Position numbers and translations under genes: made by a program. Positions 1 through 64,000 of a stretch of 64,000 bases of DNA are shown one piece after another. Numbering within the stretch: position 1 is the stretch's first letter; every line of letters begins with the position of its first letter. The stretch is from Methylomicrobium sp. GTDB taxonomy: Bacteria > Pseudomonadota > Gammaproteobacteria > Methylococcales > Methylomonadaceae. The notes under the pieces are model-generated. The model did no database searches. It was not told where the DNA came from and saw nothing but the letters and a program-made list of their open reading frames with translations. The stretch lies in the NCBI GenBank assembly GCA_018333785.1, contig JAGXSU010000117.1, positions 1-64,000 on the forward strand, given 5' to 3'.

Positions 1-2
1 CT

Positions 3-122
3 TTAGTAAATCATGTTCGGCGCCAGTCAATCAGTTGGCTATTTGGCACCCTTCCTTGGGATTTCATGGTTACCAATAAGCATCAAATGAGGCGGAATCA
101 ACATTGGGCTTATGTTAGCTAA
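3..122 (+). CDS. C-terminal fragment of an ORF entering from the left edge (unknown product; possibly a mobile-element gene)
   Basis: Open frame from position 3 reads LVNHVRRQSISWLFGTLPWDFMVTNKHQMRRNQHWAYVS*; upstream part is outside the window. Confidence 0.3.
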   Translation, partial: LVNHVRRQSISWLFGTLPWDFMVTNKHQMRRNQHWAYVS

Positions 123-161
123 CCGATGGCCGGTTGATGCTACTACTTTAAGCCTTGAAAT

Positions 162-253
162 TATGTGTAGTTGAGGTTCGCCCCAAGTGATAGATCTCAA
201 GGGCGGACATCATGGACAAAACTGCATATACACATAGTTAGCAACTACACATA
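162..253. repeat. 92-bp region bounded by a perfect 12-bp inverted repeat (TATGTGTAGTTG / CAACTACACATA) with an inner stem (GTTCGCCC / GGGCGGAC)
   Basis: Direct reading of the sequence. Confidence 0.75.
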
Positions 254-566
254 GGGGTCGGTTTCTGCCGGACAAATAATATCTAATTATTATTAAACAT
301 CGACTTCTTTCTGGTCATTTTTGGACAAAATATAAACTGAATTAAATTCGAAAATACTACCAGGGATATTAACGGATATTGCCGCAGATATATCCAAGAT
401 ATTGTTCTTTATTCATTCCAAAAAATACAATGCGAAACTGAGTTATTTTATTTTGAAATAATTAAACCCCAAAACGAGGGCAGGGGTCGAAATTAATAAA
501 TGCTCTCAATCTATTTTATGGGGCATGGCACAGAGGCAAAATGGCCGTTTTAGGGTAGAGGTCAAA

Positions 567-643
567 TGGTGCGCCCGAGAGGATTCGAACCTCTGGCCTC
601 GGCCTCCGGAGGGCCGCGCTCTATCCAGCTGAGCTACGGGCGC
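567..643 (-). tRNA. tRNA-Arg(CCG), CCA encoded
   Basis: Reverse complement GCGCCCGTAGCTCAGCTGGATAGAGCGCGGCCCTCCGGAGGCCGAGGCCAGAGGTTCGAATCCTCTCGGGCGCACCA folds as a cloverleaf; anticodon loop CTCCGGA. Confidence 0.95.
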
Positions 644-728
644 AGTGTGAATTGCTATCAAAATTTACTGTCTTTAGGTCAAGCGATCATGACCGTGACC
701 CTGAAGCCCCAAAACCGGATGACTGTAG

Positions 729-769
729 CCTCCGGAGGGCCGCGCTCTATCCAGCTGAGCTATGGGCGC
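729..769 (-). pseudogene. Partial duplicate of tRNA-Arg (5' half up to the anticodon loop)
   Basis: 41 nt nearly identical (one mismatch seen) to 603-643; T arm and 3' acceptor strand absent. Confidence 0.85.
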
Positions 770-1157
770 TTGGTTGATTTAAATGTATCGATCAACGAAA
801 CATCTTTTGAACTCGTTAATCGACTAACAATTTAAGACCGGCAATTATAAATGAATTTAAATCATTTTGTCTCATTATTAGAAATTTAATCCTAAATAGG
901 GCGCTTTCGGCTCAATGTTCCCAACTAAGAAAGCATAATTTCATGGTAACTTCTCTTTTCATGGAATTGAGGGAGCAGAAGCTTGATTGAAAAGGATGCT
1001 GCAGAGAGCTGCATTTAAGAATTCATCCGTCTTATTACATCAAGCACACCCAATAAAATATCAGGAACAAGAAGATACAGTCGAATAAATAAATTCGTTT
1101 TTTAAAGGAGTTAGGCAAGGTATTTTCAAAAAAATCCGCGATCTAAAAGCTGATTTG

Positions 1158-2087
1158 TCAACGCAATAAAAGCGGAACAGATTTTGTGGCTAAGGATTTT
1201 GGATTAGTAGACCGAAAACCCGGCATTTCAGTGATATCGAGTTGCGGCTGTGATGTTCGATGGGTGGTCGATTTCCTTACGCCGGCGGTTCGTCTTTCAT
1301 TGACGACGTCCATGACGGTTTCGTATTTGACTCCGGATTCGTTGGCGAAGGCAAATACCATAGCCAAATCGCAGATATTGTTGATAACTCTAGGTACACC
1401 TCCGCTGTGTTCAAACACAGCAAAAACTGCTTTCCGGCTGAAAATTGCCGGTCTTCCACTTCCGCCCGCCAAACGAAGTCTGTGGTCAATATATGCCTCT
1501 GTTTCCCGATAATTCAATGGCTTAATATACGATTCTATGGCGATTCGCTGCGCAAATTGAATCAATTTCGGATCGTTGATTTTATCCAACAGCTCGGTCT
1601 GACCTGCCAAAATAACCTGGAGCATGACGCCACAGTCGTCATTGACATTAGACAGCAACCGAAGCGATTCCAATGCCGATATATCCATATTTTGCGCCTC
1701 GTCGATAACCAACAAGACTCGTCGATTGACAACCTGCCGCTTTTTCATAAAGCGTTTAAATATTCGGTATCGTTCGGCTTCATCATTTGCACAGTGGTCC
1801 ACCTTAAAGGCCCTTAAAACCCAAGTCAAAATTTCTCCGAATGACGGATGCGTATTGGTAATCAACCCGACATCAACATTGTCCTTGATATCGTAGAGCA
1901 ACTTTTGCAGTAACGTGGTTTTTCCGCAACCGATATCGCCGGTCAATAATGTAAATCCCGCCTGTTGAAAAACGCCGTACCTTAGTAAATTCAAAGCTTT
2001 TTTGTGATGATCACTCAAATACAAGCACTCCGGCTCCGGAACCATTGAGAAAGGAGCTTTTTTTAGACCGAAAAACCGTTGATACAT
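1158..2087 (-). CDS. ExeA/GspA-like AAA ATPase (XrtA/PEP-CTERM-associated ATPase type)
   Basis: N-term MYQRFFGLKKAPFSMVPEPECLYLSDHHKKAL, Walker A GDIGCGKTT, Walker B LLVIDEAQNM. Confidence 0.8.
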   Translation of the reverse strand: MYQRFFGLKKAPFSMVPEPECLYLSDHHKKALNLLRYGVFQQAGFTLLTGDIGCGKTTLLQKLLYDIKDNVDVGLITNTHPSFGEILTWVLRAFKVDHCANDEAERYRIFKRFMKKRQVVNRRVLLVIDEAQNMDISALESLRLLSNVNDDCGVMLQVILAGQTELLDKINDPKLIQFAQRIAIESYIKPLNYRETEAYIDHRLRLAGGSGRPAIFSRKAVFAVFEHSGGVPRVINNICDLAMVFAFANESGVKYETVMDVVNERRTAGVRKSTTHRTSQPQLDITEMPGFRSTNPKSLATKSVPLLLR

Positions 2088-2358
2088 ATTAAATTCCAGA
2101 TTTAGGTTTTGATTTCTTGCTGATATAAACCGAATATTTACGATTTAAAGCCGAGGTAAACGTTTTAACCAAAGAATCATTGAATTGGATTAAGCGAGAA
2201 GACTGATTTGGATGGCGCAGAAGATTATCAATTTTTTATCTAAAACAGACCTGTCAAATAGGCTTATTAAGATTTTTTTGTGTGACTTTTGCCGTATACC
2301 CAATCATCCACAAGCAATCAAAGGAATACTTCCCCTCTGCTACCCTAACAGACTGGAA

Positions 2359-2391
2359 AAACCGCCGTTATTTTAAAAATAACGGCGGTTT
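2359..2391 (-). terminator. Perfect hairpin downstream of the beta-propeller gene
   Basis: AAACCGCCGTTATTTT-A-AAAATAACGGCGGTTT immediately 3' of the minus-strand CDS ending at 2398. Confidence 0.75.
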
Positions 2392-2397
2392 AACCCA

Positions 2398-3531
2398 TTA
2401 TCGGGCGATTAATCCGGTTGCACTGCCGGGAATAGTTGCCATTCCGCGAGGCGCAATCGATCCTGAACGATTGACCCAAAAGCTACGCACTTTTCCATCA
2501 CCGTTATTGAGGGTAAACAAAAAATGGTTGTTTTGCAGTAAGACCGCATCCCGCACACCCGCTCCGGACGGAATCGGCGTATCGACGGATGAATTGAAAA
2601 AATAATCCATCGTACCGTTAAAATTGACTCTATATAAAGAGACGGTGCCGTCAGCGGTGTTGGTCGTATAACCCACGGTTTGGTCGCTTGTAAGTACTGT
2701 CCAGCAAGCGGCATTGCCTTGTTCGATCCGGTCTACCGCGTTGGAAACTGCGCCCGTTACGCGATCGATCCGGTAGGAAACGGTTTCGCCGAGACCGCCA
2801 CCATTTGCTTCGGTGATAAAGACAAAATCGCGATCACCGAATGTAAACCCGAATGGCGTCGGAACTGCAGAAGGTCTTTTCAAAGGTTGCAAAGCCGGCG
2901 TATCGTCTTGTTGCACCAGGTAAGTCGTCAACGTATTGGTCGCTTTTTCGGTTATCAATAAAACCGTTCCCGATTTGTTAAAACCGATTTGTGCCGGTGC
3001 GGTAGGCTGTGTGTTATCGATAATACGGGTGGAGTTGGGGATTGGCTCTAAGACACCGCCACCTGTAAAACGGAAACCACTGATATTGTCATAACGAATC
3101 TCTTCCGGGTCCGAGGGATTATGGCTGCCTTCATTCAAAACATAGACTAGCGTCCCGAAGACTGTCACGCTGATCGGCTGATAACCACCGGAATTAACGA
3201 CATTGACCAGTTGAAGACCAGTAGGTTGCAGTCGAAAGCTTGTCAAACTACTGCTGCCGGCATTAGTCACAAACATCCAGCGGTCACTGGCATCCAAAGC
3301 AATGGCACTTTGATTGCCCAACGGGGCCCCGGTCCCCTGGCCTTGAGTATCGAAACGGCCCAGTTCGATAATTCTGCCTCGGCTGTCCACATCGAATGCG
3401 ATGACTTGATTGCTGCTAGCTTCATTGCTGGCTGTATAAACAATCGCGTCGGCAGTATTCATAAACGTGAGCGCACACGTCAGGCCCATTACAGATAATA
3501 CTGATTTTGAGTGCTTAACTATTGTATTCAT
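2398..3531 (-). CDS. Secreted lactonase-like/YVTN beta-propeller protein
   Basis: Signal peptide, repeated propeller-like blades (FDVDSRGRIIELGRF; SAIALDASDRWMFVTNAGSSSLTSF). Confidence 0.7.
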   Translation of the reverse strand: MNTIVKHSKSVLSVMGLTCALTFMNTADAIVYTASNEASSNQVIAFDVDSRGRIIELGRFDTQGQGTGAPLGNQSAIALDASDRWMFVTNAGSSSLTSFRLQPTGLQLVNVVNSGGYQPISVTVFGTLVYVLNEGSHNPSDPEEIRYDNISGFRFTGGGVLEPIPNSTRIIDNTQPTAPAQIGFNKSGTVLLITEKATNTLTTYLVQQDDTPALQPLKRPSAVPTPFGFTFGDRDFVFITEANGGGLGETVSYRIDRVTGAVSNAVDRIEQGNAACWTVLTSDQTVGYTTNTADGTVSLYRVNFNGTMDYFFNSSVDTPIPSGAGVRDAVLLQNNHFLFTLNNGDGKVRSFWVNRSGSIAPRGMATIPGSATGLIAR

Positions 3532-3541
3532 TGAATTTCTC

Positions 3542-4357
3542 CTAAAAGGTTTTTATAAAATTAGAACTATTTTTTCGGGATTTTTTGACCCCATTACGAA
3601 GCTGCTGTCCAAACAAAAGAAAACTCATACTGAGCAACAGAAACGCCCCGGGCTCGGGAACGGCGCTAACCGTTGTGATGTCATCAATGTTGAATGCAAA
3701 GAAGGGATCATCGGGATCACCGAAACTATTCAATCGAGCGTTACTGAACCCGTTCGGGTCGATAAGCCCCAAGAAAAACACATCCCCACCATCCGCGAGA
3801 CTGAATTCCGGTGTCCCTTCGTTAAACACACTCAGCCCGCCACCGACTAATTGAAAATCCGACTCGAAAATATCACCGGGACTACCAATGAGGTATATTC
3901 CGAACGCTTGAATCAGCCCATTAAAGTCGAAATAAATTTCATGACCTGAAACGAACTCGTTGGAAAACCCGTCATCGACCCCCAAATAGTTAAAAGGTGA
4001 AGTCGTGTCGAAATGATCACTAACGATCAAATCCATACCGGTATTGGATCTGAACCTAATCCCGCCGAATCGAGAACCGTCAGGTATCACTGTTTCCGCA
4101 TCGACATTGTCTAAGTTCAATGTTCTGCCGATACCCGGTAAAGCCGCTTGAAAACTCCCGCTGTCGGTAAATATCATTGCCGCTTCCGATGGCACATGCA
4201 GAACTAACCCCAGAAAGCCACAGCAGATGCCGCTCACGATGTGACTCGACATTCGACCCGGAGGTCTTCCGTCCCTGCGCTTTGCCCAGCCTGGTAATGG
4301 ACTATCGACCGGTAATTCCCGGCAAGAAACGTCCGGCCATAAATGATTGTTTTTCAT
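3542..4357 (-). CDS. PEP-CTERM sorting domain-containing protein
   Basis: C-terminal VPEPGAFLLLSMSFLLFGQQLRNGVKKSRK: PEP motif, hydrophobic segment, basic tail. Confidence 0.8.
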   Translation of the reverse strand: MKNNHLWPDVSCRELPVDSPLPGWAKRRDGRPPGRMSSHIVSGICCGFLGLVLHVPSEAAMIFTDSGSFQAALPGIGRTLNLDNVDAETVIPDGSRFGGIRFRSNTGMDLIVSDHFDTTSPFNYLGVDDGFSNEFVSGHEIYFDFNGLIQAFGIYLIGSPGDIFESDFQLVGGGLSVFNEGTPEFSLADGGDVFFLGLIDPNGFSNARLNSFGDPDDPFFAFNIDDITTVSAVPEPGAFLLLSMSFLLFGQQLRNGVKKSRKNSSNFIKTF

Positions 4358-4428
4358 TCTAGTAACCTCGTATTACTCGTAAAATACCCATACACTCCAA
4401 ACATGGATGCAGTTCTAAATCTGCATAC

Positions 4429-4677
4429 TTAAACGACCGGATCCAGATTGCTCCGAATAAAATCAAGCAATTCCTCCAGAGAATAAAAACGCTTTGTTTT
4501 TCCGGAAATCATATGCTCGGCACGTCCGCTTAAATTCTCTGCAGTCAATTTGGAATGCACCTCGATTTGAACGACAAAACCATGATCGTAAGGAAATTTG
4601 ATTTCACAAGAACGGCTTACTTTGCTTGCGTCACTTTCATTCATGTTCGCGATCCGGGTTTTGAAATTCGCGACCAA
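4429..4677 (-). CDS. Small hypothetical protein (82 aa)
   Basis: ORF with start and stop; no family recognised. Confidence 0.4.
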   Translation of the reverse strand: MVANFKTRIANMNESDASKVSRSCEIKFPYDHGFVVQIEVHSKLTAENLSGRAEHMISGKTKRFYSLEELLDFIRSNLDPVV

Positions 4678-4919
4678 AATATAAAAATTCGCTGAAAATA
4701 GCCTAAGAGAACTCTAAGAAATTTCTAAGATTAAACTGAGTTGTTCGGGGAACGTCGTTTGAGAAACAAGTTGTGCTATCCCACCGATCGGTATTGAGGA
4801 TTACAGAACCCTTTCTGTAATTGGTGTGCGGTTAAATTAGCCGGCAGGGTTGAGCGTCGTTATAAGCTGGATACTGAGACTTACAGCAATCCGATTTGCA
4901 AGTCCAAAAAGGAGTTGAT

Positions 4920-5840
4920 TTAAGCTACTAGACCGGCAGACTTTCGATAGTCTCCCGGCGTTTTTTTGAAATGACGTTGAAAGGCTCTTGCAAATGCCGC
5001 ATCGGAAGCATAGCCCACAGTGGTAGCGATACTACTAACGGCCATATTCGTATCCTTGAGCAAATTTAATGCTCGTTGCATCCGCCAATGGGTTAAATAG
5101 GCGATCGGCGAGTAACCGACCGACTCGTGGAAACGCTGTGCGAATACTGCTCTCGACATGGCTGACTCGCCTGCTAAAAGTTTTAATGTCCAGGGTTTGG
5201 AGGGTTGTTCGTGAATACATTGCAGGGCTTTATGGATCTTTGGATCTTTCAAGGCGGCTAGAAAACCAGTCTCCAAATCTTCAAATTTATTGATGTACCG
5301 AAAAGCCTGGATAAAAAAAATTTCGCAAAGACGATCCATCAGAATAGTCGAACCGGGATTGGCGCAATCGTATTCGTCGAATAACCAATGAGCCGTATGC
5401 ATCAAAAATCTGCTTTCGACTGAATCGCTGCCTTGCAAGTGAATGATGGGCGGTAACGATTCGATTAATGGATGAGGGCTATCCGGATCGAATCTGAACA
5501 GCCCACACAACAATCGCGTCGTCGGATGATTTCCTTGGAACATCGGTCTGCCCTGACGCAGAGCGGCTCCTGCATCAGCGCTAGGCGTCATGGTGCGACC
5601 GGTCTGATCGGCGATCCAATGCCATTCGCCTTCGGGAATAATCAAGATATCTCCGGCTTCCATTTTTTGAGGTTGCGGCATTTTTTCGGTCTGAAACCAT
5701 AAATGTCCCGCCAATACAATATGAAAACGCGGTTCGTGGGCGGCCGGAAGCTCTATACCCCATGGAGCTGATAAATCGGATCGAAAAAATACACTGCCCT
5801 CAAGCCTAAGAGATCGACAGATATCGCTCATTATATCCAT
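4920..5840 (-). CDS. AraC-family transcriptional regulator with N-terminal cupin domain
   Basis: C-terminal tandem HTH (MAVSSIATTVGYASDAAFARAFQRHFKKTPGDYRK); cupin-like N-terminus. Confidence 0.9.
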   Translation of the reverse strand: MDIMSDICRSLRLEGSVFFRSDLSAPWGIELPAAHEPRFHIVLAGHLWFQTEKMPQPQKMEAGDILIIPEGEWHWIADQTGRTMTPSADAGAALRQGRPMFQGNHPTTRLLCGLFRFDPDSPHPLIESLPPIIHLQGSDSVESRFLMHTAHWLFDEYDCANPGSTILMDRLCEIFFIQAFRYINKFEDLETGFLAALKDPKIHKALQCIHEQPSKPWTLKLLAGESAMSRAVFAQRFHESVGYSPIAYLTHWRMQRALNLLKDTNMAVSSIATTVGYASDAAFARAFQRHFKKTPGDYRKSAGLVA

Positions 5841-6038
5841 TGAAGCCCTCCCCTTTATCTGCAGGAAAAAATACGATTAGTCAAAGAATCAAGACGATCG
5901 GTGCTGGTTTGCTATCGATTTGCCGGGTAAGATCAAAACGTTTTAAATGTCCAGAAATATTCGATACGAAACGATAACATAAATCATTACGCAAAAAAAA
6001 CCTACCAAGAACAATGTTTTATCGATGATGCGACGCTT

Positions 6039-9017
6039 ATGGACAAAAATTTTGGTATCGATTACTCCGGTCGCTCATTGGCTAACAAACGTTTCGGACC
6101 GTTCGTTTTGGATAAGGCCAATGCTCGTTTACTTCAGGAGGGGCGCGCCGTTCTGTTGACACCAAAAGCCTTTGCCGTTTTGGAATGCTTAGTCGAATCG
6201 GCTGGCGAATTGGTTACAAAAGACAGACTCTTCGACCAAGTGTGGCCAAACGTTATCGTCACCGAGGCCGCATTGACGGTTTGTATTCGTGAAATTCGAA
6301 AAGCTTTGGGCGATTCAACAAGGCAACCCGTCTATATCGAAACCGTCCATAAAAGAGGCTTCCGGTTCATTGGACAATTCCACTCACAAGCCAAAGAACT
6401 GACTTTTTCTCGTTTGGTCGGGAGAGATTCATCGCTTGAGGAAATGGAGCAAAGTTTTGAATCCATCCTGGGCGGCCGCCGTCGACTGATTTTTATTACT
6501 GGTGAGGCCGGTATCGGTAAAACCAGCCTAATTGAAGCCTTTATCGAAAAGAAAAACAGTGAAAAAAATTGCCGAATAACCAAAGGGCAATGCATAGAGC
6601 ATCATGGAAAATGCGAACCCTATCTGCCAATACTCGATGCAATCGGTCGCCTCTGCAGGGACGGAAACAGTTCGGTTTACGAAGCATTGGCGCTCTATGC
6701 TCCTTCTTGGCTACCTTATTTTCCATCGCTATCATCGTCGAAAAATCTGCAACATCGACAACAAGGAGTATCTATCGGTGCTGAAAGTTTGATCAGAGAA
6801 TTAGCTGATGCCTTGGATGCCATCAGCCTCCAACAACCTCTGATTATTTGTCTGGAAGATTTACACTGGTGCGACCCTTCGACCGTCGAATTTATCTCAT
6901 TCTGGGCCCGGCGAACCGATCCCGCCAAGATTCTTTTGCTGGGTACGCTTAGACAGTCCGATACCATCGTCAACAATCTTCCGCTAAGAGATTGTAAACA
7001 CGATCTTCAGTTACGTGGCTTATCTACTCAACTGCCATTAGAGTTTTTATCATTAGCCGATACGACGGACTATTTATCGGTTCACTTTCAACCTAACGAC
7101 TTTCCTGCAACGTTTGCTGCGATGCTCCATCGGCAAACCGACGGCAATCCGTTATTCATCGTTAACGTATTGGCGGATTTGCAAAACTCGGAAACGCTCA
7201 AAAAAACGGATACTGATTGGCATCTTTCGCTAGATCCTGCCCAGTTAGCGAGTTATATTCCCGAGAATTTACAGGCAATGATAAACCATCGAATCGAACG
7301 CTTAGCACCGGATCTTCAAGATCTATTAAAAGCTGCAAGCGTCGCCTCCGAACCAGGCGGAACGGCTGTTAAATTCACCTTGGACGAGGCAGCCGCGGCA
7401 TTGAGCGCTGCGCCGGAGGCAATAGAAGACAAGATGGAACGATTAGCGAAACAAGGTCTCTTTCTACGGTTTTTGGGCGTTTCGGAAACGCCATACGGCA
7501 ATTTGACCGGACTTTACGAATTTACCCATGCGCTTTATCAAAACGTCATCCACGCCGGTCTTTCTCCAATAGCCGGTTCGCGCCAGCACTATCTCGTCGC
7601 TCAATTTCTGGAGTCGAATCACCAAGACAGGAATGCGGAGCTTACTCACAAACTTGCAGTGCATTTTGAAAAAGGGCGGGACTATCTCAGATCATGCCAT
7701 TATTTATGTCTTTCGTCAGTCTTTGCATCCCGACTCGGCGGCTGCCATGAAGCGGTCAGTACCTTACACAAAGCCAGATACTTATTATCGACAATGCCTC
7801 AGACTTATGAGCGAGACCGGCAAGAACTGGGCGTGCTGCAATTATTGGCTCCAGCCGTGACGGCCACGCAAGGCAATGCAGCGCCGGAAATCGAAACGAT
7901 CTATCAGAAAGCGCTCGAACTTTGCGACTCATTGGAGGTCAGTGTAATCGAGCGCTTTCCTGTGTTATTCGGCTTGCGTTCTTATTATCTGATCACAGGG
8001 TTAATCGACAAGGCCTTTCAGCTTGCCGAAGCACTTCTGGTTTTAGCGGCAAACTGCGATGAGCCGGGAATGCGTCTTGAAGCGCACGTAGGTCTGGCTA
8101 GCTGCCATTTTTATCTCGGAAATTTAAAAGATAGCTATGATCATGCCATTGCCGGTATCCAGCTTTATGACACAAACCTTCACACCGACCATGCTGCCAA
8201 ATTCGGACTCGATCCAGGCGTGTTCTGTCTGGCGAGAGCGGGCCAAACTGCTTGGACGCTTGGTTTTCCGGATCGAGCCCTCGATTTTGTTTTAAAGTCG
8301 ATGGATATTGCGGATACTGCGGAACACCCTTATAGTCAGGCTTTCGCACTTCATAATTTGACGTTGATTCATCTGTTTCGCCGCGAAGGTAAACCGGCAT
8401 TGAAAACAGCGAGGCGCGCCCACATGTTGACCAAGCAACACGGATTTAAATTCATGTCGGCATGGTCACATCACTTAAAAGCATGGGCATTGGCGCTGCA
8501 AAACAAGACCCTCGAAGCTTATGCCGAAATCGACAAAGCGATTCACGCACCCAAACCCGAAGCCAGAACGACCGACTCTTTTCTTTGTCTCTTCCTGGCC
8601 GAATGCTATTGGCATTTATCCGATTTCGAAAGGGGGTTGGCGGTCTTGCAAGCTCCCTGTCAAGTTCTAGCATTCGAAGCCGAACGACTGCGACTTACCG
8701 CAGAGTTTTATTCTCTTAAGGCGGCTTCGCAAAGTATCGACGTAGTCAATACAGATCTTTACGAAAGCGCTGAAAAGCTCTATCGACAATCTTTATCATT
8801 AAGCTCTGAGCAGGGCGCCAAAGGCTATTCGCTTCGATCTGCGATCGGTTTAAGCCGAATATTTCTCAAACAACGCCGCTATGACGAGGCGCATTTGCTG
8901 CTATCAAGTCACATGGACTCGTTCGATGAAGGATTTGCCTCCACGGATTGGCGAGAAGGCGAGCAGATTTTGCATGAACTGAAATGCTGTACATCCCTGT
9001 CCCTATCATTACCCTGA
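6039..9017 (+). CDS. Winged-helix (OmpR/CadC-type) DNA-binding domain fused to AAA ATPase and TPR-like region
   Basis: N-term FGPFVLDKANARLLQEGRAVLLTPKAFAVLECLVESAGELVTKDRL; Walker A ITGEAGIGKTSL; long helical C-terminus. Confidence 0.88.
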   Translation: MDKNFGIDYSGRSLANKRFGPFVLDKANARLLQEGRAVLLTPKAFAVLECLVESAGELVTKDRLFDQVWPNVIVTEAALTVCIREIRKALGDSTRQPVYIETVHKRGFRFIGQFHSQAKELTFSRLVGRDSSLEEMEQSFESILGGRRRLIFITGEAGIGKTSLIEAFIEKKNSEKNCRITKGQCIEHHGKCEPYLPILDAIGRLCRDGNSSVYEALALYAPSWLPYFPSLSSSKNLQHRQQGVSIGAESLIRELADALDAISLQQPLIICLEDLHWCDPSTVEFISFWARRTDPAKILLLGTLRQSDTIVNNLPLRDCKHDLQLRGLSTQLPLEFLSLADTTDYLSVHFQPNDFPATFAAMLHRQTDGNPLFIVNVLADLQNSETLKKTDTDWHLSLDPAQLASYIPENLQAMINHRIERLAPDLQDLLKAASVASEPGGTAVKFTLDEAAAALSAAPEAIEDKMERLAKQGLFLRFLGVSETPYGNLTGLYEFTHALYQNVIHAGLSPIAGSRQHYLVAQFLESNHQDRNAELTHKLAVHFEKGRDYLRSCHYLCLSSVFASRLGGCHEAVSTLHKARYLLSTMPQTYERDRQELGVLQLLAPAVTATQGNAAPEIETIYQKALELCDSLEVSVIERFPVLFGLRSYYLITGLIDKAFQLAEALLVLAANCDEPGMRLEAHVGLASCHFYLGNLKDSYDHAIAGIQLYDTNLHTDHAAKFGLDPGVFCLARAGQTAWTLGFPDRALDFVLKSMDIADTAEHPYSQAFALHNLTLIHLFRREGKPALKTARRAHMLTKQHGFKFMSAWSHHLKAWALALQNKTLEAYAEIDKAIHAPKPEARTTDSFLCLFLAECYWHLSDFERGLAVLQAPCQVLAFEAERLRLTAEFYSLKAASQSIDVVNTDLYESAEKLYRQSLSLSSEQGAKGYSLRSAIGLSRIFLKQRRYDEAHLLLSSHMDSFDEGFASTDWREGEQILHELKCCTSLSLSLP

Positions 9018-9040
9018 GCTTAAAATCGACACCCGATTTA

Positions 9041-11047
9041 TCAGGTCAAAATATTTTTCAGATGTGCCAAATTTGCCTTGCCCCGCTCCTTGATGACCGC
9101 AGGATCCAGTTGTTTTTTGTTGGTCCATTCCAGATCATCGCCCGGCAACTCGCCTAAAAACCGACTGGGTTCGCATTCCGAAATTTCGCCGTAACGTTTG
9201 CGGTGAGTGCAATAACTAAAGGTCAGAGTTCTTTGTGCACGGGTAATGCCGACATAGGCGAGACGGCGTTCTTCTTCGATGTTGCCGGTATCGATACTGT
9301 TCTGATGCGGCAAAAGGTTTTCTTCCATGCCGATCATGAAAACGTGCGGAAACTCCAGACCTTTTGCTGCATGTAAGGTCATCAGACTGACCTGATCACC
9401 GGCTTCTTCTTCCTGATTTCTTTCCAGAATATCCATCAGCATGATTTTTGACACCACTTCGGACAGAGACTTTTCCTTGCCTCCGTCGGTACCAACGGCC
9501 AAGCGCTTAAGCCAATCAATCAATTCGACGACGTTCTGCATTTTACGTTCGGCAGATTGCGGCGTTTTGGCATTTTCCCGCAGCCAGGACTCATAGCCTA
9601 TTTGATCGATCATTTGCTCGACCACGGCGAAGGTATCGCCGCGTTCGATGCGATCGGCGGTATCGGTTACCCATTCTGTAAATTTTGTAAGCCGTTGCCG
9701 TGATTTGTCGGACAGTTTTTGCATCAACCCCAATTCCGAACAAGCGGCAAACAAGCTGATGTGCCGCTCGTTGGCGTGAGCGCCCAATTTTTCCAGTGTC
9801 GTGGGGCCCAGTTCTCGCCTGGGCGTATTGATGATGCGTAAAAAGGCGGCATCATCATCCGGATTGGAAAAGAGCCGCAGATAGCTGAGGATGTCTTTGA
9901 TCTCTGAGAATGCAAAAAATGAGGTACTGCCGCTAATAAAATAAGGCACGTTGTTTTCCCGCAGTGCACGCTCAAACAAGCGCGACTGGTGGTTGCCCCG
10001 ATATAAAATGGCATAATCCTTATAACTGCTTCCGGTTTTAAACTTGTGATGAATGATTTCCGAAACGACTTGCTTGGCCTCGGTCACTTCGTCTTTATGG
10101 CTTAATACGCGCAGCGGATCGCCGTAGCCCAACTCACTCCACAACCGTTTTTCAAAAACATGCGGATTGTTGGCAATCAGTTTATTGGCAACTTTGAGAA
10201 TGCGCCCTGCAGAGCGGTAGTTTTGTTCAAGTTTGATGACTTGCAGGCGCGGGTAATCTTTTTGCAATTGCACCAGATTTTCCGGCTGTGCACCGCGCCA
10301 GGCGTAAATGGACTGATCATCATCACCGACCACGGTAAACCGGCCCAGATTGCCGGCCAAGAGCTTGACCAGCTGATATTGCGTGATGTTGGTGTCCTGG
10401 TATTCATCGACTAGCAAATAACGAATCTTGTTCTGCCATTTTTCCAAAATGGCCGGATGCTCCTGAAACAACAGTACCGGCAACAGAATCAGGTCGTCGA
10501 AATCGACCGCATTATAGGCTTTAAGGCTGCGAATATAGTCACTGTACAAATGTGCTGCGGGGGCTTGTTCCTGAGTGGCGTATGAAAGGGCATGTTCCGG
10601 TGTGACAAAGGCATTTTTCCATTGGCCAATTTGCCAGGCATAACGATCAACATCATCGATATCGCAATCTTTGCTGCCATGATTGACCAGATTTTTCAGC
10701 AAGGTCTGTTTGTCCTGCTCATCAAACAAGGTCAGCGAGGCCTTGTAACCCAGCGTTTTATGTTCCTTTCGCAGTATATCCAGCCCCAAAGAATGAAAGG
10801 TTGACACCGTCAGACCGCGAATCTGTTTGTCATCCAGAAGCTTGGAGACACGAGTTTTCATTTCCCGTGCCGCTTTATTGGTAAAGGTGACAGCGGCAAT
10901 ATGGCGCGCAGCAGTGCCTTGTTTTACCAGATAGGCTATTTTTTCGGTGATCACGCGTGTCTTGCCGCTACCGGCACCGGCAAGCACGAGTAACGGATGC
11001 TCGACGGTTCTCACCGCTGATTGTTGTTGGGAATTAAGTTCAGCCAT
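9041..11047 (-). CDS. rep: ATP-dependent DNA helicase Rep
   Basis: UvrD/Rep superfamily 1 motifs: LNSQQQSAV..VLAGAGSGKTRVI, VDEYQDTN, GDDDQSIYAWRGA, LMTLHAAKGLEF. Confidence 0.92.
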   Translation of the reverse strand: MAELNSQQQSAVRTVEHPLLVLAGAGSGKTRVITEKIAYLVKQGTAARHIAAVTFTNKAAREMKTRVSKLLDDKQIRGLTVSTFHSLGLDILRKEHKTLGYKASLTLFDEQDKQTLLKNLVNHGSKDCDIDDVDRYAWQIGQWKNAFVTPEHALSYATQEQAPAAHLYSDYIRSLKAYNAVDFDDLILLPVLLFQEHPAILEKWQNKIRYLLVDEYQDTNITQYQLVKLLAGNLGRFTVVGDDDQSIYAWRGAQPENLVQLQKDYPRLQVIKLEQNYRSAGRILKVANKLIANNPHVFEKRLWSELGYGDPLRVLSHKDEVTEAKQVVSEIIHHKFKTGSSYKDYAILYRGNHQSRLFERALRENNVPYFISGSTSFFAFSEIKDILSYLRLFSNPDDDAAFLRIINTPRRELGPTTLEKLGAHANERHISLFAACSELGLMQKLSDKSRQRLTKFTEWVTDTADRIERGDTFAVVEQMIDQIGYESWLRENAKTPQSAERKMQNVVELIDWLKRLAVGTDGGKEKSLSEVVSKIMLMDILERNQEEEAGDQVSLMTLHAAKGLEFPHVFMIGMEENLLPHQNSIDTGNIEEERRLAYVGITRAQRTLTFSYCTHRKRYGEISECEPSRFLGELPGDDLEWTNKKQLDPAVIKERGKANLAHLKNILT

Positions 11048-11109
11048 GCTTGATTAGCGTAGTGGAATGATCTGAGTTAAAGCAGGTAATCGGGTTTTCT
11101 TTTTATAAC

Positions 11110-11314
11110 CCTTTAGCACTTCAAATTTCGGCAGTGCCTAAGGAGGCAACGGGTTGTTCGGCAAAGGCTTTGCCTACATGGATGGTTTTACGGCGTCATT
11201 TGACGGTCACCCCGGTGCCGAATATGGAGCTGGTCGGCAGCACTCATACTGCCGACATTCACGCCAAATTCATCCCGCCCCTTCTGTTTTTTCGATCGAT
11301 AGGGGGGAGTATAA
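11110..11314. repeat. Long-stem intergenic element, copy A (divergent; lacks the terminal hairpin and carries an extra GTCGGCAG/CTGCCGAC hairpin)
   Basis: Shares CTTCAAATTTCGGCAGTGCCTAAGGAGGCAACGGG and GGATGGTTTTACGGCGTC with copies B and C. Confidence 0.75.
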
Positions 11315-11318
11315 ATGT

Positions 11319-11996
11319 TTAACCCAATGCCGCTGCATCAATATAGACATCAACACCGGATTCAGGCCGAATCAGCGCAACAGGCAAAATGATGCCTTGC
11401 CGCCATTGCTGAACCGCATCCCGCTTAGCTTCTCCAGTTACCAGGAATAACAACTGCCGGGTTTGACTCAAGGTTTTGGCGCTCAACGAAACGCGTTCCG
11501 GCGGCGGTTTGGGCGAATTATAAACGGCATGCACCGTTTCATCCGGCGAGTTGACATGGCCGGGAAACAAACTGGCGGTGTGGCCGTCTTCACCCATGCC
11601 CAACAAGACCGTATCAAAACTGTCAACCCCGGCAATCACTTCCCTGTAAGCAGCAGCTGCAGGTTCAGAACCCAGTTCGGTGGGCATGGTATGGATTTGT
11701 TCTGCCGGTATCGCTACTTTGCCCAGTAGGCTGGCCTGCGCCATTTGACTGTTACGCTCGGGATGGTCAGCGGGTAAACACCGCTCATCACCGTAATAAA
11801 TATGCCAATTCGCCCAGTCTGCCCGGCTTTCTGAAAGAAGGTGATAGACCTTATCCGGCGTACTACCGCCGGCCAGTACCAGTTTAAAAACACCGCGGTC
11901 TTTAATGGCCTGTTCTGCGGCCGCAAGAATTTGTTGTGTTGCTGCCGCTGCTACTTTTTCGGCTGTTGCAAACGAATGCCAGTGAATTTTTTGCAT
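11319..11996 (-). CDS. pgl: 6-phosphogluconolactonase
   Basis: KLVLAGGSTPDKVYHLL, YYGDERCLPADHPERNS, LLGMGEDGHTASLFPG; adjacent to zwf. Confidence 0.93.
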   Translation of the reverse strand: MQKIHWHSFATAEKVAAAATQQILAAAEQAIKDRGVFKLVLAGGSTPDKVYHLLSESRADWANWHIYYGDERCLPADHPERNSQMAQASLLGKVAIPAEQIHTMPTELGSEPAAAAYREVIAGVDSFDTVLLGMGEDGHTASLFPGHVNSPDETVHAVYNSPKPPPERVSLSAKTLSQTRQLLFLVTGEAKRDAVQQWRQGIILPVALIRPESGVDVYIDAAALG

Positions 11997-12034
11997 AGTT
12001 ATCTTTCCCTCTCAGTAAGGAGGCGTCAAATGGA

Positions 12035-13519
12035 TTAATTACATTCAGGCGTTAAAGAGCAGCGCCAGTATTGGTCTTCTTTTTCAAATAATCGACGGCT
12101 CTCGGCCGGGCCCCACGAACCTGCCGGATAAGTAGCGATGTAGTCGCGCTCAACTGCCCAGGTTTGCAGAATCGGTTCGACGATACGCCAGGCATATTCG
12201 ACTTCATCAAAGCGTAAAAATAACGACCGGTCACCGACCATCACATCCAGCAACAAATCGACATAAGCATCTACCGGCTTTTCATGCGAGTTACGGAAAC
12301 TGGCATCCAAGCTACTGGTCCGTGTTCGCATTTCCAGTCCGGGTTCTTTTACGGTCATTTCAATCCGTATGCATTCCTCGGGCTGTATACCCAACAAGAC
12401 CCAATTCGGATTCATGGTCTTGATTGTGGTATCCCGAAAAAAATTCAGCGGCGGATGCCGGAAACATATGGCGATGGTTGATTGTCCCTTGGCCAGACGT
12501 TTGCCGGTACGCAGGTAAAAAGGTACGCCGCGCCAGCGCCAGTTATCAATGTATAACTTCATCGCCGCATAGGTTTCGGTGATGCTGTTTTGCGGAATAT
12601 TTTCCTCTTCCAGATAACCGTTCACTTTTTCACCTTCAATCGTGCCTTTGCTGTATTGCCCTCTGAACGCATGAGCATGAACAGCCGATTTGGGGATAGG
12701 CCGGATTGATTTCAGCACTTTGACTTTTTCATCACGCAGCGCTTCCGCCTCCATGGTCGCAGGTGGCTCCATGGCTACCAGCGTCATCAACTGAATCAAA
12801 TGGCTCTGCAGCATATCGCGCATCGCTCCCGCCGCGTCATAATAGCCGCCGCGCGATTCAATCCCAAATTCCTCGGAATGGGTAATCTGGATATGGTCGA
12901 TATAGTTCCGGTTCCACAAGGGCTCCAGCATGACGTTCGCAAAGCGGAATACCAGCACGTTTTGAACCATGCCTTTACCCAGATAATGATCGATACGGTA
13001 AATCTGTTCTTCTGACAGATAGCGGCTGATGCGTCTTTGCAATGACTGCGCGCTTTCCAGATCATAACCGAAGGGTTTTTCAATGATAACCCGGCGCCAG
13101 CCGTATTCCTCATCCAGCATGTTGACCAGACTGAGCTGTTCAATGACATTGCCAAAGTCACCCGGGCTGATCGCCAGGTAAAACGCCATGTTTTTTTGAA
13201 ACTGGGGTTCATTCAGTAATTCGGCCAATTGCGCGTAACACACCGCATCATCAATATCACCGCGATGATAAAACAGACGCTCACTGAAACGCGCAAACTG
13301 AGCCTCATCCAGCGTGTCCCAGGCTTTATCCTCAATCATATCCCTGACTTCGCTCAACCATTTTGCCCTGTCCCAGGGACGGCGGCCAATGGCTACGATA
13401 CGGGTGCCTTCGGGCAATTTATTTTCCATCTCCAGATGATAAAGCGCAGGCATGAGCTTGACGCGAGACAAATTGCCGGTCGCGCCAAAAATGACATAAG
13501 TACAGGGGTCAGCAGTCAT
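12035..13519 (-). CDS. zwf: Glucose-6-phosphate 1-dehydrogenase
   Basis: VIFGATGNLSRVKLMPALY, RIDHYLGKGMVQN, EKPFGYD. Confidence 0.95.
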   Translation of the reverse strand: MTADPCTYVIFGATGNLSRVKLMPALYHLEMENKLPEGTRIVAIGRRPWDRAKWLSEVRDMIEDKAWDTLDEAQFARFSERLFYHRGDIDDAVCYAQLAELLNEPQFQKNMAFYLAISPGDFGNVIEQLSLVNMLDEEYGWRRVIIEKPFGYDLESAQSLQRRISRYLSEEQIYRIDHYLGKGMVQNVLVFRFANVMLEPLWNRNYIDHIQITHSEEFGIESRGGYYDAAGAMRDMLQSHLIQLMTLVAMEPPATMEAEALRDEKVKVLKSIRPIPKSAVHAHAFRGQYSKGTIEGEKVNGYLEEENIPQNSITETYAAMKLYIDNWRWRGVPFYLRTGKRLAKGQSTIAICFRHPPLNFFRDTTIKTMNPNWVLLGIQPEECIRIEMTVKEPGLEMRTRTSSLDASFRNSHEKPVDAYVDLLLDVMVGDRSLFLRFDEVEYAWRIVEPILQTWAVERDYIATYPAGSWGPAESRRLFEKEDQYWRCSLTPECN

Positions 13520-13554
13520 ATAAGAGAATCGAATAGGAAGTAATCGTCAGGGCA

Positions 13555-15000
13555 TTACACCGTGTAAGTGGTAGAAGCGGTTTTACCTCCGTGACCTGTC
13601 CAATCGGTATGGAAGAACTGACCTCTGGGTTGGTCCGTCCGCTCGTAAGTATGCGCACCGAAATAGTCACGTTGCGCCTGTAGCAGATTTGCCGGTAAAC
13701 GGCCCGTACGGTAACCGTCGTAATAAGCCAAAGCACTGGAAAATGCAGGTGTAGGAATACCCAGTTCAATACCGGCAATGACCGCTTTGCGCCAGCCGCT
13801 ATCGGTTTGCTGCATGGCTTTGACAAAAAAGTCAGCCAGCAGCAGATTTTCCAATTGCGGGTTTTCAGTATAAGCGGCTTTGATATCGTTCAGGAAAGCG
13901 CTGCGGATAATACAACCGCCGCGCCACATCAAAGCGATTTCGCCATAATTCAAGGACCATTGATATTCGGCCGCTGCCTCCCGCATCAGGCGGAAACCTT
14001 GCGCGTAGGAAATTATCTTGGACGCATAGAGCGCATCACGGATCGCATCGATCATGGCTTGTTTATCGCCGGTGTAGCTTTTGACCGGTTTCGGCAAACG
14101 CTTTGACGCGCGGACACGTTCATCTTTCATGGCGGACAGGCAGCGTGCAAACACCGATTCACCTATAAGCGTCAAAGGTATGCCCAGATCCAGTGCATTG
14201 ATGCCGGTCCATTTGCCGGTGCCTTTTTGGCCGGCCGTATCCAGAATTTTTTCCAGCAAAGGTGCGCCGTCGGTATCTTTATAGGCCATGATGTTCGACG
14301 TTATTTCAATTAGATAGGAACTGAGTTCGCCCTGATTCCATTGCGCAAAAATAGCGGCGCATTCATCGGCTGATAAGCCCAAACCTTCGGAGAGCAGTTG
14401 GTAAGCTTCGCAGATAAGCTGCATGTCGCCGTACTCGATGCCGTTATGGACCATTTTGACATAGTGCCCGGCGCCGTTATTGCCCACCCATTGGCAGCAA
14501 GGCTGATCATCGACTTGTGCGCTGATAGACTGAAAAATGGCTCTGACGCGCTCCCAGGCATCCGGATTGCCGCCGGGCATGATGGAAGGTCCGTTCCGTG
14601 CACCCTCTTCCCCGCCGGATACACCCGTACCGATATACAGAATATTTTTTTCTTTAAGTGCTTTGGTACGGCGATTGGTATCGGTAAATAACGAATTGCC
14701 GCCGTCAATGATGATATCGCCTGCGGTCATTAAAGGTACCAACTGCTCGATGTACTGATCGACAACCTCACCGGCCTTGACCATCAGCATGACAACTCTG
14801 GGTAATTCAAGGCTGCTTAATAATTCGTCTAAAGAGTACGCGCCAATAATGCCCTTGTCTTTTGCCGGACCATTTAGAAAATCCTCGGTTTTATCGGGAC
14901 TTCGGTTATGAACTGCTACTTTAAAGCCGTGATCGCTCATGTTTAGTACCAGATTTTGCCCCATGACGGCCAAGCCGATTAAACCGATATTCGCTTTCAT
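13555..15000 (-). CDS. gnd: 6-phosphogluconate dehydrogenase (decarboxylating)
   Basis: MKANIGLIGLAVMGQNLVLNM, IDGGNSLFTDTNRR, GTGVSGGEEGARNGPSIMPGG; start set at MKAN rather than the ORF-track extension. Confidence 0.94.
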   Translation of the reverse strand: MKANIGLIGLAVMGQNLVLNMSDHGFKVAVHNRSPDKTEDFLNGPAKDKGIIGAYSLDELLSSLELPRVVMLMVKAGEVVDQYIEQLVPLMTAGDIIIDGGNSLFTDTNRRTKALKEKNILYIGTGVSGGEEGARNGPSIMPGGNPDAWERVRAIFQSISAQVDDQPCCQWVGNNGAGHYVKMVHNGIEYGDMQLICEAYQLLSEGLGLSADECAAIFAQWNQGELSSYLIEITSNIMAYKDTDGAPLLEKILDTAGQKGTGKWTGINALDLGIPLTLIGESVFARCLSAMKDERVRASKRLPKPVKSYTGDKQAMIDAIRDALYASKIISYAQGFRLMREAAAEYQWSLNYGEIALMWRGGCIIRSAFLNDIKAAYTENPQLENLLLADFFVKAMQQTDSGWRKAVIAGIELGIPTPAFSSALAYYDGYRTGRLPANLLQAQRDYFGAHTYERTDQPRGQFFHTDWTGHGGKTASTTYTV

Positions 15001-15104
15001 TTTGTATATCAACTCTTTTGTGAAAATTGTCACAAATATACCATGCCAGACCCGGTTTGACTCATTACAAATCATTGCCCCGCTTAATAAGTTAAGCTTA
15101 TTTT

Positions 15105-15165
15105 GTAGGAGCGGGTCATACCCGCGATTGAACCTTATTCGTTCGCGGGCATGGCCCGCTCCTAC
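15105..15165. repeat. REP-like palindrome
   Basis: GTAGGAGCGGGTCATACCCGCGA ... TCGCGGGCATGGCCCGCTCCTAC inverted repeat upstream of gnd. Confidence 0.85.
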
Positions 15166-15592
15166 GTTAGTAGGCCTAATTGAGTCATTGCGATGGCCTT
15201 TACTCAGCGGCATGGCCCCGCACGCTAGGGAATTCCTGCATTTTTTCTCTCAGAAATAAGTAGCCTGTAGTTTATGTCCGGCCTTACAAAAATACGTAGC
15301 CCTGCCGGTTATCTGAAAAACCGAAGACGCATAAAATAATCCTGTTTAATCAATTATCTACATCGCCAATTCAATGCGGGCACGTCGTTACAAAAAATGT
15401 CTCTATACATTCATACGTCTTCAATTTATAGTTTCCTCTAAAGATAGGCCTCGAAATAAAGTCCCGATTATTGAATGCTCTTGTCAGGCGGGTTATTCGC
15501 TGCCGCATCCCAGAAAAAACGTCTAATATAGTATGCAGCAGCTGCAGAACAACCAATTTCCAAATCAAGTCTTAACTTTTTAAGAGTCCTCA

Positions 15593-16549
15593 ATGATCGA
15601 TTCAACAATCATCGAACAAGCCGTTAATGATTCACGCGACGGCATCAGTATTGCCGATATGAGGCAAGATGATTTTCCACTGATCTTCGTGAATGCGGCA
15701 TTTGAACGGCTAACCGGTTATACGGCTGATGACTCACTGGGAATTAACTGCCGCTTTCTGTGCGGTAACGACCGTAACCAGCCGGAACTGGCATTGATAA
15801 GAGGCGCCTTGCTAAACGGTGAATTTTGTCTGGTAACGCTGCGTAATTATCGAAAAGACGGCTCGATGTTCTGGAATGAATTAAGCCTTTCTCCAGTGCA
15901 TGACAAAACCGGCACACTGACTCATTTTATAGGCATGCAGCGCGATGTCAGCTCACGCATCTTGTTAATACACCGGTTAAGACAACAAAAAGAAGAGTTG
16001 CAGTCAGATAACGAACACCTGCGCATTTTGAATAACCTGGACCCGCTAACGGGTATTTTCAACCGCCGCTATTTTGACAATCAACACAAAATCCAATGGA
16101 ATATTGCGTTGCGTAGTCATTTGTCGCTTTCGCTTTTCATCGTCGACATCGATTATTTCAAACAATACAACGATTTTTATGGTCATCTGAATGGCGATGA
16201 ATGTATACGGACAGTCGCCAAAACTTTGGGAAGCTGCCTAAGGCGGGCTTCCGATTTTGTGGCGCGTTACGGCGGGGAAGAGTTTGTGATTTTGGTCTGT
16301 AATATTACCGAACTTCAATCCGATGTTTTTGCCGAGCAACTGCGGCTTAGGATTGAATCGTTAAACATTACGCATGCGAAATCACCTATCTCCGGCGGTA
16401 TAACAGTCAGCATAGGTTACTGTACCTTTACGCCCCAATTAGGCATGAGTTCCAGAGAATTTGTCGCCGCTGCCGATGAAGCTTTATACACTGCAAAAAG
16501 CTCTGGCCGCAATTGTGTTATCAGTCGCCGCTGCGAAACTCACTCCTGA
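15593..16549 (+). CDS. PAS (LOV-like) sensor diguanylate cyclase
   Basis: LOV-type GINCRFLCGNDRNQPELALIR with cysteine in NCRFL; GGDEF-type active site ARYGGEEFVIL. Confidence 0.9.
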   Translation: MIDSTIIEQAVNDSRDGISIADMRQDDFPLIFVNAAFERLTGYTADDSLGINCRFLCGNDRNQPELALIRGALLNGEFCLVTLRNYRKDGSMFWNELSLSPVHDKTGTLTHFIGMQRDVSSRILLIHRLRQQKEELQSDNEHLRILNNLDPLTGIFNRRYFDNQHKIQWNIALRSHLSLSLFIVDIDYFKQYNDFYGHLNGDECIRTVAKTLGSCLRRASDFVARYGGEEFVILVCNITELQSDVFAEQLRLRIESLNITHAKSPISGGITVSIGYCTFTPQLGMSSREFVAAADEALYTAKSSGRNCVISRRCETHS

Positions 16550-16701
16550 GCCACTATCAACTGCCCGTCAATTTTTTATTCCAGGAATACCGGCTTTGCA
16601 AAATCCATGATCCGCTGGTATAGATAGACACCCAGGCCGCACACTCTTGTCTCGATTTTAAATCTGCGCCGGCTTCCCCCTTTTAACCACTGAGAAGTTT
16701 T

Positions 16702-17247
16702 ATGGCTATAAAAACCTGTTTTTTCCTATTGAGCCTGCTCATTTCAGGTTGTGTGGGTGTTCCTGAAGGCATCAGAGTTGTTGACGGTTTTAACGTACAG
16801 CGTTATCTGGGCAAATGGTATGAAATTGCCCGTCTGGATCATCGTTTCGAACGGGGACTGACCCATATTTCAGCCGAATACAGCTTAAGAGACGATGGCG
16901 GTTTAAAAGTGATTAACAGCGGTTACAATACCGAAAAAGGTCGCCGGGATAGTGCTGAGGGACGCGCATATTTTACCGGCTCGCCGCAGCAAGGCAGTTT
17001 GAAGGTCTCTTTTTTCGGCCCCTTTTACGGCGGCTACAACATCATTGAACTGGATAAGGACAATTACAGTTACGCGATGATTGCGGGACCGGATCGGGAT
17101 TATTTGTGGATTCTGGCCAGACAACCTGAACTGGACAAAACGATTGTCGACAGACTGGTCGCCAAAGCCAAATCGCTGGGTTTTGCAACAGATCAGCTGA
17201 TCTATGTTGAACATCAACCCGTGCATAATCAAACCAATACTGAATAA
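16702..17247 (+). CDS. blc: Outer-membrane lipoprotein lipocalin (Blc-like)
   Basis: Lipobox LISGC; RYLGKWYEIARLDHRFERGL lipocalin signature. Confidence 0.92.
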   Translation: MAIKTCFFLLSLLISGCVGVPEGIRVVDGFNVQRYLGKWYEIARLDHRFERGLTHISAEYSLRDDGGLKVINSGYNTEKGRRDSAEGRAYFTGSPQQGSLKVSFFGPFYGGYNIIELDKDNYSYAMIAGPDRDYLWILARQPELDKTIVDRLVAKAKSLGFATDQLIYVEHQPVHNQTNTE

Positions 17248-17249
17248 CC

Positions 17250-17714
17250 ATGAAAATTTATCAGTTTTATCGCAGGCAAGCGCTTGATATGAAGCTGGAT
17301 GAGGCTTGGGACTTTTTTACCTCGCCTTACAACTTAAACCAGATAACCCCTGATTTTTTTCACGTCAGCATTACCTCCAAAGTGCCTGAACGCATCTACA
17401 GTGGCTTGATGATCAGCTATAAAATGATTGCCGTATTTGGCCTGCCCATGGACTGGCTTTCCGAAGTCAGCCATTGCGATGAATACAAACGCTTTGTCTA
17501 TGAACAGCGCGTAGGCCCGTTTAAATTTCTAAGCCACGAAGTGGCTTTAACCCCTTCAGACAAAGGTGTCATCATGGAAGACATTATCTTCTATGTGATG
17601 CCGTTTGGCTGGTTCGGGCGGCTCGTTCATCGCCTGTTGATAGCCCGGAAACTGAACCAGATATTCGATACCCGACGGGATTATCTGCATGCCCGCTGGG
17701 GTTCACCGCAATAA
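17250..17714 (+). CDS. SRPBCC-family (ligand-binding/cyclase-like) protein
   Basis: DEAWDFFTSPYNLNQITPDFFHVSI; conserved neighbour of lipocalin. Confidence 0.8.
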   Translation: MKIYQFYRRQALDMKLDEAWDFFTSPYNLNQITPDFFHVSITSKVPERIYSGLMISYKMIAVFGLPMDWLSEVSHCDEYKRFVYEQRVGPFKFLSHEVALTPSDKGVIMEDIIFYVMPFGWFGRLVHRLLIARKLNQIFDTRRDYLHARWGSPQ

Positions 17715-17733
17715 CGCTAAATTTTTACTCACT

Positions 17734-18213
17734 ATGAACAAAACCACATTAATCGCTTTCTTAGTCATCGCTTTTGGATTGGAGGCAGTCTTATTTATGT
17801 CACGCATATCTCAAGCAGAATCACAGGCAACACTTGTCAGCGGTCCATTACAGGATTGCCCGGGCTCTCCCAATTGTGTCAGCACCGAAAACGGTCAGGT
17901 CGCGCCCATTTCGATTGGCAATCAAGATCCACAAAAAGCCTGGGCACTTTTGCAGCAAGTCATCAAAGCTGAAGGGGGTAAGTTGGGTAAAATATTGCCT
18001 GATTATTTATCGGCGACATTTCAAACACCTCTGCTGAAGTTCACCGACGATGTCGAAGCGCGGCTGGATGGAACCAACAAGCTGATTCATCTGCGTTCCG
18101 CATCACGGGTCGGTTATTACGATTTCGGCGCAAATCTTAAAAGAGTACTCGCCATCAAGGAGCACATAGAACGCAGCCTGGCTCAACCCGACCTGAAAAA
18201 CCGGCATGAATAG
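17734..18213 (+). CDS. DUF1499 family protein
   Basis: CPGSPNCVSTENGQ motif; start placed at MNKTTLIAF. Confidence 0.8.
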   Translation: MNKTTLIAFLVIAFGLEAVLFMSRISQAESQATLVSGPLQDCPGSPNCVSTENGQVAPISIGNQDPQKAWALLQQVIKAEGGKLGKILPDYLSATFQTPLLKFTDDVEARLDGTNKLIHLRSASRVGYYDFGANLKRVLAIKEHIERSLAQPDLKNRHE

Positions 18214-19159
18214 TCATCCTCGAAAAATTCCGGTAGGTATCAGCAGTTGTTTGCTGGGGGAAACCGTTCGTTATGACGGCGGCCACAAAAGCAACGACTA
18301 TGTGCGTAAAACGCTGGGAGAATACTTCCAGTTCGTGCCGTTTTGTCCCGAAGTTGAAAGCGGCATGGGTACACCCAGACCCCCGATTCAGTTGAGACAT
18401 ACCGATCAAGGCATTCGTTGTGTTGTAGTCAAAGATCATTCTGTTGACGTTACTGACCGCTTAAACAGCTGCGCTGAAAAACAACACGATTGGCTGGCAG
18501 GTTTGTGCGGCTACATATTAAAAAAAGACTCACCCAGCTGCGGAATGGAACGGGTCAAAATCTACAGAAATGATTTTGCAGACCGTAACGGCACCGGGTT
18601 ATTTGCCCAACACCTGAAAACTCATTTTCCGCTGTTGCCTATGGAAGAAGAAGGCCGTCTTGGTGATCCCAGACTGAGGGAGAATTTTATTCAGCGCGTG
18701 TATGTGATGTATCGCTGGAAACAGTTGAACGAAGCATCCGCCACTCCAAGAGCGCTTACCGAATTTCATGCCCGCCATAAATTGATAGCGATGAGTCACG
18801 ATCAAAACAGTGCCCGCGAACTAGGCCGGTTGGCGGCCAGCGCGGATAAAAAAAATATTCACCAGATCCTGCGCGAATACGGCGCTCAATTGATGCTCTG
18901 CCTGAAAAAAACGGCAACGCCGGGCAACCATGTGAATGTGCTTCAGCATATCCAGGGTTATTTAAAAAAATCCCTGGAAAGCGATGATAAAGCCGAATTG
19001 TGCGAAACGATTGAACGCTACCGCCTGGGCCAACTGCCGCTGATTGTGCCCATCACTTTGCTCAGGCATCATTTTCGAAGACAACCCGACCCTTTTATCG
19101 AGCAGTCTTACTACATGACACCCTACCCCCAAGAGTTGACCGTACTCAATGAAATTTGA
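18206..19159 (+). CDS. DUF523 and DUF1722 domain protein (YbgA-like)
   Basis: IPVGISSCLLGETVRYDGGHK (DUF523); C-terminal LTEFHARHKLIAMSHDQNSARELGRL (DUF1722). Confidence 0.9.
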   Translation: MNSHPRKIPVGISSCLLGETVRYDGGHKSNDYVRKTLGEYFQFVPFCPEVESGMGTPRPPIQLRHTDQGIRCVVVKDHSVDVTDRLNSCAEKQHDWLAGLCGYILKKDSPSCGMERVKIYRNDFADRNGTGLFAQHLKTHFPLLPMEEEGRLGDPRLRENFIQRVYVMYRWKQLNEASATPRALTEFHARHKLIAMSHDQNSARELGRLAASADKKNIHQILREYGAQLMLCLKKTATPGNHVNVLQHIQGYLKKSLESDDKAELCETIERYRLGQLPLIVPITLLRHHFRRQPDPFIEQSYYMTPYPQELTVLNEI

Positions 19160-19183
19160 ATCCAAAAACGGCTGCTGGAAAGA

Positions 19184-19344
19184 GTACCTTTCTCACTTCA
19201 AATTTCGGCAGTTCCTAAGGAAGCAACGGGTTGTTCGGCAAAGGTTATCCCAGCAGGGATGCGGGCATAGAGCCTACAGGGATGGTTTTACGGCGTCCTT
19301 TGACGGGCAACCCGGTGCCGAATTTCGATCTGTAATAGGTATAT
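19184..19344. repeat. Long-stem intergenic element, copy B
   Basis: TACCTTTCTCACTTCAAATTTCGGCA ... GGATGGTTTTACGGCGTCCTTTGACGGG ... GCCGAATTTCGATCTGTAATAGGTATA. Confidence 0.85.
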
Positions 19345-19372
19345 TTCAGACGGTCTACTCGGGCAATCTTTA

Positions 19373-20272
19373 GTGCGTGTAGCTTTAGCTTTTTTTGCAC
19401 TGGTTTTACTTTGGTCCACCACGCCGCTAGCCATCAAATGGAGCGGTGAAGGCCCGGGTTATTTATTCGGCGCGATGGGCCGAATGGTGATTGGCTTAGC
19501 CTGCATGTTACCGGTCCTGCTGGTGATGCGGCAAAAACTGCCCTTAACGGCTAAAGCGCTGTCGACCTATCTGGCCGTTGCCTTGCAAATCTACGGCGCC
19601 ATGCTGTCGACTTATTGGGCGGCCCAATTTATTCCTTCCGGCTGGATCTCGGTGATATTTGGGTTAACACCCATGATGACTGCCTTAATGGCCGCCGTCT
19701 GGCTGACTGAAAAAAGCCTGAGCCCGACGAAAATTTTAGCTTACCTGATCGGCTTTTCGGGTTTGATGGTGATGTTCGGATCAGCGCTGGAAATCGGCCG
19801 GGAATCAGCATTAGGCATTGCTGCGGTGATGTTTTCCGCCTTCCTGCAATCAGCCAGCGCTGTCTGGATCAAGCGTGTCAACAGCCAACTACCGGCAATT
19901 TGCCAGGTCACAGGAGGGCTGTTAATCGCCGTGCCGCTCTATCTTGCGACCTGGTTCGGCATGGACGGCCAGTGGCCTGAGACCCTGCCGATAACCAGTC
20001 TGGTTTCAATCATTTATCTTGGCGCTATCGCAACGACGGTGGGTTTTGCGCTTTATTACTACGTCCTCACCCATTTGCCCGCAACCCAGGTTGCCTTGAT
20101 TACATTACTCACGCCCATTTTGTCCTTACTGCTGGGCAATGCTGTGAACCACGAACCGTTAAGCTCCAAAGTGCTGACCGGCACCGCATTAATCATGAGC
20201 GCCTTGTTGCTGCATCAGGGCAGCCTGCCCGGACGCAAGCGGCAGAAAGCCGCATTAAAAAAGCGAATTTGA
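19373..20272 (+). CDS. EamA/DMT-family transporter
   Basis: About ten hydrophobic segments; duplicated EamA pattern; GTG start. Confidence 0.85.
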   Translation: MRVALAFFALVLLWSTTPLAIKWSGEGPGYLFGAMGRMVIGLACMLPVLLVMRQKLPLTAKALSTYLAVALQIYGAMLSTYWAAQFIPSGWISVIFGLTPMMTALMAAVWLTEKSLSPTKILAYLIGFSGLMVMFGSALEIGRESALGIAAVMFSAFLQSASAVWIKRVNSQLPAICQVTGGLLIAVPLYLATWFGMDGQWPETLPITSLVSIIYLGAIATTVGFALYYYVLTHLPATQVALITLLTPILSLLLGNAVNHEPLSSKVLTGTALIMSALLLHQGSLPGRKRQKAALKKRI

Positions 20273-20292
20273 CGAAATCAGACCCTATCGCC

Positions 20293-20459
20293 CAGCAATT
20301 CCCAGTTTGAACCTTTTATGTGGCATTGAGGGATGGGCGTAAGCTTTGCGAGGAACGCCTTAAAACCATACATGGAGACTTGACGGCAGCATCCCTGCTG
20401 CCGACATCCTCACAAAGCTTACGCCTCCCCTTTTTTTATCATCAAACTGGGAATTGCTG
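20293..20459. repeat. Long-stem intergenic element, copy D (inverted); likely bidirectional terminator
   Basis: Outer CAGCAATTCCCAGTTTGA/TCAAACTGGGAATTGCTG perfect 18 bp; inner GGCGTAAGCTTTGCGAGGA/TCCTCACAAAGCTTACGCC; between convergent genes. Confidence 0.85.
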
Positions 20460-20472
20460 ACCGGAACTTGAC

Positions 20473-21561
20473 CTACGCAACGCCGGGGCCTTTTAACCAG
20501 GAAATAAATAATTTATAGCCCAACGCCAGCACAACGGCGCCAACGAAGAGCCCGATGATTCCGGAAAACAGCATGCCGCCTATCGCACCAATAAAGACGA
20601 TGATCATCGGCAGATTGAGTCCGCGGCCCATTAAAATGGGCTTCAGGATATTGTCTATAAATCCAACACCCAGCATCCAAACCATGAATACCGTTGCAAA
20701 TAAGGTGTCGTGTCCCGAAAAGACATAAATGATACACGGCACAAACAAGAGAAAAGTAGGCAGTTGCACAATGGCGATAAACAGACACAGAATCGTTAGA
20801 ATACCAGCACCGGGAATGCCTGCCACAAAGAAGGCCGCTCCCGCCAGTAGCGTCTGAATCAGAGCAACACCCAACACGCCGCGCGCCACGCCGCGAATCG
20901 TGGAAGTGCATAAGACGCTTAATTCCTCACCCTGTGTTCCTGCAATGCGCTTGCCGATAGCCAAAGCCAGATGATGCCCGCCCTTGCCATAGACCCAGAG
21001 CGTTCCGGAGATAATCACCGACACAATCAATTGTAAAATAGCCAGGATCGTTGAAGCGCCGGAGGCGAGCAGCCATTGACTGACCAACTTGATCTGTGGT
21101 GCAAATTGTTTGACCGAATCAGCCAGATTTGCTGCGGTTAGCTGCCAAAAATTGAATAAGGGCTCCCCAATTAAAGGCCAGGTAGCCACTTTTTCCGGAG
21201 GTGCAGGAATAGAAAAACCTTCCTGTTGAAATTTAAGCGTCAGTTCCTGAATATTTTCAGTCAGTATCCCAGCCAAAAACACACAAGGTCCAAGAATGAT
21301 GAGCAACAACAGGGTCGTTATCAATACGGCAGAAAGCTTTTCCCGGTCGCCCAGAATGGCCGATAGTGATTGATGAAGCGGATACAGGGCAACCGCAATA
21401 ATGATTCCCCAGGCCAGCGGATTGATAAAAGGGCTGGCAATTTGAAAACACCAGGATACCAACAGAAAAATAAGGCCGATCTTGATGGCCGATTCCACGG
21501 CATTCCGCGTAAAGTCATCGGTAGAAACAGAAGAGCGATCGTTTGTCATAGGAATTCCCAT
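20473..21561 (-). CDS. AI-2E family transporter (PerM-like permease)
   Basis: Membrane protein with PLAWGIIIAVALYPLHQSL and GDTLFATVFMVWMLGVGFIDNILKPILMG-type C-terminus; start uncertain. Confidence 0.87.
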   Translation of the reverse strand: MGIPMTNDRSSVSTDDFTRNAVESAIKIGLIFLLVSWCFQIASPFINPLAWGIIIAVALYPLHQSLSAILGDREKLSAVLITTLLLLIILGPCVFLAGILTENIQELTLKFQQEGFSIPAPPEKVATWPLIGEPLFNFWQLTAANLADSVKQFAPQIKLVSQWLLASGASTILAILQLIVSVIISGTLWVYGKGGHHLALAIGKRIAGTQGEELSVLCTSTIRGVARGVLGVALIQTLLAGAAFFVAGIPGAGILTILCLFIAIVQLPTFLLFVPCIIYVFSGHDTLFATVFMVWMLGVGFIDNILKPILMGRGLNLPMIIVFIGAIGGMLFSGIIGLFVGAVVLALGYKLFISWLKGPGVA

Positions 21562-21833
21562 CAGTAGTTTCCTGATTAGCAAGCTGTTTGAGCTAAATCC
21601 ACACTCCCGTCCGGAAACCGGCATCCAGTGCCATGGAGGGTAAGCTGCTAACTATCCAATGGACTGAATCTTGTTAATCTCTGCCGAAATGACGCAGCCG
21701 GCTAGGGAAAAAGAGTTAGAATTGAAACTGCTTTGTAATCAAGGGTAGTTTTCAAAAATCAGGTTAGGAATCAGCACAAAATAACTTAGCCAATTGCCAG
21801 CCCTATCCCAGAGAGTACGTCTATTGACTCGGC

Positions 21834-21972
21834 GTTACCGTGAAAGTACACGAACTGAAGAGGGAGCGGTTGCTCGATCGACAGGTGTCGGCGGCAGGGA
21901 GCCGCCGTCAAGCCTAGACGGACGTATTCACGGCGTCCTGTCGGGCGAGTGACCGCTCTCTTTCACCTTAAC
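21834..21972. repeat. Long-stem intergenic element, copy E
   Basis: AGAGGGAGCGGTTGCTCGATCGACAGG pairs with CCTGTCGGGCGAGTGACCGCTCTCT; internal GGCGGCAGGGAGCCGCC hairpin and CACGGCGTCCT core. Confidence 0.85.
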
Positions 21973-22032
21973 ACCTAGTACATTCATTTGACGTGGCGAA
22001 TACAGGACTTTCATGAACGGTTAGTAGGGCCG

Positions 22033-23469
22033 TCATGGAAAAAACGAGGCTTCTTTGGGTTTCGGCACCATGGCTTTTTGCTCCGCGTCAACGATCCAGC
22101 CGCCGCCCATAGCCCTATACAACTGAATCAGAGCAACAAACGTATCACTGCGGGCCTGAACCAGTTCGATTTGACCTTCGTAATATTGGCGCAGCGCATC
22201 CAGCACTTCCAGATAAGAGGTATACCCCTCGTCATAGCGTATCCGCGACAGGCGCAAATAATTTTCTAAGGCTTCCACCCGCCGGGCCTGTGCACTTTGT
22301 TGTTCGTTGGATTTGGCACTGGCGATAAGACCGTCCTCAAACTCGCTGAATGCGGCAAGAATAGCTCTTTGGTAGCTGGCCAAAGCGGCTTGCTGACCTG
22401 CTTCGGCGGCTTGTACCTGACCGGCAACCCTTCCGGCTGTAAATATCGGCCCTAGCAAACGGGTGCCGATCGTCCAAAAATTAGCGCCTGGAACAAATAA
22501 TTGAGCCACTTCCATGCTGGCCTGACCTATATCGCCGGTGAGCGAGACTTTCGGGAAATATTCGCCTCGCGCAACACCAATGCGGGCGTTAGCCGCAATC
22601 AGATTTTGTTCCGCCTGCTGGATGTCCGGCCTGCGAATCAACTGCTCGGAAGGCAGTCCGGCCGGGACTGGGGGCGGAGACAATTCATCCAGCGAAAGGC
22701 CTCTATCGATAGCGCCGGGAGGCCTGCCCAGCAAAAGGCTCAACGCATGTTCGGTCTGGGCAACCTGCTGTTCAAAAAGAGGAATTTGCGCGCGGCGGCG
22801 TTCAAGTTCCGATGTTGACTGACTCACTTCGATTTCCGACGAATAGCCCATGTCAAAACGCGCTTTGGCAATCCGGTTTTCCTCGACCAGCGAATCAACG
22901 GTTTGCCGGGTTATTTCCAGGCGCCGGTCCAGAGCGCGAAGCACAATATAGGTTTGAGCGACGGAACTCACCAAGGTCAAGACGACCGCATTCCTGGCTG
23001 ATTCCTGCGCGAGCAAGTCTGCGCCTGCGGCTTCCTTGGCCCGTCGCAATTGCCCCCAGACATCCAGCTCCCAAAACATCGTGGCGCCTAACTGGGCTGC
23101 ATCGTTATCGGGCACTTTTCCGCCAAAACCGGTCGCTTCACCACTGGGTTGGCGGCGGTCATAACCTGCCTGACCGAATATCTGCGGAAACAGACTGGCG
23201 CGGGTAGCGCCGTATACGCCCATGAACTGCTCGACATTGGCTATCGCAACCTTGAGATCCAGGTTATTCATCAATGCTTGATCGACCAACTGATTCAGCA
23301 CCGGATCATGCAACTGTTCCCACCAGGGCAGATTAGCCGTTTCACGGGCATCTTCAGCGGCAAACCGCCATTGTGCCGGGGCCTCGATCTTCGGTTTCTC
23401 ATAATCCGGACCCACCATAAAGCATCCGGTCAAACTGAGAGCAAGCGCACCAACAATCAATTTACTCAT
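22033..23469 (-). CDS. RND efflux outer-membrane factor (NodT/OprM family lipoprotein)
   Basis: Lipobox LTGCFMVGPDYEKP; TolC-like repeats. Confidence 0.92.
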   Translation of the reverse strand: MSKLIVGALALSLTGCFMVGPDYEKPKIEAPAQWRFAAEDARETANLPWWEQLHDPVLNQLVDQALMNNLDLKVAIANVEQFMGVYGATRASLFPQIFGQAGYDRRQPSGEATGFGGKVPDNDAAQLGATMFWELDVWGQLRRAKEAAGADLLAQESARNAVVLTLVSSVAQTYIVLRALDRRLEITRQTVDSLVEENRIAKARFDMGYSSEIEVSQSTSELERRRAQIPLFEQQVAQTEHALSLLLGRPPGAIDRGLSLDELSPPPVPAGLPSEQLIRRPDIQQAEQNLIAANARIGVARGEYFPKVSLTGDIGQASMEVAQLFVPGANFWTIGTRLLGPIFTAGRVAGQVQAAEAGQQAALASYQRAILAAFSEFEDGLIASAKSNEQQSAQARRVEALENYLRLSRIRYDEGYTSYLEVLDALRQYYEGQIELVQARSDTFVALIQLYRAMGGGWIVDAEQKAMVPKPKEASFFP

Positions 23470-26400
23470 GATCGCTCTCCTCGTTTGCTGCCGGTAATTC
23501 TGATTTTTTATTGCCTGCCAAAGTTTCTACTGCATAAAAAAGAACAGGGATCAGAAAAATAGCAATGAAAGTGGCCGCAGTCATGCCCCCGATAACCGCG
23601 TAACCCATGACCCGGCGAGACAAGGCTCCGGCCCCACTGGCAACCGCCAGGGGCAGACACCCCAGAATAAACGACAATGCGGTCATCATGATCGGGCGTA
23701 ACCGCAATCGCGCCGCTTCCAGAGAGGCGTCATAAACGCTTTTACCTTCCTCAACGCCCATCTTGGCAAACTCAACGATAAGAATCGCATTTTTTGCAGC
23801 AAGACCTATCAGCATGACCAAGCCGATCTGTGCATACAGATTATTCTCGTAGTGGCCCACCATCAAGCCGGCGAAAGCTCCGAAAATAGCTATCGGCGTA
23901 CCCAACAAGACACTGAACGGCAAACTCCAGCTTTCATAGAGCGCGGCCAGAATCAAAAAGACGCAGAAAATAGCGAAACCAAAGACCACAGCAGGAGACA
24001 CACCCTCTTGTGCCTTTTTTTCCTGGTAGCTCATGCCGATATAGTCATAGCCCATGTCGGTCGGCATCGTTTCGGCAAAGACCTCTTCCATGGCCTTCAT
24101 CACCTGAGCCGAGCTGTATCCGGGATTCGCTGTGGCGCTGACCTGCTGACTTCGAAACAGGTTGTAGCGCATGGTAAATTCCGGCCCTTCGGTCTTGCGG
24201 ATACTGGTCAGCGTTTCCAGCGGCACGGTATTGCCCTCACTGTTACGCACATAAAACTGGCCTAACGATTGGGTATCCTTGCGGTATTCGCCTTCGGCCT
24301 GCACATAGACTTGCCACTGCCGCCCAAAACGATTGAAGTAATTGATAAAACCGCTGCCCATGTAAGCCTGCAAAGTCTTGTAGACATCGGACAGCTGAAC
24401 ACCTTGCTTAAGCACTTTGTCTCGGTCCACATCCACAAAAATTTGCGGAACAGAGGGCAGTCCGGTCGTGAACAATCCGGCAATTTCAGGCCGTTTCTTC
24501 GCTTCGGCAATAAATTTTTCGGTATTTTCAGCAAGATAGGCCACATCTTTACCGGCTCGGTCTTCGACAATCATTGTCACACCGCCCGACGTGCCCACAC
24601 CTGGAATCGCAGGTGGCGGAAATGAAAAGCCGATCGCGCCGGGCAACTGGGACAATTCCTTATTCAGATGCGCCTTGATGGCCGAATATTGCTCTTCGGG
24701 TTTGGTACGTTCGGCCCAGTTCTTGAGCGAAATGAAAAAGAACGTATTGTAGGTCGTAGTGGCTTGACTCAACATGTTGTAACCGATAACCGACGAGTAA
24801 TAAGCAACCCCTGGGGTATTTTTTAGAATTTCCTCAACTTGCCGGCTAACTTCATCAGTACGTTGTAAAGATGAAACAATAGGAAGCTGGATACCGGCAT
24901 AGAGATACCCCTGATCCTCGTCGGGCAAAAAACCCATAGGCACGTTTTTTCCCAGCCCGCCCGTAAGAAAGGTCAAGATGCCGAGAAAAATCATGCTGAT
25001 GATGGTTTTACGAATCAGCACCGCACAAAAACTTACATAACCTTTATTTGCAACCCCGAACCAGCGGTTGAAGCCGTCAAAAAATTTCTGCAACGGACCC
25101 GTTCCACGCACACGGGGCTTTAACAGCAATGCGGCCAAAGCAGGACTCAAAGACAGCGAATTGAATGTCGAGATCATCACGGAGACGCCGACGGTCACGG
25201 CAAACTGTTGATACAATTTGCCTGTGATGCCCGGAATGAATACTGTCGGCAAAAATACAGCAATGAGTGCCAGAGAAGTACCAATAATGGGGCCTGTTAC
25301 TTCTTCCATGGTCTTGAGCGTGGCTTCTTTGGGACTGAGTCCGTTTTCGATATGATGCTCAACCGACTCGACCACGACAATGGGATCATCCACCACTAGA
25401 CCAATAGCCAGTACTAATCCGAACAATGACAAGGTGTTGATCGAAAAGCCCAGCACTGGAAACAGCATAAAAGTGCCGATCAGCGATACCGGCACCGCCA
25501 ACAAAGGAATCAGGGTCGGCCGCCAGCCTTGCAGGAACAAAAAGACCACCAAAATAACCAGTACCAACGCTTCCAGCAAGGTATGCACGATTTCATTGAT
25601 ACCCTCGGTAACGGCCAGCGTGGTATCCAGAGCAACCACATATTCCAGATCTTCAGGAAAACGTGTTTTCAACTCCTCCATGGTTTTTTTAGCACTTTCA
25701 GCCGCATCAATGGCATTTGAACCCGGTAACTGGTATAGCGCAATCAAAGCGGCAGGCTTGCCGTTCAGACGTCCTACCAGATCATAGGTTTGAGCACCCA
25801 ACTCGATGCGTCCTACGTCCTTGATCCTGACTATGGAACCATTGGGCTCGGCACGCAGGACGATATTGCCGAACTCCTCCTCGGTCTGCAGACGGCCTTG
25901 AGCTCGCACCGCGTAAGTAAAATCCTGACCCGGCGGTACCGGCTCGGCACCGACTTTACCCGCCGGGTTCACATTGTTTTGTGCTTGAACGGCGCTGATA
26001 ATCTCGGGAATCGTGATATTGAGCTTGGCAAGCTGATCAGGCTTTACCCAGATACGCATCGCATATTGCCCGGCACCGAATACCGTGACACTGGCGATAC
26101 CCTTGACCCGGGTCATCTGATCGTTGATGTTGATGTAGGCGTAATTGGCCAGAAAAATATTGTCGTAACTGCCTTTGGGAGAATAGAGCGCGAACATGAT
26201 CAGTGGCGAGGCAGTCGACTTTTGCACGTTGACACCGTAATTCCGAACATCCTGAGGCAGTTGTGATTCAGCCTGTGATTTACGCATTTGCGTCAGCACT
26301 TGGTCGGTATTCGCGTCGGTCTCTACATCAAAGTTCACCCGTAAAGTCATCTGCCCGTTATTGGCATTAATGGAATACATGTAATTCATGTTATCCACGC

Positions 26401-26611
26401 CGGACATCTGCTGTTCTATAGGTGTAGCAACGGACTGTTCGACCGTAACCGCATCAGCACCGGTATAAGTAGTAGTGACCTGGATTTCAGGAGGCGCAAT
26501 ATCGGGAAACTGGGCAACCGGCAATCCGGCCATGGATACCAGCCCTATCATGACCATTAAGATGGCAATCACGATTGCCACGATCGGCCGGTTAATAAAA
26601 AATTTAGCCAT
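23462..26611 (-). CDS. RND efflux inner-membrane transporter (HAE-1/AcrB type)
   Basis: MAKFFINRPIVAIVIAILMVMIGLVSM; 1049 aa. Confidence 0.95.
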   Translation of the reverse strand: MAKFFINRPIVAIVIAILMVMIGLVSMAGLPVAQFPDIAPPEIQVTTTYTGADAVTVEQSVATPIEQQMSGVDNMNYMYSINANNGQMTLRVNFDVETDANTDQVLTQMRKSQAESQLPQDVRNYGVNVQKSTASPLIMFALYSPKGSYDNIFLANYAYININDQMTRVKGIASVTVFGAGQYAMRIWVKPDQLAKLNITIPEIISAVQAQNNVNPAGKVGAEPVPPGQDFTYAVRAQGRLQTEEEFGNIVLRAEPNGSIVRIKDVGRIELGAQTYDLVGRLNGKPAALIALYQLPGSNAIDAAESAKKTMEELKTRFPEDLEYVVALDTTLAVTEGINEIVHTLLEALVLVILVVFLFLQGWRPTLIPLLAVPVSLIGTFMLFPVLGFSINTLSLFGLVLAIGLVVDDPIVVVESVEHHIENGLSPKEATLKTMEEVTGPIIGTSLALIAVFLPTVFIPGITGKLYQQFAVTVGVSVMISTFNSLSLSPALAALLLKPRVRGTGPLQKFFDGFNRWFGVANKGYVSFCAVLIRKTIISMIFLGILTFLTGGLGKNVPMGFLPDEDQGYLYAGIQLPIVSSLQRTDEVSRQVEEILKNTPGVAYYSSVIGYNMLSQATTTYNTFFFISLKNWAERTKPEEQYSAIKAHLNKELSQLPGAIGFSFPPPAIPGVGTSGGVTMIVEDRAGKDVAYLAENTEKFIAEAKKRPEIAGLFTTGLPSVPQIFVDVDRDKVLKQGVQLSDVYKTLQAYMGSGFINYFNRFGRQWQVYVQAEGEYRKDTQSLGQFYVRNSEGNTVPLETLTSIRKTEGPEFTMRYNLFRSQQVSATANPGYSSAQVMKAMEEVFAETMPTDMGYDYIGMSYQEKKAQEGVSPAVVFGFAIFCVFLILAALYESWSLPFSVLLGTPIAIFGAFAGLMVGHYENNLYAQIGLVMLIGLAAKNAILIVEFAKMGVEEGKSVYDASLEAARLRLRPIMMTALSFILGCLPLAVASGAGALSRRVMGYAVIGGMTAATFIAIFLIPVLFYAVETLAGNKKSELPAANEESDHE

Positions 26612-26617
26612 GGCGGG

Positions 26618-27805
26618 TTAACTCCCGGCGGCAGCGGAAACATCCGCATAAGGTTTGGGGTCGACCTTTGCACCCGTCCGGGCTTTCTGGATGCCCTCCA
26701 CAATAACCCGCTCACCCGTTTGCAGCCCCTGCTCAACGACAATGAGGGTGTCGACATTTTCAGCCGTTACTACCGGGCGAATTGCCACGGTGTTATCAGC
26801 GTTGACGACGGCAACCAGTTTCCGGCCCTGCATATCAATGATGGCCCGCTGGGGAATCAATAGTGCTCCCTCTCTGTTTTTGACTATCGCCCGCACCCTG
26901 GCGTATTGTCCCGGACGAAGAAAACTACCGGGATTGGGAAATAGAATAGCGGCCTGAATCGTACCGGTTCTAACGTCGACTTGACGGTCAGCAAAGAAAA
27001 ATTTCCCCGGATGCTCGTAGGTTGAGCCATCGGCTAAGATGAGTTCCAATGGCCGGTTTTGCTTCGATTCCCCTCCATTCTGCCTCTCCCGGACAAACTC
27101 AAGATACTGCTGCTCGCTGAGCGGGATAAACGCTTTAATTGGATCGACCTGGGAAACCGTGGTGAGTACCGCATTCGAACTGCCGGGCCCCACCAGGTTG
27201 CCGAGTTGCGTTTTTGACAAACCTGCGATGCCGTCGATAGGCGAAGTTATTTTTGTAAAACCGAGTTGAAGCTGTGCACTGTCGACTGCGGCTCTGGCCG
27301 ACATCACTTCAGCCAGAACCGAAGCTTCACGGCCTACGGCATTGTCACGATCACGCACACTCACGGCTTTTTCCGGTAACAGTCTCTTTACCCGGTCCAT
27401 ATCCAGCCTGGCCGTTTTCAATTGGGCTTCCTGCCGTGCTAAATTGCTGCGGGCGCCATCTAACGCAGCCTGAAAAACTCTGGGATCGATTTCATACAAT
27501 AACTGACCTTTTTTGACCAGCTGCCCTTCTTGATAATGCTGTTTGATCAGATAGCCTGATATCTGGGCCAGAATTTGAGCATTCACCATTCCGTCGAGAG
27601 AACCCACCCATTCCTGATAGACGGGTACATCCCTTTGCTGTACTTCAGTAACTTCGACGACGGGCGGCGGCGGGGCCTGTATCTGTTTTTCCTTTTCACA
27701 TGCGATAGTCATGAAGACCAGAATCAGCGCCAGCGGACGGATAGGATCCCACTTCTTCTGATTATCGGATTGCTGCCCTGTTACACGGGTTAGTATTTCT
27801 TTCAT
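26618..27805 (-). CDS. RND efflux periplasmic adaptor (AcrA/MexA type)
   Basis: Lipoprotein-like start; GYLIKQHYQEGQLVKKGQLLYEIDPR; operon context. Confidence 0.93.
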   Translation of the reverse strand: MKEILTRVTGQQSDNQKKWDPIRPLALILVFMTIACEKEKQIQAPPPPVVEVTEVQQRDVPVYQEWVGSLDGMVNAQILAQISGYLIKQHYQEGQLVKKGQLLYEIDPRVFQAALDGARSNLARQEAQLKTARLDMDRVKRLLPEKAVSVRDRDNAVGREASVLAEVMSARAAVDSAQLQLGFTKITSPIDGIAGLSKTQLGNLVGPGSSNAVLTTVSQVDPIKAFIPLSEQQYLEFVRERQNGGESKQNRPLELILADGSTYEHPGKFFFADRQVDVRTGTIQAAILFPNPGSFLRPGQYARVRAIVKNREGALLIPQRAIIDMQGRKLVAVVNADNTVAIRPVVTAENVDTLIVVEQGLQTGERVIVEGIQKARTGAKVDPKPYADVSAAAGS

Positions 27806-28180
27806 GCGACGCGCCCTTGTCGAAGATGAACGATTGAATAACGAATGATTTGGCTAAAGATTAGTTTGTTTTGTTACAGATGGTGCAGGAATAATACCGT
27901 CACCTGTTAAAGTCAACACACTCAAGTTGCCTCACAAAGCCACAGATTTTGATTCCGATTGGCTATTTATGGCACCTCTATGAAGCAGCAGTAACTGTGT
28001 TGATATTGTTAACCATTTCCCCTGTAATGATCCATCACTATTTTCAGAGCAGCCAAGGTATCAGGTGATGCTTTATCGAGTTTTTAGAGCCTATGGAGTA
28101 AACTCGGCAACCGGGATTATCCCGTTGAAACAGAGATCTTACGTTAAGTTTTAATCGAAACGCATAAAGGGGCTGAATAC

Positions 28181-28876
28181 GTGAATACAGAAACGGTTAA
28201 AAAAGACATCAGTCCAGAAAAATCCCACACTGGCGGTAATTTCTGGTTTTTGTTGGCCGGATTGCTCTTTACGCTATTGGCCGTTCCGGTGACCCATCAA
28301 TTTTCGGGCATGGAACGTTATTCCATGACTTTGCTATTCACTGTGTTCATGCTTGTTTCGATATGGAGTTTAGCGGCTTCGCGGCTTGTATTCCATATTG
28401 GAATACTCCTGGTTATCGGCATCACAGCCATCGTCGGCATCAACGCCTTTAGTGAAACCCACTTCTTTCAGGAGGTGCTGGGGATAGTACTGATGTTGAC
28501 TTTTTGTATACTGAGCTGCTGGATTGCTGCGCGTAATGTCTTCCTTTTACATAAGGCCGACCCGAATTCACTGGCGGGCGCTTTTTGTGTTTATCTTCTG
28601 ATAGGCTTGATCTGGGCGTTGTTATATAAACTATTACTTTTGTTTGATTTGGCTGCATTTACAGGCAATATCACAGCACAAGAAGAGGAACAATTTCCTG
28701 ACCTGCTTTATTTCAGTTTTGTAACACTGGCTAGCCTTGGTTATGGCGATGTCACGCCGACGGGCGGTCTGGTCAGAACACTGGCTTATCTGGAAGCGGT
28801 CCTTGGTCAATTTTATCTGGCCGTCATGGTCGCCAGTCTAGTAGGCGTCTACAGTTCGCAGAGAAGAAAAGGTTAA
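28181..28876 (+). CDS. Potassium channel family (ion channel) protein
   Basis: Pore-loop FVTLASLGYGDVTPTGG following several TM segments. Confidence 0.9.
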   Translation: MNTETVKKDISPEKSHTGGNFWFLLAGLLFTLLAVPVTHQFSGMERYSMTLLFTVFMLVSIWSLAASRLVFHIGILLVIGITAIVGINAFSETHFFQEVLGIVLMLTFCILSCWIAARNVFLLHKADPNSLAGAFCVYLLIGLIWALLYKLLLLFDLAAFTGNITAQEEEQFPDLLYFSFVTLASLGYGDVTPTGGLVRTLAYLEAVLGQFYLAVMVASLVGVYSSQRRKG

Positions 28877-28886
28877 GGAGCCCGTT

Positions 28887-30215
28887 ATGCATACCAGAGC
28901 CACTTCCCTTCATACACTACTGATCAGGCGTTTGCTCATACTGGCAATACTCATTTCCACAGCAGTGGGTAGTTTCGTTTTTATTCGGGAATTTAACATG
29001 CTCAATGAAGCCATAGCCGACCGAAGCCGCTTGGGTAGCGAGTTATTGAAGATGCGGGTACAGGATATTGCGCAAATGAGCAAAGCGCCCTGGCAAACCG
29101 TTGTACAGACTGCGCTGGATGATTTGAAAAACATCCCTCCGCAAAGCAGCTTGGGCCGCTTTGTCTGGGTATCGGTCCGGGATCCGGAAGACCGCGAATT
29201 AGCTCAATTAACCGACCCTGATTTTCCCGATAGGGAATTGCTGATTGATGCTGCGAATCTTCAGATAGCGCCAAAAGGCAATGAGAAACTCGGCATCAAA
29301 CCACTGAGCCGCATTTATACCCGGCCCAGCTTCGCAACCCTCATGCTGATCGAGGATGACAGCGGACGTTTATTGGGCATGATTCGCGGTCTCTATGCCG
29401 TCAAACCCGAAGTCATGACCACGTTCTGGAGCAATATTGCCCGATCGGTCGGCGTTTCTATTTTGATTATCATCCTGGTCTCGGCTTTACATTACCCCGT
29501 CATCAGGCGATTGCTGGACGGACTCAGCCGTTTATCGATTAACCTGCTCGATGCCAACCTGGAAACCGTTCAAGGATTGGGCAGCGCTATCGCCAAGCGC
29601 GACAGCGATACCGATGCGCATAATTTCAGAGTGACCCTCTATGCGGTACGACTGGCCGAGTCGGCGGGGCTTGAACCTTCGGCTATCCGCACACTGATCA
29701 AAGGCGCTTTTCTGCACGATGTCGGTAAGATCGGCATCCGCGATAACGTTCTGCTCAAGGAAGGCCGACTTGATACGGATGAATTCGAGATCATGAAAAC
29801 CCACGTTCAACACGGCCTGGATATTGTAAACAAGTGCCAATGGCTTAAGGATGCCGGTGAAGTAGTCGGCAATCACCATGAAAAATTTGATGGCACGGGT
29901 TATTTAAAAGGACTGAAAGGAGAGGAAATACCACTTTCGGCTCGTATTTTTTCCATCGTGGATGTGTTTGATGCACTCACTTCTGAACGCCCTTACAAGT
30001 CCGCATTCAGCTTGGATGAATCGGTTGAAATACTGCAGAAAGGGAAAGGAAGCCAGTTCGATCCAAAATTGCTGGAACTGTTCGGCACCCTCGCACCCTC
30101 GCTTTATGACACTTACAGTCATCATGAAGCGCAAGCGAGAAGCGAACTCAAACGAATTGTCCAATATTACTTTAAAGGCGATATCGGCGAACTGATGGAG
30201 GAAAATTTCGGTTAA
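28887..30215 (+). CDS. HD-GYP-type phosphodiesterase/HD domain protein with N-terminal membrane sensor
   Basis: FLHDVGKIGIRDNVLLKEG, NHHEKFDGTGYLKGLKGEEIPL. Confidence 0.9.
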   Translation: MHTRATSLHTLLIRRLLILAILISTAVGSFVFIREFNMLNEAIADRSRLGSELLKMRVQDIAQMSKAPWQTVVQTALDDLKNIPPQSSLGRFVWVSVRDPEDRELAQLTDPDFPDRELLIDAANLQIAPKGNEKLGIKPLSRIYTRPSFATLMLIEDDSGRLLGMIRGLYAVKPEVMTTFWSNIARSVGVSILIIILVSALHYPVIRRLLDGLSRLSINLLDANLETVQGLGSAIAKRDSDTDAHNFRVTLYAVRLAESAGLEPSAIRTLIKGAFLHDVGKIGIRDNVLLKEGRLDTDEFEIMKTHVQHGLDIVNKCQWLKDAGEVVGNHHEKFDGTGYLKGLKGEEIPLSARIFSIVDVFDALTSERPYKSAFSLDESVEILQKGKGSQFDPKLLELFGTLAPSLYDTYSHHEAQARSELKRIVQYYFKGDIGELMEENFG

Positions 30216-30290
30216 TCCGTTCAACCGATAACGATTTTACCGTTATCATGCGCAGAGAGAGCTACATTTTTTCTGATCTAAGGTTTATTT

Positions 30291-30743
30291 ATGCAGATAT
30301 GGGTTGATGCGGACGCTTGCCCTAAAGCGGTCAAAGACATTTTGTTCAGAGCGGCGGAACGTACTACGATCATCACGACCCTGGTCGCAAATCAGTTTAT
30401 TCAAACGCCGCCCTCGCGCTATATTAAATTCATGCAGGTCAGATCCGGCTATGATGAAGCCGATAACGAGATTGTCAAAAGTTTGAGCGCAGGCGACCTG
30501 GTCATTACCGGTGACATTCCGTTAGCGCACGATGTGATTGGCAAGGGCGGTCACGCGATCAATCCTCGCGGTGAACGCTATACCCTGGACAACATCAAGG
30601 AGCGTTTGAATATGCGCGACTTCATGGATACGCTACGTGGCAGCGGAATCGATACCGGCGGACCGTCCGCATTAAATTCCCGCGACATACAGGCATTTGC
30701 CAACCAGCTGGATAAGTTTCTGGCACAATTCGGCAAAAATTAA
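30291..30743 (+). CDS. YaiI/YqxD family protein (DUF188)
   Basis: [48 protein letters not shown]. Confidence 0.93.
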
Positions 30744-30780
30744 AGCAATCCCCCGTATCGAATTTATTTCCGGCGATCTG

Positions 30781-31140
30781 CTATCCGCTACCCAGTCTTC
30801 TGTATGAGGTACTGCGATCGACACCCAGCAATTTGGGCGTCTGTATTTTGTTACCGGCGGTTTTCTCCAGCACATAATTGATATATGCCCGCTCAACATC
30901 TTGTAAAGTCCAGCCTTGCTGTAATGCATTTTGCAAAAAGCCTTCGGCTTCCGGAAGCTGTGATGCCTGCGCCAAATCTTCCAATAACAACGTATCGTGC
31001 TCTGTCAGCGCAATAGCCCGTTCCAGAATATTAGCCAGTTCACGAACGTTACCCGGCCAATGATAAGCACGAATCCAACGTAAAACTTCAGTTGAAATAA
31101 GAACCGGCGGCTTGCTCGAACAATCCGGCCCGGTCCTGCC
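30781..31140 (-). pseudogene. C-terminal remnant of a sigma-54-dependent (NtrC-type) regulator
   Basis: RWIRAYHWPGNVRELANILERAIAL plus Fis-type HTH; no receiver or AAA+ motor; upstream part runs into cheD. Confidence 0.8.
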
Positions 31141-31163
31141 GTGCATCGGTATAAGCCTCTTTA

Positions 31164-31661
31164 TTATTTGGCAACATGCTGCAGCCACACCTGACCATTC
31201 CAAACGTCGAAAATCACATTACGGTGACCCGTGCCCCCCAGATGCTCGGCTGTTAACTTAAAACCATGCTTTTTCAACAAACTGCGGCCAACATTGATAT
31301 TGTTAGTTGGCACACTCAATGGACCGGTTTTATGCTGACCGGGAAACTGATTGCCGCCGCCGAACATTTTGACTTCATAATCGTGGGGCCAACTGCCAAC
31401 TTTATGCAATTCGCCCATGAATAAAGTCACGGCGTCTTCCGCATAACGTCCATCAAGCTCGGTTTTTCCGGACCGACCGCGATGCATAGGTAACAGGTAG
31501 TGACACATGCCACCAATTCGCATACGCGGATGCCACATGGTTATCGCCACGCAGGAACCCAATAAGGTTCTGATGCGGGTTTCATGATCCCCGAAGTAGA
31601 ATTCGCCTGGCTGTAAGAAAATATCGATGAAAAATTCGGGTTTGTGTAGCGAGCTAAGCAT
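31164..31661 (-). CDS. cheD: Chemoreceptor glutamine deamidase CheD (cluster 1)
   Basis: LLGSCVAITMWHPRMRIGGMCHYLLP; KMFGGGNQF. Confidence 0.93.
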   Translation of the reverse strand: MLSSLHKPEFFIDIFLQPGEFYFGDHETRIRTLLGSCVAITMWHPRMRIGGMCHYLLPMHRGRSGKTELDGRYAEDAVTLFMGELHKVGSWPHDYEVKMFGGGNQFPGQHKTGPLSVPTNNINVGRSLLKKHGFKLTAEHLGGTGHRNVIFDVWNGQVWLQHVAK

Positions 31662-32490
31662 ATCCGGGTTTTCTGTAAATCGATGGGGAAATCATTTTCA
31701 AGTCGCATTTAATACCGTTCAATGATTCAGAATGGCTTATGAAAAAATAGCCGCCCGGCTTTAGATAATGCTGCATGCGTTCGATCAAGCGTTGTTTGGT
31801 CGCCATATCAAAATAAATCATGACGTTGCGCAAAAAAATCACATCAAAGCTACCCAGGTCAGGAAGTGTGTCGATAAGATTGGCATGGATAAACTTAACC
31901 CGTTTGCGCAAGACGGGATCAACCAGAAAAAAACCTTCATACTCATCGCTACCTTTCAAACAATATTTTTTCAACAGCGGCAGCGGGATTTTTTCAGCAG
32001 CTTGCAGCGGGTATAAACCATGCCTGGCTTTTTCAAGAATCCGGTTGGAAATATCGGTCCCCATGATGTCCCATTGATTGGTTTTGGCGTATTCAGCCAA
32101 TACCATCGCCAAGGTATAAGCCTCCTCTCCGCTGGAACTGGCTGCACTCCAAACACGAAAAGACTGGCCGGAAGCAGGCGAAGAGAGAATATCGCTTTTG
32201 ATAAAGTCGAAATGCTTATGTTCCCTAAAAAAATAGGTCTCATTAGTGGTCAGCAGATCAATAGCCATCATGGTTTCTTTCTCAAAACCAGGCTGGTCAA
32301 ATAAACGAAAATATTCGCTATAGCTGGTAAAGCCATGGTGGCGCAAGCGCTTGTCCAGTCTTCCTGAAACCAGCGCCTGTTTACTGTCGTTCAATACGAT
32401 ACCGGTATTTTTATAAAGATAATCCTTTATCCAGTTGAACTCCTGCTTTTGCAGTACCGGCGAGCCTGAATAATGAGTTCTACCCTGCAA
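31654..32490 (-). CDS. cheR: Chemotaxis methyltransferase CheR (cluster 1)
   Basis: LLTTNETYFFREHKHFDF; RVWSAASSSGEEAYTLAMVL; FDVIFLRNVMIYFD. Confidence 0.95.
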   Translation of the reverse strand: MQGRTHYSGSPVLQKQEFNWIKDYLYKNTGIVLNDSKQALVSGRLDKRLRHHGFTSYSEYFRLFDQPGFEKETMMAIDLLTTNETYFFREHKHFDFIKSDILSSPASGQSFRVWSAASSSGEEAYTLAMVLAEYAKTNQWDIMGTDISNRILEKARHGLYPLQAAEKIPLPLLKKYCLKGSDEYEGFFLVDPVLRKRVKFIHANLIDTLPDLGSFDVIFLRNVMIYFDMATKQRLIERMQHYLKPGGYFFISHSESLNGIKCDLKMISPSIYRKPGYA

Positions 32491-32492
32491 AA

Positions 32493-33056
32493 TCAGTTAC
32501 CTCCGATTACAGGTGCATTAGGAGGCGCTTTACTTAAACTCAGCATGTCTTCTACAGACAATACCCGACTTACATTCAACAGGATCATAAACCGATCATT
32601 TCGTTTAGCCATGCCGGTTATGAAGTCTGGACGTATGCCTGCACCAAAACTGGGTGGAGCTTCGATTTCATCCTCATCGATGTCTATGACCTCATTTACC
32701 GCATCTACAATAATGCCGATATCCTGCTGGCCAATGTCTTCACCTTCACTAGTCGTTTCAACGATGATGATGCACGTCCGTTTTACGATTTGCGTATTAC
32801 CTTTACCAAAACGAGCGCTTAAATCGACAATCGGCACGACACTTCCACGCAGATTGATCACACCACGCACGAAAGAAGGCATCATCGGCACTTCAGTCAA
32901 ATTACCGTAATCGATGATTTCCTTTATATTTAAAATCCCGAAAGCGTAAATGTCTCCCCCCATTACGAAGGTAAGATACTGACCACTGGCCGCCATAGCA
33001 GGCTTCGAGGTCTTTATTGCAGGCAATTGTTCATGAGTTGTTGCGATCTCTGTCAT
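32493..33056 (-). CDS. cheW: Chemotaxis coupling protein CheW (cluster 1)
   Basis: GQYLTFVMGGDIYAFGILNIKEII; PSFVRGVINLRGSVVPIVDLSARFG. Confidence 0.94.
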   Translation of the reverse strand: MTEIATTHEQLPAIKTSKPAMAASGQYLTFVMGGDIYAFGILNIKEIIDYGNLTEVPMMPSFVRGVINLRGSVVPIVDLSARFGKGNTQIVKRTCIIIVETTSEGEDIGQQDIGIIVDAVNEVIDIDEDEIEAPPSFGAGIRPDFITGMAKRNDRFMILLNVSRVLSVEDMLSLSKAPPNAPVIGGN

Positions 33057-33066
33057 GGCGATGCTC

Positions 33067-35505
33067 CTAGAAGCGCTCGAACTTGCTTAAGTCGAAATCG
33101 CTATCCACACTAGCGCGACCCATCTGTATTACCGGTTTGGATTTTTGCACTTTGCGAACATTTTTGGGAGTGGCATGTCCAAATGAGACTTGGTTACCCT
33201 CGATTTTGAAAAAAGCCATCAACGATTGTAATTGCTCAGCCTGCCCGGTCATTTCTTCAGCCGTTGCCGCCAGTTCTTCACTTGCAGAAGCGTTTTGCTG
33301 AGTCAACTGATTCATTTGATTCATCGCAGTATTGATTTGACTGACACCAGACGACTGTTCGTGTGATGCGGCAGCAATTTCCTGCACCAGATCGGAAGTT
33401 TTGGCGATACTGGGCACAATATCGTCTAACAGCTTGCCAGCGCTTTCGGCAGTTTTAACACTGTTTTCCGCTAATTCGCCGATTTCCTGCGCTGCAACTT
33501 GGCTGCGTTCTGCCAGTTTACGCACTTCCGCTGCCACTACCGCAAAGCCTTTGCCGTGGTCCCCTGCCCTCGCCGCTTCAATTGCCGCATTCAACGCCAA
33601 CATATTTGTTTGATAGGCAATGTCATCGATGATACCAATTTTGGAAGCAATCTCTTTCATGGCTTCTACAGTCTGCTTGACGGCTATGCCGCCTTCGGCT
33701 GCCTCTTGCGAAGCCTTGCCGGCCATACCCTCGGTTATCTGGGCATTCTCGGCATTTTGATTGATGCTGGCTGCCATTTGTTCGATGCTGGCGCTGGTTT
33801 CTTCCACACTGGCGGCCTGTTCACTGGAGGCTTGCGAAAGTGACTGCGAGGTGGCGCTGATTTGCTCCGAGGCATTGCCGAGCTGACTGGTGGCATTAAT
33901 GACTTCGGCAATGGTATGGGATAGTTTGGCGATGGTGTTGTTGACGGTGTCTTTGAAGTCAGCCAACTGGCCCTTGTAATTGCCATTGACGGTGCGGGTC
34001 AAATCACCCTGTTCGACCAACGTCAATACTTCCACGGCTTCGTTTACGGGCAGAATCACTCCATCCAACGTATTATTGACACCTTCCACAATTTTGCGGA
34101 AATCACCTTGATGATTGCTGACATCCGCACGGGTTTGCAGGCGACCTTCCATTGCTGCCATGGCTAGCATATCGGCATCAGCCACAAGTGCATTGATGGC
34201 ACCGATACAGGTATTCAAGTTGTTTTTGATAACGTTGAAATCACCATTGTAGCTATCCGTAATTTTCGCTGGAATGGCGCCCCTGGAAATAGCATCGACA
34301 TAGTCGGCGGCAACATTCAACGGACCTATTACAGCATCCAATATGTCATTTACGCCTTGAACAATTTTGCGGAAGTCGCCTTGATGATTATTGACATCGG
34401 CACGAGTTGATAATTTACCCTCTACAGCAGCTTTAGAAAGCATGGTGGCATCCACTACCAACGCCCTGATATTGCTTCGGACCAAATCAATAGCTTCATT
34501 GATAAATTTTTTCTTGCCGGGTAATTTTTCAATATCCGCATCAAGATTGCCTTTACCGAACTCCATAAAACAATTGATAGCCATTTTTTTGGTATTGATA
34601 TGGCCGTTGACCATGTCGTTCACACCCTGCGCCATGGAATTAAAGCTGCCCTGAAACTTGTTGACGTCGACACTAACGCCTATATCGCCTTTGTCATGTT
34701 CTGCCGCCATATGCGCCATTTCACTCAACAGCATTTTGATGGTATCACTCATTCGCTTCATGGCGGCCAAGACACTGACGGTATCACCAGCATTCAGATT
34801 AATCTGAGACGAAAGATCACCGGAAGCTACTTTGGAAGCCACTTCGGCGGCAAAAACCGGCTCACCGCCCAATTGGCGCATCAGATTTCTAACTATGAAA
34901 AAGCCCAGCGCACCAATTATGACTACCGACAGTAATGTAATGACGACCGAAACAGTGATCGCATTGGATTGAATTTCAACGGCTTGATCAGATGAGTTTT
35001 TACCCAATCTTTGGTTGTATTCACTGTGTTTTCGAAACGCATCAAGCAGCTTATCGACAATTTCCTCAGCATTCATCAACACTTCACGCGCCTCAGCTTT
35101 TTTATTTTGCCGAGATAGATCGCGAACATTCAATCTGATTTTGTCGTACTCTGCCAACGCGGCTTTGTCTTGAACAAAGAGCCGCTTATCCTCATCATCG
35201 GCCAAATACTGTTCGTATTCAGCCAAAAACTTATCTACATTGGCACGTTTGGTTTCTATTTCGTTTTCGATGCTGGCCATCAACGCGCTATCGGTTTCTG
35301 TCAAGTGTTGCCAAACATGCAGTCCGACTCCGGATATTTCGCCTAATGAGTCATTGAGTAGAAAAACGCTGGGCAAGGTGTTAATCGTGTTGAAATTGGT
35401 GGCAGTATAAACTTTGTTAATTTGTACGTAATTGAAACCGGCCAAACTTGCCAGACCCAAGACTGCAGCCCCAATTAATAATAATAATCGTTGTGTGACT
35501 GTCAT
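33067..35505 (-). CDS. Methyl-accepting chemotaxis protein with repeated HAMP-like modules and C-terminal KFERF
   Basis: MCP tip [35 protein letters not shown]; start set at [10 protein letters not shown]. Confidence 0.92.
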
Positions 35506-35753
35506 CGATAATTCCTCAAGGTATATTTTATTTATTGTGCTCATGCAGAGGCTAAGAACCTCATGCTCTTCATGATGAGACTGGTCATCCCGAAAGTCAG
35601 CTTCCGTTATAGTCGCCAACTGATAAAAAATTTAGTGCTTCATTTTTAATTCCTTCAATCCAAGTCGAGAAATTCATGGGTTCAGGGGCATTTAAGGACA
35701 ATGGCTAGGTTTAAACTTAAATCTAATCCGGGCAAAACTTTGTGACTCTCGCA

Positions 35754-38700
35754 TTACAAATGCGCCTGTTTTTTCAATGTTACAATCGCGACACCAACCT
35801 GGCTGGAAGCCGCAGCAAAAGCACTGCCGCTGTCCAATAAGGATTCTGCTTTTTCATATTGCCCCTGATTAATGATTTCGGCGACTTTGCCGGCCTCGCG
35901 ATGAAACGCCGCGTGTTTATTCAGGCAGTCATGAAAACTCGACAAATGCTGGTATTGCTTTTGCCCACCACCGTGCAGCCATTTACCCAACTTGCAGCAA
36001 TCGTCCCTGCCGATGGTGGCGGCATCCATGAACTCGCGCTTACTGATACCTGACCGCAGTTTAATTTTCCATTCGCTGTGCGCCTGTAAAGCGGCATCCA
36101 AATCAATAGTGTCATCTGATAGTGCATTTGAAAATGTGGCTTTGGGCTGCTCTGGCCGACGCGGTGTTTTAAGAGCCGTCTGGCGCGAGGTTGGTCCGGC
36201 TTTACCGATTTTGAAGAAACTCATCAATGATTGCAGTTGCTCGGATTGTCCCGTCATTTGCTCGGCCGTCGCGGCGAGTTCTTCGCTGGCAGAAGCGTTT
36301 TGCTGGGTAATCTGATTCATCTGGTTCATGGCGTTGTTGACCTGACTGACACCGGCCGATTGCTCCTGAGAAGCGGCGGCGATTTCCTGAACCAGATCGG
36401 AGGTTTTGGCAATGCTTGGAACAATTTCATCCAACAATTTGCCCGCACTTTCGGCTGTTTTCACGCTGGACGCCGCCAGCTCGCCGATTTCCTGCGCTGC
36501 GAACTGGCTGCGTTCCGCCAGTTTGCGTACTTCTGCGGCCACTACAGCAAATCCTTTACCATGATCACCGGCTCGCGCCGCTTCAATGGCAGCGTTCAAG
36601 GCCAGCATATTGGTTTGATAAGCAATGTCGTCAATGATGCCGATTTTGGCGGCGATGTCTTTCATGGCGGCTACCGTCTGTTTCACGGCATGGCCGCCTT
36701 CAATGGCTTCTTTGGATGCTTTACCGGCCATTCCGTCGGTGATTTGGGCATTTTCAGCATTTTGGTTGATGCTGGCAGCCATTTGTTCGATGCTGGCACT
36801 GGTTTCCTCAACGCTGGCGGCCTGCTCGCTAGCCGCTTGCGACAGGGATTGCGAGGTAGAACTGATTTGCTCGGAGGCGTTGGCCAATTGATCTGCCGCG
36901 TTAATGACATCACCAATGGTTGTTGATAGATTCGCAATGGTGCTATTGACGGTATTTTTAAACTCGGCAAGCTGGCCTTTGTAATCACCGGTGATCGTCC
37001 GAGTCAAATCGCCCTGTTCGACCAAGGTTAATACTTCTCCGGCTTCATTGAGCGGAAGGATCACACCATCCAGGGTTTTGTTGACACCTTCGACAATTTT
37101 CCGGAAGTCACCTAGGTGTCTGCTGGCATCCGCTCGGGTTTCCAGACGACCCGCCTCAGCAGCAAGCGACAACATCATGGCGTCGGCAACCAGAGCTTTG
37201 ATATTGGCTCGTACTTGCTCGATGGTTTCGTTAATAAATTTTTTCTTGCCGGGAAAGCTTTCGATCACTGCATCCATGTTGCCTTGACCAAATTCCATGA
37301 AACAGGCCATCGCTTTTTTCTTGACCATAATGTGTCCTGACACCATGTCGTTGACGCCTTTGGCCATCATCCGATAACTGCCCTTAAAACGGTCTTCTTT
37401 GATGATGACGTCAATATCTCCCATATCATGCTGTTCGGACATAAAACTCATTTCTTCAATCAGGCCTTCCAGAGCATCAATACACGTATTCAGATTGTTT
37501 TTGATGACATTGAAGTCGCCGCTGTAGTGGTCGGTGATCTTTGCCGGAATCGAACCTTTAGCGATGTTGTCTACGTACTCTGCCGCCACATTCAAAGGGA
37601 AGATCACCGCATCCAAGGTGCTGTTGACACCTTGCACGATTTTGCGGAAGTCACCTTGATGCTTTGTCTCATCCGCACGGGTCGATAGCTTGCCGTCTAA
37701 GGCTGCTTGCGACAGCATGCTGGCATCGGCTATCAGTGACTGGATAGAAAATACAGCCGATTTGATACCTTCGTTAAGCTGATTGAATTCAATACCGTAA
37801 TTGTTGTGGTCGCGCTGCGGCATTTCGCCTCTTCCGAGCAAGCTCATCGCGTTGATCATTGAATTGACAGGCCGCAACACGCTCATCACGAGATACCAGC
37901 TAAACGCCAGAAAGCCCAATAACAGAAGTGATACGACTATTATTGTGATGTTGATGGCGCCATCGAGCCGCGCTATACGAGCATCCAAAGCACTGTGCAA
38001 AAATTTGCTGAATCCAGCCGACAACGCGAAATTTTGTTGAATGGCTCCCGTCAAGATGCTGAAAAATTCATTTGCTGAAAAATCGAGATTAGTGGGTTGC
38101 AATATTTGGGTTTCGGTTAACGCCATGGCTTGTCTGGCATCGGCGCTGGCTTTAATTAATTCGGAACGGGTATCGACGTCCATATTGCCAATTCTGGGAA
38201 TATTTTCGTCAATTATCGCCAATGTTCTTTTGGTATTAGAGACCACCTGAAGCAGATTAGCCTCTTCTGCCGGGGTGAGTATTTTTCTTAGCAAAATCGG
38301 AGAGCCTATGCCTCTCAATAAACCCAATCGCTCAGATAGGTCAGGGAATAAGCTGATTGCCAAAAATTGCGCGTAGTAAGTATTGGTCTCAGGGTCCAAC
38401 GCTAAGCCAGAAACATCGGCCACCTTTCGGTTAAAAGCATGCAATTGCTCGATAAACACGCCATGCTTGACCATATTGGTTGTCGCATCGAATGTGTCAG
38501 CAAAGGTTACGAGCTCTTGCCACGAGTCCTGTAAGGCTCGCCACGACTGAGTCAAACCCAATTCCGACAAATGGTTATCCATCGAGGTAATATGGGCAAT
38601 CTGTTGATTAATTTCGTTGCGTTTGGTATCACGGCTAACGATCTGCTGGCTATTGCCGGCAATCACCATCGCATTTAAGCCACGGTGTTCTACGACTAGC

Positions 38701-39320
38701 CTGATGAATTGGATGGTTTCGGTGGTGTAATCCACTCCCTGTTTTTCTTTTAAGGCAAAATTCTTTTCCTCAATACTGCGCCCTACCATTAAATAAGTCG
38801 GTACGGCGAACATTAAAATAGCCAGCACGATAAGAACGACAAATTTTTGCCAGAGTTTTATCTTGCTTAAAATGCTTGATAATTTTCCTTGCTTGAAAGG
38901 ATCTTTGATACGACCGGCTTTGATATCCGCGTAAAACGCCGACGCTTTCTCAACTTCGCTCCTGTCCGGTTTGAATCGAATAGAACGATAGCCAACCACT
39001 TGGCCTTCGTTGTAAATGGGTGACACGTTGGCTTCCACCCAGTAATAATCGCCTTTTTTTGAGCGGTTTTTGACCAACGCTTGCCACGTAGATTCCGATT
39101 TAAGGGTGCGCCACATCCATTCATAAGCCTCTTCCGGCATGTCGGGATGCCTCACAATGTTATGAGGTTGCCCAAGCAACTCTTCCTCGGTAAAGCCACT
39201 CAGTTTCACAAACCCAGGGCTGGCACTGGTAATGTTGCCGCGTAAGTCGGTGGTTGAGGTCAGAATATCGCTTTCCGAAAAATTCAGTTCAACATCTGTA
39301 ACAGGTTGATTATTTCTCAT
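35754..39320 (-). CDS. PAS-containing MCP with repeated HAMP-like modules and C-terminal CZB-like domain
   Basis: Aer-like PAS ([31 protein letters not shown]); MCP tip; C-term [31 protein letters not shown]. Confidence 0.92.
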
Positions 39321-39374
39321 GGATATTTCCTTGAAAACGCTATGGCGATAATCGCCTGTGAGCTTGAGAATGAA

Positions 39375-41567
39375 TTAATGCAAGCTACGATGACTGCTAT
39401 GCTCCACAGAACTTACCAATATCGGCACATCGAGTATAAGTGCCACTTCGCCACTTCCCAGGATGGTTGAGCCTCCCAGCCCTTCAACATGGCCAAATAA
39501 CTTGCCCAACGGTTTGATCACCGTCTGAAATTCACCAATTAACCGATCGACCACCAAGCCTGTCTTGATGCCCGAAGAGTGCACCACGACCACGTTAGGC
39601 CTGCGCGGCTGATCCCCCTCAATATTGAATAAATCGCGCAAGCGGATAAAAGGCAATACTTCGCCACGCAAATCCATGTAATCACGGCTGCATAAATCGC
39701 CGGTCATCTCCAGGCATTCCACTACACGATCCAGGGGAATGACATAAGATGACTTACCCACACCCACCAAAAAACCGTCGATAATGGCTAATGTCAGCGG
39801 CAGACTGATACGAATGGTGGAACCAAGACCCGGCGTACTATTGACTTCTATATCGCCACGCAAATCAGTAACATTGCGTTTGACCACATCCATTCCCACA
39901 CCGCGACCCGATAGATTGGAAACCTGTTGGGCAGTGGAAAAGCCGGGTTCGAAAATCAAGGCGTAGATTTCGTGATCGGATAAATGCGCATCTGCTGCTA
40001 CCAAGCCTTTTTCGATGGCTTTTGCCAGGATACGGTTTTTGTCCAGACCGCCACCGTCATCGCTGACTTCTATGATGATGTTGCCGGATTCATGATAAGC
40101 ATTTAGCCGTAACTCACCTCGACTGGATTTGCCACGCGCCAAGCGGACTTCAGAGGATTCAATACCGTGATCCATGGCGTTACGCACTAAGTGCATAAGC
40201 GGATCACCAATTTTCTCGACAACGGATTTATCGACTTCGGTATCACCGCCCGTAATCACCAGGTTAATATCCTTACCCAATTCCTTACCGACATCTCGCA
40301 CCACTCGCTGAAAGCGGCTAAATGTGCCGCCAATGGCGACCATACGTAATTGCAATGCACTGTCGCGAACTTCCTCGACCAAACGTAACATTTCGCCGGT
40401 GGACTCTAACAAAGCACTGTCATTGGTATGCCCGGCACGTAGCTTGACGCCCGCCCCGGATATAACCAATTCGCCAATCAAATCAATGAGTTTGTCCAGA
40501 CGCTCTGCATCGACGCGGATACTTTGATTTTCGCGGGCTTTTTGTTCTTTTATCTGTTTTTGTTTTTCCAGCGCTGCATTGACAATCGGTTGCTGTACTG
40601 AATGCTGCTCGATAAGAATTTCGCCGATGGGTTGTTTGTGTTGAATAGATTGAGATTCGTCGCCGGTCAGCGTCTCTTGGTCCTGCCGGTTGAGCGCTTC
40701 TTCCAACTCGCGACGCGTCAAGGCGCCACTTTTTACCAGCAGCTGGCCGAGAAACGCTTCATCTTCCGGCAACTCATTGATCAGCGCGATAAAATCCTCA
40801 ATCTTACTGTTCATCGGCAGAATGCGGATGGTGCTGGTATCCATTACAAAGTCGAATACGCCTTCGATCTCTTCTTTACTGCAATCGCTTTTCAAATGAA
40901 TTTCAAACCCGAGATAACAGGTTTCCGGATCCATATCTTCCGGTTCCGGCATAGACTCGCTAATAGTCGTTAACTGAGCAATTTCACCCAATGTGGCCAA
41001 ATAACGGATAAATGCCAAAGGGTCCATTCCGTCCCTCAACACATCGACGCCAAAGCGTAGCGATAAATGCCAATTACCGCTATCGACGTTTCCGCCACCG
41101 CCCATGGATTCAATTTGATCCTGTTGCTCAGAGACGGCCACTACCTTGTGCGGGATGGGAACGGGTTGCATGAACTTTTGTAAATCGGCTAGCAATAACT
41201 GACCCGCTGCGGTAAGTTCAGGGTCTGAAGTCGCTTGACCATTAGCGACATTACCCACCAACAGATTGATATGATCACAGCAAGGCAGTAATACAGCGAT
41301 TAAATCCGCCGAAATGGGGATTAATCCGTCACGCACGTTATCGAGCAGACTTTCTACGACATGGGTAAAGGCAACAATATGGTCCAAGCCAAATAATCCG
41401 GATGAGCCTTTGATGGTATGGGCGGCACGAAAAATGGCGTTGATCCGTTCAGCAGGATCCTCTCCATCTTCAAGATTGAGCAAATCATCCTCCATTTGCT
41501 GGAGCAACTCGAAACTTTCAGCGGTAAAGGTCAACAGCGCATCTTTCATTAAGTCGTCGAAACTCAT
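39375..41567 (-). CDS. cheA: Chemotaxis histidine kinase CheA (cluster 1)
   Basis: Hpt [14 protein letters not shown]; dimer/HATPase HLVRNAMDHGIES; CheW-like C-terminus. Confidence 0.95.
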   Translation of the reverse strand: MSFDDLMKDALLTFTAESFELLQQMEDDLLNLEDGEDPAERINAIFRAAHTIKGSSGLFGLDHIVAFTHVVESLLDNVRDGLIPISADLIAVLLPCCDHINLLVGNVANGQATSDPELTAAGQLLLADLQKFMQPVPIPHKVVAVSEQQDQIESMGGGGNVDSGNWHLSLRFGVDVLRDGMDPLAFIRYLATLGEIAQLTTISESMPEPEDMDPETCYLGFEIHLKSDCSKEEIEGVFDFVMDTSTIRILPMNSKIEDFIALINELPEDEAFLGQLLVKSGALTRRELEEALNRQDQETLTGDESQSIQHKQPIGEILIEQHSVQQPIVNAALEKQKQIKEQKARENQSIRVDAERLDKLIDLIGELVISGAGVKLRAGHTNDSALLESTGEMLRLVEEVRDSALQLRMVAIGGTFSRFQRVVRDVGKELGKDINLVITGGDTEVDKSVVEKIGDPLMHLVRNAMDHGIESSEVRLARGKSSRGELRLNAYHESGNIIIEVSDDGGGLDKNRILAKAIEKGLVAADAHLSDHEIYALIFEPGFSTAQQVSNLSGRGVGMDVVKRNVTDLRGDIEVNSTPGLGSTIRISLPLTLAIIDGFLVGVGKSSYVIPLDRVVECLEMTGDLCSRDYMDLRGEVLPFIRLRDLFNIEGDQPRRPNVVVVHSSGIKTGLVVDRLIGEFQTVIKPLGKLFGHVEGLGGSTILGSGEVALILDVPILVSSVEHSSHRSLH

Positions 41568-41570
41568 TAC

Positions 41571-41864
41571 TTATTCCTCGGTATGGGCTAAAACAACTTG
41601 ATCGCCAAACACAGCCGTAAGATTGGCCAATTCCATAATTTCCAACACAGGCTTGCTATGCATCGCAAATTTTAGAGATTTACCGGCCTTTGCGGCTTCG
41701 CGTTTGATCAGTATCAAAATTTGTAACCCAGCCGTGTCGATTTCGACAACCTGGGAAAGATCGATCTCCAGATTGCTACCCGTGTCAAGAAAAGCAAGCA
41801 AACCGGTTTTCATCTCTGAAGCAGTAAAGATAGTCAGTTCATTTTCGATGGTAAGAGTTTGCAT
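41571..41864 (-). CDS. STAS-domain protein (cluster 1)
   Basis: LEIDLSQVVEIDTAGLQILILIKREA. Confidence 0.88.
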   Translation of the reverse strand: MQTLTIENELTIFTASEMKTGLLAFLDTGSNLEIDLSQVVEIDTAGLQILILIKREAAKAGKSLKFAMHSKPVLEIMELANLTAVFGDQVVLAHTEE

Positions 41865-41984
41865 AGGCTTATTAAAATAGGTATCAACAAAACAAAACGT
41901 TGGATTTTGAGCTGTGGCTTATCAAGCTTTGCCAACTTGAAAACTGCAAAACATTAACGATTAGGTATTTTTCTGTCCGCCAAA

Positions 41985-42353
41985 TTAGGGCAAGATCAGT
42001 TTTGACACTGCCGCAAGCATTTGGGCGGGTTGAAATGGCTTGACCACCCAAGCCTTGGCGCCTGCAGCTTGACCCTCCTGCTTTTTACCTTCTTGCGATT
42101 CTGTGGTTAGCATAATTACGGGGGTGAACTTGTATTCCTGTATTTTTTTAGCTTCTTTTACAAAGGTAATACCGTCCATATTAGGCATATTCACATCGGA
42201 AATGATGAGGTGAATTTTTTGTCCATTAAGTTTGCTGAGTGCATCCTTACCGTCCACCGCTTCGATCGTGTCGTAACCTGCGCTCTTTAAAGATATGCCC
42301 ACCACTTGACGGATGGAAGCAGAGTCGTCAACTATTAAAATGGTTTTTGCCAT
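41985..42353 (-). CDS. cheY: CheY-type response regulator (cluster 1)
   Basis: ILIVDDSASIRQVV; LIISDVNMPNMDGI; KAWVVKPF. Confidence 0.94.
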   Translation of the reverse strand: MAKTILIVDDSASIRQVVGISLKSAGYDTIEAVDGKDALSKLNGQKIHLIISDVNMPNMDGITFVKEAKKIQEYKFTPVIMLTTESQEGKKQEGQAAGAKAWVVKPFQPAQMLAAVSKLILP

Positions 42354-42361
42354 GTTTATTC

Positions 42362-43441
42362 CTAGAAAAAAGTGATTTCGGGTGCGGATTGAGAAACGCG
42401 GGTCTTCGCCTGACCATGGGCATTATGCTCAGCCTCCATGGTGTAGGTGCTTTTGAGTGTATCCAGCAAATGTGTGTTATTCAGTGGCTTTAGCAACCCA
42501 ATACCGCCTGAATGGCTTTCACTGACGAAACGAGGAAAATCGTCGATGCTATCCCGGACATGACATAAGACTTGACCAATCCTATCTTGAAATTGAAATT
42601 GGATCAGCGATTCATCAATTTCGGCTCTAATATTGCGCGCAGAGTGGCCAAGATTGTTCGAGTAATGCTGTTGAGCTTCAAATACGTGTTGCAAATTATT
42701 TAAAACTGCTTGGATATTATCGTTGGAGGCCGCAACGGCTAAGGCTTCGTCTGCAGTACTTTTTTCGACAGCAGTCAAGGCTGCATACATGGCTGAATTT
42801 ATCTGTTCCACTTTGGTGCCAATCAATTTCCCGGTTTCCCCGGATAAATGAGACAGTTTTCTAACTTCATCGGCAACAACGGCAAAGCCTCTCCCCGCTT
42901 CACCGGCACGCGCTGCTTCAATGGCCGCGTTCAAGGCAATCAGGTTGGTTTGTCCGGCAATACGCGCAACTTCTGTTGCCATGTTTTTTAACTCTTCGAT
43001 ATATCCTGATAATGAGCGAATATGCGTCAGCACAACCAGATTTTCCTCAAGCGCTGATTCGAGTGAATTGACTACTTGCTGCAAGCGCAGATTGCTTGCG
43101 ACAAATATGTCTCCGTCACTGCTGCTTAACGAGGCACCGTTAGCATTCAAGGCATTATCCAGATTGACAGTGATAGACGAAAAACGCTGCGTTAGTTGGC
43201 TTATTGCCAACTCCATTTCATGGCGGGACATCTCGACATGCTTAGACCAGGCAGGGGTAATTTGTTGGGCAAAATCATTGATACTTTCAACGTAACGATT
43301 TACGGAATCAATATTCAATGCCTCATTACTGTCAATTGGTGACTGAATCAGAGCGGGTGCGGCTTTTTTCCCCATCCAGAATCCAAGACTAACGCATGTC
43401 AAACCGGTAACAATCAAAATTAAAACTTGGTAAAGGTACAT
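42362..43441 (-). CDS. Short membrane-anchored MCP-signalling protein with CheZ-like FQDRIGQ motif
   Basis: TM N-term; [52 protein letters not shown]-term EITFF. Confidence 0.85.
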
Positions 43442-44111
43442 GGCAGTTATTCCTGGTTCCTTTTTACAAATACTTGGTTAAAAAATAACTTTTCGGCTCA
43501 GCAAGATTTGCTGCGGCTGGGTGACTCGCTTGCCAGAGCTCCGTAAATAATTGCGTGAGGCATGCCAACTGCTTTCCCCGCAACCGACACTTGTCAATCC
43601 AACCATAGTCCCCTTTCAAAAAATTGAAGGCCTTATTTCATGTTCGTTCCTAAGCCTGTTACTGCAATGAAATACAACAGCAAGTGATGGTGGCTTGCTG
43701 TCATACCTGCTGATCAAGACGCGTAAATCAGTAATCGTCGAGTTACGTCAAACTTACGATCAACCTGCGATACATTGGCTCGATAGATCAAAAGACTTTT
43801 CTAGGAAGCCAAAAATAGTCGCGATAAGGTCGTCTTTGCTACGATGACTTTCATGCAAAGCATAGTCACGAATCCATCATTTACAACCCAAGCCCAAAAG
43901 CACCTCACGATAACGGGCTTCACTATTCGTGCGTATCAATACTATGATCCTAAAAGCAATGGCAAGATCTGGGCAGGGTTCAAGCATGTCAAACAATCGG
44001 AGGAGCCGGTCGAACTCAAAGGCGAATTGAACAAGAAAATCTAGCAACAGCTCAAATTCGATATGCTATTCATCGACCAGCCGGGGCCACCTGTTGATGA
44101 AAAAACAAGGC

Positions 44112-44252
44112 ATGCACAATCTGTTTCAGCTGATCAATGCGCTGACCACTAACAAGGAATTAAACAATTGGGGCGATTTTTTTAACGATGATGGCGTTGC
44201 CCTGGCCATCGTCGATCGCATCATTGACACATTTGTCTGCTACCAAAGGTAA
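44112..44252 (+). pseudogene. IS21-family IstB ATPase C-terminal remnant
   Basis: MHNLFQLINALTTNKELNNWGDFFNDDGVALAIVDRIIDTFVCYQR resembles the IstB C-terminus with an internal deletion. Confidence 0.65.
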
Positions 44253-44471
44253 ACTATCGACTCAAATCAAAGCTAAATCACGCATCTCTCAGCCATAAGC
44301 AACTGATTTAAAAACTATAAAATGTATATAGAAAAAAGTTCATCGTACATTTTCCCCCTTGCCACGACACATTAAATCCAATCAAAATTCGACACTTTTT
44401 GAGTATATTTATTCTGAGATATCGCCTAAACTGGCAACCAAGTTTTATTTTTAACAGGACTTTTTACCGCT

Positions 44472-45305
44472 ATGACTACACGTCGTTTGATTCACAAACC
44501 CATACTAACGTCAATCAATGCCGTATTTTTAGCTGCATTACTCAACGGTTGCAGTTCAAATCCAACTAATCCGGATGACCCATGGGAAGGCTGGAACCGT
44601 GGCACACATGATTTTAACGATGGCGTCGACCGATACGTATTGAAACCGGTTGCCAAAGGTTATGAGACTATTACACCGGATATTGTCAGCCAGGGTGTAA
44701 CCAACTTTTTCAGCAACATCGATGATATCGGCGTTTTCATCAATGATGTTTTTCAGCTGAAAATGCTGCAGGCAGGCAAGGATTTCAGCCGGTTCATGAT
44801 CAACACATCCGCAGGCGTTGCAGGCTTTGTCGATGTTGCCAGTATGGTCGATTTACCTAAGAACAATGAAGACTTTGATCAGACCTTAGGCTATTGGGGC
44901 GTTCCATCGGGCCCTTACCTGGTTCTGCCGTTTTTTGGCCCCAGCTCACCGCGAGGCGTGGCCGGTCTTATGGGCGATGCTTTGATGGATCCGCTTAACT
45001 ATGCCATGTTTGCCGGAGCAGCCGTCAGTGCAGCCTCTTCAGCCGCCAATGCATTAGACGTCACAGATCAACGCGCAGGCCTGCTTTCTACTGAAAAGCT
45101 GGTGGATGAAGCATCCGTCGATCGCTATGATTTTATTCGTTCCTCTTATCTGCAACGCCGCAACTATCTGATACATGATGGCAATGTACCCGATGAAGAA
45201 GGCGATTTATTGAGCGCAGATGACCTGAACGGCGACTTCGGTGAGGGCGGCGGCGATGACAGCACGCCGCATCATCTTGAATTGAGCAGCCCGCCTAAAG
45301 AATAA
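44472..45305 (+). CDS. mlaA: MlaA/VacJ family lipoprotein
   Basis: Lipobox LNGCSS; DPWEGWNRGTHDFNDGVDRYVLKPVAKGYE; YWGVPSGPYLVLPFFGPSSPR. Confidence 0.94.
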   Translation: MTTRRLIHKPILTSINAVFLAALLNGCSSNPTNPDDPWEGWNRGTHDFNDGVDRYVLKPVAKGYETITPDIVSQGVTNFFSNIDDIGVFINDVFQLKMLQAGKDFSRFMINTSAGVAGFVDVASMVDLPKNNEDFDQTLGYWGVPSGPYLVLPFFGPSSPRGVAGLMGDALMDPLNYAMFAGAAVSAASSAANALDVTDQRAGLLSTEKLVDEASVDRYDFIRSSYLQRRNYLIHDGNVPDEEGDLLSADDLNGDFGEGGGDDSTPHHLELSSPPKE

Positions 45306-45314
45306 TGGGAAACT

Positions 45315-47591
45315 ATGCCCCAATCCCCCTATCCACTTGACTGGTTCGATATAGACCCGGCGGTATACGAAAGAACAGCATCGCTATTCGGGTCAGTCAA
45401 AAATATGCTCGGCGTAAAGATGAAACTGCATGCGCAGAATCAAGCCGGGCAAGGGGATATTTTTTTATTCAATCATTTTTCCCGCTTTGAAACATTCATT
45501 CCGCAAATCCTGATTCATGAAAAAACCGGCGCATACTCTTGCGCCGTGGCTTCAGGCGAATTTTTCAGGGAAGACACTCTTCTGTCCCGCTATTTAAAAT
45601 CAGCGGGCGTTTTCCCCCATGATCACCCCCGCCTCTTTCCCTTGCTGGCAAGTCAGATTTTTCGGGGCCGCAAGGTCATTATTTTTCCTGAAGGCGGCAT
45701 GGTTAAGGACCGGCGCGTTATGGACAAGGAAGGCCGTTACCGTATTTTTTCCCGGATAACCGGCGCACATCGCAAACATCACACCGGCGCGGCTGTATTG
45801 GCCCAGGGTATTGAAGCCTTTAAAGCCACCATCCGCAATGCCTATTCAAACAAGGACTACGCACAATTGCTGCGCTGGAAAGATGAACTGAGGCTGGATA
45901 GCCTGGAACAACTTTTGATTGCCGCAATCAAGCCCACGTTGATTGTTCCTTCCAACATTACCTTTTACCCCATCCGTTCTTCTGAAAATTTATTACAAAA
46001 AGGCGTGGAGTTGATATCCAACGGCCTGAACATGCGCCAAACCGAGGAACTTTTGGTCGAGGGCAATATTCTGCTGAAAGATACTGACATGGACATTCGC
46101 ATGGGAACGCCCGTCGATCCTTATGAAGATTGGCATTGGTGGAATCGCCATTTGCTGGAAATGGTCAAGTCAGAATTCAAATCTCTGGACGATGTCTTTA
46201 AATTGCACACGGCCCCTAAAAACTGGAAACAAAAACTGCTGGGGGTTTACTTTAAAAAAAGTGCGGGCAACACACGTAACCGCTATATGGTCAACATCTA
46301 CGCCAATGTGACGGTCAATTTGAGCCATATTGCCGCAAGCCTTATTATGCATTGCATCAGATCCGGTCAACTGAAAATCGGCAAGGACCGCTTTTATAAA
46401 ACGCTTTACATTGCGGTTAAACATCTGCAAAACAACACGCGTATCAACCTGCACAGAAGCCTTCTGAATCCTGACGAGTATATTGACCTGACGCAGGGGC
46501 TCAGCAAACGTTTTAAACAGTTTATTTGTGTCGCCAAAGAAAGCAAACTGATCACTGAAGACGAAACAGACTATCACTTTCTGCCCAAATTATGTCAGGC
46601 GTATGATATTGATACCATACGCCTGGAAAACCTCATCGCGGTCTATAACAACGAAGTCTGGCCAATTTCCGATGTAAGGAATACCGCTATTGGCGCACTG
46701 ACTGAATATCCTCACACTTCCGCCCGGCAAATGGCCAGCTGGCAGTTTGAGGATGAACTAAGGGCGCTGCTGTGGGAACAAAAGTCCTACCGCAAAGCGC
46801 GTTACGACGACATCAACCGGAAAGAGTCTGCAACGGCAGATGCTTCCCCGTATTTACTGCATCCTGCCCACTCAAATGGTAAAGGGGTGCTGCTTATTCA
46901 TGGTCTTCTGGCAAGACCTGCGGAACTGCGTCATTACGGCGAACATCTGGCTCAACAAGGCTACACCGTGATGGGCGTCCGGCTGAAAGGTCACGGCACG
47001 TCACCTTATGCGCTTAGAGCTCAGGCGATGGAAGACTGGTTTGCGTCCGTCGTTCGCGGATTTTTCATTCTCAACGCTTATACAGAGCGGATTGCCGTTG
47101 CCGGTTTTTCTACCGGAGGTGCGCTCGCACTTAAACTGGCGGCTCATTATCCGGAGCATATCATCGGTGTGGTCGCCTCCTCTGTCCCGATCAAATTCAT
47201 GCGCAAATCCTTTATGCTCATCCCTTTTTTGCATGGTACCAATAAACTGGTCGAATGGGTTTCAAGCTACGAAGGCGTAAAACCTTTTATCGAGAACGAC
47301 ACTGAACACCCGGATATCAACTACCGCAACACGCCGATTAAAAGCCTCTACGAATTGAGACGTTTGATTTTCGACCTCTATGAACTGCTTTCTGCAGTTA
47401 CGGCCCCCACGCTGATCATTCAAGCCGATGAAGACCCGATTGTTGCAGCCTCCGGAGCCAAGGAACTATTCACTCTGATTGGGTCAAAAGATAAAGAAAT
47501 GGAATTGATTCAGGCACGCCACCACGGAATTTTAATGGACAATACTGCCGGCACATGGGCTTTGACTGACCGTTTTCTTAATAAACTATAA
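45315..47591 (+). CDS. PlsC-like acyltransferase fused to alpha/beta hydrolase (lysophospholipase/esterase)
   Basis: N-term FNHFSRFETFIP and IIFPEGGMVKDRR; C-term VLLIHGLLARPAELRHYG, VAGFSTGGALAL, HHGILMD. Confidence 0.88.
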   Translation: MPQSPYPLDWFDIDPAVYERTASLFGSVKNMLGVKMKLHAQNQAGQGDIFLFNHFSRFETFIPQILIHEKTGAYSCAVASGEFFREDTLLSRYLKSAGVFPHDHPRLFPLLASQIFRGRKVIIFPEGGMVKDRRVMDKEGRYRIFSRITGAHRKHHTGAAVLAQGIEAFKATIRNAYSNKDYAQLLRWKDELRLDSLEQLLIAAIKPTLIVPSNITFYPIRSSENLLQKGVELISNGLNMRQTEELLVEGNILLKDTDMDIRMGTPVDPYEDWHWWNRHLLEMVKSEFKSLDDVFKLHTAPKNWKQKLLGVYFKKSAGNTRNRYMVNIYANVTVNLSHIAASLIMHCIRSGQLKIGKDRFYKTLYIAVKHLQNNTRINLHRSLLNPDEYIDLTQGLSKRFKQFICVAKESKLITEDETDYHFLPKLCQAYDIDTIRLENLIAVYNNEVWPISDVRNTAIGALTEYPHTSARQMASWQFEDELRALLWEQKSYRKARYDDINRKESATADASPYLLHPAHSNGKGVLLIHGLLARPAELRHYGEHLAQQGYTVMGVRLKGHGTSPYALRAQAMEDWFASVVRGFFILNAYTERIAVAGFSTGGALALKLAAHYPEHIIGVVASSVPIKFMRKSFMLIPFLHGTNKLVEWVSSYEGVKPFIENDTEHPDINYRNTPIKSLYELRRLIFDLYELLSAVTAPTLIIQADEDPIVAASGAKELFTLIGSKDKEMELIQARHHGILMDNTAGTWALTDRFLNKL

Positions 47592-47695
47592 AGCAACTGT
47601 GCAATTTCAGGAGGTTACAGCCTATTCGTTGCTTGCAATACTTCATAAATTAACGTTTTTCCGGGAATTTAATTATAAAAATCAGGAGACGGATC

Positions 47696-48838
47696 ATGAA
47701 ACAGGTTGTTATTGCAGGATACTGCCGCTCACCTTTTACTCCAGCCCACAAAGGCCAACTTTCCCAAATCAGGCCCGATGATTTAATTGCACAGGTTATC
47801 AAAGCCCTGGTTGAACAAACCGGAGTCAATACTGAGGATCTGGAAGATGTGATTCTGGGCTGTGCATTTCCAGAAGGCGAACAAGGCCTCAATCTGGGTC
47901 GGCTGGCCGTTCATTTGGCAGATCTTCCGGTTTCAGTAGCCGGTATGACACTGAACCGGTTTTGCGGATCTTCCATGCAAGCCATACACATAGCGGCCGG
48001 TGCGATTCAAATGAATGCCGGTGAAGCGTTCATTTGCGGTGGAGTGGAATCAATGACACGCATTCCAATGGGCGGATTCAATAGGATGCCTAATCCTGAT
48101 CTTTATCAGCGTTTTCCCCAAGCGTATATCAGCATGGGTGAAACTGCCGAAAATCTGGCCAAACACTATCATATCGACCGGATAGACCAGGAAACCTTTG
48201 CACTGGGCAGTCATCAAAAAGCATTTACCGCCCAACAAAACGGAGGATTTGCAGACGAAATTGTACCCATTACACTGCCTAATGGTTTGCAGATCACTCA
48301 GGATGGCTGCATTCGTCCTGATACATCGCTGGCCGCACTTTCCGGTTTAAAACCGGCATTCGATAGCCGTGGCAGCATTACTGCAGGCACCGCATCGCCG
48401 GTCACCGATGGCGCGGCCGCTCTCCTGGTTTGCAGCGAAGATTACGCCGACAGGCACAAGCTCAGCAAACTGGCCCGTATCAAAGCCATTGCCGTTTCCG
48501 GTTGTCTGCCCGAAATCATGGGCATAGGCCCGATCAAAGCGACGCAGAAAGCCTTGCAGCGCGCCGGATTGAAACTTGACGACATCGATATCATCGAACT
48601 GAATGAGGCTTTTTCGGCTCAAGTGCTGGCAGTGCTCAAAGAACTGCCTCTCCCTCTGCAAAAACTGAATATTGATGGCGGCGCCATTGCCTTGGGGCAT
48701 CCTCTAGGCGCCAGCGGCGCCCGGATTACCGGCAAGGCGGCCAGTCTCTTGCAAAGAGAAAACCGCCGTTACGCATTGGCAACCCAGTGTATCGGTGGTG
48801 GCCAGGGCATTGCCACTATTTTGGAGGCTATCTCATGA
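47696..48838 (+). CDS. Acetyl-CoA acyltransferase (thiolase)
   Basis: NRFCGSSMQAIHIAAGAIQ; GGAIALGHPLGASGARI; CIGGGQGIA. Confidence 0.93.
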   Translation: MKQVVIAGYCRSPFTPAHKGQLSQIRPDDLIAQVIKALVEQTGVNTEDLEDVILGCAFPEGEQGLNLGRLAVHLADLPVSVAGMTLNRFCGSSMQAIHIAAGAIQMNAGEAFICGGVESMTRIPMGGFNRMPNPDLYQRFPQAYISMGETAENLAKHYHIDRIDQETFALGSHQKAFTAQQNGGFADEIVPITLPNGLQITQDGCIRPDTSLAALSGLKPAFDSRGSITAGTASPVTDGAAALLVCSEDYADRHKLSKLARIKAIAVSGCLPEIMGIGPIKATQKALQRAGLKLDDIDIIELNEAFSAQVLAVLKELPLPLQKLNIDGGAIALGHPLGASGARITGKAASLLQRENRRYALATQCIGGGQGIATILEAIS

Positions 48839-51138
48839 ACATCGAAAAAACCGCTGTCATTGGTGCCGGTGTCATGGGTGCAAGCATCGCTGCCCATCTC
48901 AGTAATGCCGGAGTTCCTGTCCTACTGTTAGATATTGTGCCGGAAGGCGCTTCACAGCGAAATCAACTGGCCGAGTCAGCCATCGCCAAACTACTCAAAA
49001 CCGAGCCTGCGGCTTTTATGCTGGCAAAAAATGTCCGGCTGATCACGCCCGGCAATCTGGATGATGATCTTGAAAAGCTGGCAAAGGTCGATTGGGTCAT
49101 TGAGGCGGTTATAGAAAATCTGTCCATCAAACAAAAACTCTACCGGCGATTGGAGGGCATTTGCCCCGCAACTACTTTAATTTCGTCTAATACGTCCACT
49201 TTGCCGCTCAAATTGTTGATGGCAGATGCGCCGGAAAGTCTTAAACGGCGCTTTATGATTACCCATTTTTTCAATCCGCCTCGCTATATGCGCTTGCTTG
49301 AACTGGTTTCCGGCACTGAAACGCTGCCCGAATTTCAGCAGGCTGTAGCCGAATTTGCCGATTTGCGCCTGGGCAAAGGCTGTGTGATTTGTAAAGACAC
49401 GCCCGGCTTTATTGCCAACCGTATCGGTACTTTCTGGATAACATGCGGAGTACAGGAAGCCTTCAAACTGGGCCTGAGTTTAGAAGAAGCCGATGCGGCT
49501 ATCGCCAAACCTTTCGGTATTCCCAAAACCGGCATTTTCGGCTTGCTGGACCTGGTCGGCATCGATCTTATTCCTTTCATAGTCAAAGGCTTCAATAAGA
49601 TGTTGCAGGAAGACGATGCATTCCGAAAGCTCGCGCCTCTGCCCGATTTAATGAATAACATGATAGCGTCCGGCTACACAGGCAGAAAAGGAAAAGGGGG
49701 TTTTTATCGCTTGCTGCAGATTGAGGGGCAACGCGTCAAGGAATCCATCAATCTTAAAACCGGCGATTACTGCATCAGTATTAAGCCGCAAATGGACTTA
49801 GCCTCCGATCTGAAGAGCCTGTTGTCCGGTAACGATAAAATTTCCACGTTCTGCTGGAACGTCATCTCGCAAACGCTGTGCTATGCCGCCTCCCTGCTGC
49901 CTGAAATTGCAGAGGATCCCGTTGCCGTGGATACGGCAATGAAACTGGGCTTCAACTGGACTTACGGACCGTTTGAATTGATCGACCGCATCGGAGCCGC
50001 CGGATTTTGCGATCGTTTGAATCTGGAAAAAAGAACGATTCCAGCCTTGCTTGATGATAGAAAACCGTTTTATACCGCTGATAACAGCAGGCTTTACTGT
50101 AAGGATTTACAGAAACAATATCAGCCGGTTAGACGACCGGACGGGGTTTTACTGTTGTCTGACTGCAAATTAACAAACTCACCGGTTTTACATAACCGGT
50201 CAGCCAGTCTCTGGGATTTGGGTGACGGCATCGCTTGCCTGGAGTTTCACAGCAAAATGAACACGCTGGACATGGACACCATGACTGTGATCCGGAAAAC
50301 CATCGACAAAATCGGTAAAGAATTTGCCGGTTTAGTGATTTACAACGAGGCCGAACATTTTTCTGCCGGTGCGAATCTGTCATTATTGGTCAATGCTATC
50401 AAGGAAAAAAACACCCCCGCTATTGCCAATCTGATACGCGTAGGCCAAGAAACCTATCAAGCCTTAAAATACGCCCCTTTTCCTGTAGTGGGCGCGCCTT
50501 CAGGGCTGGCATTGGGTGGCGGCTGTGAAATTCTGCTGCATTGCGACGCCATTCAAGCGCATGCTGAACTTTATATGGGTCTCGTCGAAGCAGGTGTCGG
50601 CTTACTACCCGGCTGGGGTGGCTGCAAGGAATATTTGCGCAGACAGTTAGAAAACAAAAACCGTTTCGGAGGTCCGATTCCACCGGTCAGCCAGGCATTT
50701 GAAACCATAGGCATGGCCAAAGTCTCCAAATCGGCATTCGAAGCAAAGAATATGCTGTTTTTATCATCCAGCGACGGCATTACCATGAATCGTAGTCGCC
50801 TTTTGGCCGACGCAAAAGCCAAGTCATTAGCCTTGTCCGCCGGATATCAGCCACCGGAGCCTTATCAGTATTATCTGCCGGGTAAATCTGCGGCCATATT
50901 ATTGAAAATGGCAAGCCGGGCGATGCATGTCGTTGGAAAAATCAGTGCTTACGATACGGTTATTGCAGACCATCTGGCCCAGGTGTTGAGTGGCGGCGAC
51001 TGCGATATCAGCCAGCCATTAACTGAAGAACACCTGATGTCTCTGGAACTGAATGCTTTTCTGGCACTGACTCAACAGCCTGAATCGCTGGCTAGACTGG
51101 AACATATGCTGCAAACCGGCAAGCCACTGAGAAATTAG
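48835..51138 (+). CDS. Bifunctional 3-hydroxyacyl-CoA dehydrogenase/enoyl-CoA hydratase (dehydrogenase domain first)
   Basis: AVIGAGVMGASIAAHLSNAG; SSNTSTLPL; FHSKMNTLDMDTM..FSAGANLSLL; start set at MNIEKTAV. Confidence 0.9.
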   Translation: MNIEKTAVIGAGVMGASIAAHLSNAGVPVLLLDIVPEGASQRNQLAESAIAKLLKTEPAAFMLAKNVRLITPGNLDDDLEKLAKVDWVIEAVIENLSIKQKLYRRLEGICPATTLISSNTSTLPLKLLMADAPESLKRRFMITHFFNPPRYMRLLELVSGTETLPEFQQAVAEFADLRLGKGCVICKDTPGFIANRIGTFWITCGVQEAFKLGLSLEEADAAIAKPFGIPKTGIFGLLDLVGIDLIPFIVKGFNKMLQEDDAFRKLAPLPDLMNNMIASGYTGRKGKGGFYRLLQIEGQRVKESINLKTGDYCISIKPQMDLASDLKSLLSGNDKISTFCWNVISQTLCYAASLLPEIAEDPVAVDTAMKLGFNWTYGPFELIDRIGAAGFCDRLNLEKRTIPALLDDRKPFYTADNSRLYCKDLQKQYQPVRRPDGVLLLSDCKLTNSPVLHNRSASLWDLGDGIACLEFHSKMNTLDMDTMTVIRKTIDKIGKEFAGLVIYNEAEHFSAGANLSLLVNAIKEKNTPAIANLIRVGQETYQALKYAPFPVVGAPSGLALGGGCEILLHCDAIQAHAELYMGLVEAGVGLLPGWGGCKEYLRRQLENKNRFGGPIPPVSQAFETIGMAKVSKSAFEAKNMLFLSSSDGITMNRSRLLADAKAKSLALSAGYQPPEPYQYYLPGKSAAILLKMASRAMHVVGKISAYDTVIADHLAQVLSGGDCDISQPLTEEHLMSLELNAFLALTQQPESLARLEHMLQTGKPLRN

Positions 51139-51141
51139 CTT

Positions 51142-51304
51142 ATATACCTTTCGCACTTCAAATTTCGGCAGTGCCTAAGGAGGCAACGGGGTGTTCGGCA
51201 AAGGCTTTGCCAGCATGGATGCTGGCATAGAGCCTATAGGGGTGGTTTTACGGCGTCCTTTGACGGGCACCCCGGTGCCGAATTTCGATCTACGATGGGT
51301 ATAA
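51142..51304. repeat. Long-stem intergenic element, copy C
   Basis: ATACCTTTCGCACTTCAAATTTCGGCA ... GCCAGCATGGATGCTGGC ... GGTTTTACGGCGTCCTTTGACGGGCACCCCGGTGCCGAATTTCG ... GGGTATA. Confidence 0.88.
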
Positions 51305-51349
51305 AACAGTGACGCAAAAGCTTGAGATACCCCTGATTTTGGAGCTTAT

Positions 51350-53641
51350 ATGAAATGGTTATTTACATCACATGCTGTTACCTTTGGCTCAGGATGGATA
51401 ACGGCCCTGCGTCGCTCGCTGATCAGCCACCCGATTTACAAGGCAATGAAAAAGGCCCTGCCGCCCTTATCGCAAACCGAGAGAGAAGCCCTGGAGGCGG
51501 GCACTACCTGGTGGGACGCAGAACTCTTTTCCGGTAAGCCCAACTGGCAGGTCTTGCAAAATCTGCCCGCAGCCAAATTGACTGCCGAAGAACAAGCCTT
51601 TATTGACGGCCCTGTGGAAACTTTATGTCAGATGCTTAATGACTGGGATATTACTCACAACCGGCGAGATCTTCCGCCTGAAGTTTGGGATTTCATCAAA
51701 CGCAACAAATTCTGCGGCATGATTATCCCCAAAACCTTTGGTGGCCTGGAATTTTCTGACTATGCCCATTCGCAAATCGTCATGAAAATCGCCAGCCGCA
51801 GCATCACTGCTGCTGTCACGGTCATGGTGCCTAACTCGTTGGGCCCTGCCAAACTATTGCTTGATTACGGCACTGACGCGCAAAAAAAACATTATTTATA
51901 CAAACTCGCTGCTGGAGAGGAAATCCCCGCATTTGCATTGACGGGTCCTTACGCCGGAAGCGATGCCGGGGCGATGCGCGACACAGGTATCGTCTGTTAT
52001 GGTGCGTTCGAAGGGCATGATAAGGTTGTGGGCATTCGCCTGAATTGGGAAAAACGCTACATTACGCTGGGACCGGTCGCCACCGTTTTAGGCCTTGCTT
52101 TTAAATTGTATGATCCCGATCATCTGTTAGGCGATAAAGAGAATATCGGTATTACCGTAGCACTGATACCCACCCATACTCCGGGAATTTCCATCGGACG
52201 CCGGCATTACCCGTTAGACTCGGCTTTTCAAAATGGACCCAACTGGGGCAAAGACGTCTTCATTCCCCTGGATTGGATTATCGGCGGCGTTGAACAGGTG
52301 GGCAAGGGCTGGAAAATGCTAATGCAAAGCCTGTCCACCGGCCGCGCCATTTCTCTCCCGGCACTGAGTACCGGCGGCGTAAAATTTGCTTGCCGCAACA
52401 GCGGAGCCTATGCGCGTATCCGTAAACAATTCAACCTGCCCATCGGCGAATTTGAAGGGATAGAGGAGCCTTTGGCGCGTATGGCCGGTGAAGCTTATAT
52501 TCTTGATGCAGCCCGCTCTGTAACGGCGACGGCAATTGATCACGGCGAAAAACCATCGGTTATCTCCGCCATCATCAAATACGAACTGACCGAACGCATG
52601 CGCCGCGTGATTAATGATGCAATGGACATTCAGGGTGGCTCAGGCATCTGTTTGGGGCCGCGTAACTTCATGGGCCGTTTGTATCAGGTGATACCGGTCA
52701 GCATTACGGTGGAAGGCGCCAACATATTAACCCGCACGATGATGATTTTCGGTCAAGGCTCGGTAAGATGTCATCCTATGATTCAGCAGGAAATGGCCGC
52801 GTTGCATTTAGCCGATAATGAACAAGGCTTGCTTGAGTTTGATCAATTGTTGGTTCGGCACATCAAGCTAACGCTGCGCAACCTGATTTACTGCATAGGG
52901 TACGGCTTCAGTAATGCCTGTTTTTCAGAGGTTCCCGGTGATAACGACACTCGCCGTTATTATCGCCAGATTGCCAGATTCAGCGCCGGATTTGCCGTAT
53001 TAGCCGATTATGCTCTGCTGACATTGGGCGGCGCTTTAAAACGGAAAGAACGTTTATCCGGGCAATTTGCCGATGCATTGAGTAATTTATATTTGTGTTC
53101 GGCTGTGCTTAAACATTACCAGGACCAGGGCAGCCGGGCTGATGATTTACCCTTGGTCGAATGGGCCTGCCAGTCAACGCTATACAGTGTCCAACAAGCC
53201 CTATCGGCCATTTTGCGACTATTACCTTTCCGGCCTGTATCCTGGTCACTCAGAATCTTGATGTTTCCATTCGGCAAGCCCAATGAATCACCTGGCGATG
53301 AACTCATACATAAAACGGCAGCGATTTTATTATCGGATTCTTCAAGCCGAGATCGACTGACACAGGGTATTTATATCAATACTCAAGAAGACGACCCTAC
53401 CGGGCGTATCGAAATCGCGTTTAAAGCCGTGCTTGCCGCGGCTCCGGTAGAAGCCAAAATTCGCCAGGCACAGAAAAACCGCCAGCTTACGAAAGGCGCG
53501 ATCGAGAATGTCATGTCTGAAGCACTGGATAAGCATGTCATCAGCCGGGAAGAGGCCGAATTACTCATTCAAGCAGAAAGTGCCCGGTTCAAAGCCATCA
53601 GTGTCGATGATTTTGCCAGAGACGATCTGGAAAAACATTAG
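51350..53641 (+). CDS. fadE: Acyl-CoA dehydrogenase FadE-like
   Basis: 763 aa; MIIPKTFGGLEFSDYAHSQIV; FALTGPYAGSDAGAM; DIQGGSGICLGPRNF. Confidence 0.92.
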   Translation: MKWLFTSHAVTFGSGWITALRRSLISHPIYKAMKKALPPLSQTEREALEAGTTWWDAELFSGKPNWQVLQNLPAAKLTAEEQAFIDGPVETLCQMLNDWDITHNRRDLPPEVWDFIKRNKFCGMIIPKTFGGLEFSDYAHSQIVMKIASRSITAAVTVMVPNSLGPAKLLLDYGTDAQKKHYLYKLAAGEEIPAFALTGPYAGSDAGAMRDTGIVCYGAFEGHDKVVGIRLNWEKRYITLGPVATVLGLAFKLYDPDHLLGDKENIGITVALIPTHTPGISIGRRHYPLDSAFQNGPNWGKDVFIPLDWIIGGVEQVGKGWKMLMQSLSTGRAISLPALSTGGVKFACRNSGAYARIRKQFNLPIGEFEGIEEPLARMAGEAYILDAARSVTATAIDHGEKPSVISAIIKYELTERMRRVINDAMDIQGGSGICLGPRNFMGRLYQVIPVSITVEGANILTRTMMIFGQGSVRCHPMIQQEMAALHLADNEQGLLEFDQLLVRHIKLTLRNLIYCIGYGFSNACFSEVPGDNDTRRYYRQIARFSAGFAVLADYALLTLGGALKRKERLSGQFADALSNLYLCSAVLKHYQDQGSRADDLPLVEWACQSTLYSVQQALSAILRLLPFRPVSWSLRILMFPFGKPNESPGDELIHKTAAILLSDSSSRDRLTQGIYINTQEDDPTGRIEIAFKAVLAAAPVEAKIRQAQKNRQLTKGAIENVMSEALDKHVISREEAELLIQAESARFKAISVDDFARDDLEKH

Positions 53642-53731
53642 TTCTTCCAAATAGATTCCAGCATGTCAGGGAACTCAAATCCCAACCTGATTATAAAGCT
53701 GTTTAAGCGCTAACTCTTTATCCATTGTCGA

Positions 53732-53862
53732 CCGCGTCATTTCGGGAGAGTCGGGGATTGCCGGGGTCCAGAAGCCATGGATGGAGCTGGACTTTCACAT
53801 CCTTGTGACCTGGATTCGCTTGCGCGGTCTAACGGCTCCGGCAATCCATGCCGGAATGACGG
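53732..53862. repeat. Palindromic intergenic element, copy F
   Basis: GTCATTTCGGG..GATTGCCGGGGTCCAGAAGCCATGGATGG .. CCTGGATTC .. CCGGCAATCCATGCCGGAATGAC; between convergent genes. Confidence 0.75.
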
Positions 53863-53927
53863 TGTTGAGTTACTTTCAACTACTAACGCGAACATAGCCT
53901 TAAATTAAGATATCTCGGCGAACTTCT

Positions 53928-54461
53928 TCAATCTAACTGTTGTTCATGAGTGAGATTGTTCAACTGTGACAACTCTTCCAACGATAAAACATGGTTTATA
54001 GCCAGTAGGATGATGAACACATCACCAACCCTTGCCATAGCTTGGATAAAGTCGGTACGAATGTCGGTACCGAAATCGGGAGCGGGCTGAATATTCGTAG
54101 GCGGAATTTCCAGAATTTCCCTTACTTCATCCACCAGCATGCCTATCATCTGCGGGCCTTCAAGCACATCCACTTCGACCAGAACTATACAACTTCGCTT
54201 GTTGACTTCAGCGCTATGATGTTTAAGCCGCGCCGATAAATCGATGACCGGCACAACATTACCACGCAAGTTAATGACGCCATGAATATAGTCGGGCGTC
54301 AGAGGCACATGCGTAACATTGGCTATTTCTATGATTTCTTTGACATCGAGAATATTGATGGCAAAATTTTCCTTGTCAACCAGAAACGTCAGGTATTGTC
54401 CGATTTGTTCCTGTACCGCCACTGCATTTTTGCCGTTTTCTTTTCGGATCAGATTACTCAT
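53928..54461 (-). CDS. cheW: Chemotaxis coupling protein CheW (cluster 2)
   Basis: GQYLTFLVDKENFAINILDVKEII; YIHGVINLRGNVVPVIDLSARL. Confidence 0.94.
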   Translation of the reverse strand: MSNLIRKENGKNAVAVQEQIGQYLTFLVDKENFAINILDVKEIIEIANVTHVPLTPDYIHGVINLRGNVVPVIDLSARLKHHSAEVNKRSCIVLVEVDVLEGPQMIGMLVDEVREILEIPPTNIQPAPDFGTDIRTDFIQAMARVGDVFIILLAINHVLSLEELSQLNNLTHEQQLD

Positions 54462-54478
54462 GGTCTGTTCTCCAGGAA

Positions 54479-56512
54479 CTAGAAACGCTCAAAATCCGAA
54501 TCATTAAATTCAAGCGAGGTATCAGCTGATGCATTGTTCACTTCCGGCTTGTTGCTGTAACTTGCTTTGGCAGGAGACCGGCTTTGACGATAAGGAGGAT
54601 TATTACGACCACCCCCTTGAGGCTTGGCACCGCTTGAATCGAGCTTGAAGAACGCTACTGCGTGTTGTAATTGTGTCGCCTGCCCATTTAATTCCTCGGC
54701 AGTTGCCGCCAATTCCTCGGAGCTGGCCGCATTTTGTTGGGTCGCTTTATCCAGTTGCCGCATTGCATCATTGATTTGATTGATACCACTGGATTGTTCA
54801 ATTGAAGCCGCATTGATTTCCTGAACCAGATCGGCCGTTTTAACAATATTAGGCACGACTGCTGCAATCAAAGTACCGGCCTTTTCAGCGATAGCCACAC
54901 TGTTGGTTGCCAGTTCATTGATTTCCTCTGCAGTAACGCGGCTGCTTTCCGCCAGCTTTCGCACTTCGGCCGCAACCACTGCAAATCCTTTACCGTGCTC
55001 TCCGGCAGACGCGGCTTCAATCGCAGCATTGAGTGATAACAGATTGGTTTTATAAGCAATATCCTCGATGAGACCGATTTTTTTGGCTATGTTTTTCATC
55101 GCCTTAACAGTCTCATTTACGGCTTCACCGCCTTCTCGGGATTCATTGGCCGACTTGGTCGCCATTTGTTCCGTGACATGGGCATTTTCGGTGTTCTGTT
55201 GCACTGAAGCATTGAGTTGTTCGATGGCCGAAGTGGTTTCCTCAACACTTGAAGCCTGCTCGGTAGCCGCCTGACTCATACCCTGCGCAGTGGAACTGAC
55301 CTGCTGAGAAGCACTGGATAAGGTGTCTGAGTTGGACCGGACCTGCTCGACGACAGTACTCAACTGGTCGCGCATATCACGCAAAGCCTGTGCCAGCTGA
55401 CCAATTTCGTCTTTACCGTTCACTTCCAGTTTTGCGGTCAAATCACCCTTAGATAAGGATTGGGCAAATTTAACGCCGATAGTAATAGGCACCGTAATGA
55501 GATTAGCGAGGAACATCGCAATCAAAATGCCCAAAATCAATGCGACGATGATAGTACCGATTATGATTTTATTGGCTTCGCTGACTAATTCTTCAGCTTG
55601 ATCACGAGCAACAGCTAACTGAGCATAACCGGCTTCTTCTGCCGTTTGAGCCTGCTTGATAACGTCATCACCTAAGTCAAGCATTTCTTTGCGAACCACA
55701 TTAAGCTTATCGTCATTGTCTATCCACTGTTGGGCCGACTCTTGATAATCACGGGTACTTACGCGTGCTGTTTCAATCAATCTTAAAGCTTCTTCGCTGT
55801 CGACTATTTTTTGTAAATCATCGTAAGCTTTCATCAGCTCAGGCAGTAGAATCTGCATTTTTTTCCAGGCGACACGGTCCTTGTAATTGACTTCCTCTTT
55901 TTCCGCACGCATGATTTCCATCGCTTTTATATAGATGTTGGTCGCCCCTATGTAACGCTGTACATAAGGATCCAACTCTTGTGCATTAGTGCCTTTTTTC
56001 ATGGCATCCTGGTACAAACGGACTTGGCGATTTAAAAAGTCATCTGACGCTTTGGCGACGACATTGCCTTTTACTGTCATCTCGTCAACAGCCTTTTGGT
56101 TAGCCTTCACAGCGGCCACCACTTCACGAAATTTCTCTCCAAATTTCAGAGTACCTTCCCGTGCAACTTTGGACTGGCCCAACAACTCGGTGTTATTGAA
56201 TTCCTTGGCCACTTTATCAACCTTGTCCAGGTATTCCAGAAGACTCTTCATTGCATTTTCAGTATCCTGGGCCTCTTCATCCTTTTCACTTATCCGGAAA
56301 GATCGCTGCTCCATAATGGTCGTCAAGGCCATTCTTTCTACGCCGGTGGCGTATTCCACCGATTTACCATTGTTGTCTGTAATACCGAACAAGGCATCGG
56401 AGACATCACCTATATAAATTTTGGCCAATAGACCAAAACCAATGGTAATTGCCACCAACAACATTGCCCCAGTAAGAATTTTTGTTTTTATCTTGAGGTC
56501 ATTAATGTTCAT
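54479..56512 (-). CDS. Methyl-accepting chemotaxis protein (cluster 2) with C-terminal DFERF
   Basis: MCP tip [35 protein letters not shown]; two TM segments and HAMP. Confidence 0.94.
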
Positions 56513-56573
56513 TGAGTTTTTTCCTGTATAACTAAAGTTATGTCTGAAACCGCTTTGTTCTTTATTGCGTGTG

Positions 56574-58763
56574 CTAAGCCTTTAAAAAGTTTGCCGGTCG
56601 GGTTCTGTTTTTGATCGCCGCCTGAATCAGCCCTTGAACATCAAGGATCAGAGCGACATTGCCGTCACCCAATACAGTGGCGCCGGTGATACCTTTGAGA
56701 TTTTCAAAAACCTTGCCCATAGGCTTGATCACCGTCTGATGCTCTCCGTGTAATTCATCGACGACAAAACCGGCTTTGTTTTGACCCGACTTGACGACGA
56801 CAACACTTTCGCGGCGTTTAACGGTGTCACTCTTCCGGCTATTAAAATAATCACCCAGGCGTAGATAGGGCAAAACCTGACCACGCAGATTAATGTAGTG
56901 TTGCACTTCATCGATCTCACATTCGTTAGGATCCATTTCTATACATTCGTCGACCATGCTTAACGGAATGATGTAGCGATCCATCTCAGTACCCACCATA
57001 AAACCGTCAATAATCGCGAGTGTCAGCGGCAAATTAATGGTTATTGTCGTTCCCTGACCTTCTTCGCTATCAATACCTACCGTGCCGCGGAGGGCTTCGA
57101 TGTTTTTCTTGACGACATCCATGCCGACTCCGCGCCCCGACAAATTGGTGGCGGCTTCTTTTGTGCTGAGACCAGCTGCAAAGATCAGATCGAAAATTTC
57201 CTGCTGTGATAAGCCATGGTCAGGTTTAATCAGTCCATTTGCGATAGCCTTAGCGACTATTTTTTCGCAGTTCAAGCCCGCACCGTCATCGGCAATCTGA
57301 ATCACGATATGTCCTGATTCATGATAGGCGTTGAGTTGTACGATACCCTCTGCAGGCTTGCCAACCGCAAGGCGCTGTTCGGGGCTTTCGATGCCGTGGT
57401 CCAGTGAATTACGGATCAAATGCATGAGAGGATCGTTGATTTTCTCAACGACCGTTTTATCCAGTTCCGTTTCGCCTCCGCTTATTTGAAGCTCGATGGT
57501 TTTGCCCAGTTCATTGCTCACATCGCGCACAACCCTGCGAAAACGTGAAAAAGTTTCGCCAATCTGGACCATACGCAATTCCAAGGCGGTATCCCGGATA
57601 CTGCTGACCAAAGTGTTCATGCTGGCGGCAACATCGCCTGCATCGGCTAATCCATGCCGTTCGACGATCAGGTTCATTGCCGCGCTGGAAATGACCAACT
57701 CGCCAACCAGATTAATTAACTGCCCCAGTTTAGTGGCATCAACACGGATATAATTAGCTTCGGCAGCCAGTTTTTGCTTGGTCTGCTCCTGCTTTTTCAA
57801 GGCCTGCTCGACTACGGGCTCCTGAACCACATGCTGTTCGACCAGAATTTTTCCTAACGGTTTGCCCGGTTGATCGTCACTCTCCCGTGATTCATTTTGT
57901 TTTTGCAGCGCACGATTGACATCGTTTTGGGTTAGCGCGCCGACTTGCACCAGCATTTCGCCAATGCGCTTGACATGACTCTCATCCTGAGCGTCCAGCA
58001 GGTTGAGGTATTCTTCAACTTTAGAATTGGGCGGTAAAATATTGATATCGCAGTCATCTGAGGCAAACTCGAACACGCTCTCTATATTTTGCTTACTGGC
58101 ATCGCTTTGAAAGGCAATCTTGAAATGCAGGTAACAGCTTTCCGGGTCCATCTCATCACCGTCCGGCATGCCGGGTATCAGCGTAATGATTTCCTTTATT
58201 TCACCCAGTGTTTGCAGATAGCGGATAAAGGACAGCGGATCCATGCCGTTTCTCAACGCGTCGGACTGAAATTTCAAGGAAATAAGCCAACTTCCGTCAA
58301 CGGAAATATCACCGCCGCCTTCGCTTTCCAATTTTGAAGTTTCTGCTTCACTGGCCTGAATACCGGTTTCTTTACTGCCGGACAGCTGTTTTATCAATCT
58401 GGCGCTGGCCGCTTCCAGTTCCGGCGGCAAAGGAGCATCCTTTTGTGTCAGGCAATGTTCTATCAATCGCGCAGTTAGATCCTTGCTGTCCAGCAGTACA
58501 GAAATCAATTCGGCATCAATGGCTCGCTCACCATTGCGCACTTTATCCAGTACCGATTCAGCTTCATGAGTAAAAGCGACTATGGCATTAAAACCAAACA
58601 ATCCGGAGCTGCCCTTAATAGTGTGCATCGCTCTAAATACGCTGTTAATGGTCTCGCTATCATCCGGTGATGACTCCAGAGACAGCAGCGCGTCTTCCAT
58701 AGAGATCAAAAGTTCTTCTGATTCCTGGGCAAAGGTAGTTAACGCGGCATCAAATTCACTCAT
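56574..58763 (-). CDS. cheA: Chemotaxis histidine kinase CheA (cluster 2)
   Basis: Hpt [31 protein letters not shown]; CheW-like C-terminus. Confidence 0.95.
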
Positions 58764-59098
58764 GAGGATTTCCTGTCTGCAGAGATAACAATGGGATCAC
58801 CGAAATACTTACTGAGGTTAAGCAACTCCATCACATCAAGCACAGCCTGACTGTGCTGAATCAAACTCAGTTTAATATTGTGATGCCCTGCTTCACGCTT
58901 TAGAAACAACAGCAACTGTAAGCCTGCGCTGTCGATTTCACTGACGCCTGCCAAATCTATTTGTAATGTCTTTGCAGAAATCAGATGGCTGAAAAGTAAT
59001 TTTTTTTGCTGAAGGGCCGTGTAGATGGTCATTTCATCCTGAATTGCCAGGCGAATGGAGCCTTTTTTATCTTGCTTTACTTCAATGGACATGAACAC
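58760..59098 (-). CDS. STAS-domain protein (cluster 2)
   Basis: LQIDLAGVSEIDSAGLQLLLFLKREAG. Confidence 0.88.
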   Translation of the reverse strand: MFMSIEVKQDKKGSIRLAIQDEMTIYTALQQKKLLFSHLISAKTLQIDLAGVSEIDSAGLQLLLFLKREAGHHNIKLSLIQHSQAVLDVMELLNLSKYFGDPIVISADRKSS

Positions 59099-59121
59099 AT
59101 CCTATATGCGTTTCGCATTGG

Positions 59122-59490
59122 TTAGGGCAACACCAGTTTGGATACCGCATCCAACAGTGTCGGCGCCTGAAATGGCTTAGTCAGCCAGGCTTTAGCCCCG
59201 GCCGCTTTACCAGCCTGTTTTTTATCGTCGGCCGATTCTGTGGTCAGCATCATCATCGGTGTGAATTTATAGGCCGGCAGTTTTTTGGCTTCCTGTACAA
59301 AGGTAATTCCATCCATATTTGGCATATTGACATCCGTAATGATCAGATTGATTTTTTGCCCCGTCAGTTTTTTAAGCGCATCCTTGCCGTCACACGCTTC
59401 AATTACTTCATATCCTGCGCCTTTGAGTGCAATAGTGACTACCTGACGAATGGAAGCAGAGTCATCAATAATCATGATGGTTTTTGCCAT
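59122..59490 (-). CDS. cheY: CheY-type response regulator (cluster 2)
   Basis: IMIIDDSASIRQVV; LIITDVNMPNMDGI; KAWLTKPF. Confidence 0.94.
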   Translation of the reverse strand: MAKTIMIIDDSASIRQVVTIALKGAGYEVIEACDGKDALKKLTGQKINLIITDVNMPNMDGITFVQEAKKLPAYKFTPMMMLTTESADDKKQAGKAAGAKAWLTKPFQAPTLLDAVSKLVLP

Positions 59491-59511
59491 GGTTTTAATC
59501 CCGGTTGATGT

Positions 59512-60729
59512 TTAGAAAAATGTTAAATCGTTATCTTGAGCGGCACTCTGGTGAGAAACAGCGCTGTTAGCCTGGTGATTAAGCAATTCCTCGGGCATGG
59601 TGTAATTAAGCTCCATTCCGGAAAGTGTTTTATCGACATTGATCATATTGGCATGCCGCTGAGCACCTGCATGGGTAGCACTTTCCACCGTGCCTTGAAG
59701 ACTGTTAAGATTATGCTCGACATGTGACAACATTTGACTGACCCGATCCTGAAACTGGAACGCTGTCAGTACTGTGAAAATTTCGTCCCGAATTTCAGAA
59801 CTACTGCATCTGAGCGTCTCAGCATCATTTTTAAAAACATTCAGCGCATCCTGCAAATCAGTCAGCGTGTTTTGGATTGCCTGTTCAGCCTCACGGATGG
59901 TTTGGTCGTCATTAGTTCCCGAAGCAACCGACATTTTTAATGTGTTGGTCATTGCAGTATTGATATCTTCTATGGCGGCGCTGATCTTTTCGCCGGTCAA
60001 GGATGAAAAACCTGCTAACTTGCGGACCTCATCTGCCACCACGGCAAAACCACGGCCATTTTCGCCTGCCCTGGCGGCTTCAATCGCAGCATTTAATGCC
60101 AATAAATTGATTTGCTCGGCGACTTTTCGAACTTCCTGAGCCATTGAGTCCAGTTGATGCGTATGTAAAGATAGCTTACGCACTTCATCGACAACGGCAT
60201 GCTCAACATTCTGAATCTCGGCAAGCGCTTTTAACACTTGATTCAAAGCCTTGTGGGTATCTGAAAACAAGGTATCGATACCACGGCCATCCTCGGCATG
60301 ACCCGTGCCGTTGATAATATTGCTCAACTGATCAACCATCACGCCAAAGCGCTTGGTTAATACCGTGATTTCCTGCTCAGTATGGCTGCGGGAGGTTTGC
60401 ACTTGTCTCAACAGAATCGGCGCCACATGAATGAATAACCTTTCCAGTTCAGTCGCATAAGCGTTGACATCATCAAGCTTATTCATTTCATCCTGTTGCC
60501 AACGTTCATTGTTTTGCCGAATCAGAGCTTGCTGTTTATTGAATAACAGGTGGCCAATCAAAATGCCTGCCAGGATTAAAACCAGTGTCACGACAAAACC
60601 CAATAAACCAAATCCCGATAATAACAACAACAGCAAACCAGACATTAATCCCAATCCGGCCGGGAGCAAATAGAAGCTGGCTTTTCCTACACCGGCTTCA
60701 GCAGCTTGGTAATTAGCTGTGCGTGACAT
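59512..60729 (-). CDS. Short membrane-anchored MCP-signalling protein with CheZ-like FQDRVSQ motif
   Basis: Two TM segments; [48 protein letters not shown]-term NDLTFF. Confidence 0.85.
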
Positions 60730-60879
60730 GAAATTTCCTCTAGAATTTGCAAATTAACAGCGTTGATAGTAGTTGCTTTTCTGATCTATACAACCACCTA
60801 CCATGCTAGGAAATAGAAAAATGCCAACCCGTCCACTGTTTTTTAATTTGCCTGTTAATTTTTACACTGTGAGGATTGC

Positions 60880-61686
60880 TTGAGTATTTCACCGATTACA
60901 CCTGAAGAATTTGATCGGTTCAGGCGTCTGATTTACGACCATGCCGGCATTGCACTGATACCGGAAAAAAAAGTAATGGTAGCCAGTCGGCTTGCTAAAA
61001 GGCTGGATTACTATGGTGTTTCAACTTATGGAGAATATTTCCAGTTAGCCACGCAACGCGATCATCCTCAGGAGTTTCAGATGATGGTCAATATTCTTAC
61101 CACTAACGAAACCTATTTCTTTCGTGAACCGAAGCACTTTGATTTTTTCCGCCAAGAAATTATAAAAAACTGGCGGGGTGAGCATTTCAGGCTGTGGAGT
61201 GCCGCCAGTTCATCCGGCGAAGAAGCCTACAGTCTGGCCATGGTGATGGCCCAAGATCTGGGAATGCGGCGTTGGGAAATTTTAGGATCCGATTTAAGCA
61301 CTCGCGTCCTGGATATAGCCAAACAAGGCGTCTATACGATGGATAGGCTGGAACAAATGGACATGTCACTCATGGAAAAATATTGTCTGAAAGGTGTGCG
61401 TTCGCAAGCCGGTTTTTTTAAAGTTGACCAGAAGTTGCGGGACAGGGTGAGCTTTCAACAAGTCAATCTGATGCAACCGTTACCGACCGGCATCGGTAAA
61501 TTCGATGTTATTTTTTTACGCAACGTTTTGATTTATTTTGACCAGGATACTAAAAAACAGGTAGTTGAGCGACTCGCAACCGCTCTAAAATCCGGCGGCT
61601 ATTTCTTTGTCAGCCATTCCGAAAGTCTGCATCGCATTACTGACCAATTGCAAAGTATCAAACCTTCGATTTATCGGAAACCATGA
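60880..61686 (+). CDS. cheR: Chemotaxis methyltransferase CheR (cluster 2)
   Basis: ILTTNETYFFREPKHFDFF; RLWSAASSSGEEAYSLAMV; FDVIFLRNVLIYFDQ; TTG start. Confidence 0.95.
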   Translation: MSISPITPEEFDRFRRLIYDHAGIALIPEKKVMVASRLAKRLDYYGVSTYGEYFQLATQRDHPQEFQMMVNILTTNETYFFREPKHFDFFRQEIIKNWRGEHFRLWSAASSSGEEAYSLAMVMAQDLGMRRWEILGSDLSTRVLDIAKQGVYTMDRLEQMDMSLMEKYCLKGVRSQAGFFKVDQKLRDRVSFQQVNLMQPLPTGIGKFDVIFLRNVLIYFDQDTKKQVVERLATALKSGGYFFVSHSESLHRITDQLQSIKPSIYRKP

Positions 61687-62279
61687 AAGTCCAACCCTTC
61701 AAAAACACGCAGCGGATCATTATCGATCCGGGCGAGTATTATGTAACACGCCGTAAAGAAGTCATTTCCACACTATTAGGCTCCTGCGTATCAGCCTGCC
61801 TGTTCGACCCGGTCAATCAGGTGTTTGGTATGAACCATTTTTTACTGGCATACCGGTTTCATGCGCATAACATGCCTATCATTCAGTCTGAAGAAGGCCG
61901 ATATGGTGTTTACGCGATGGAATTACTGATTAACGATATGATGAAAATGGGCGCGAACAAGCTACACTTAAAAGCCAAATGTTTCGGCGGCGGCAATGTT
62001 TTGAAACTGCGTGAGGACAGGGAAAACAAAGACACTGTCGGCGATGTTAACGTCATGTTTATTAAGGAATTTCTAAAAAATGAACATATACCGATAGTCG
62101 GTTCCTGTTTGGGAGGTAATCATGGCCGGAATGTTCATTTTGTCGGCACCGATTATTCGGTCTTCATAAAAAAAATCGGTGATCAGCAAGAACGGCTACT
62201 GGAAAGTGAGGAACGCCGTTACTGGAAACAAAGCATTGACGAGCGTGAAAAGACCAAGAGCTCAACCGATTTCTGGTAA
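61683..62279 (+). CDS. cheD: Chemoreceptor glutamine deamidase CheD (cluster 2)
   Basis: STLLGSCVSACLFDPVNQVFGMNHFLL; KCFGGGNVL. Confidence 0.93.
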   Translation: MKVQPFKNTQRIIIDPGEYYVTRRKEVISTLLGSCVSACLFDPVNQVFGMNHFLLAYRFHAHNMPIIQSEEGRYGVYAMELLINDMMKMGANKLHLKAKCFGGGNVLKLREDRENKDTVGDVNVMFIKEFLKNEHIPIVGSCLGGNHGRNVHFVGTDYSVFIKKIGDQQERLLESEERRYWKQSIDEREKTKSSTDFW

Positions 62280-62337
62280 CGTTGCCGGGCATTTAAACGA
62301 CTGATATTTTTAAAAACACATCAACACGGCAGGTTTT

Positions 62338-63438
62338 ATGGCGGACATCAAAGTATTCATCGTCGACGATTCAGCCGTGGTCAGGCAGGTCTTGACCGCC
62401 CTGTTGAACAGCATAGCGGGCATCACAGTTATCGGCTCGGCACCCGATCCTCTGTTTGCACTGAAACGGATGGAAACGGACTGGCCGGACGTCATTGTTC
62501 TTGACATCGAGATGCCGCGCATGGATGGCATCACGTTTCTAAAAAAGCTGATGCAGGAACATCCCACCCCGGTGGTGATTTGCTCAACGCTCACGGCAAA
62601 AGGGGCGGAAGTCACCATGCAGGCGATGAGCGCCGGTGCGGTTGACATCATTACCAAACCGACGGTTAATTTGAAAGGTTTTCTCCAGGATTCAAAAACC
62701 CTGTTGGCCGATGCAGTAAAAGGCGCGTCCCACGCCAGAGTTGGCCGAATGAGCGCGGGCATTCCGAAAAAATCAATCATGGAATCGCAGCCCAAACTCA
62801 ACGCCGATGCCATCATCGCCCCCCATGCTGGCAGTATCCATGAAACGACCGATAGAGTGGTATCCATAGGGACATCTACAGGCGGAACACAGGCATTGGA
62901 ATATGTGCTGACCCGCTTACCTCGATCGGTCCCTGGTATTATCATCGTCCAGCATATGCCGGAAGCCTTTACTGCGGCGTTTGCCAAACGCCTGGACAGT
63001 CTTTGCCAAGTCACCGTTAAAGAAGCGGAGCAAAACGATCGGGTCATTCCCGGTTTGGTGTTAATCGCTCCGGGCGGAAAACATATGCTTTTACGACGCA
63101 GCGGCGCACAGTACCGGGTAGAAATCAAAGACGGCCCTTTGGTCAGCCGTCATCGCCCGTCCGTGGACGTTCTTTTTCGATCTACAGCCCAAGCCGCAGG
63201 TCAAAACGCGCTGGGTATCATTATGACGGGCATGGGAGATGACGGCGCACGCGGCATGAAAGAGCTACACGATACCGGCGCATTGACGGTCGCACAGGAT
63301 GAAAATAGCTGCGTTGTATACGGTATGCCCAAAGAGGCCGTCAAACATGGCGGTACTGATGGCGAACTGCCTTTATCGGCAATACCCAACCTGATAATCC
63401 AATCTCCCAGCCGGACTCGCTTCCTCAAAGGATCTTAG
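62338..63438 (+). CDS. cheB: Protein-glutamate methylesterase CheB (cluster 2)
   Basis: Receiver [28 protein letters not shown]; esterase [47 protein letters not shown]. Confidence 0.96.
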
Positions 63439-63498
63439 CTCTCAATTAAGATAGCGAATCAATACTAGTTTGACAAATTAAGGGAATAGGATTAAAAC

Positions 63499-63529
63499 AC
63501 ATAGTAGTTTCGAAACGAAACTACTATGT
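63499..63529. promoter_or_regulatory. Perfect 14-bp inverted repeat upstream of the P460-type cytochrome gene
   Basis: ACATAGTAGTTTCG-AAA-CGAAACTACTATGT. Confidence 0.7.
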
Positions 63530-63555
63530 CAATCCACTTGATGGGAGATAACATC

Positions 63556-64000
63556 ATGAAAAAAAGCATTTTGACCCTCATCTCATGCACCTTATTTTCT
63601 CTTTCAAACGCCGTATCTGCCCAGGAACAAAGCGTCCCATTTCCCGAAGGCTACAGAAATTGGCTACATGCCAAATCGATGTTGATACAACCCGGCCATG
63701 CTCTGGAAAATCCTTTTCAAGGCATCCACCACGTCTATGCCAACGCATTGGCTGAAACCGGGCTAAAAACAGGCAAGTACGAAGACGGCGCCATACTCGT
63801 CTTCGATCTGCTCAATTATCAGGAAAAAGACAAGTCTATTCAGGAAGGCGAAAGAAAACTGGTCGGCGTTATGCATAAAAATGCCAAAAAATATGCGACA
63901 ACCGGAGGCTGGGGATTTGAAGGTTTCTCCGGTGACAGCAAAACAGAACGTCTCGTTAAAGACAGCGGCGCGTCATGCTTTGCTTGCCACACCTCAGAAA
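63556..64000 (+). CDS. Cytochrome P460 family protein (truncated by window end)
   Basis: Signal peptide MKKSILTLISCTLFSLSNAVSAQ; FPEGYRNWLHAKSMLI; HVYANALAETG; heme motif CFACH. Confidence 0.8.
   Translation, partial: MKKSILTLISCTLFSLSNAVSAQEQSVPFPEGYRNWLHAKSMLIQPGHALENPFQGIHHVYANALAETGLKTGKYEDGAILVFDLLNYQEKDKSIQEGERKLVGVMHKNAKKYATTGGWGFEGFSGDSKTERLVKDSGASCFACHTSE

Follow-up and report, generated by a model that had tools for sequence, protein, structure and literature searches.

In Escherichia coli, CheZ forms a hairpin dimer that is brought to the array by its tip; DxxxQ lies on the second helix, and a linker after the hairpin leads to a C-terminal helix that contains the region binding CheY-P (PMC7750401). 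A role of DxxxQ in dephosphorylation is proven for CheZ and for NarX, a HisKA_3 kinase; kinases of this type carry the motif on one helix of a four-helix bundle and use it to dephosphorylate a receiver (PMC3510030). The McpA-like receptors of F7-type systems have a strikingly conserved C-terminus whose role has been called "important yet unclear," and McpA is not required for formation of the F7 array (PMC7184735). In early F7 systems, a receiver-SpoIIE serine phosphatase has been described after the McpA-like gene (PMC7184735). A further described protein is VC1394 of the Vibrio cholerae F9 system, a 24H receptor with a TM segment, of whose function little is known (PMC7534058).

The locus described here lies in a 64,000-nucleotide stretch of a Methylomicrobium sp. 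contig (JAGXSU010000117.1; the window) and encodes a protein, termed the module protein, with likenesses to each of these systems. Its parts follow the order seen in CheZ, with a hairpin turn, DxxxQ on the second helix, a linker and a terminal peptide, but the turn is an MCP tip and the peptide ends in [DE][IV]xxF. With the F7 McpA-like receptors, it shares an N-terminal membrane anchor, an MCP tip and a conserved, homologous C-terminal extension. Unlike the HisKA_3 kinases, with which it has the placement of DxxxQ on a bundle helix in common, it has neither a kinase domain nor a phospho-accepting His. VC1394 is comparable by description alone, in its TM segment, signalling domain and neighbouring core chemosensory genes, and its relation to the module is a lead only. 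Judged from sequence, the module protein is probably a CheY-P phosphatase that has a chemoreceptor hairpin as its scaffold and docks at the array. The features on which the comparison draws are as follows.

42362 to 43441, minus strand: module protein, 359 amino acids, ATG start (open reading frame list, Pfam, AlphaFold)
43364 to 43435, minus strand: TM-like N-terminal helix, residues 3-26 (sequence and predicted helix)
43172 to 43261, minus strand: conserved patch of the N-helix, residues 61-90 (conservation of 0.62-0.70 per 10-residue block)
42842 to 42991, minus strand: MCP tip hairpin, about residues 151-200, with G163 before QTN and no aromatic residue there (Pfam and residue tally)
42572 to 42598, minus strand: FQFQDRIGQ, residues 282-290, with D286 and Q290, candidate DxxxQ active site (conservation and CheZ register)
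42413 to 42475, minus strand: short helices around [19 protein letters not shown], about residues 323-343, YTMxxE..H (conservation and predicted helices)
42365 to 42379, minus strand: C-terminal EITFF, candidate CheY-docking peptide (conserved tail)
41985 to 42353, minus strand: partner CheY with D53, N55, T83, E85 and K105 (Pfam Response_reg)
41571 to 41864, minus strand: STAS-domain protein of cluster 1 (Pfam STAS_2)
39375 to 41567, minus strand: CheA of cluster 1 (Pfam Hpt, H-kinase_dim, HATPase_c and CheW, all above cut-off)
59512 to 60729, minus strand: paralogous module protein of cluster 2, 405 amino acids, FQFQDRVSQ ... NDLTFF (37% identity, E = 3.9e-45)
59122 to 59490, minus strand: CheY of cluster 2, directly downstream of the paralogue (open reading frame list)

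The interpretation starts from what can be observed directly, namely the sequence, the gene order, conservation, an in-register similarity to CheZ and a predicted hairpin. The protein consists of a TM segment, a disordered linker, a helical hairpin with the MCP tip, the DxxxQ helix and a conserved C-terminal tail. Residues 139-262 match Pfam MCPsignal (PF00015; E = 4.9e-23, 82.3 bits against a cut-off of 34.6), as do all 29 full-length relatives, and this is the only Pfam family above its cut-off, with no HAMP and no ligand-binding domain. The preliminary description of a short protein with an N-terminal TM segment, an MCP tip and a tail ending APEITFF was exact. In the AlphaFold model, a single chain predicted from a 55-sequence alignment with a mean pLDDT of 80, the hairpin helices span residues 44-105 and 110-178, turn near 179 and return over residues 180-300; beyond the hairpin are short helices at 322-331 and 336-342 and a loose C-terminus. 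The second hairpin helix bears D286 and Q290, some 107 residues away from the tip.

Conservation is highest at residues 61-90, in the tip, at residues 271-290 and 331-340 and at the very C-terminus. Just ahead of the first of these peaks it falls to 0.28-0.41 per 10-residue block, and within the peak F87 is invariant and W65, R73 and E77 are nearly so; going by helix lengths, the folded hairpin would place this patch opposite the DxxxQ segment. Near-invariant positions in the 323-343 region are Y333, M335 and H342 (29 relatives). In an alignment of these relatives, which were gathered through full-length similarity, I271, Q283, F284, D286 and Q290 are invariant outside the tip. To avoid circularity, the motif columns were masked in a profile of the C-terminal part that was run against all open reading frames of 117 loci, many of them originally drawn with unmasked profiles, and both D and Q were present in 78/78 complete tails; a broken fragment was the one sequence that departed from this. 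Of the 40 loci L232-L271, most are independent of the motif, as they were drawn by a search for Aer2-type receptors. Invariance in a further alignment (A3) was discounted because most of its members had been found by a pattern containing the motif.

The relation to CheZ was assessed by several comparisons. The Pfam CheZ profile (PF04344) matches the module protein at E = 0.011, with 16.1 bits against a cut-off of 30.7 and over profile positions 85-142 of 203, and matches 9/29 relatives at E<=1 (best 5.3e-4). This weak match proves little, since unrelated coiled-coil families match the relatives as well or better, and membership of the Pfam CheZ family was rejected on the score and on the partial coverage of the profile; the module is CheZ-like but, with a score below the cut-off, stands outside the CheZ family. 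In profile-profile alignment by hhalign, the family matched gammaproteobacterial CheZ at 70.6% (E = 3.9e-5, score 35.8), diverse CheZ at 80.2% and divergent CheZ, most of it taken from other classes within the phylum, at 82.0%, rising to 86.4% when the soluble forms described below were added. The controls scored lower, with 23.2 and 21.1 for the best of 300 column shuffles, 15.5 for the reversed profile and 17.0 for ordinary MCP tails, and the C-terminal tails of 42 ordinary MCPs matched CheZ at 0.7-3.3%. In the printed alignments, the module DxxxQ falls on the CheZ DxxxQ, with about 55 residues of helix in register. Core positions common to both, counted from D, are -15, -11, -7/-8, +6, +9, +13, +16 and +20, and the angles from the hydrophobic moment (114-132 degrees for D, 165-184 degrees for Q) are alike in this branch, the McpA-like receptors, the soluble forms and CheZ. 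The match of FQDRIGQ with FQDLTGQ that had been read from the letters alone therefore holds up, being in register, significant against controls and on the same helical face.

The likeness is limited to these approximately 55 residues. CheZ against CheZ reaches 99.9% (E = 3e-36), so the similarity of the module is best described as distant or convergent and confined to one helix, rather than as membership. Profile comparison found no similarity between the N-terminal helices of the module and those of CheZ, and full CheZ homology was rejected on this ground. Taken by itself, the soluble form gives a weak match to CheZ (0.8-34%). In the C-terminal comparison with CheZ proposed at the outset, hhalign returned 70-86%; Foldseek with the module model returned MCPs and generic coiled coils, with no CheZ among the 50 matches listed. 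Further likenesses to CheZ are a second hairpin helix that carries DxxxQ in a matching hydrophobic register, the linker, the acidic-hydrophobic C-terminal peptide and the position of the gene beside cheY, and the MCP tip occupies the place of the array-localising hairpin tip of E. coli CheZ (PMC7750401). In contrast to CheZ, the module protein includes a TM segment and an MCP tip, its tail is EITFF rather than LSSLGF, and conservation does not extend to the T and G of FQDLTGQ. By eye, the tails DIELF and EITFF of the module are similar to peptides of the CheY-docking kind, such as ..DIDALF in divergent CheZ, DVDDLLSSLGF in CheZ and SQEEIDALL in the FliM of the same organism.

The module extends beyond this branch. 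F7-type clusters comprise an Aer2-like receptor ending in WEEF together with cheY, cheA, cheW, cheR, cheD and cheB, and the McpA-like receptors read in them carry F[EQ]DxxxQ and a tail of the form [DE][IV][ED]LF; PA0180/CttP and VCA1088, the named McpA-like receptors (PMC7184735), were compared through other F7-linked members rather than through their own sequences. The profile of the McpA-like tails matches the tails of the Methylomicrobium branch at E = 5.2e-12 (hhalign). Most of this branch ends in [DE][IL]TFF, as against [DE][IV][ED]LF in the McpA-like and soluble branches. Unlike the F7 McpA-like receptors, the [DE]ITFF branch sits in a module-cheY-STAS-cheA cluster lacking a WEEF-tailed Aer2 receptor, and no such receptor was found in either cluster of the window. 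Two F7 McpA-like module genes are followed by a receiver-SpoIIE serine phosphatase gene. In five further F7-like clusters, the place of the McpA-like receptor is taken by a tip-less soluble protein of approximately 150-230 amino acids.

L189, 2531 to 3103: soluble DxxxQ protein
L191, 3848 to 4444: soluble DxxxQ protein
L199, 3923 to 4387: soluble DxxxQ protein
L261, 9938 to 10519: soluble DxxxQ protein
L263, 12430 to 13110: soluble DxxxQ protein

The soluble form, typically about 190 amino acids, has FQFYDxxxQ or LQFEDxxxQ and a tail of the form [DE][IV][ET]LF, and where scanned against Pfam showed no family above cut-off. It matches the receptor form at E = 1.6e-17 (hhalign), and the N-helices of the two forms compare at 87.7-92.6%, against 23.9% for an ordinary-receptor control. 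Soluble DxxxQ proteins were also seen at L187 (3859 to 4461) and L193 (3728 to 4288) near a gene for a CheW-receiver protein of the CheV type, with Rsd/AlgQ also present at L193; CheV-P may be another target of the proteins at these two loci. One F7-type cluster has a canonical CheZ (L247, 1837 to 2574; tail LLAELGF) and no module. About a dozen F7 loci showed no module gene in the stretch read, several of them being cut by contig ends, and most of the genomes concerned carry a module gene elsewhere.

The tip itself differs from that of ordinary receptors. The residue before QTN is F or Y in 45/45 ordinary MCPs of the same loci and never F or Y in the module receptors, where it is A, E, D, Q, S, H, G, N or R, or W in eight proteins (15 receptors unreadable by the pattern used are left out of this tally). 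This position is that of Tsr F373, a trimer-of-dimers contact, and with this contact altered the module receptor is probably not an ordinary signalling receptor. A tip without F or Y fits the published dispensability of McpA-like receptors for F7 arrays (PMC7184735). On this evidence, it is unlikely that the protein is a true chemoreceptor of the McpA-like or 24H-like kind without phosphatase activity, in which QFQDRxxQ and the tail would dock CheD, CheB, CheR or the STAS protein or would be a structural feature of the bundle. Such a receptor would agree with the real MCP tip, with the annotation of one relative as a receptor in a public record and with an association of McpA with the F6 array, as reported in work cited in PMC7184735. 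However, it would leave unexplained the soluble copies that share motif and tail but have no tip, the match of CheZ register and face, and the lost aromatic residue at the trimer contact of the readable tip-bearing members, and F7 arrays can form without McpA (PMC7184735).

The reading of the protein as a phosphatase would place its parts as follows. The cytoplasmic part would be a helical hairpin, probably dimeric, whose turn, the MCP tip, probably docks the protein at the baseplate of its own CheA and CheW. D286 and Q290 would face outward, enter the active site of CheY and position a water molecule as D143 and Q147 of CheZ do. A flexible linker would lead to a C-terminal peptide capturing the cognate CheY-P, as with the CheZ tail, and the protein would serve to terminate signalling through the CheY of its own cluster, where cheZ is absent. 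Dimerisation, array docking, CheY binding and catalysis are what we infer for the module from these likenesses. The receptor/phosphatase hybrid of the preliminary description keeps in this form its real MCP tip and a conserved CheZ-like C-terminal pentapeptide, while the Pfam score places it outside the CheZ family.

A conserved patch on a helix could just as well serve to bind a partner, with no catalysis involved. A protein of this kind, holding CheY-P at the array or membrane through the DxxxQ face and tail, as a sink or localiser without hydrolysis, is predicted as much as a catalyst by the cheY linkage and the CheZ-like surface, but binding alone would not require D and Q together at this exact spacing, and the invariance of both makes it quite unlikely. 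The linkage is close. In cluster 1, the module gene is separated by 8 bp from cheY, followed in order by the STAS gene and cheA, and the paralogue has the same position in cluster 2, ahead of its own cheY, STAS gene and cheA. Across 80 named loci, which span Methylococcales, many Betaproteobacteria, Actinoplanes, Dactylosporangium and Kineosporia, cheY lies directly downstream in 65/80, as had been noted for the window, CheA is present in 74/80, STAS in 69/80 and CheZ in 0/80. The CheY positions D+2 and T+2 tune dephosphorylation. In the aligned partner CheYs, D+2 is N in 77/79 and T+2 is E in 77/79, as in the E. coli type.

The observation that no cheZ, cheC or cheX is seen in the window stands for the clusters and not for the genome, which has a canonical cheZ beside cheY in the flagellar cluster (contig 149), a CheX-like protein (contig 139) and a full F6-type system. 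The suggestion that the module compensates for organism-wide loss of cheZ was abandoned, cheZ being present in this genome and in 13/13 other proteobacterial genomes checked. Similarly, a role as the sole phosphatase in Actinobacteria was rejected, as 9/9 genomes lack CheZ and CheC yet have CheX. As the genomes checked have cheZ, or CheX in Actinobacteria, the module is no substitute for cheZ at the level of the organism; it goes with additional chemosensory clusters without a phosphatase of their own. A cross-talk device, dephosphorylating mainly the flagellar (F6) CheY rather than the CheY of its cluster, is conceivable in a genome with a full F6-type system, and F7 McpA has been placed at the F6 array by a report cited in PMC7184735; tight linkage to its own cheY (65/80 loci) and the cheZ already present in the flagellar cluster make this very unlikely. 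That FxDxxxQ arose by chance within a long coiled coil is scarcely credible, for although the motif is short and coiled-coil profiles cross-match easily, D and Q are invariant under the masked profile and the shuffle, reversal and ordinary-receptor controls all fail to match CheZ.

A broader proposal is put forward more tentatively and is held at somewhat short of even confidence: the receptor-shaped and soluble forms may constitute an unrecognised superfamily of DxxxQ phosphatases serving as the CheY off-switch of F7-type, STAS-containing and other cheZ-less clusters in Proteobacteria and Actinobacteria, the McpA-like "receptors" being phosphatases rather than sensors, and CheZ may share a hairpin ancestry with them. 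In F7 stage 1/2 systems, cheY is present and cheZ absent. If the proposal is correct, the conserved McpA-like C-terminus would be a CheY-P phosphatase site with a docking tail, the dispensability of McpA for array building would be explained, annotated chemoreceptors would become signal terminators, and many alternative chemosensory systems would have a local off-switch. A literature search, with bioRxiv preprints outside its coverage and subscription journals mostly so, returned no paper proposing a CheY-P phosphatase role for the module.

Several further observations concern the surroundings of these genes. Cluster 2 (59512 to 63438) lies 17 kb from cluster 1 and has the module paralogue, cheY, STAS, cheA, MCP and cheW genes on the minus strand and cheR, cheD and cheB on the plus strand. 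A search of plasmids found one Pseudomonas relative, of the STAS-cluster type, and in Pseudomonas sp. HR96 a 180-kb plasmid bears the same cluster, module-cheY-STAS-cheA-MCP-cheW-cheR-cheD-cheB (L201, 9179 to 17990). A genome of the same family contains a broken module gene with its C-terminal part out of frame (L031, 1347 to 2286). Within the window, positions 35754 to 39320 encode a 1188-amino-acid receptor with PAS, several HAMP repeats, an MCP signalling domain and a C-terminal zinc-binding CZB domain, and a 140-amino-acid open reading frame at 30781 to 31203, overlapping the end of cheD, resembles a C-terminal remnant of an NtrC-type sigma-54 activator.
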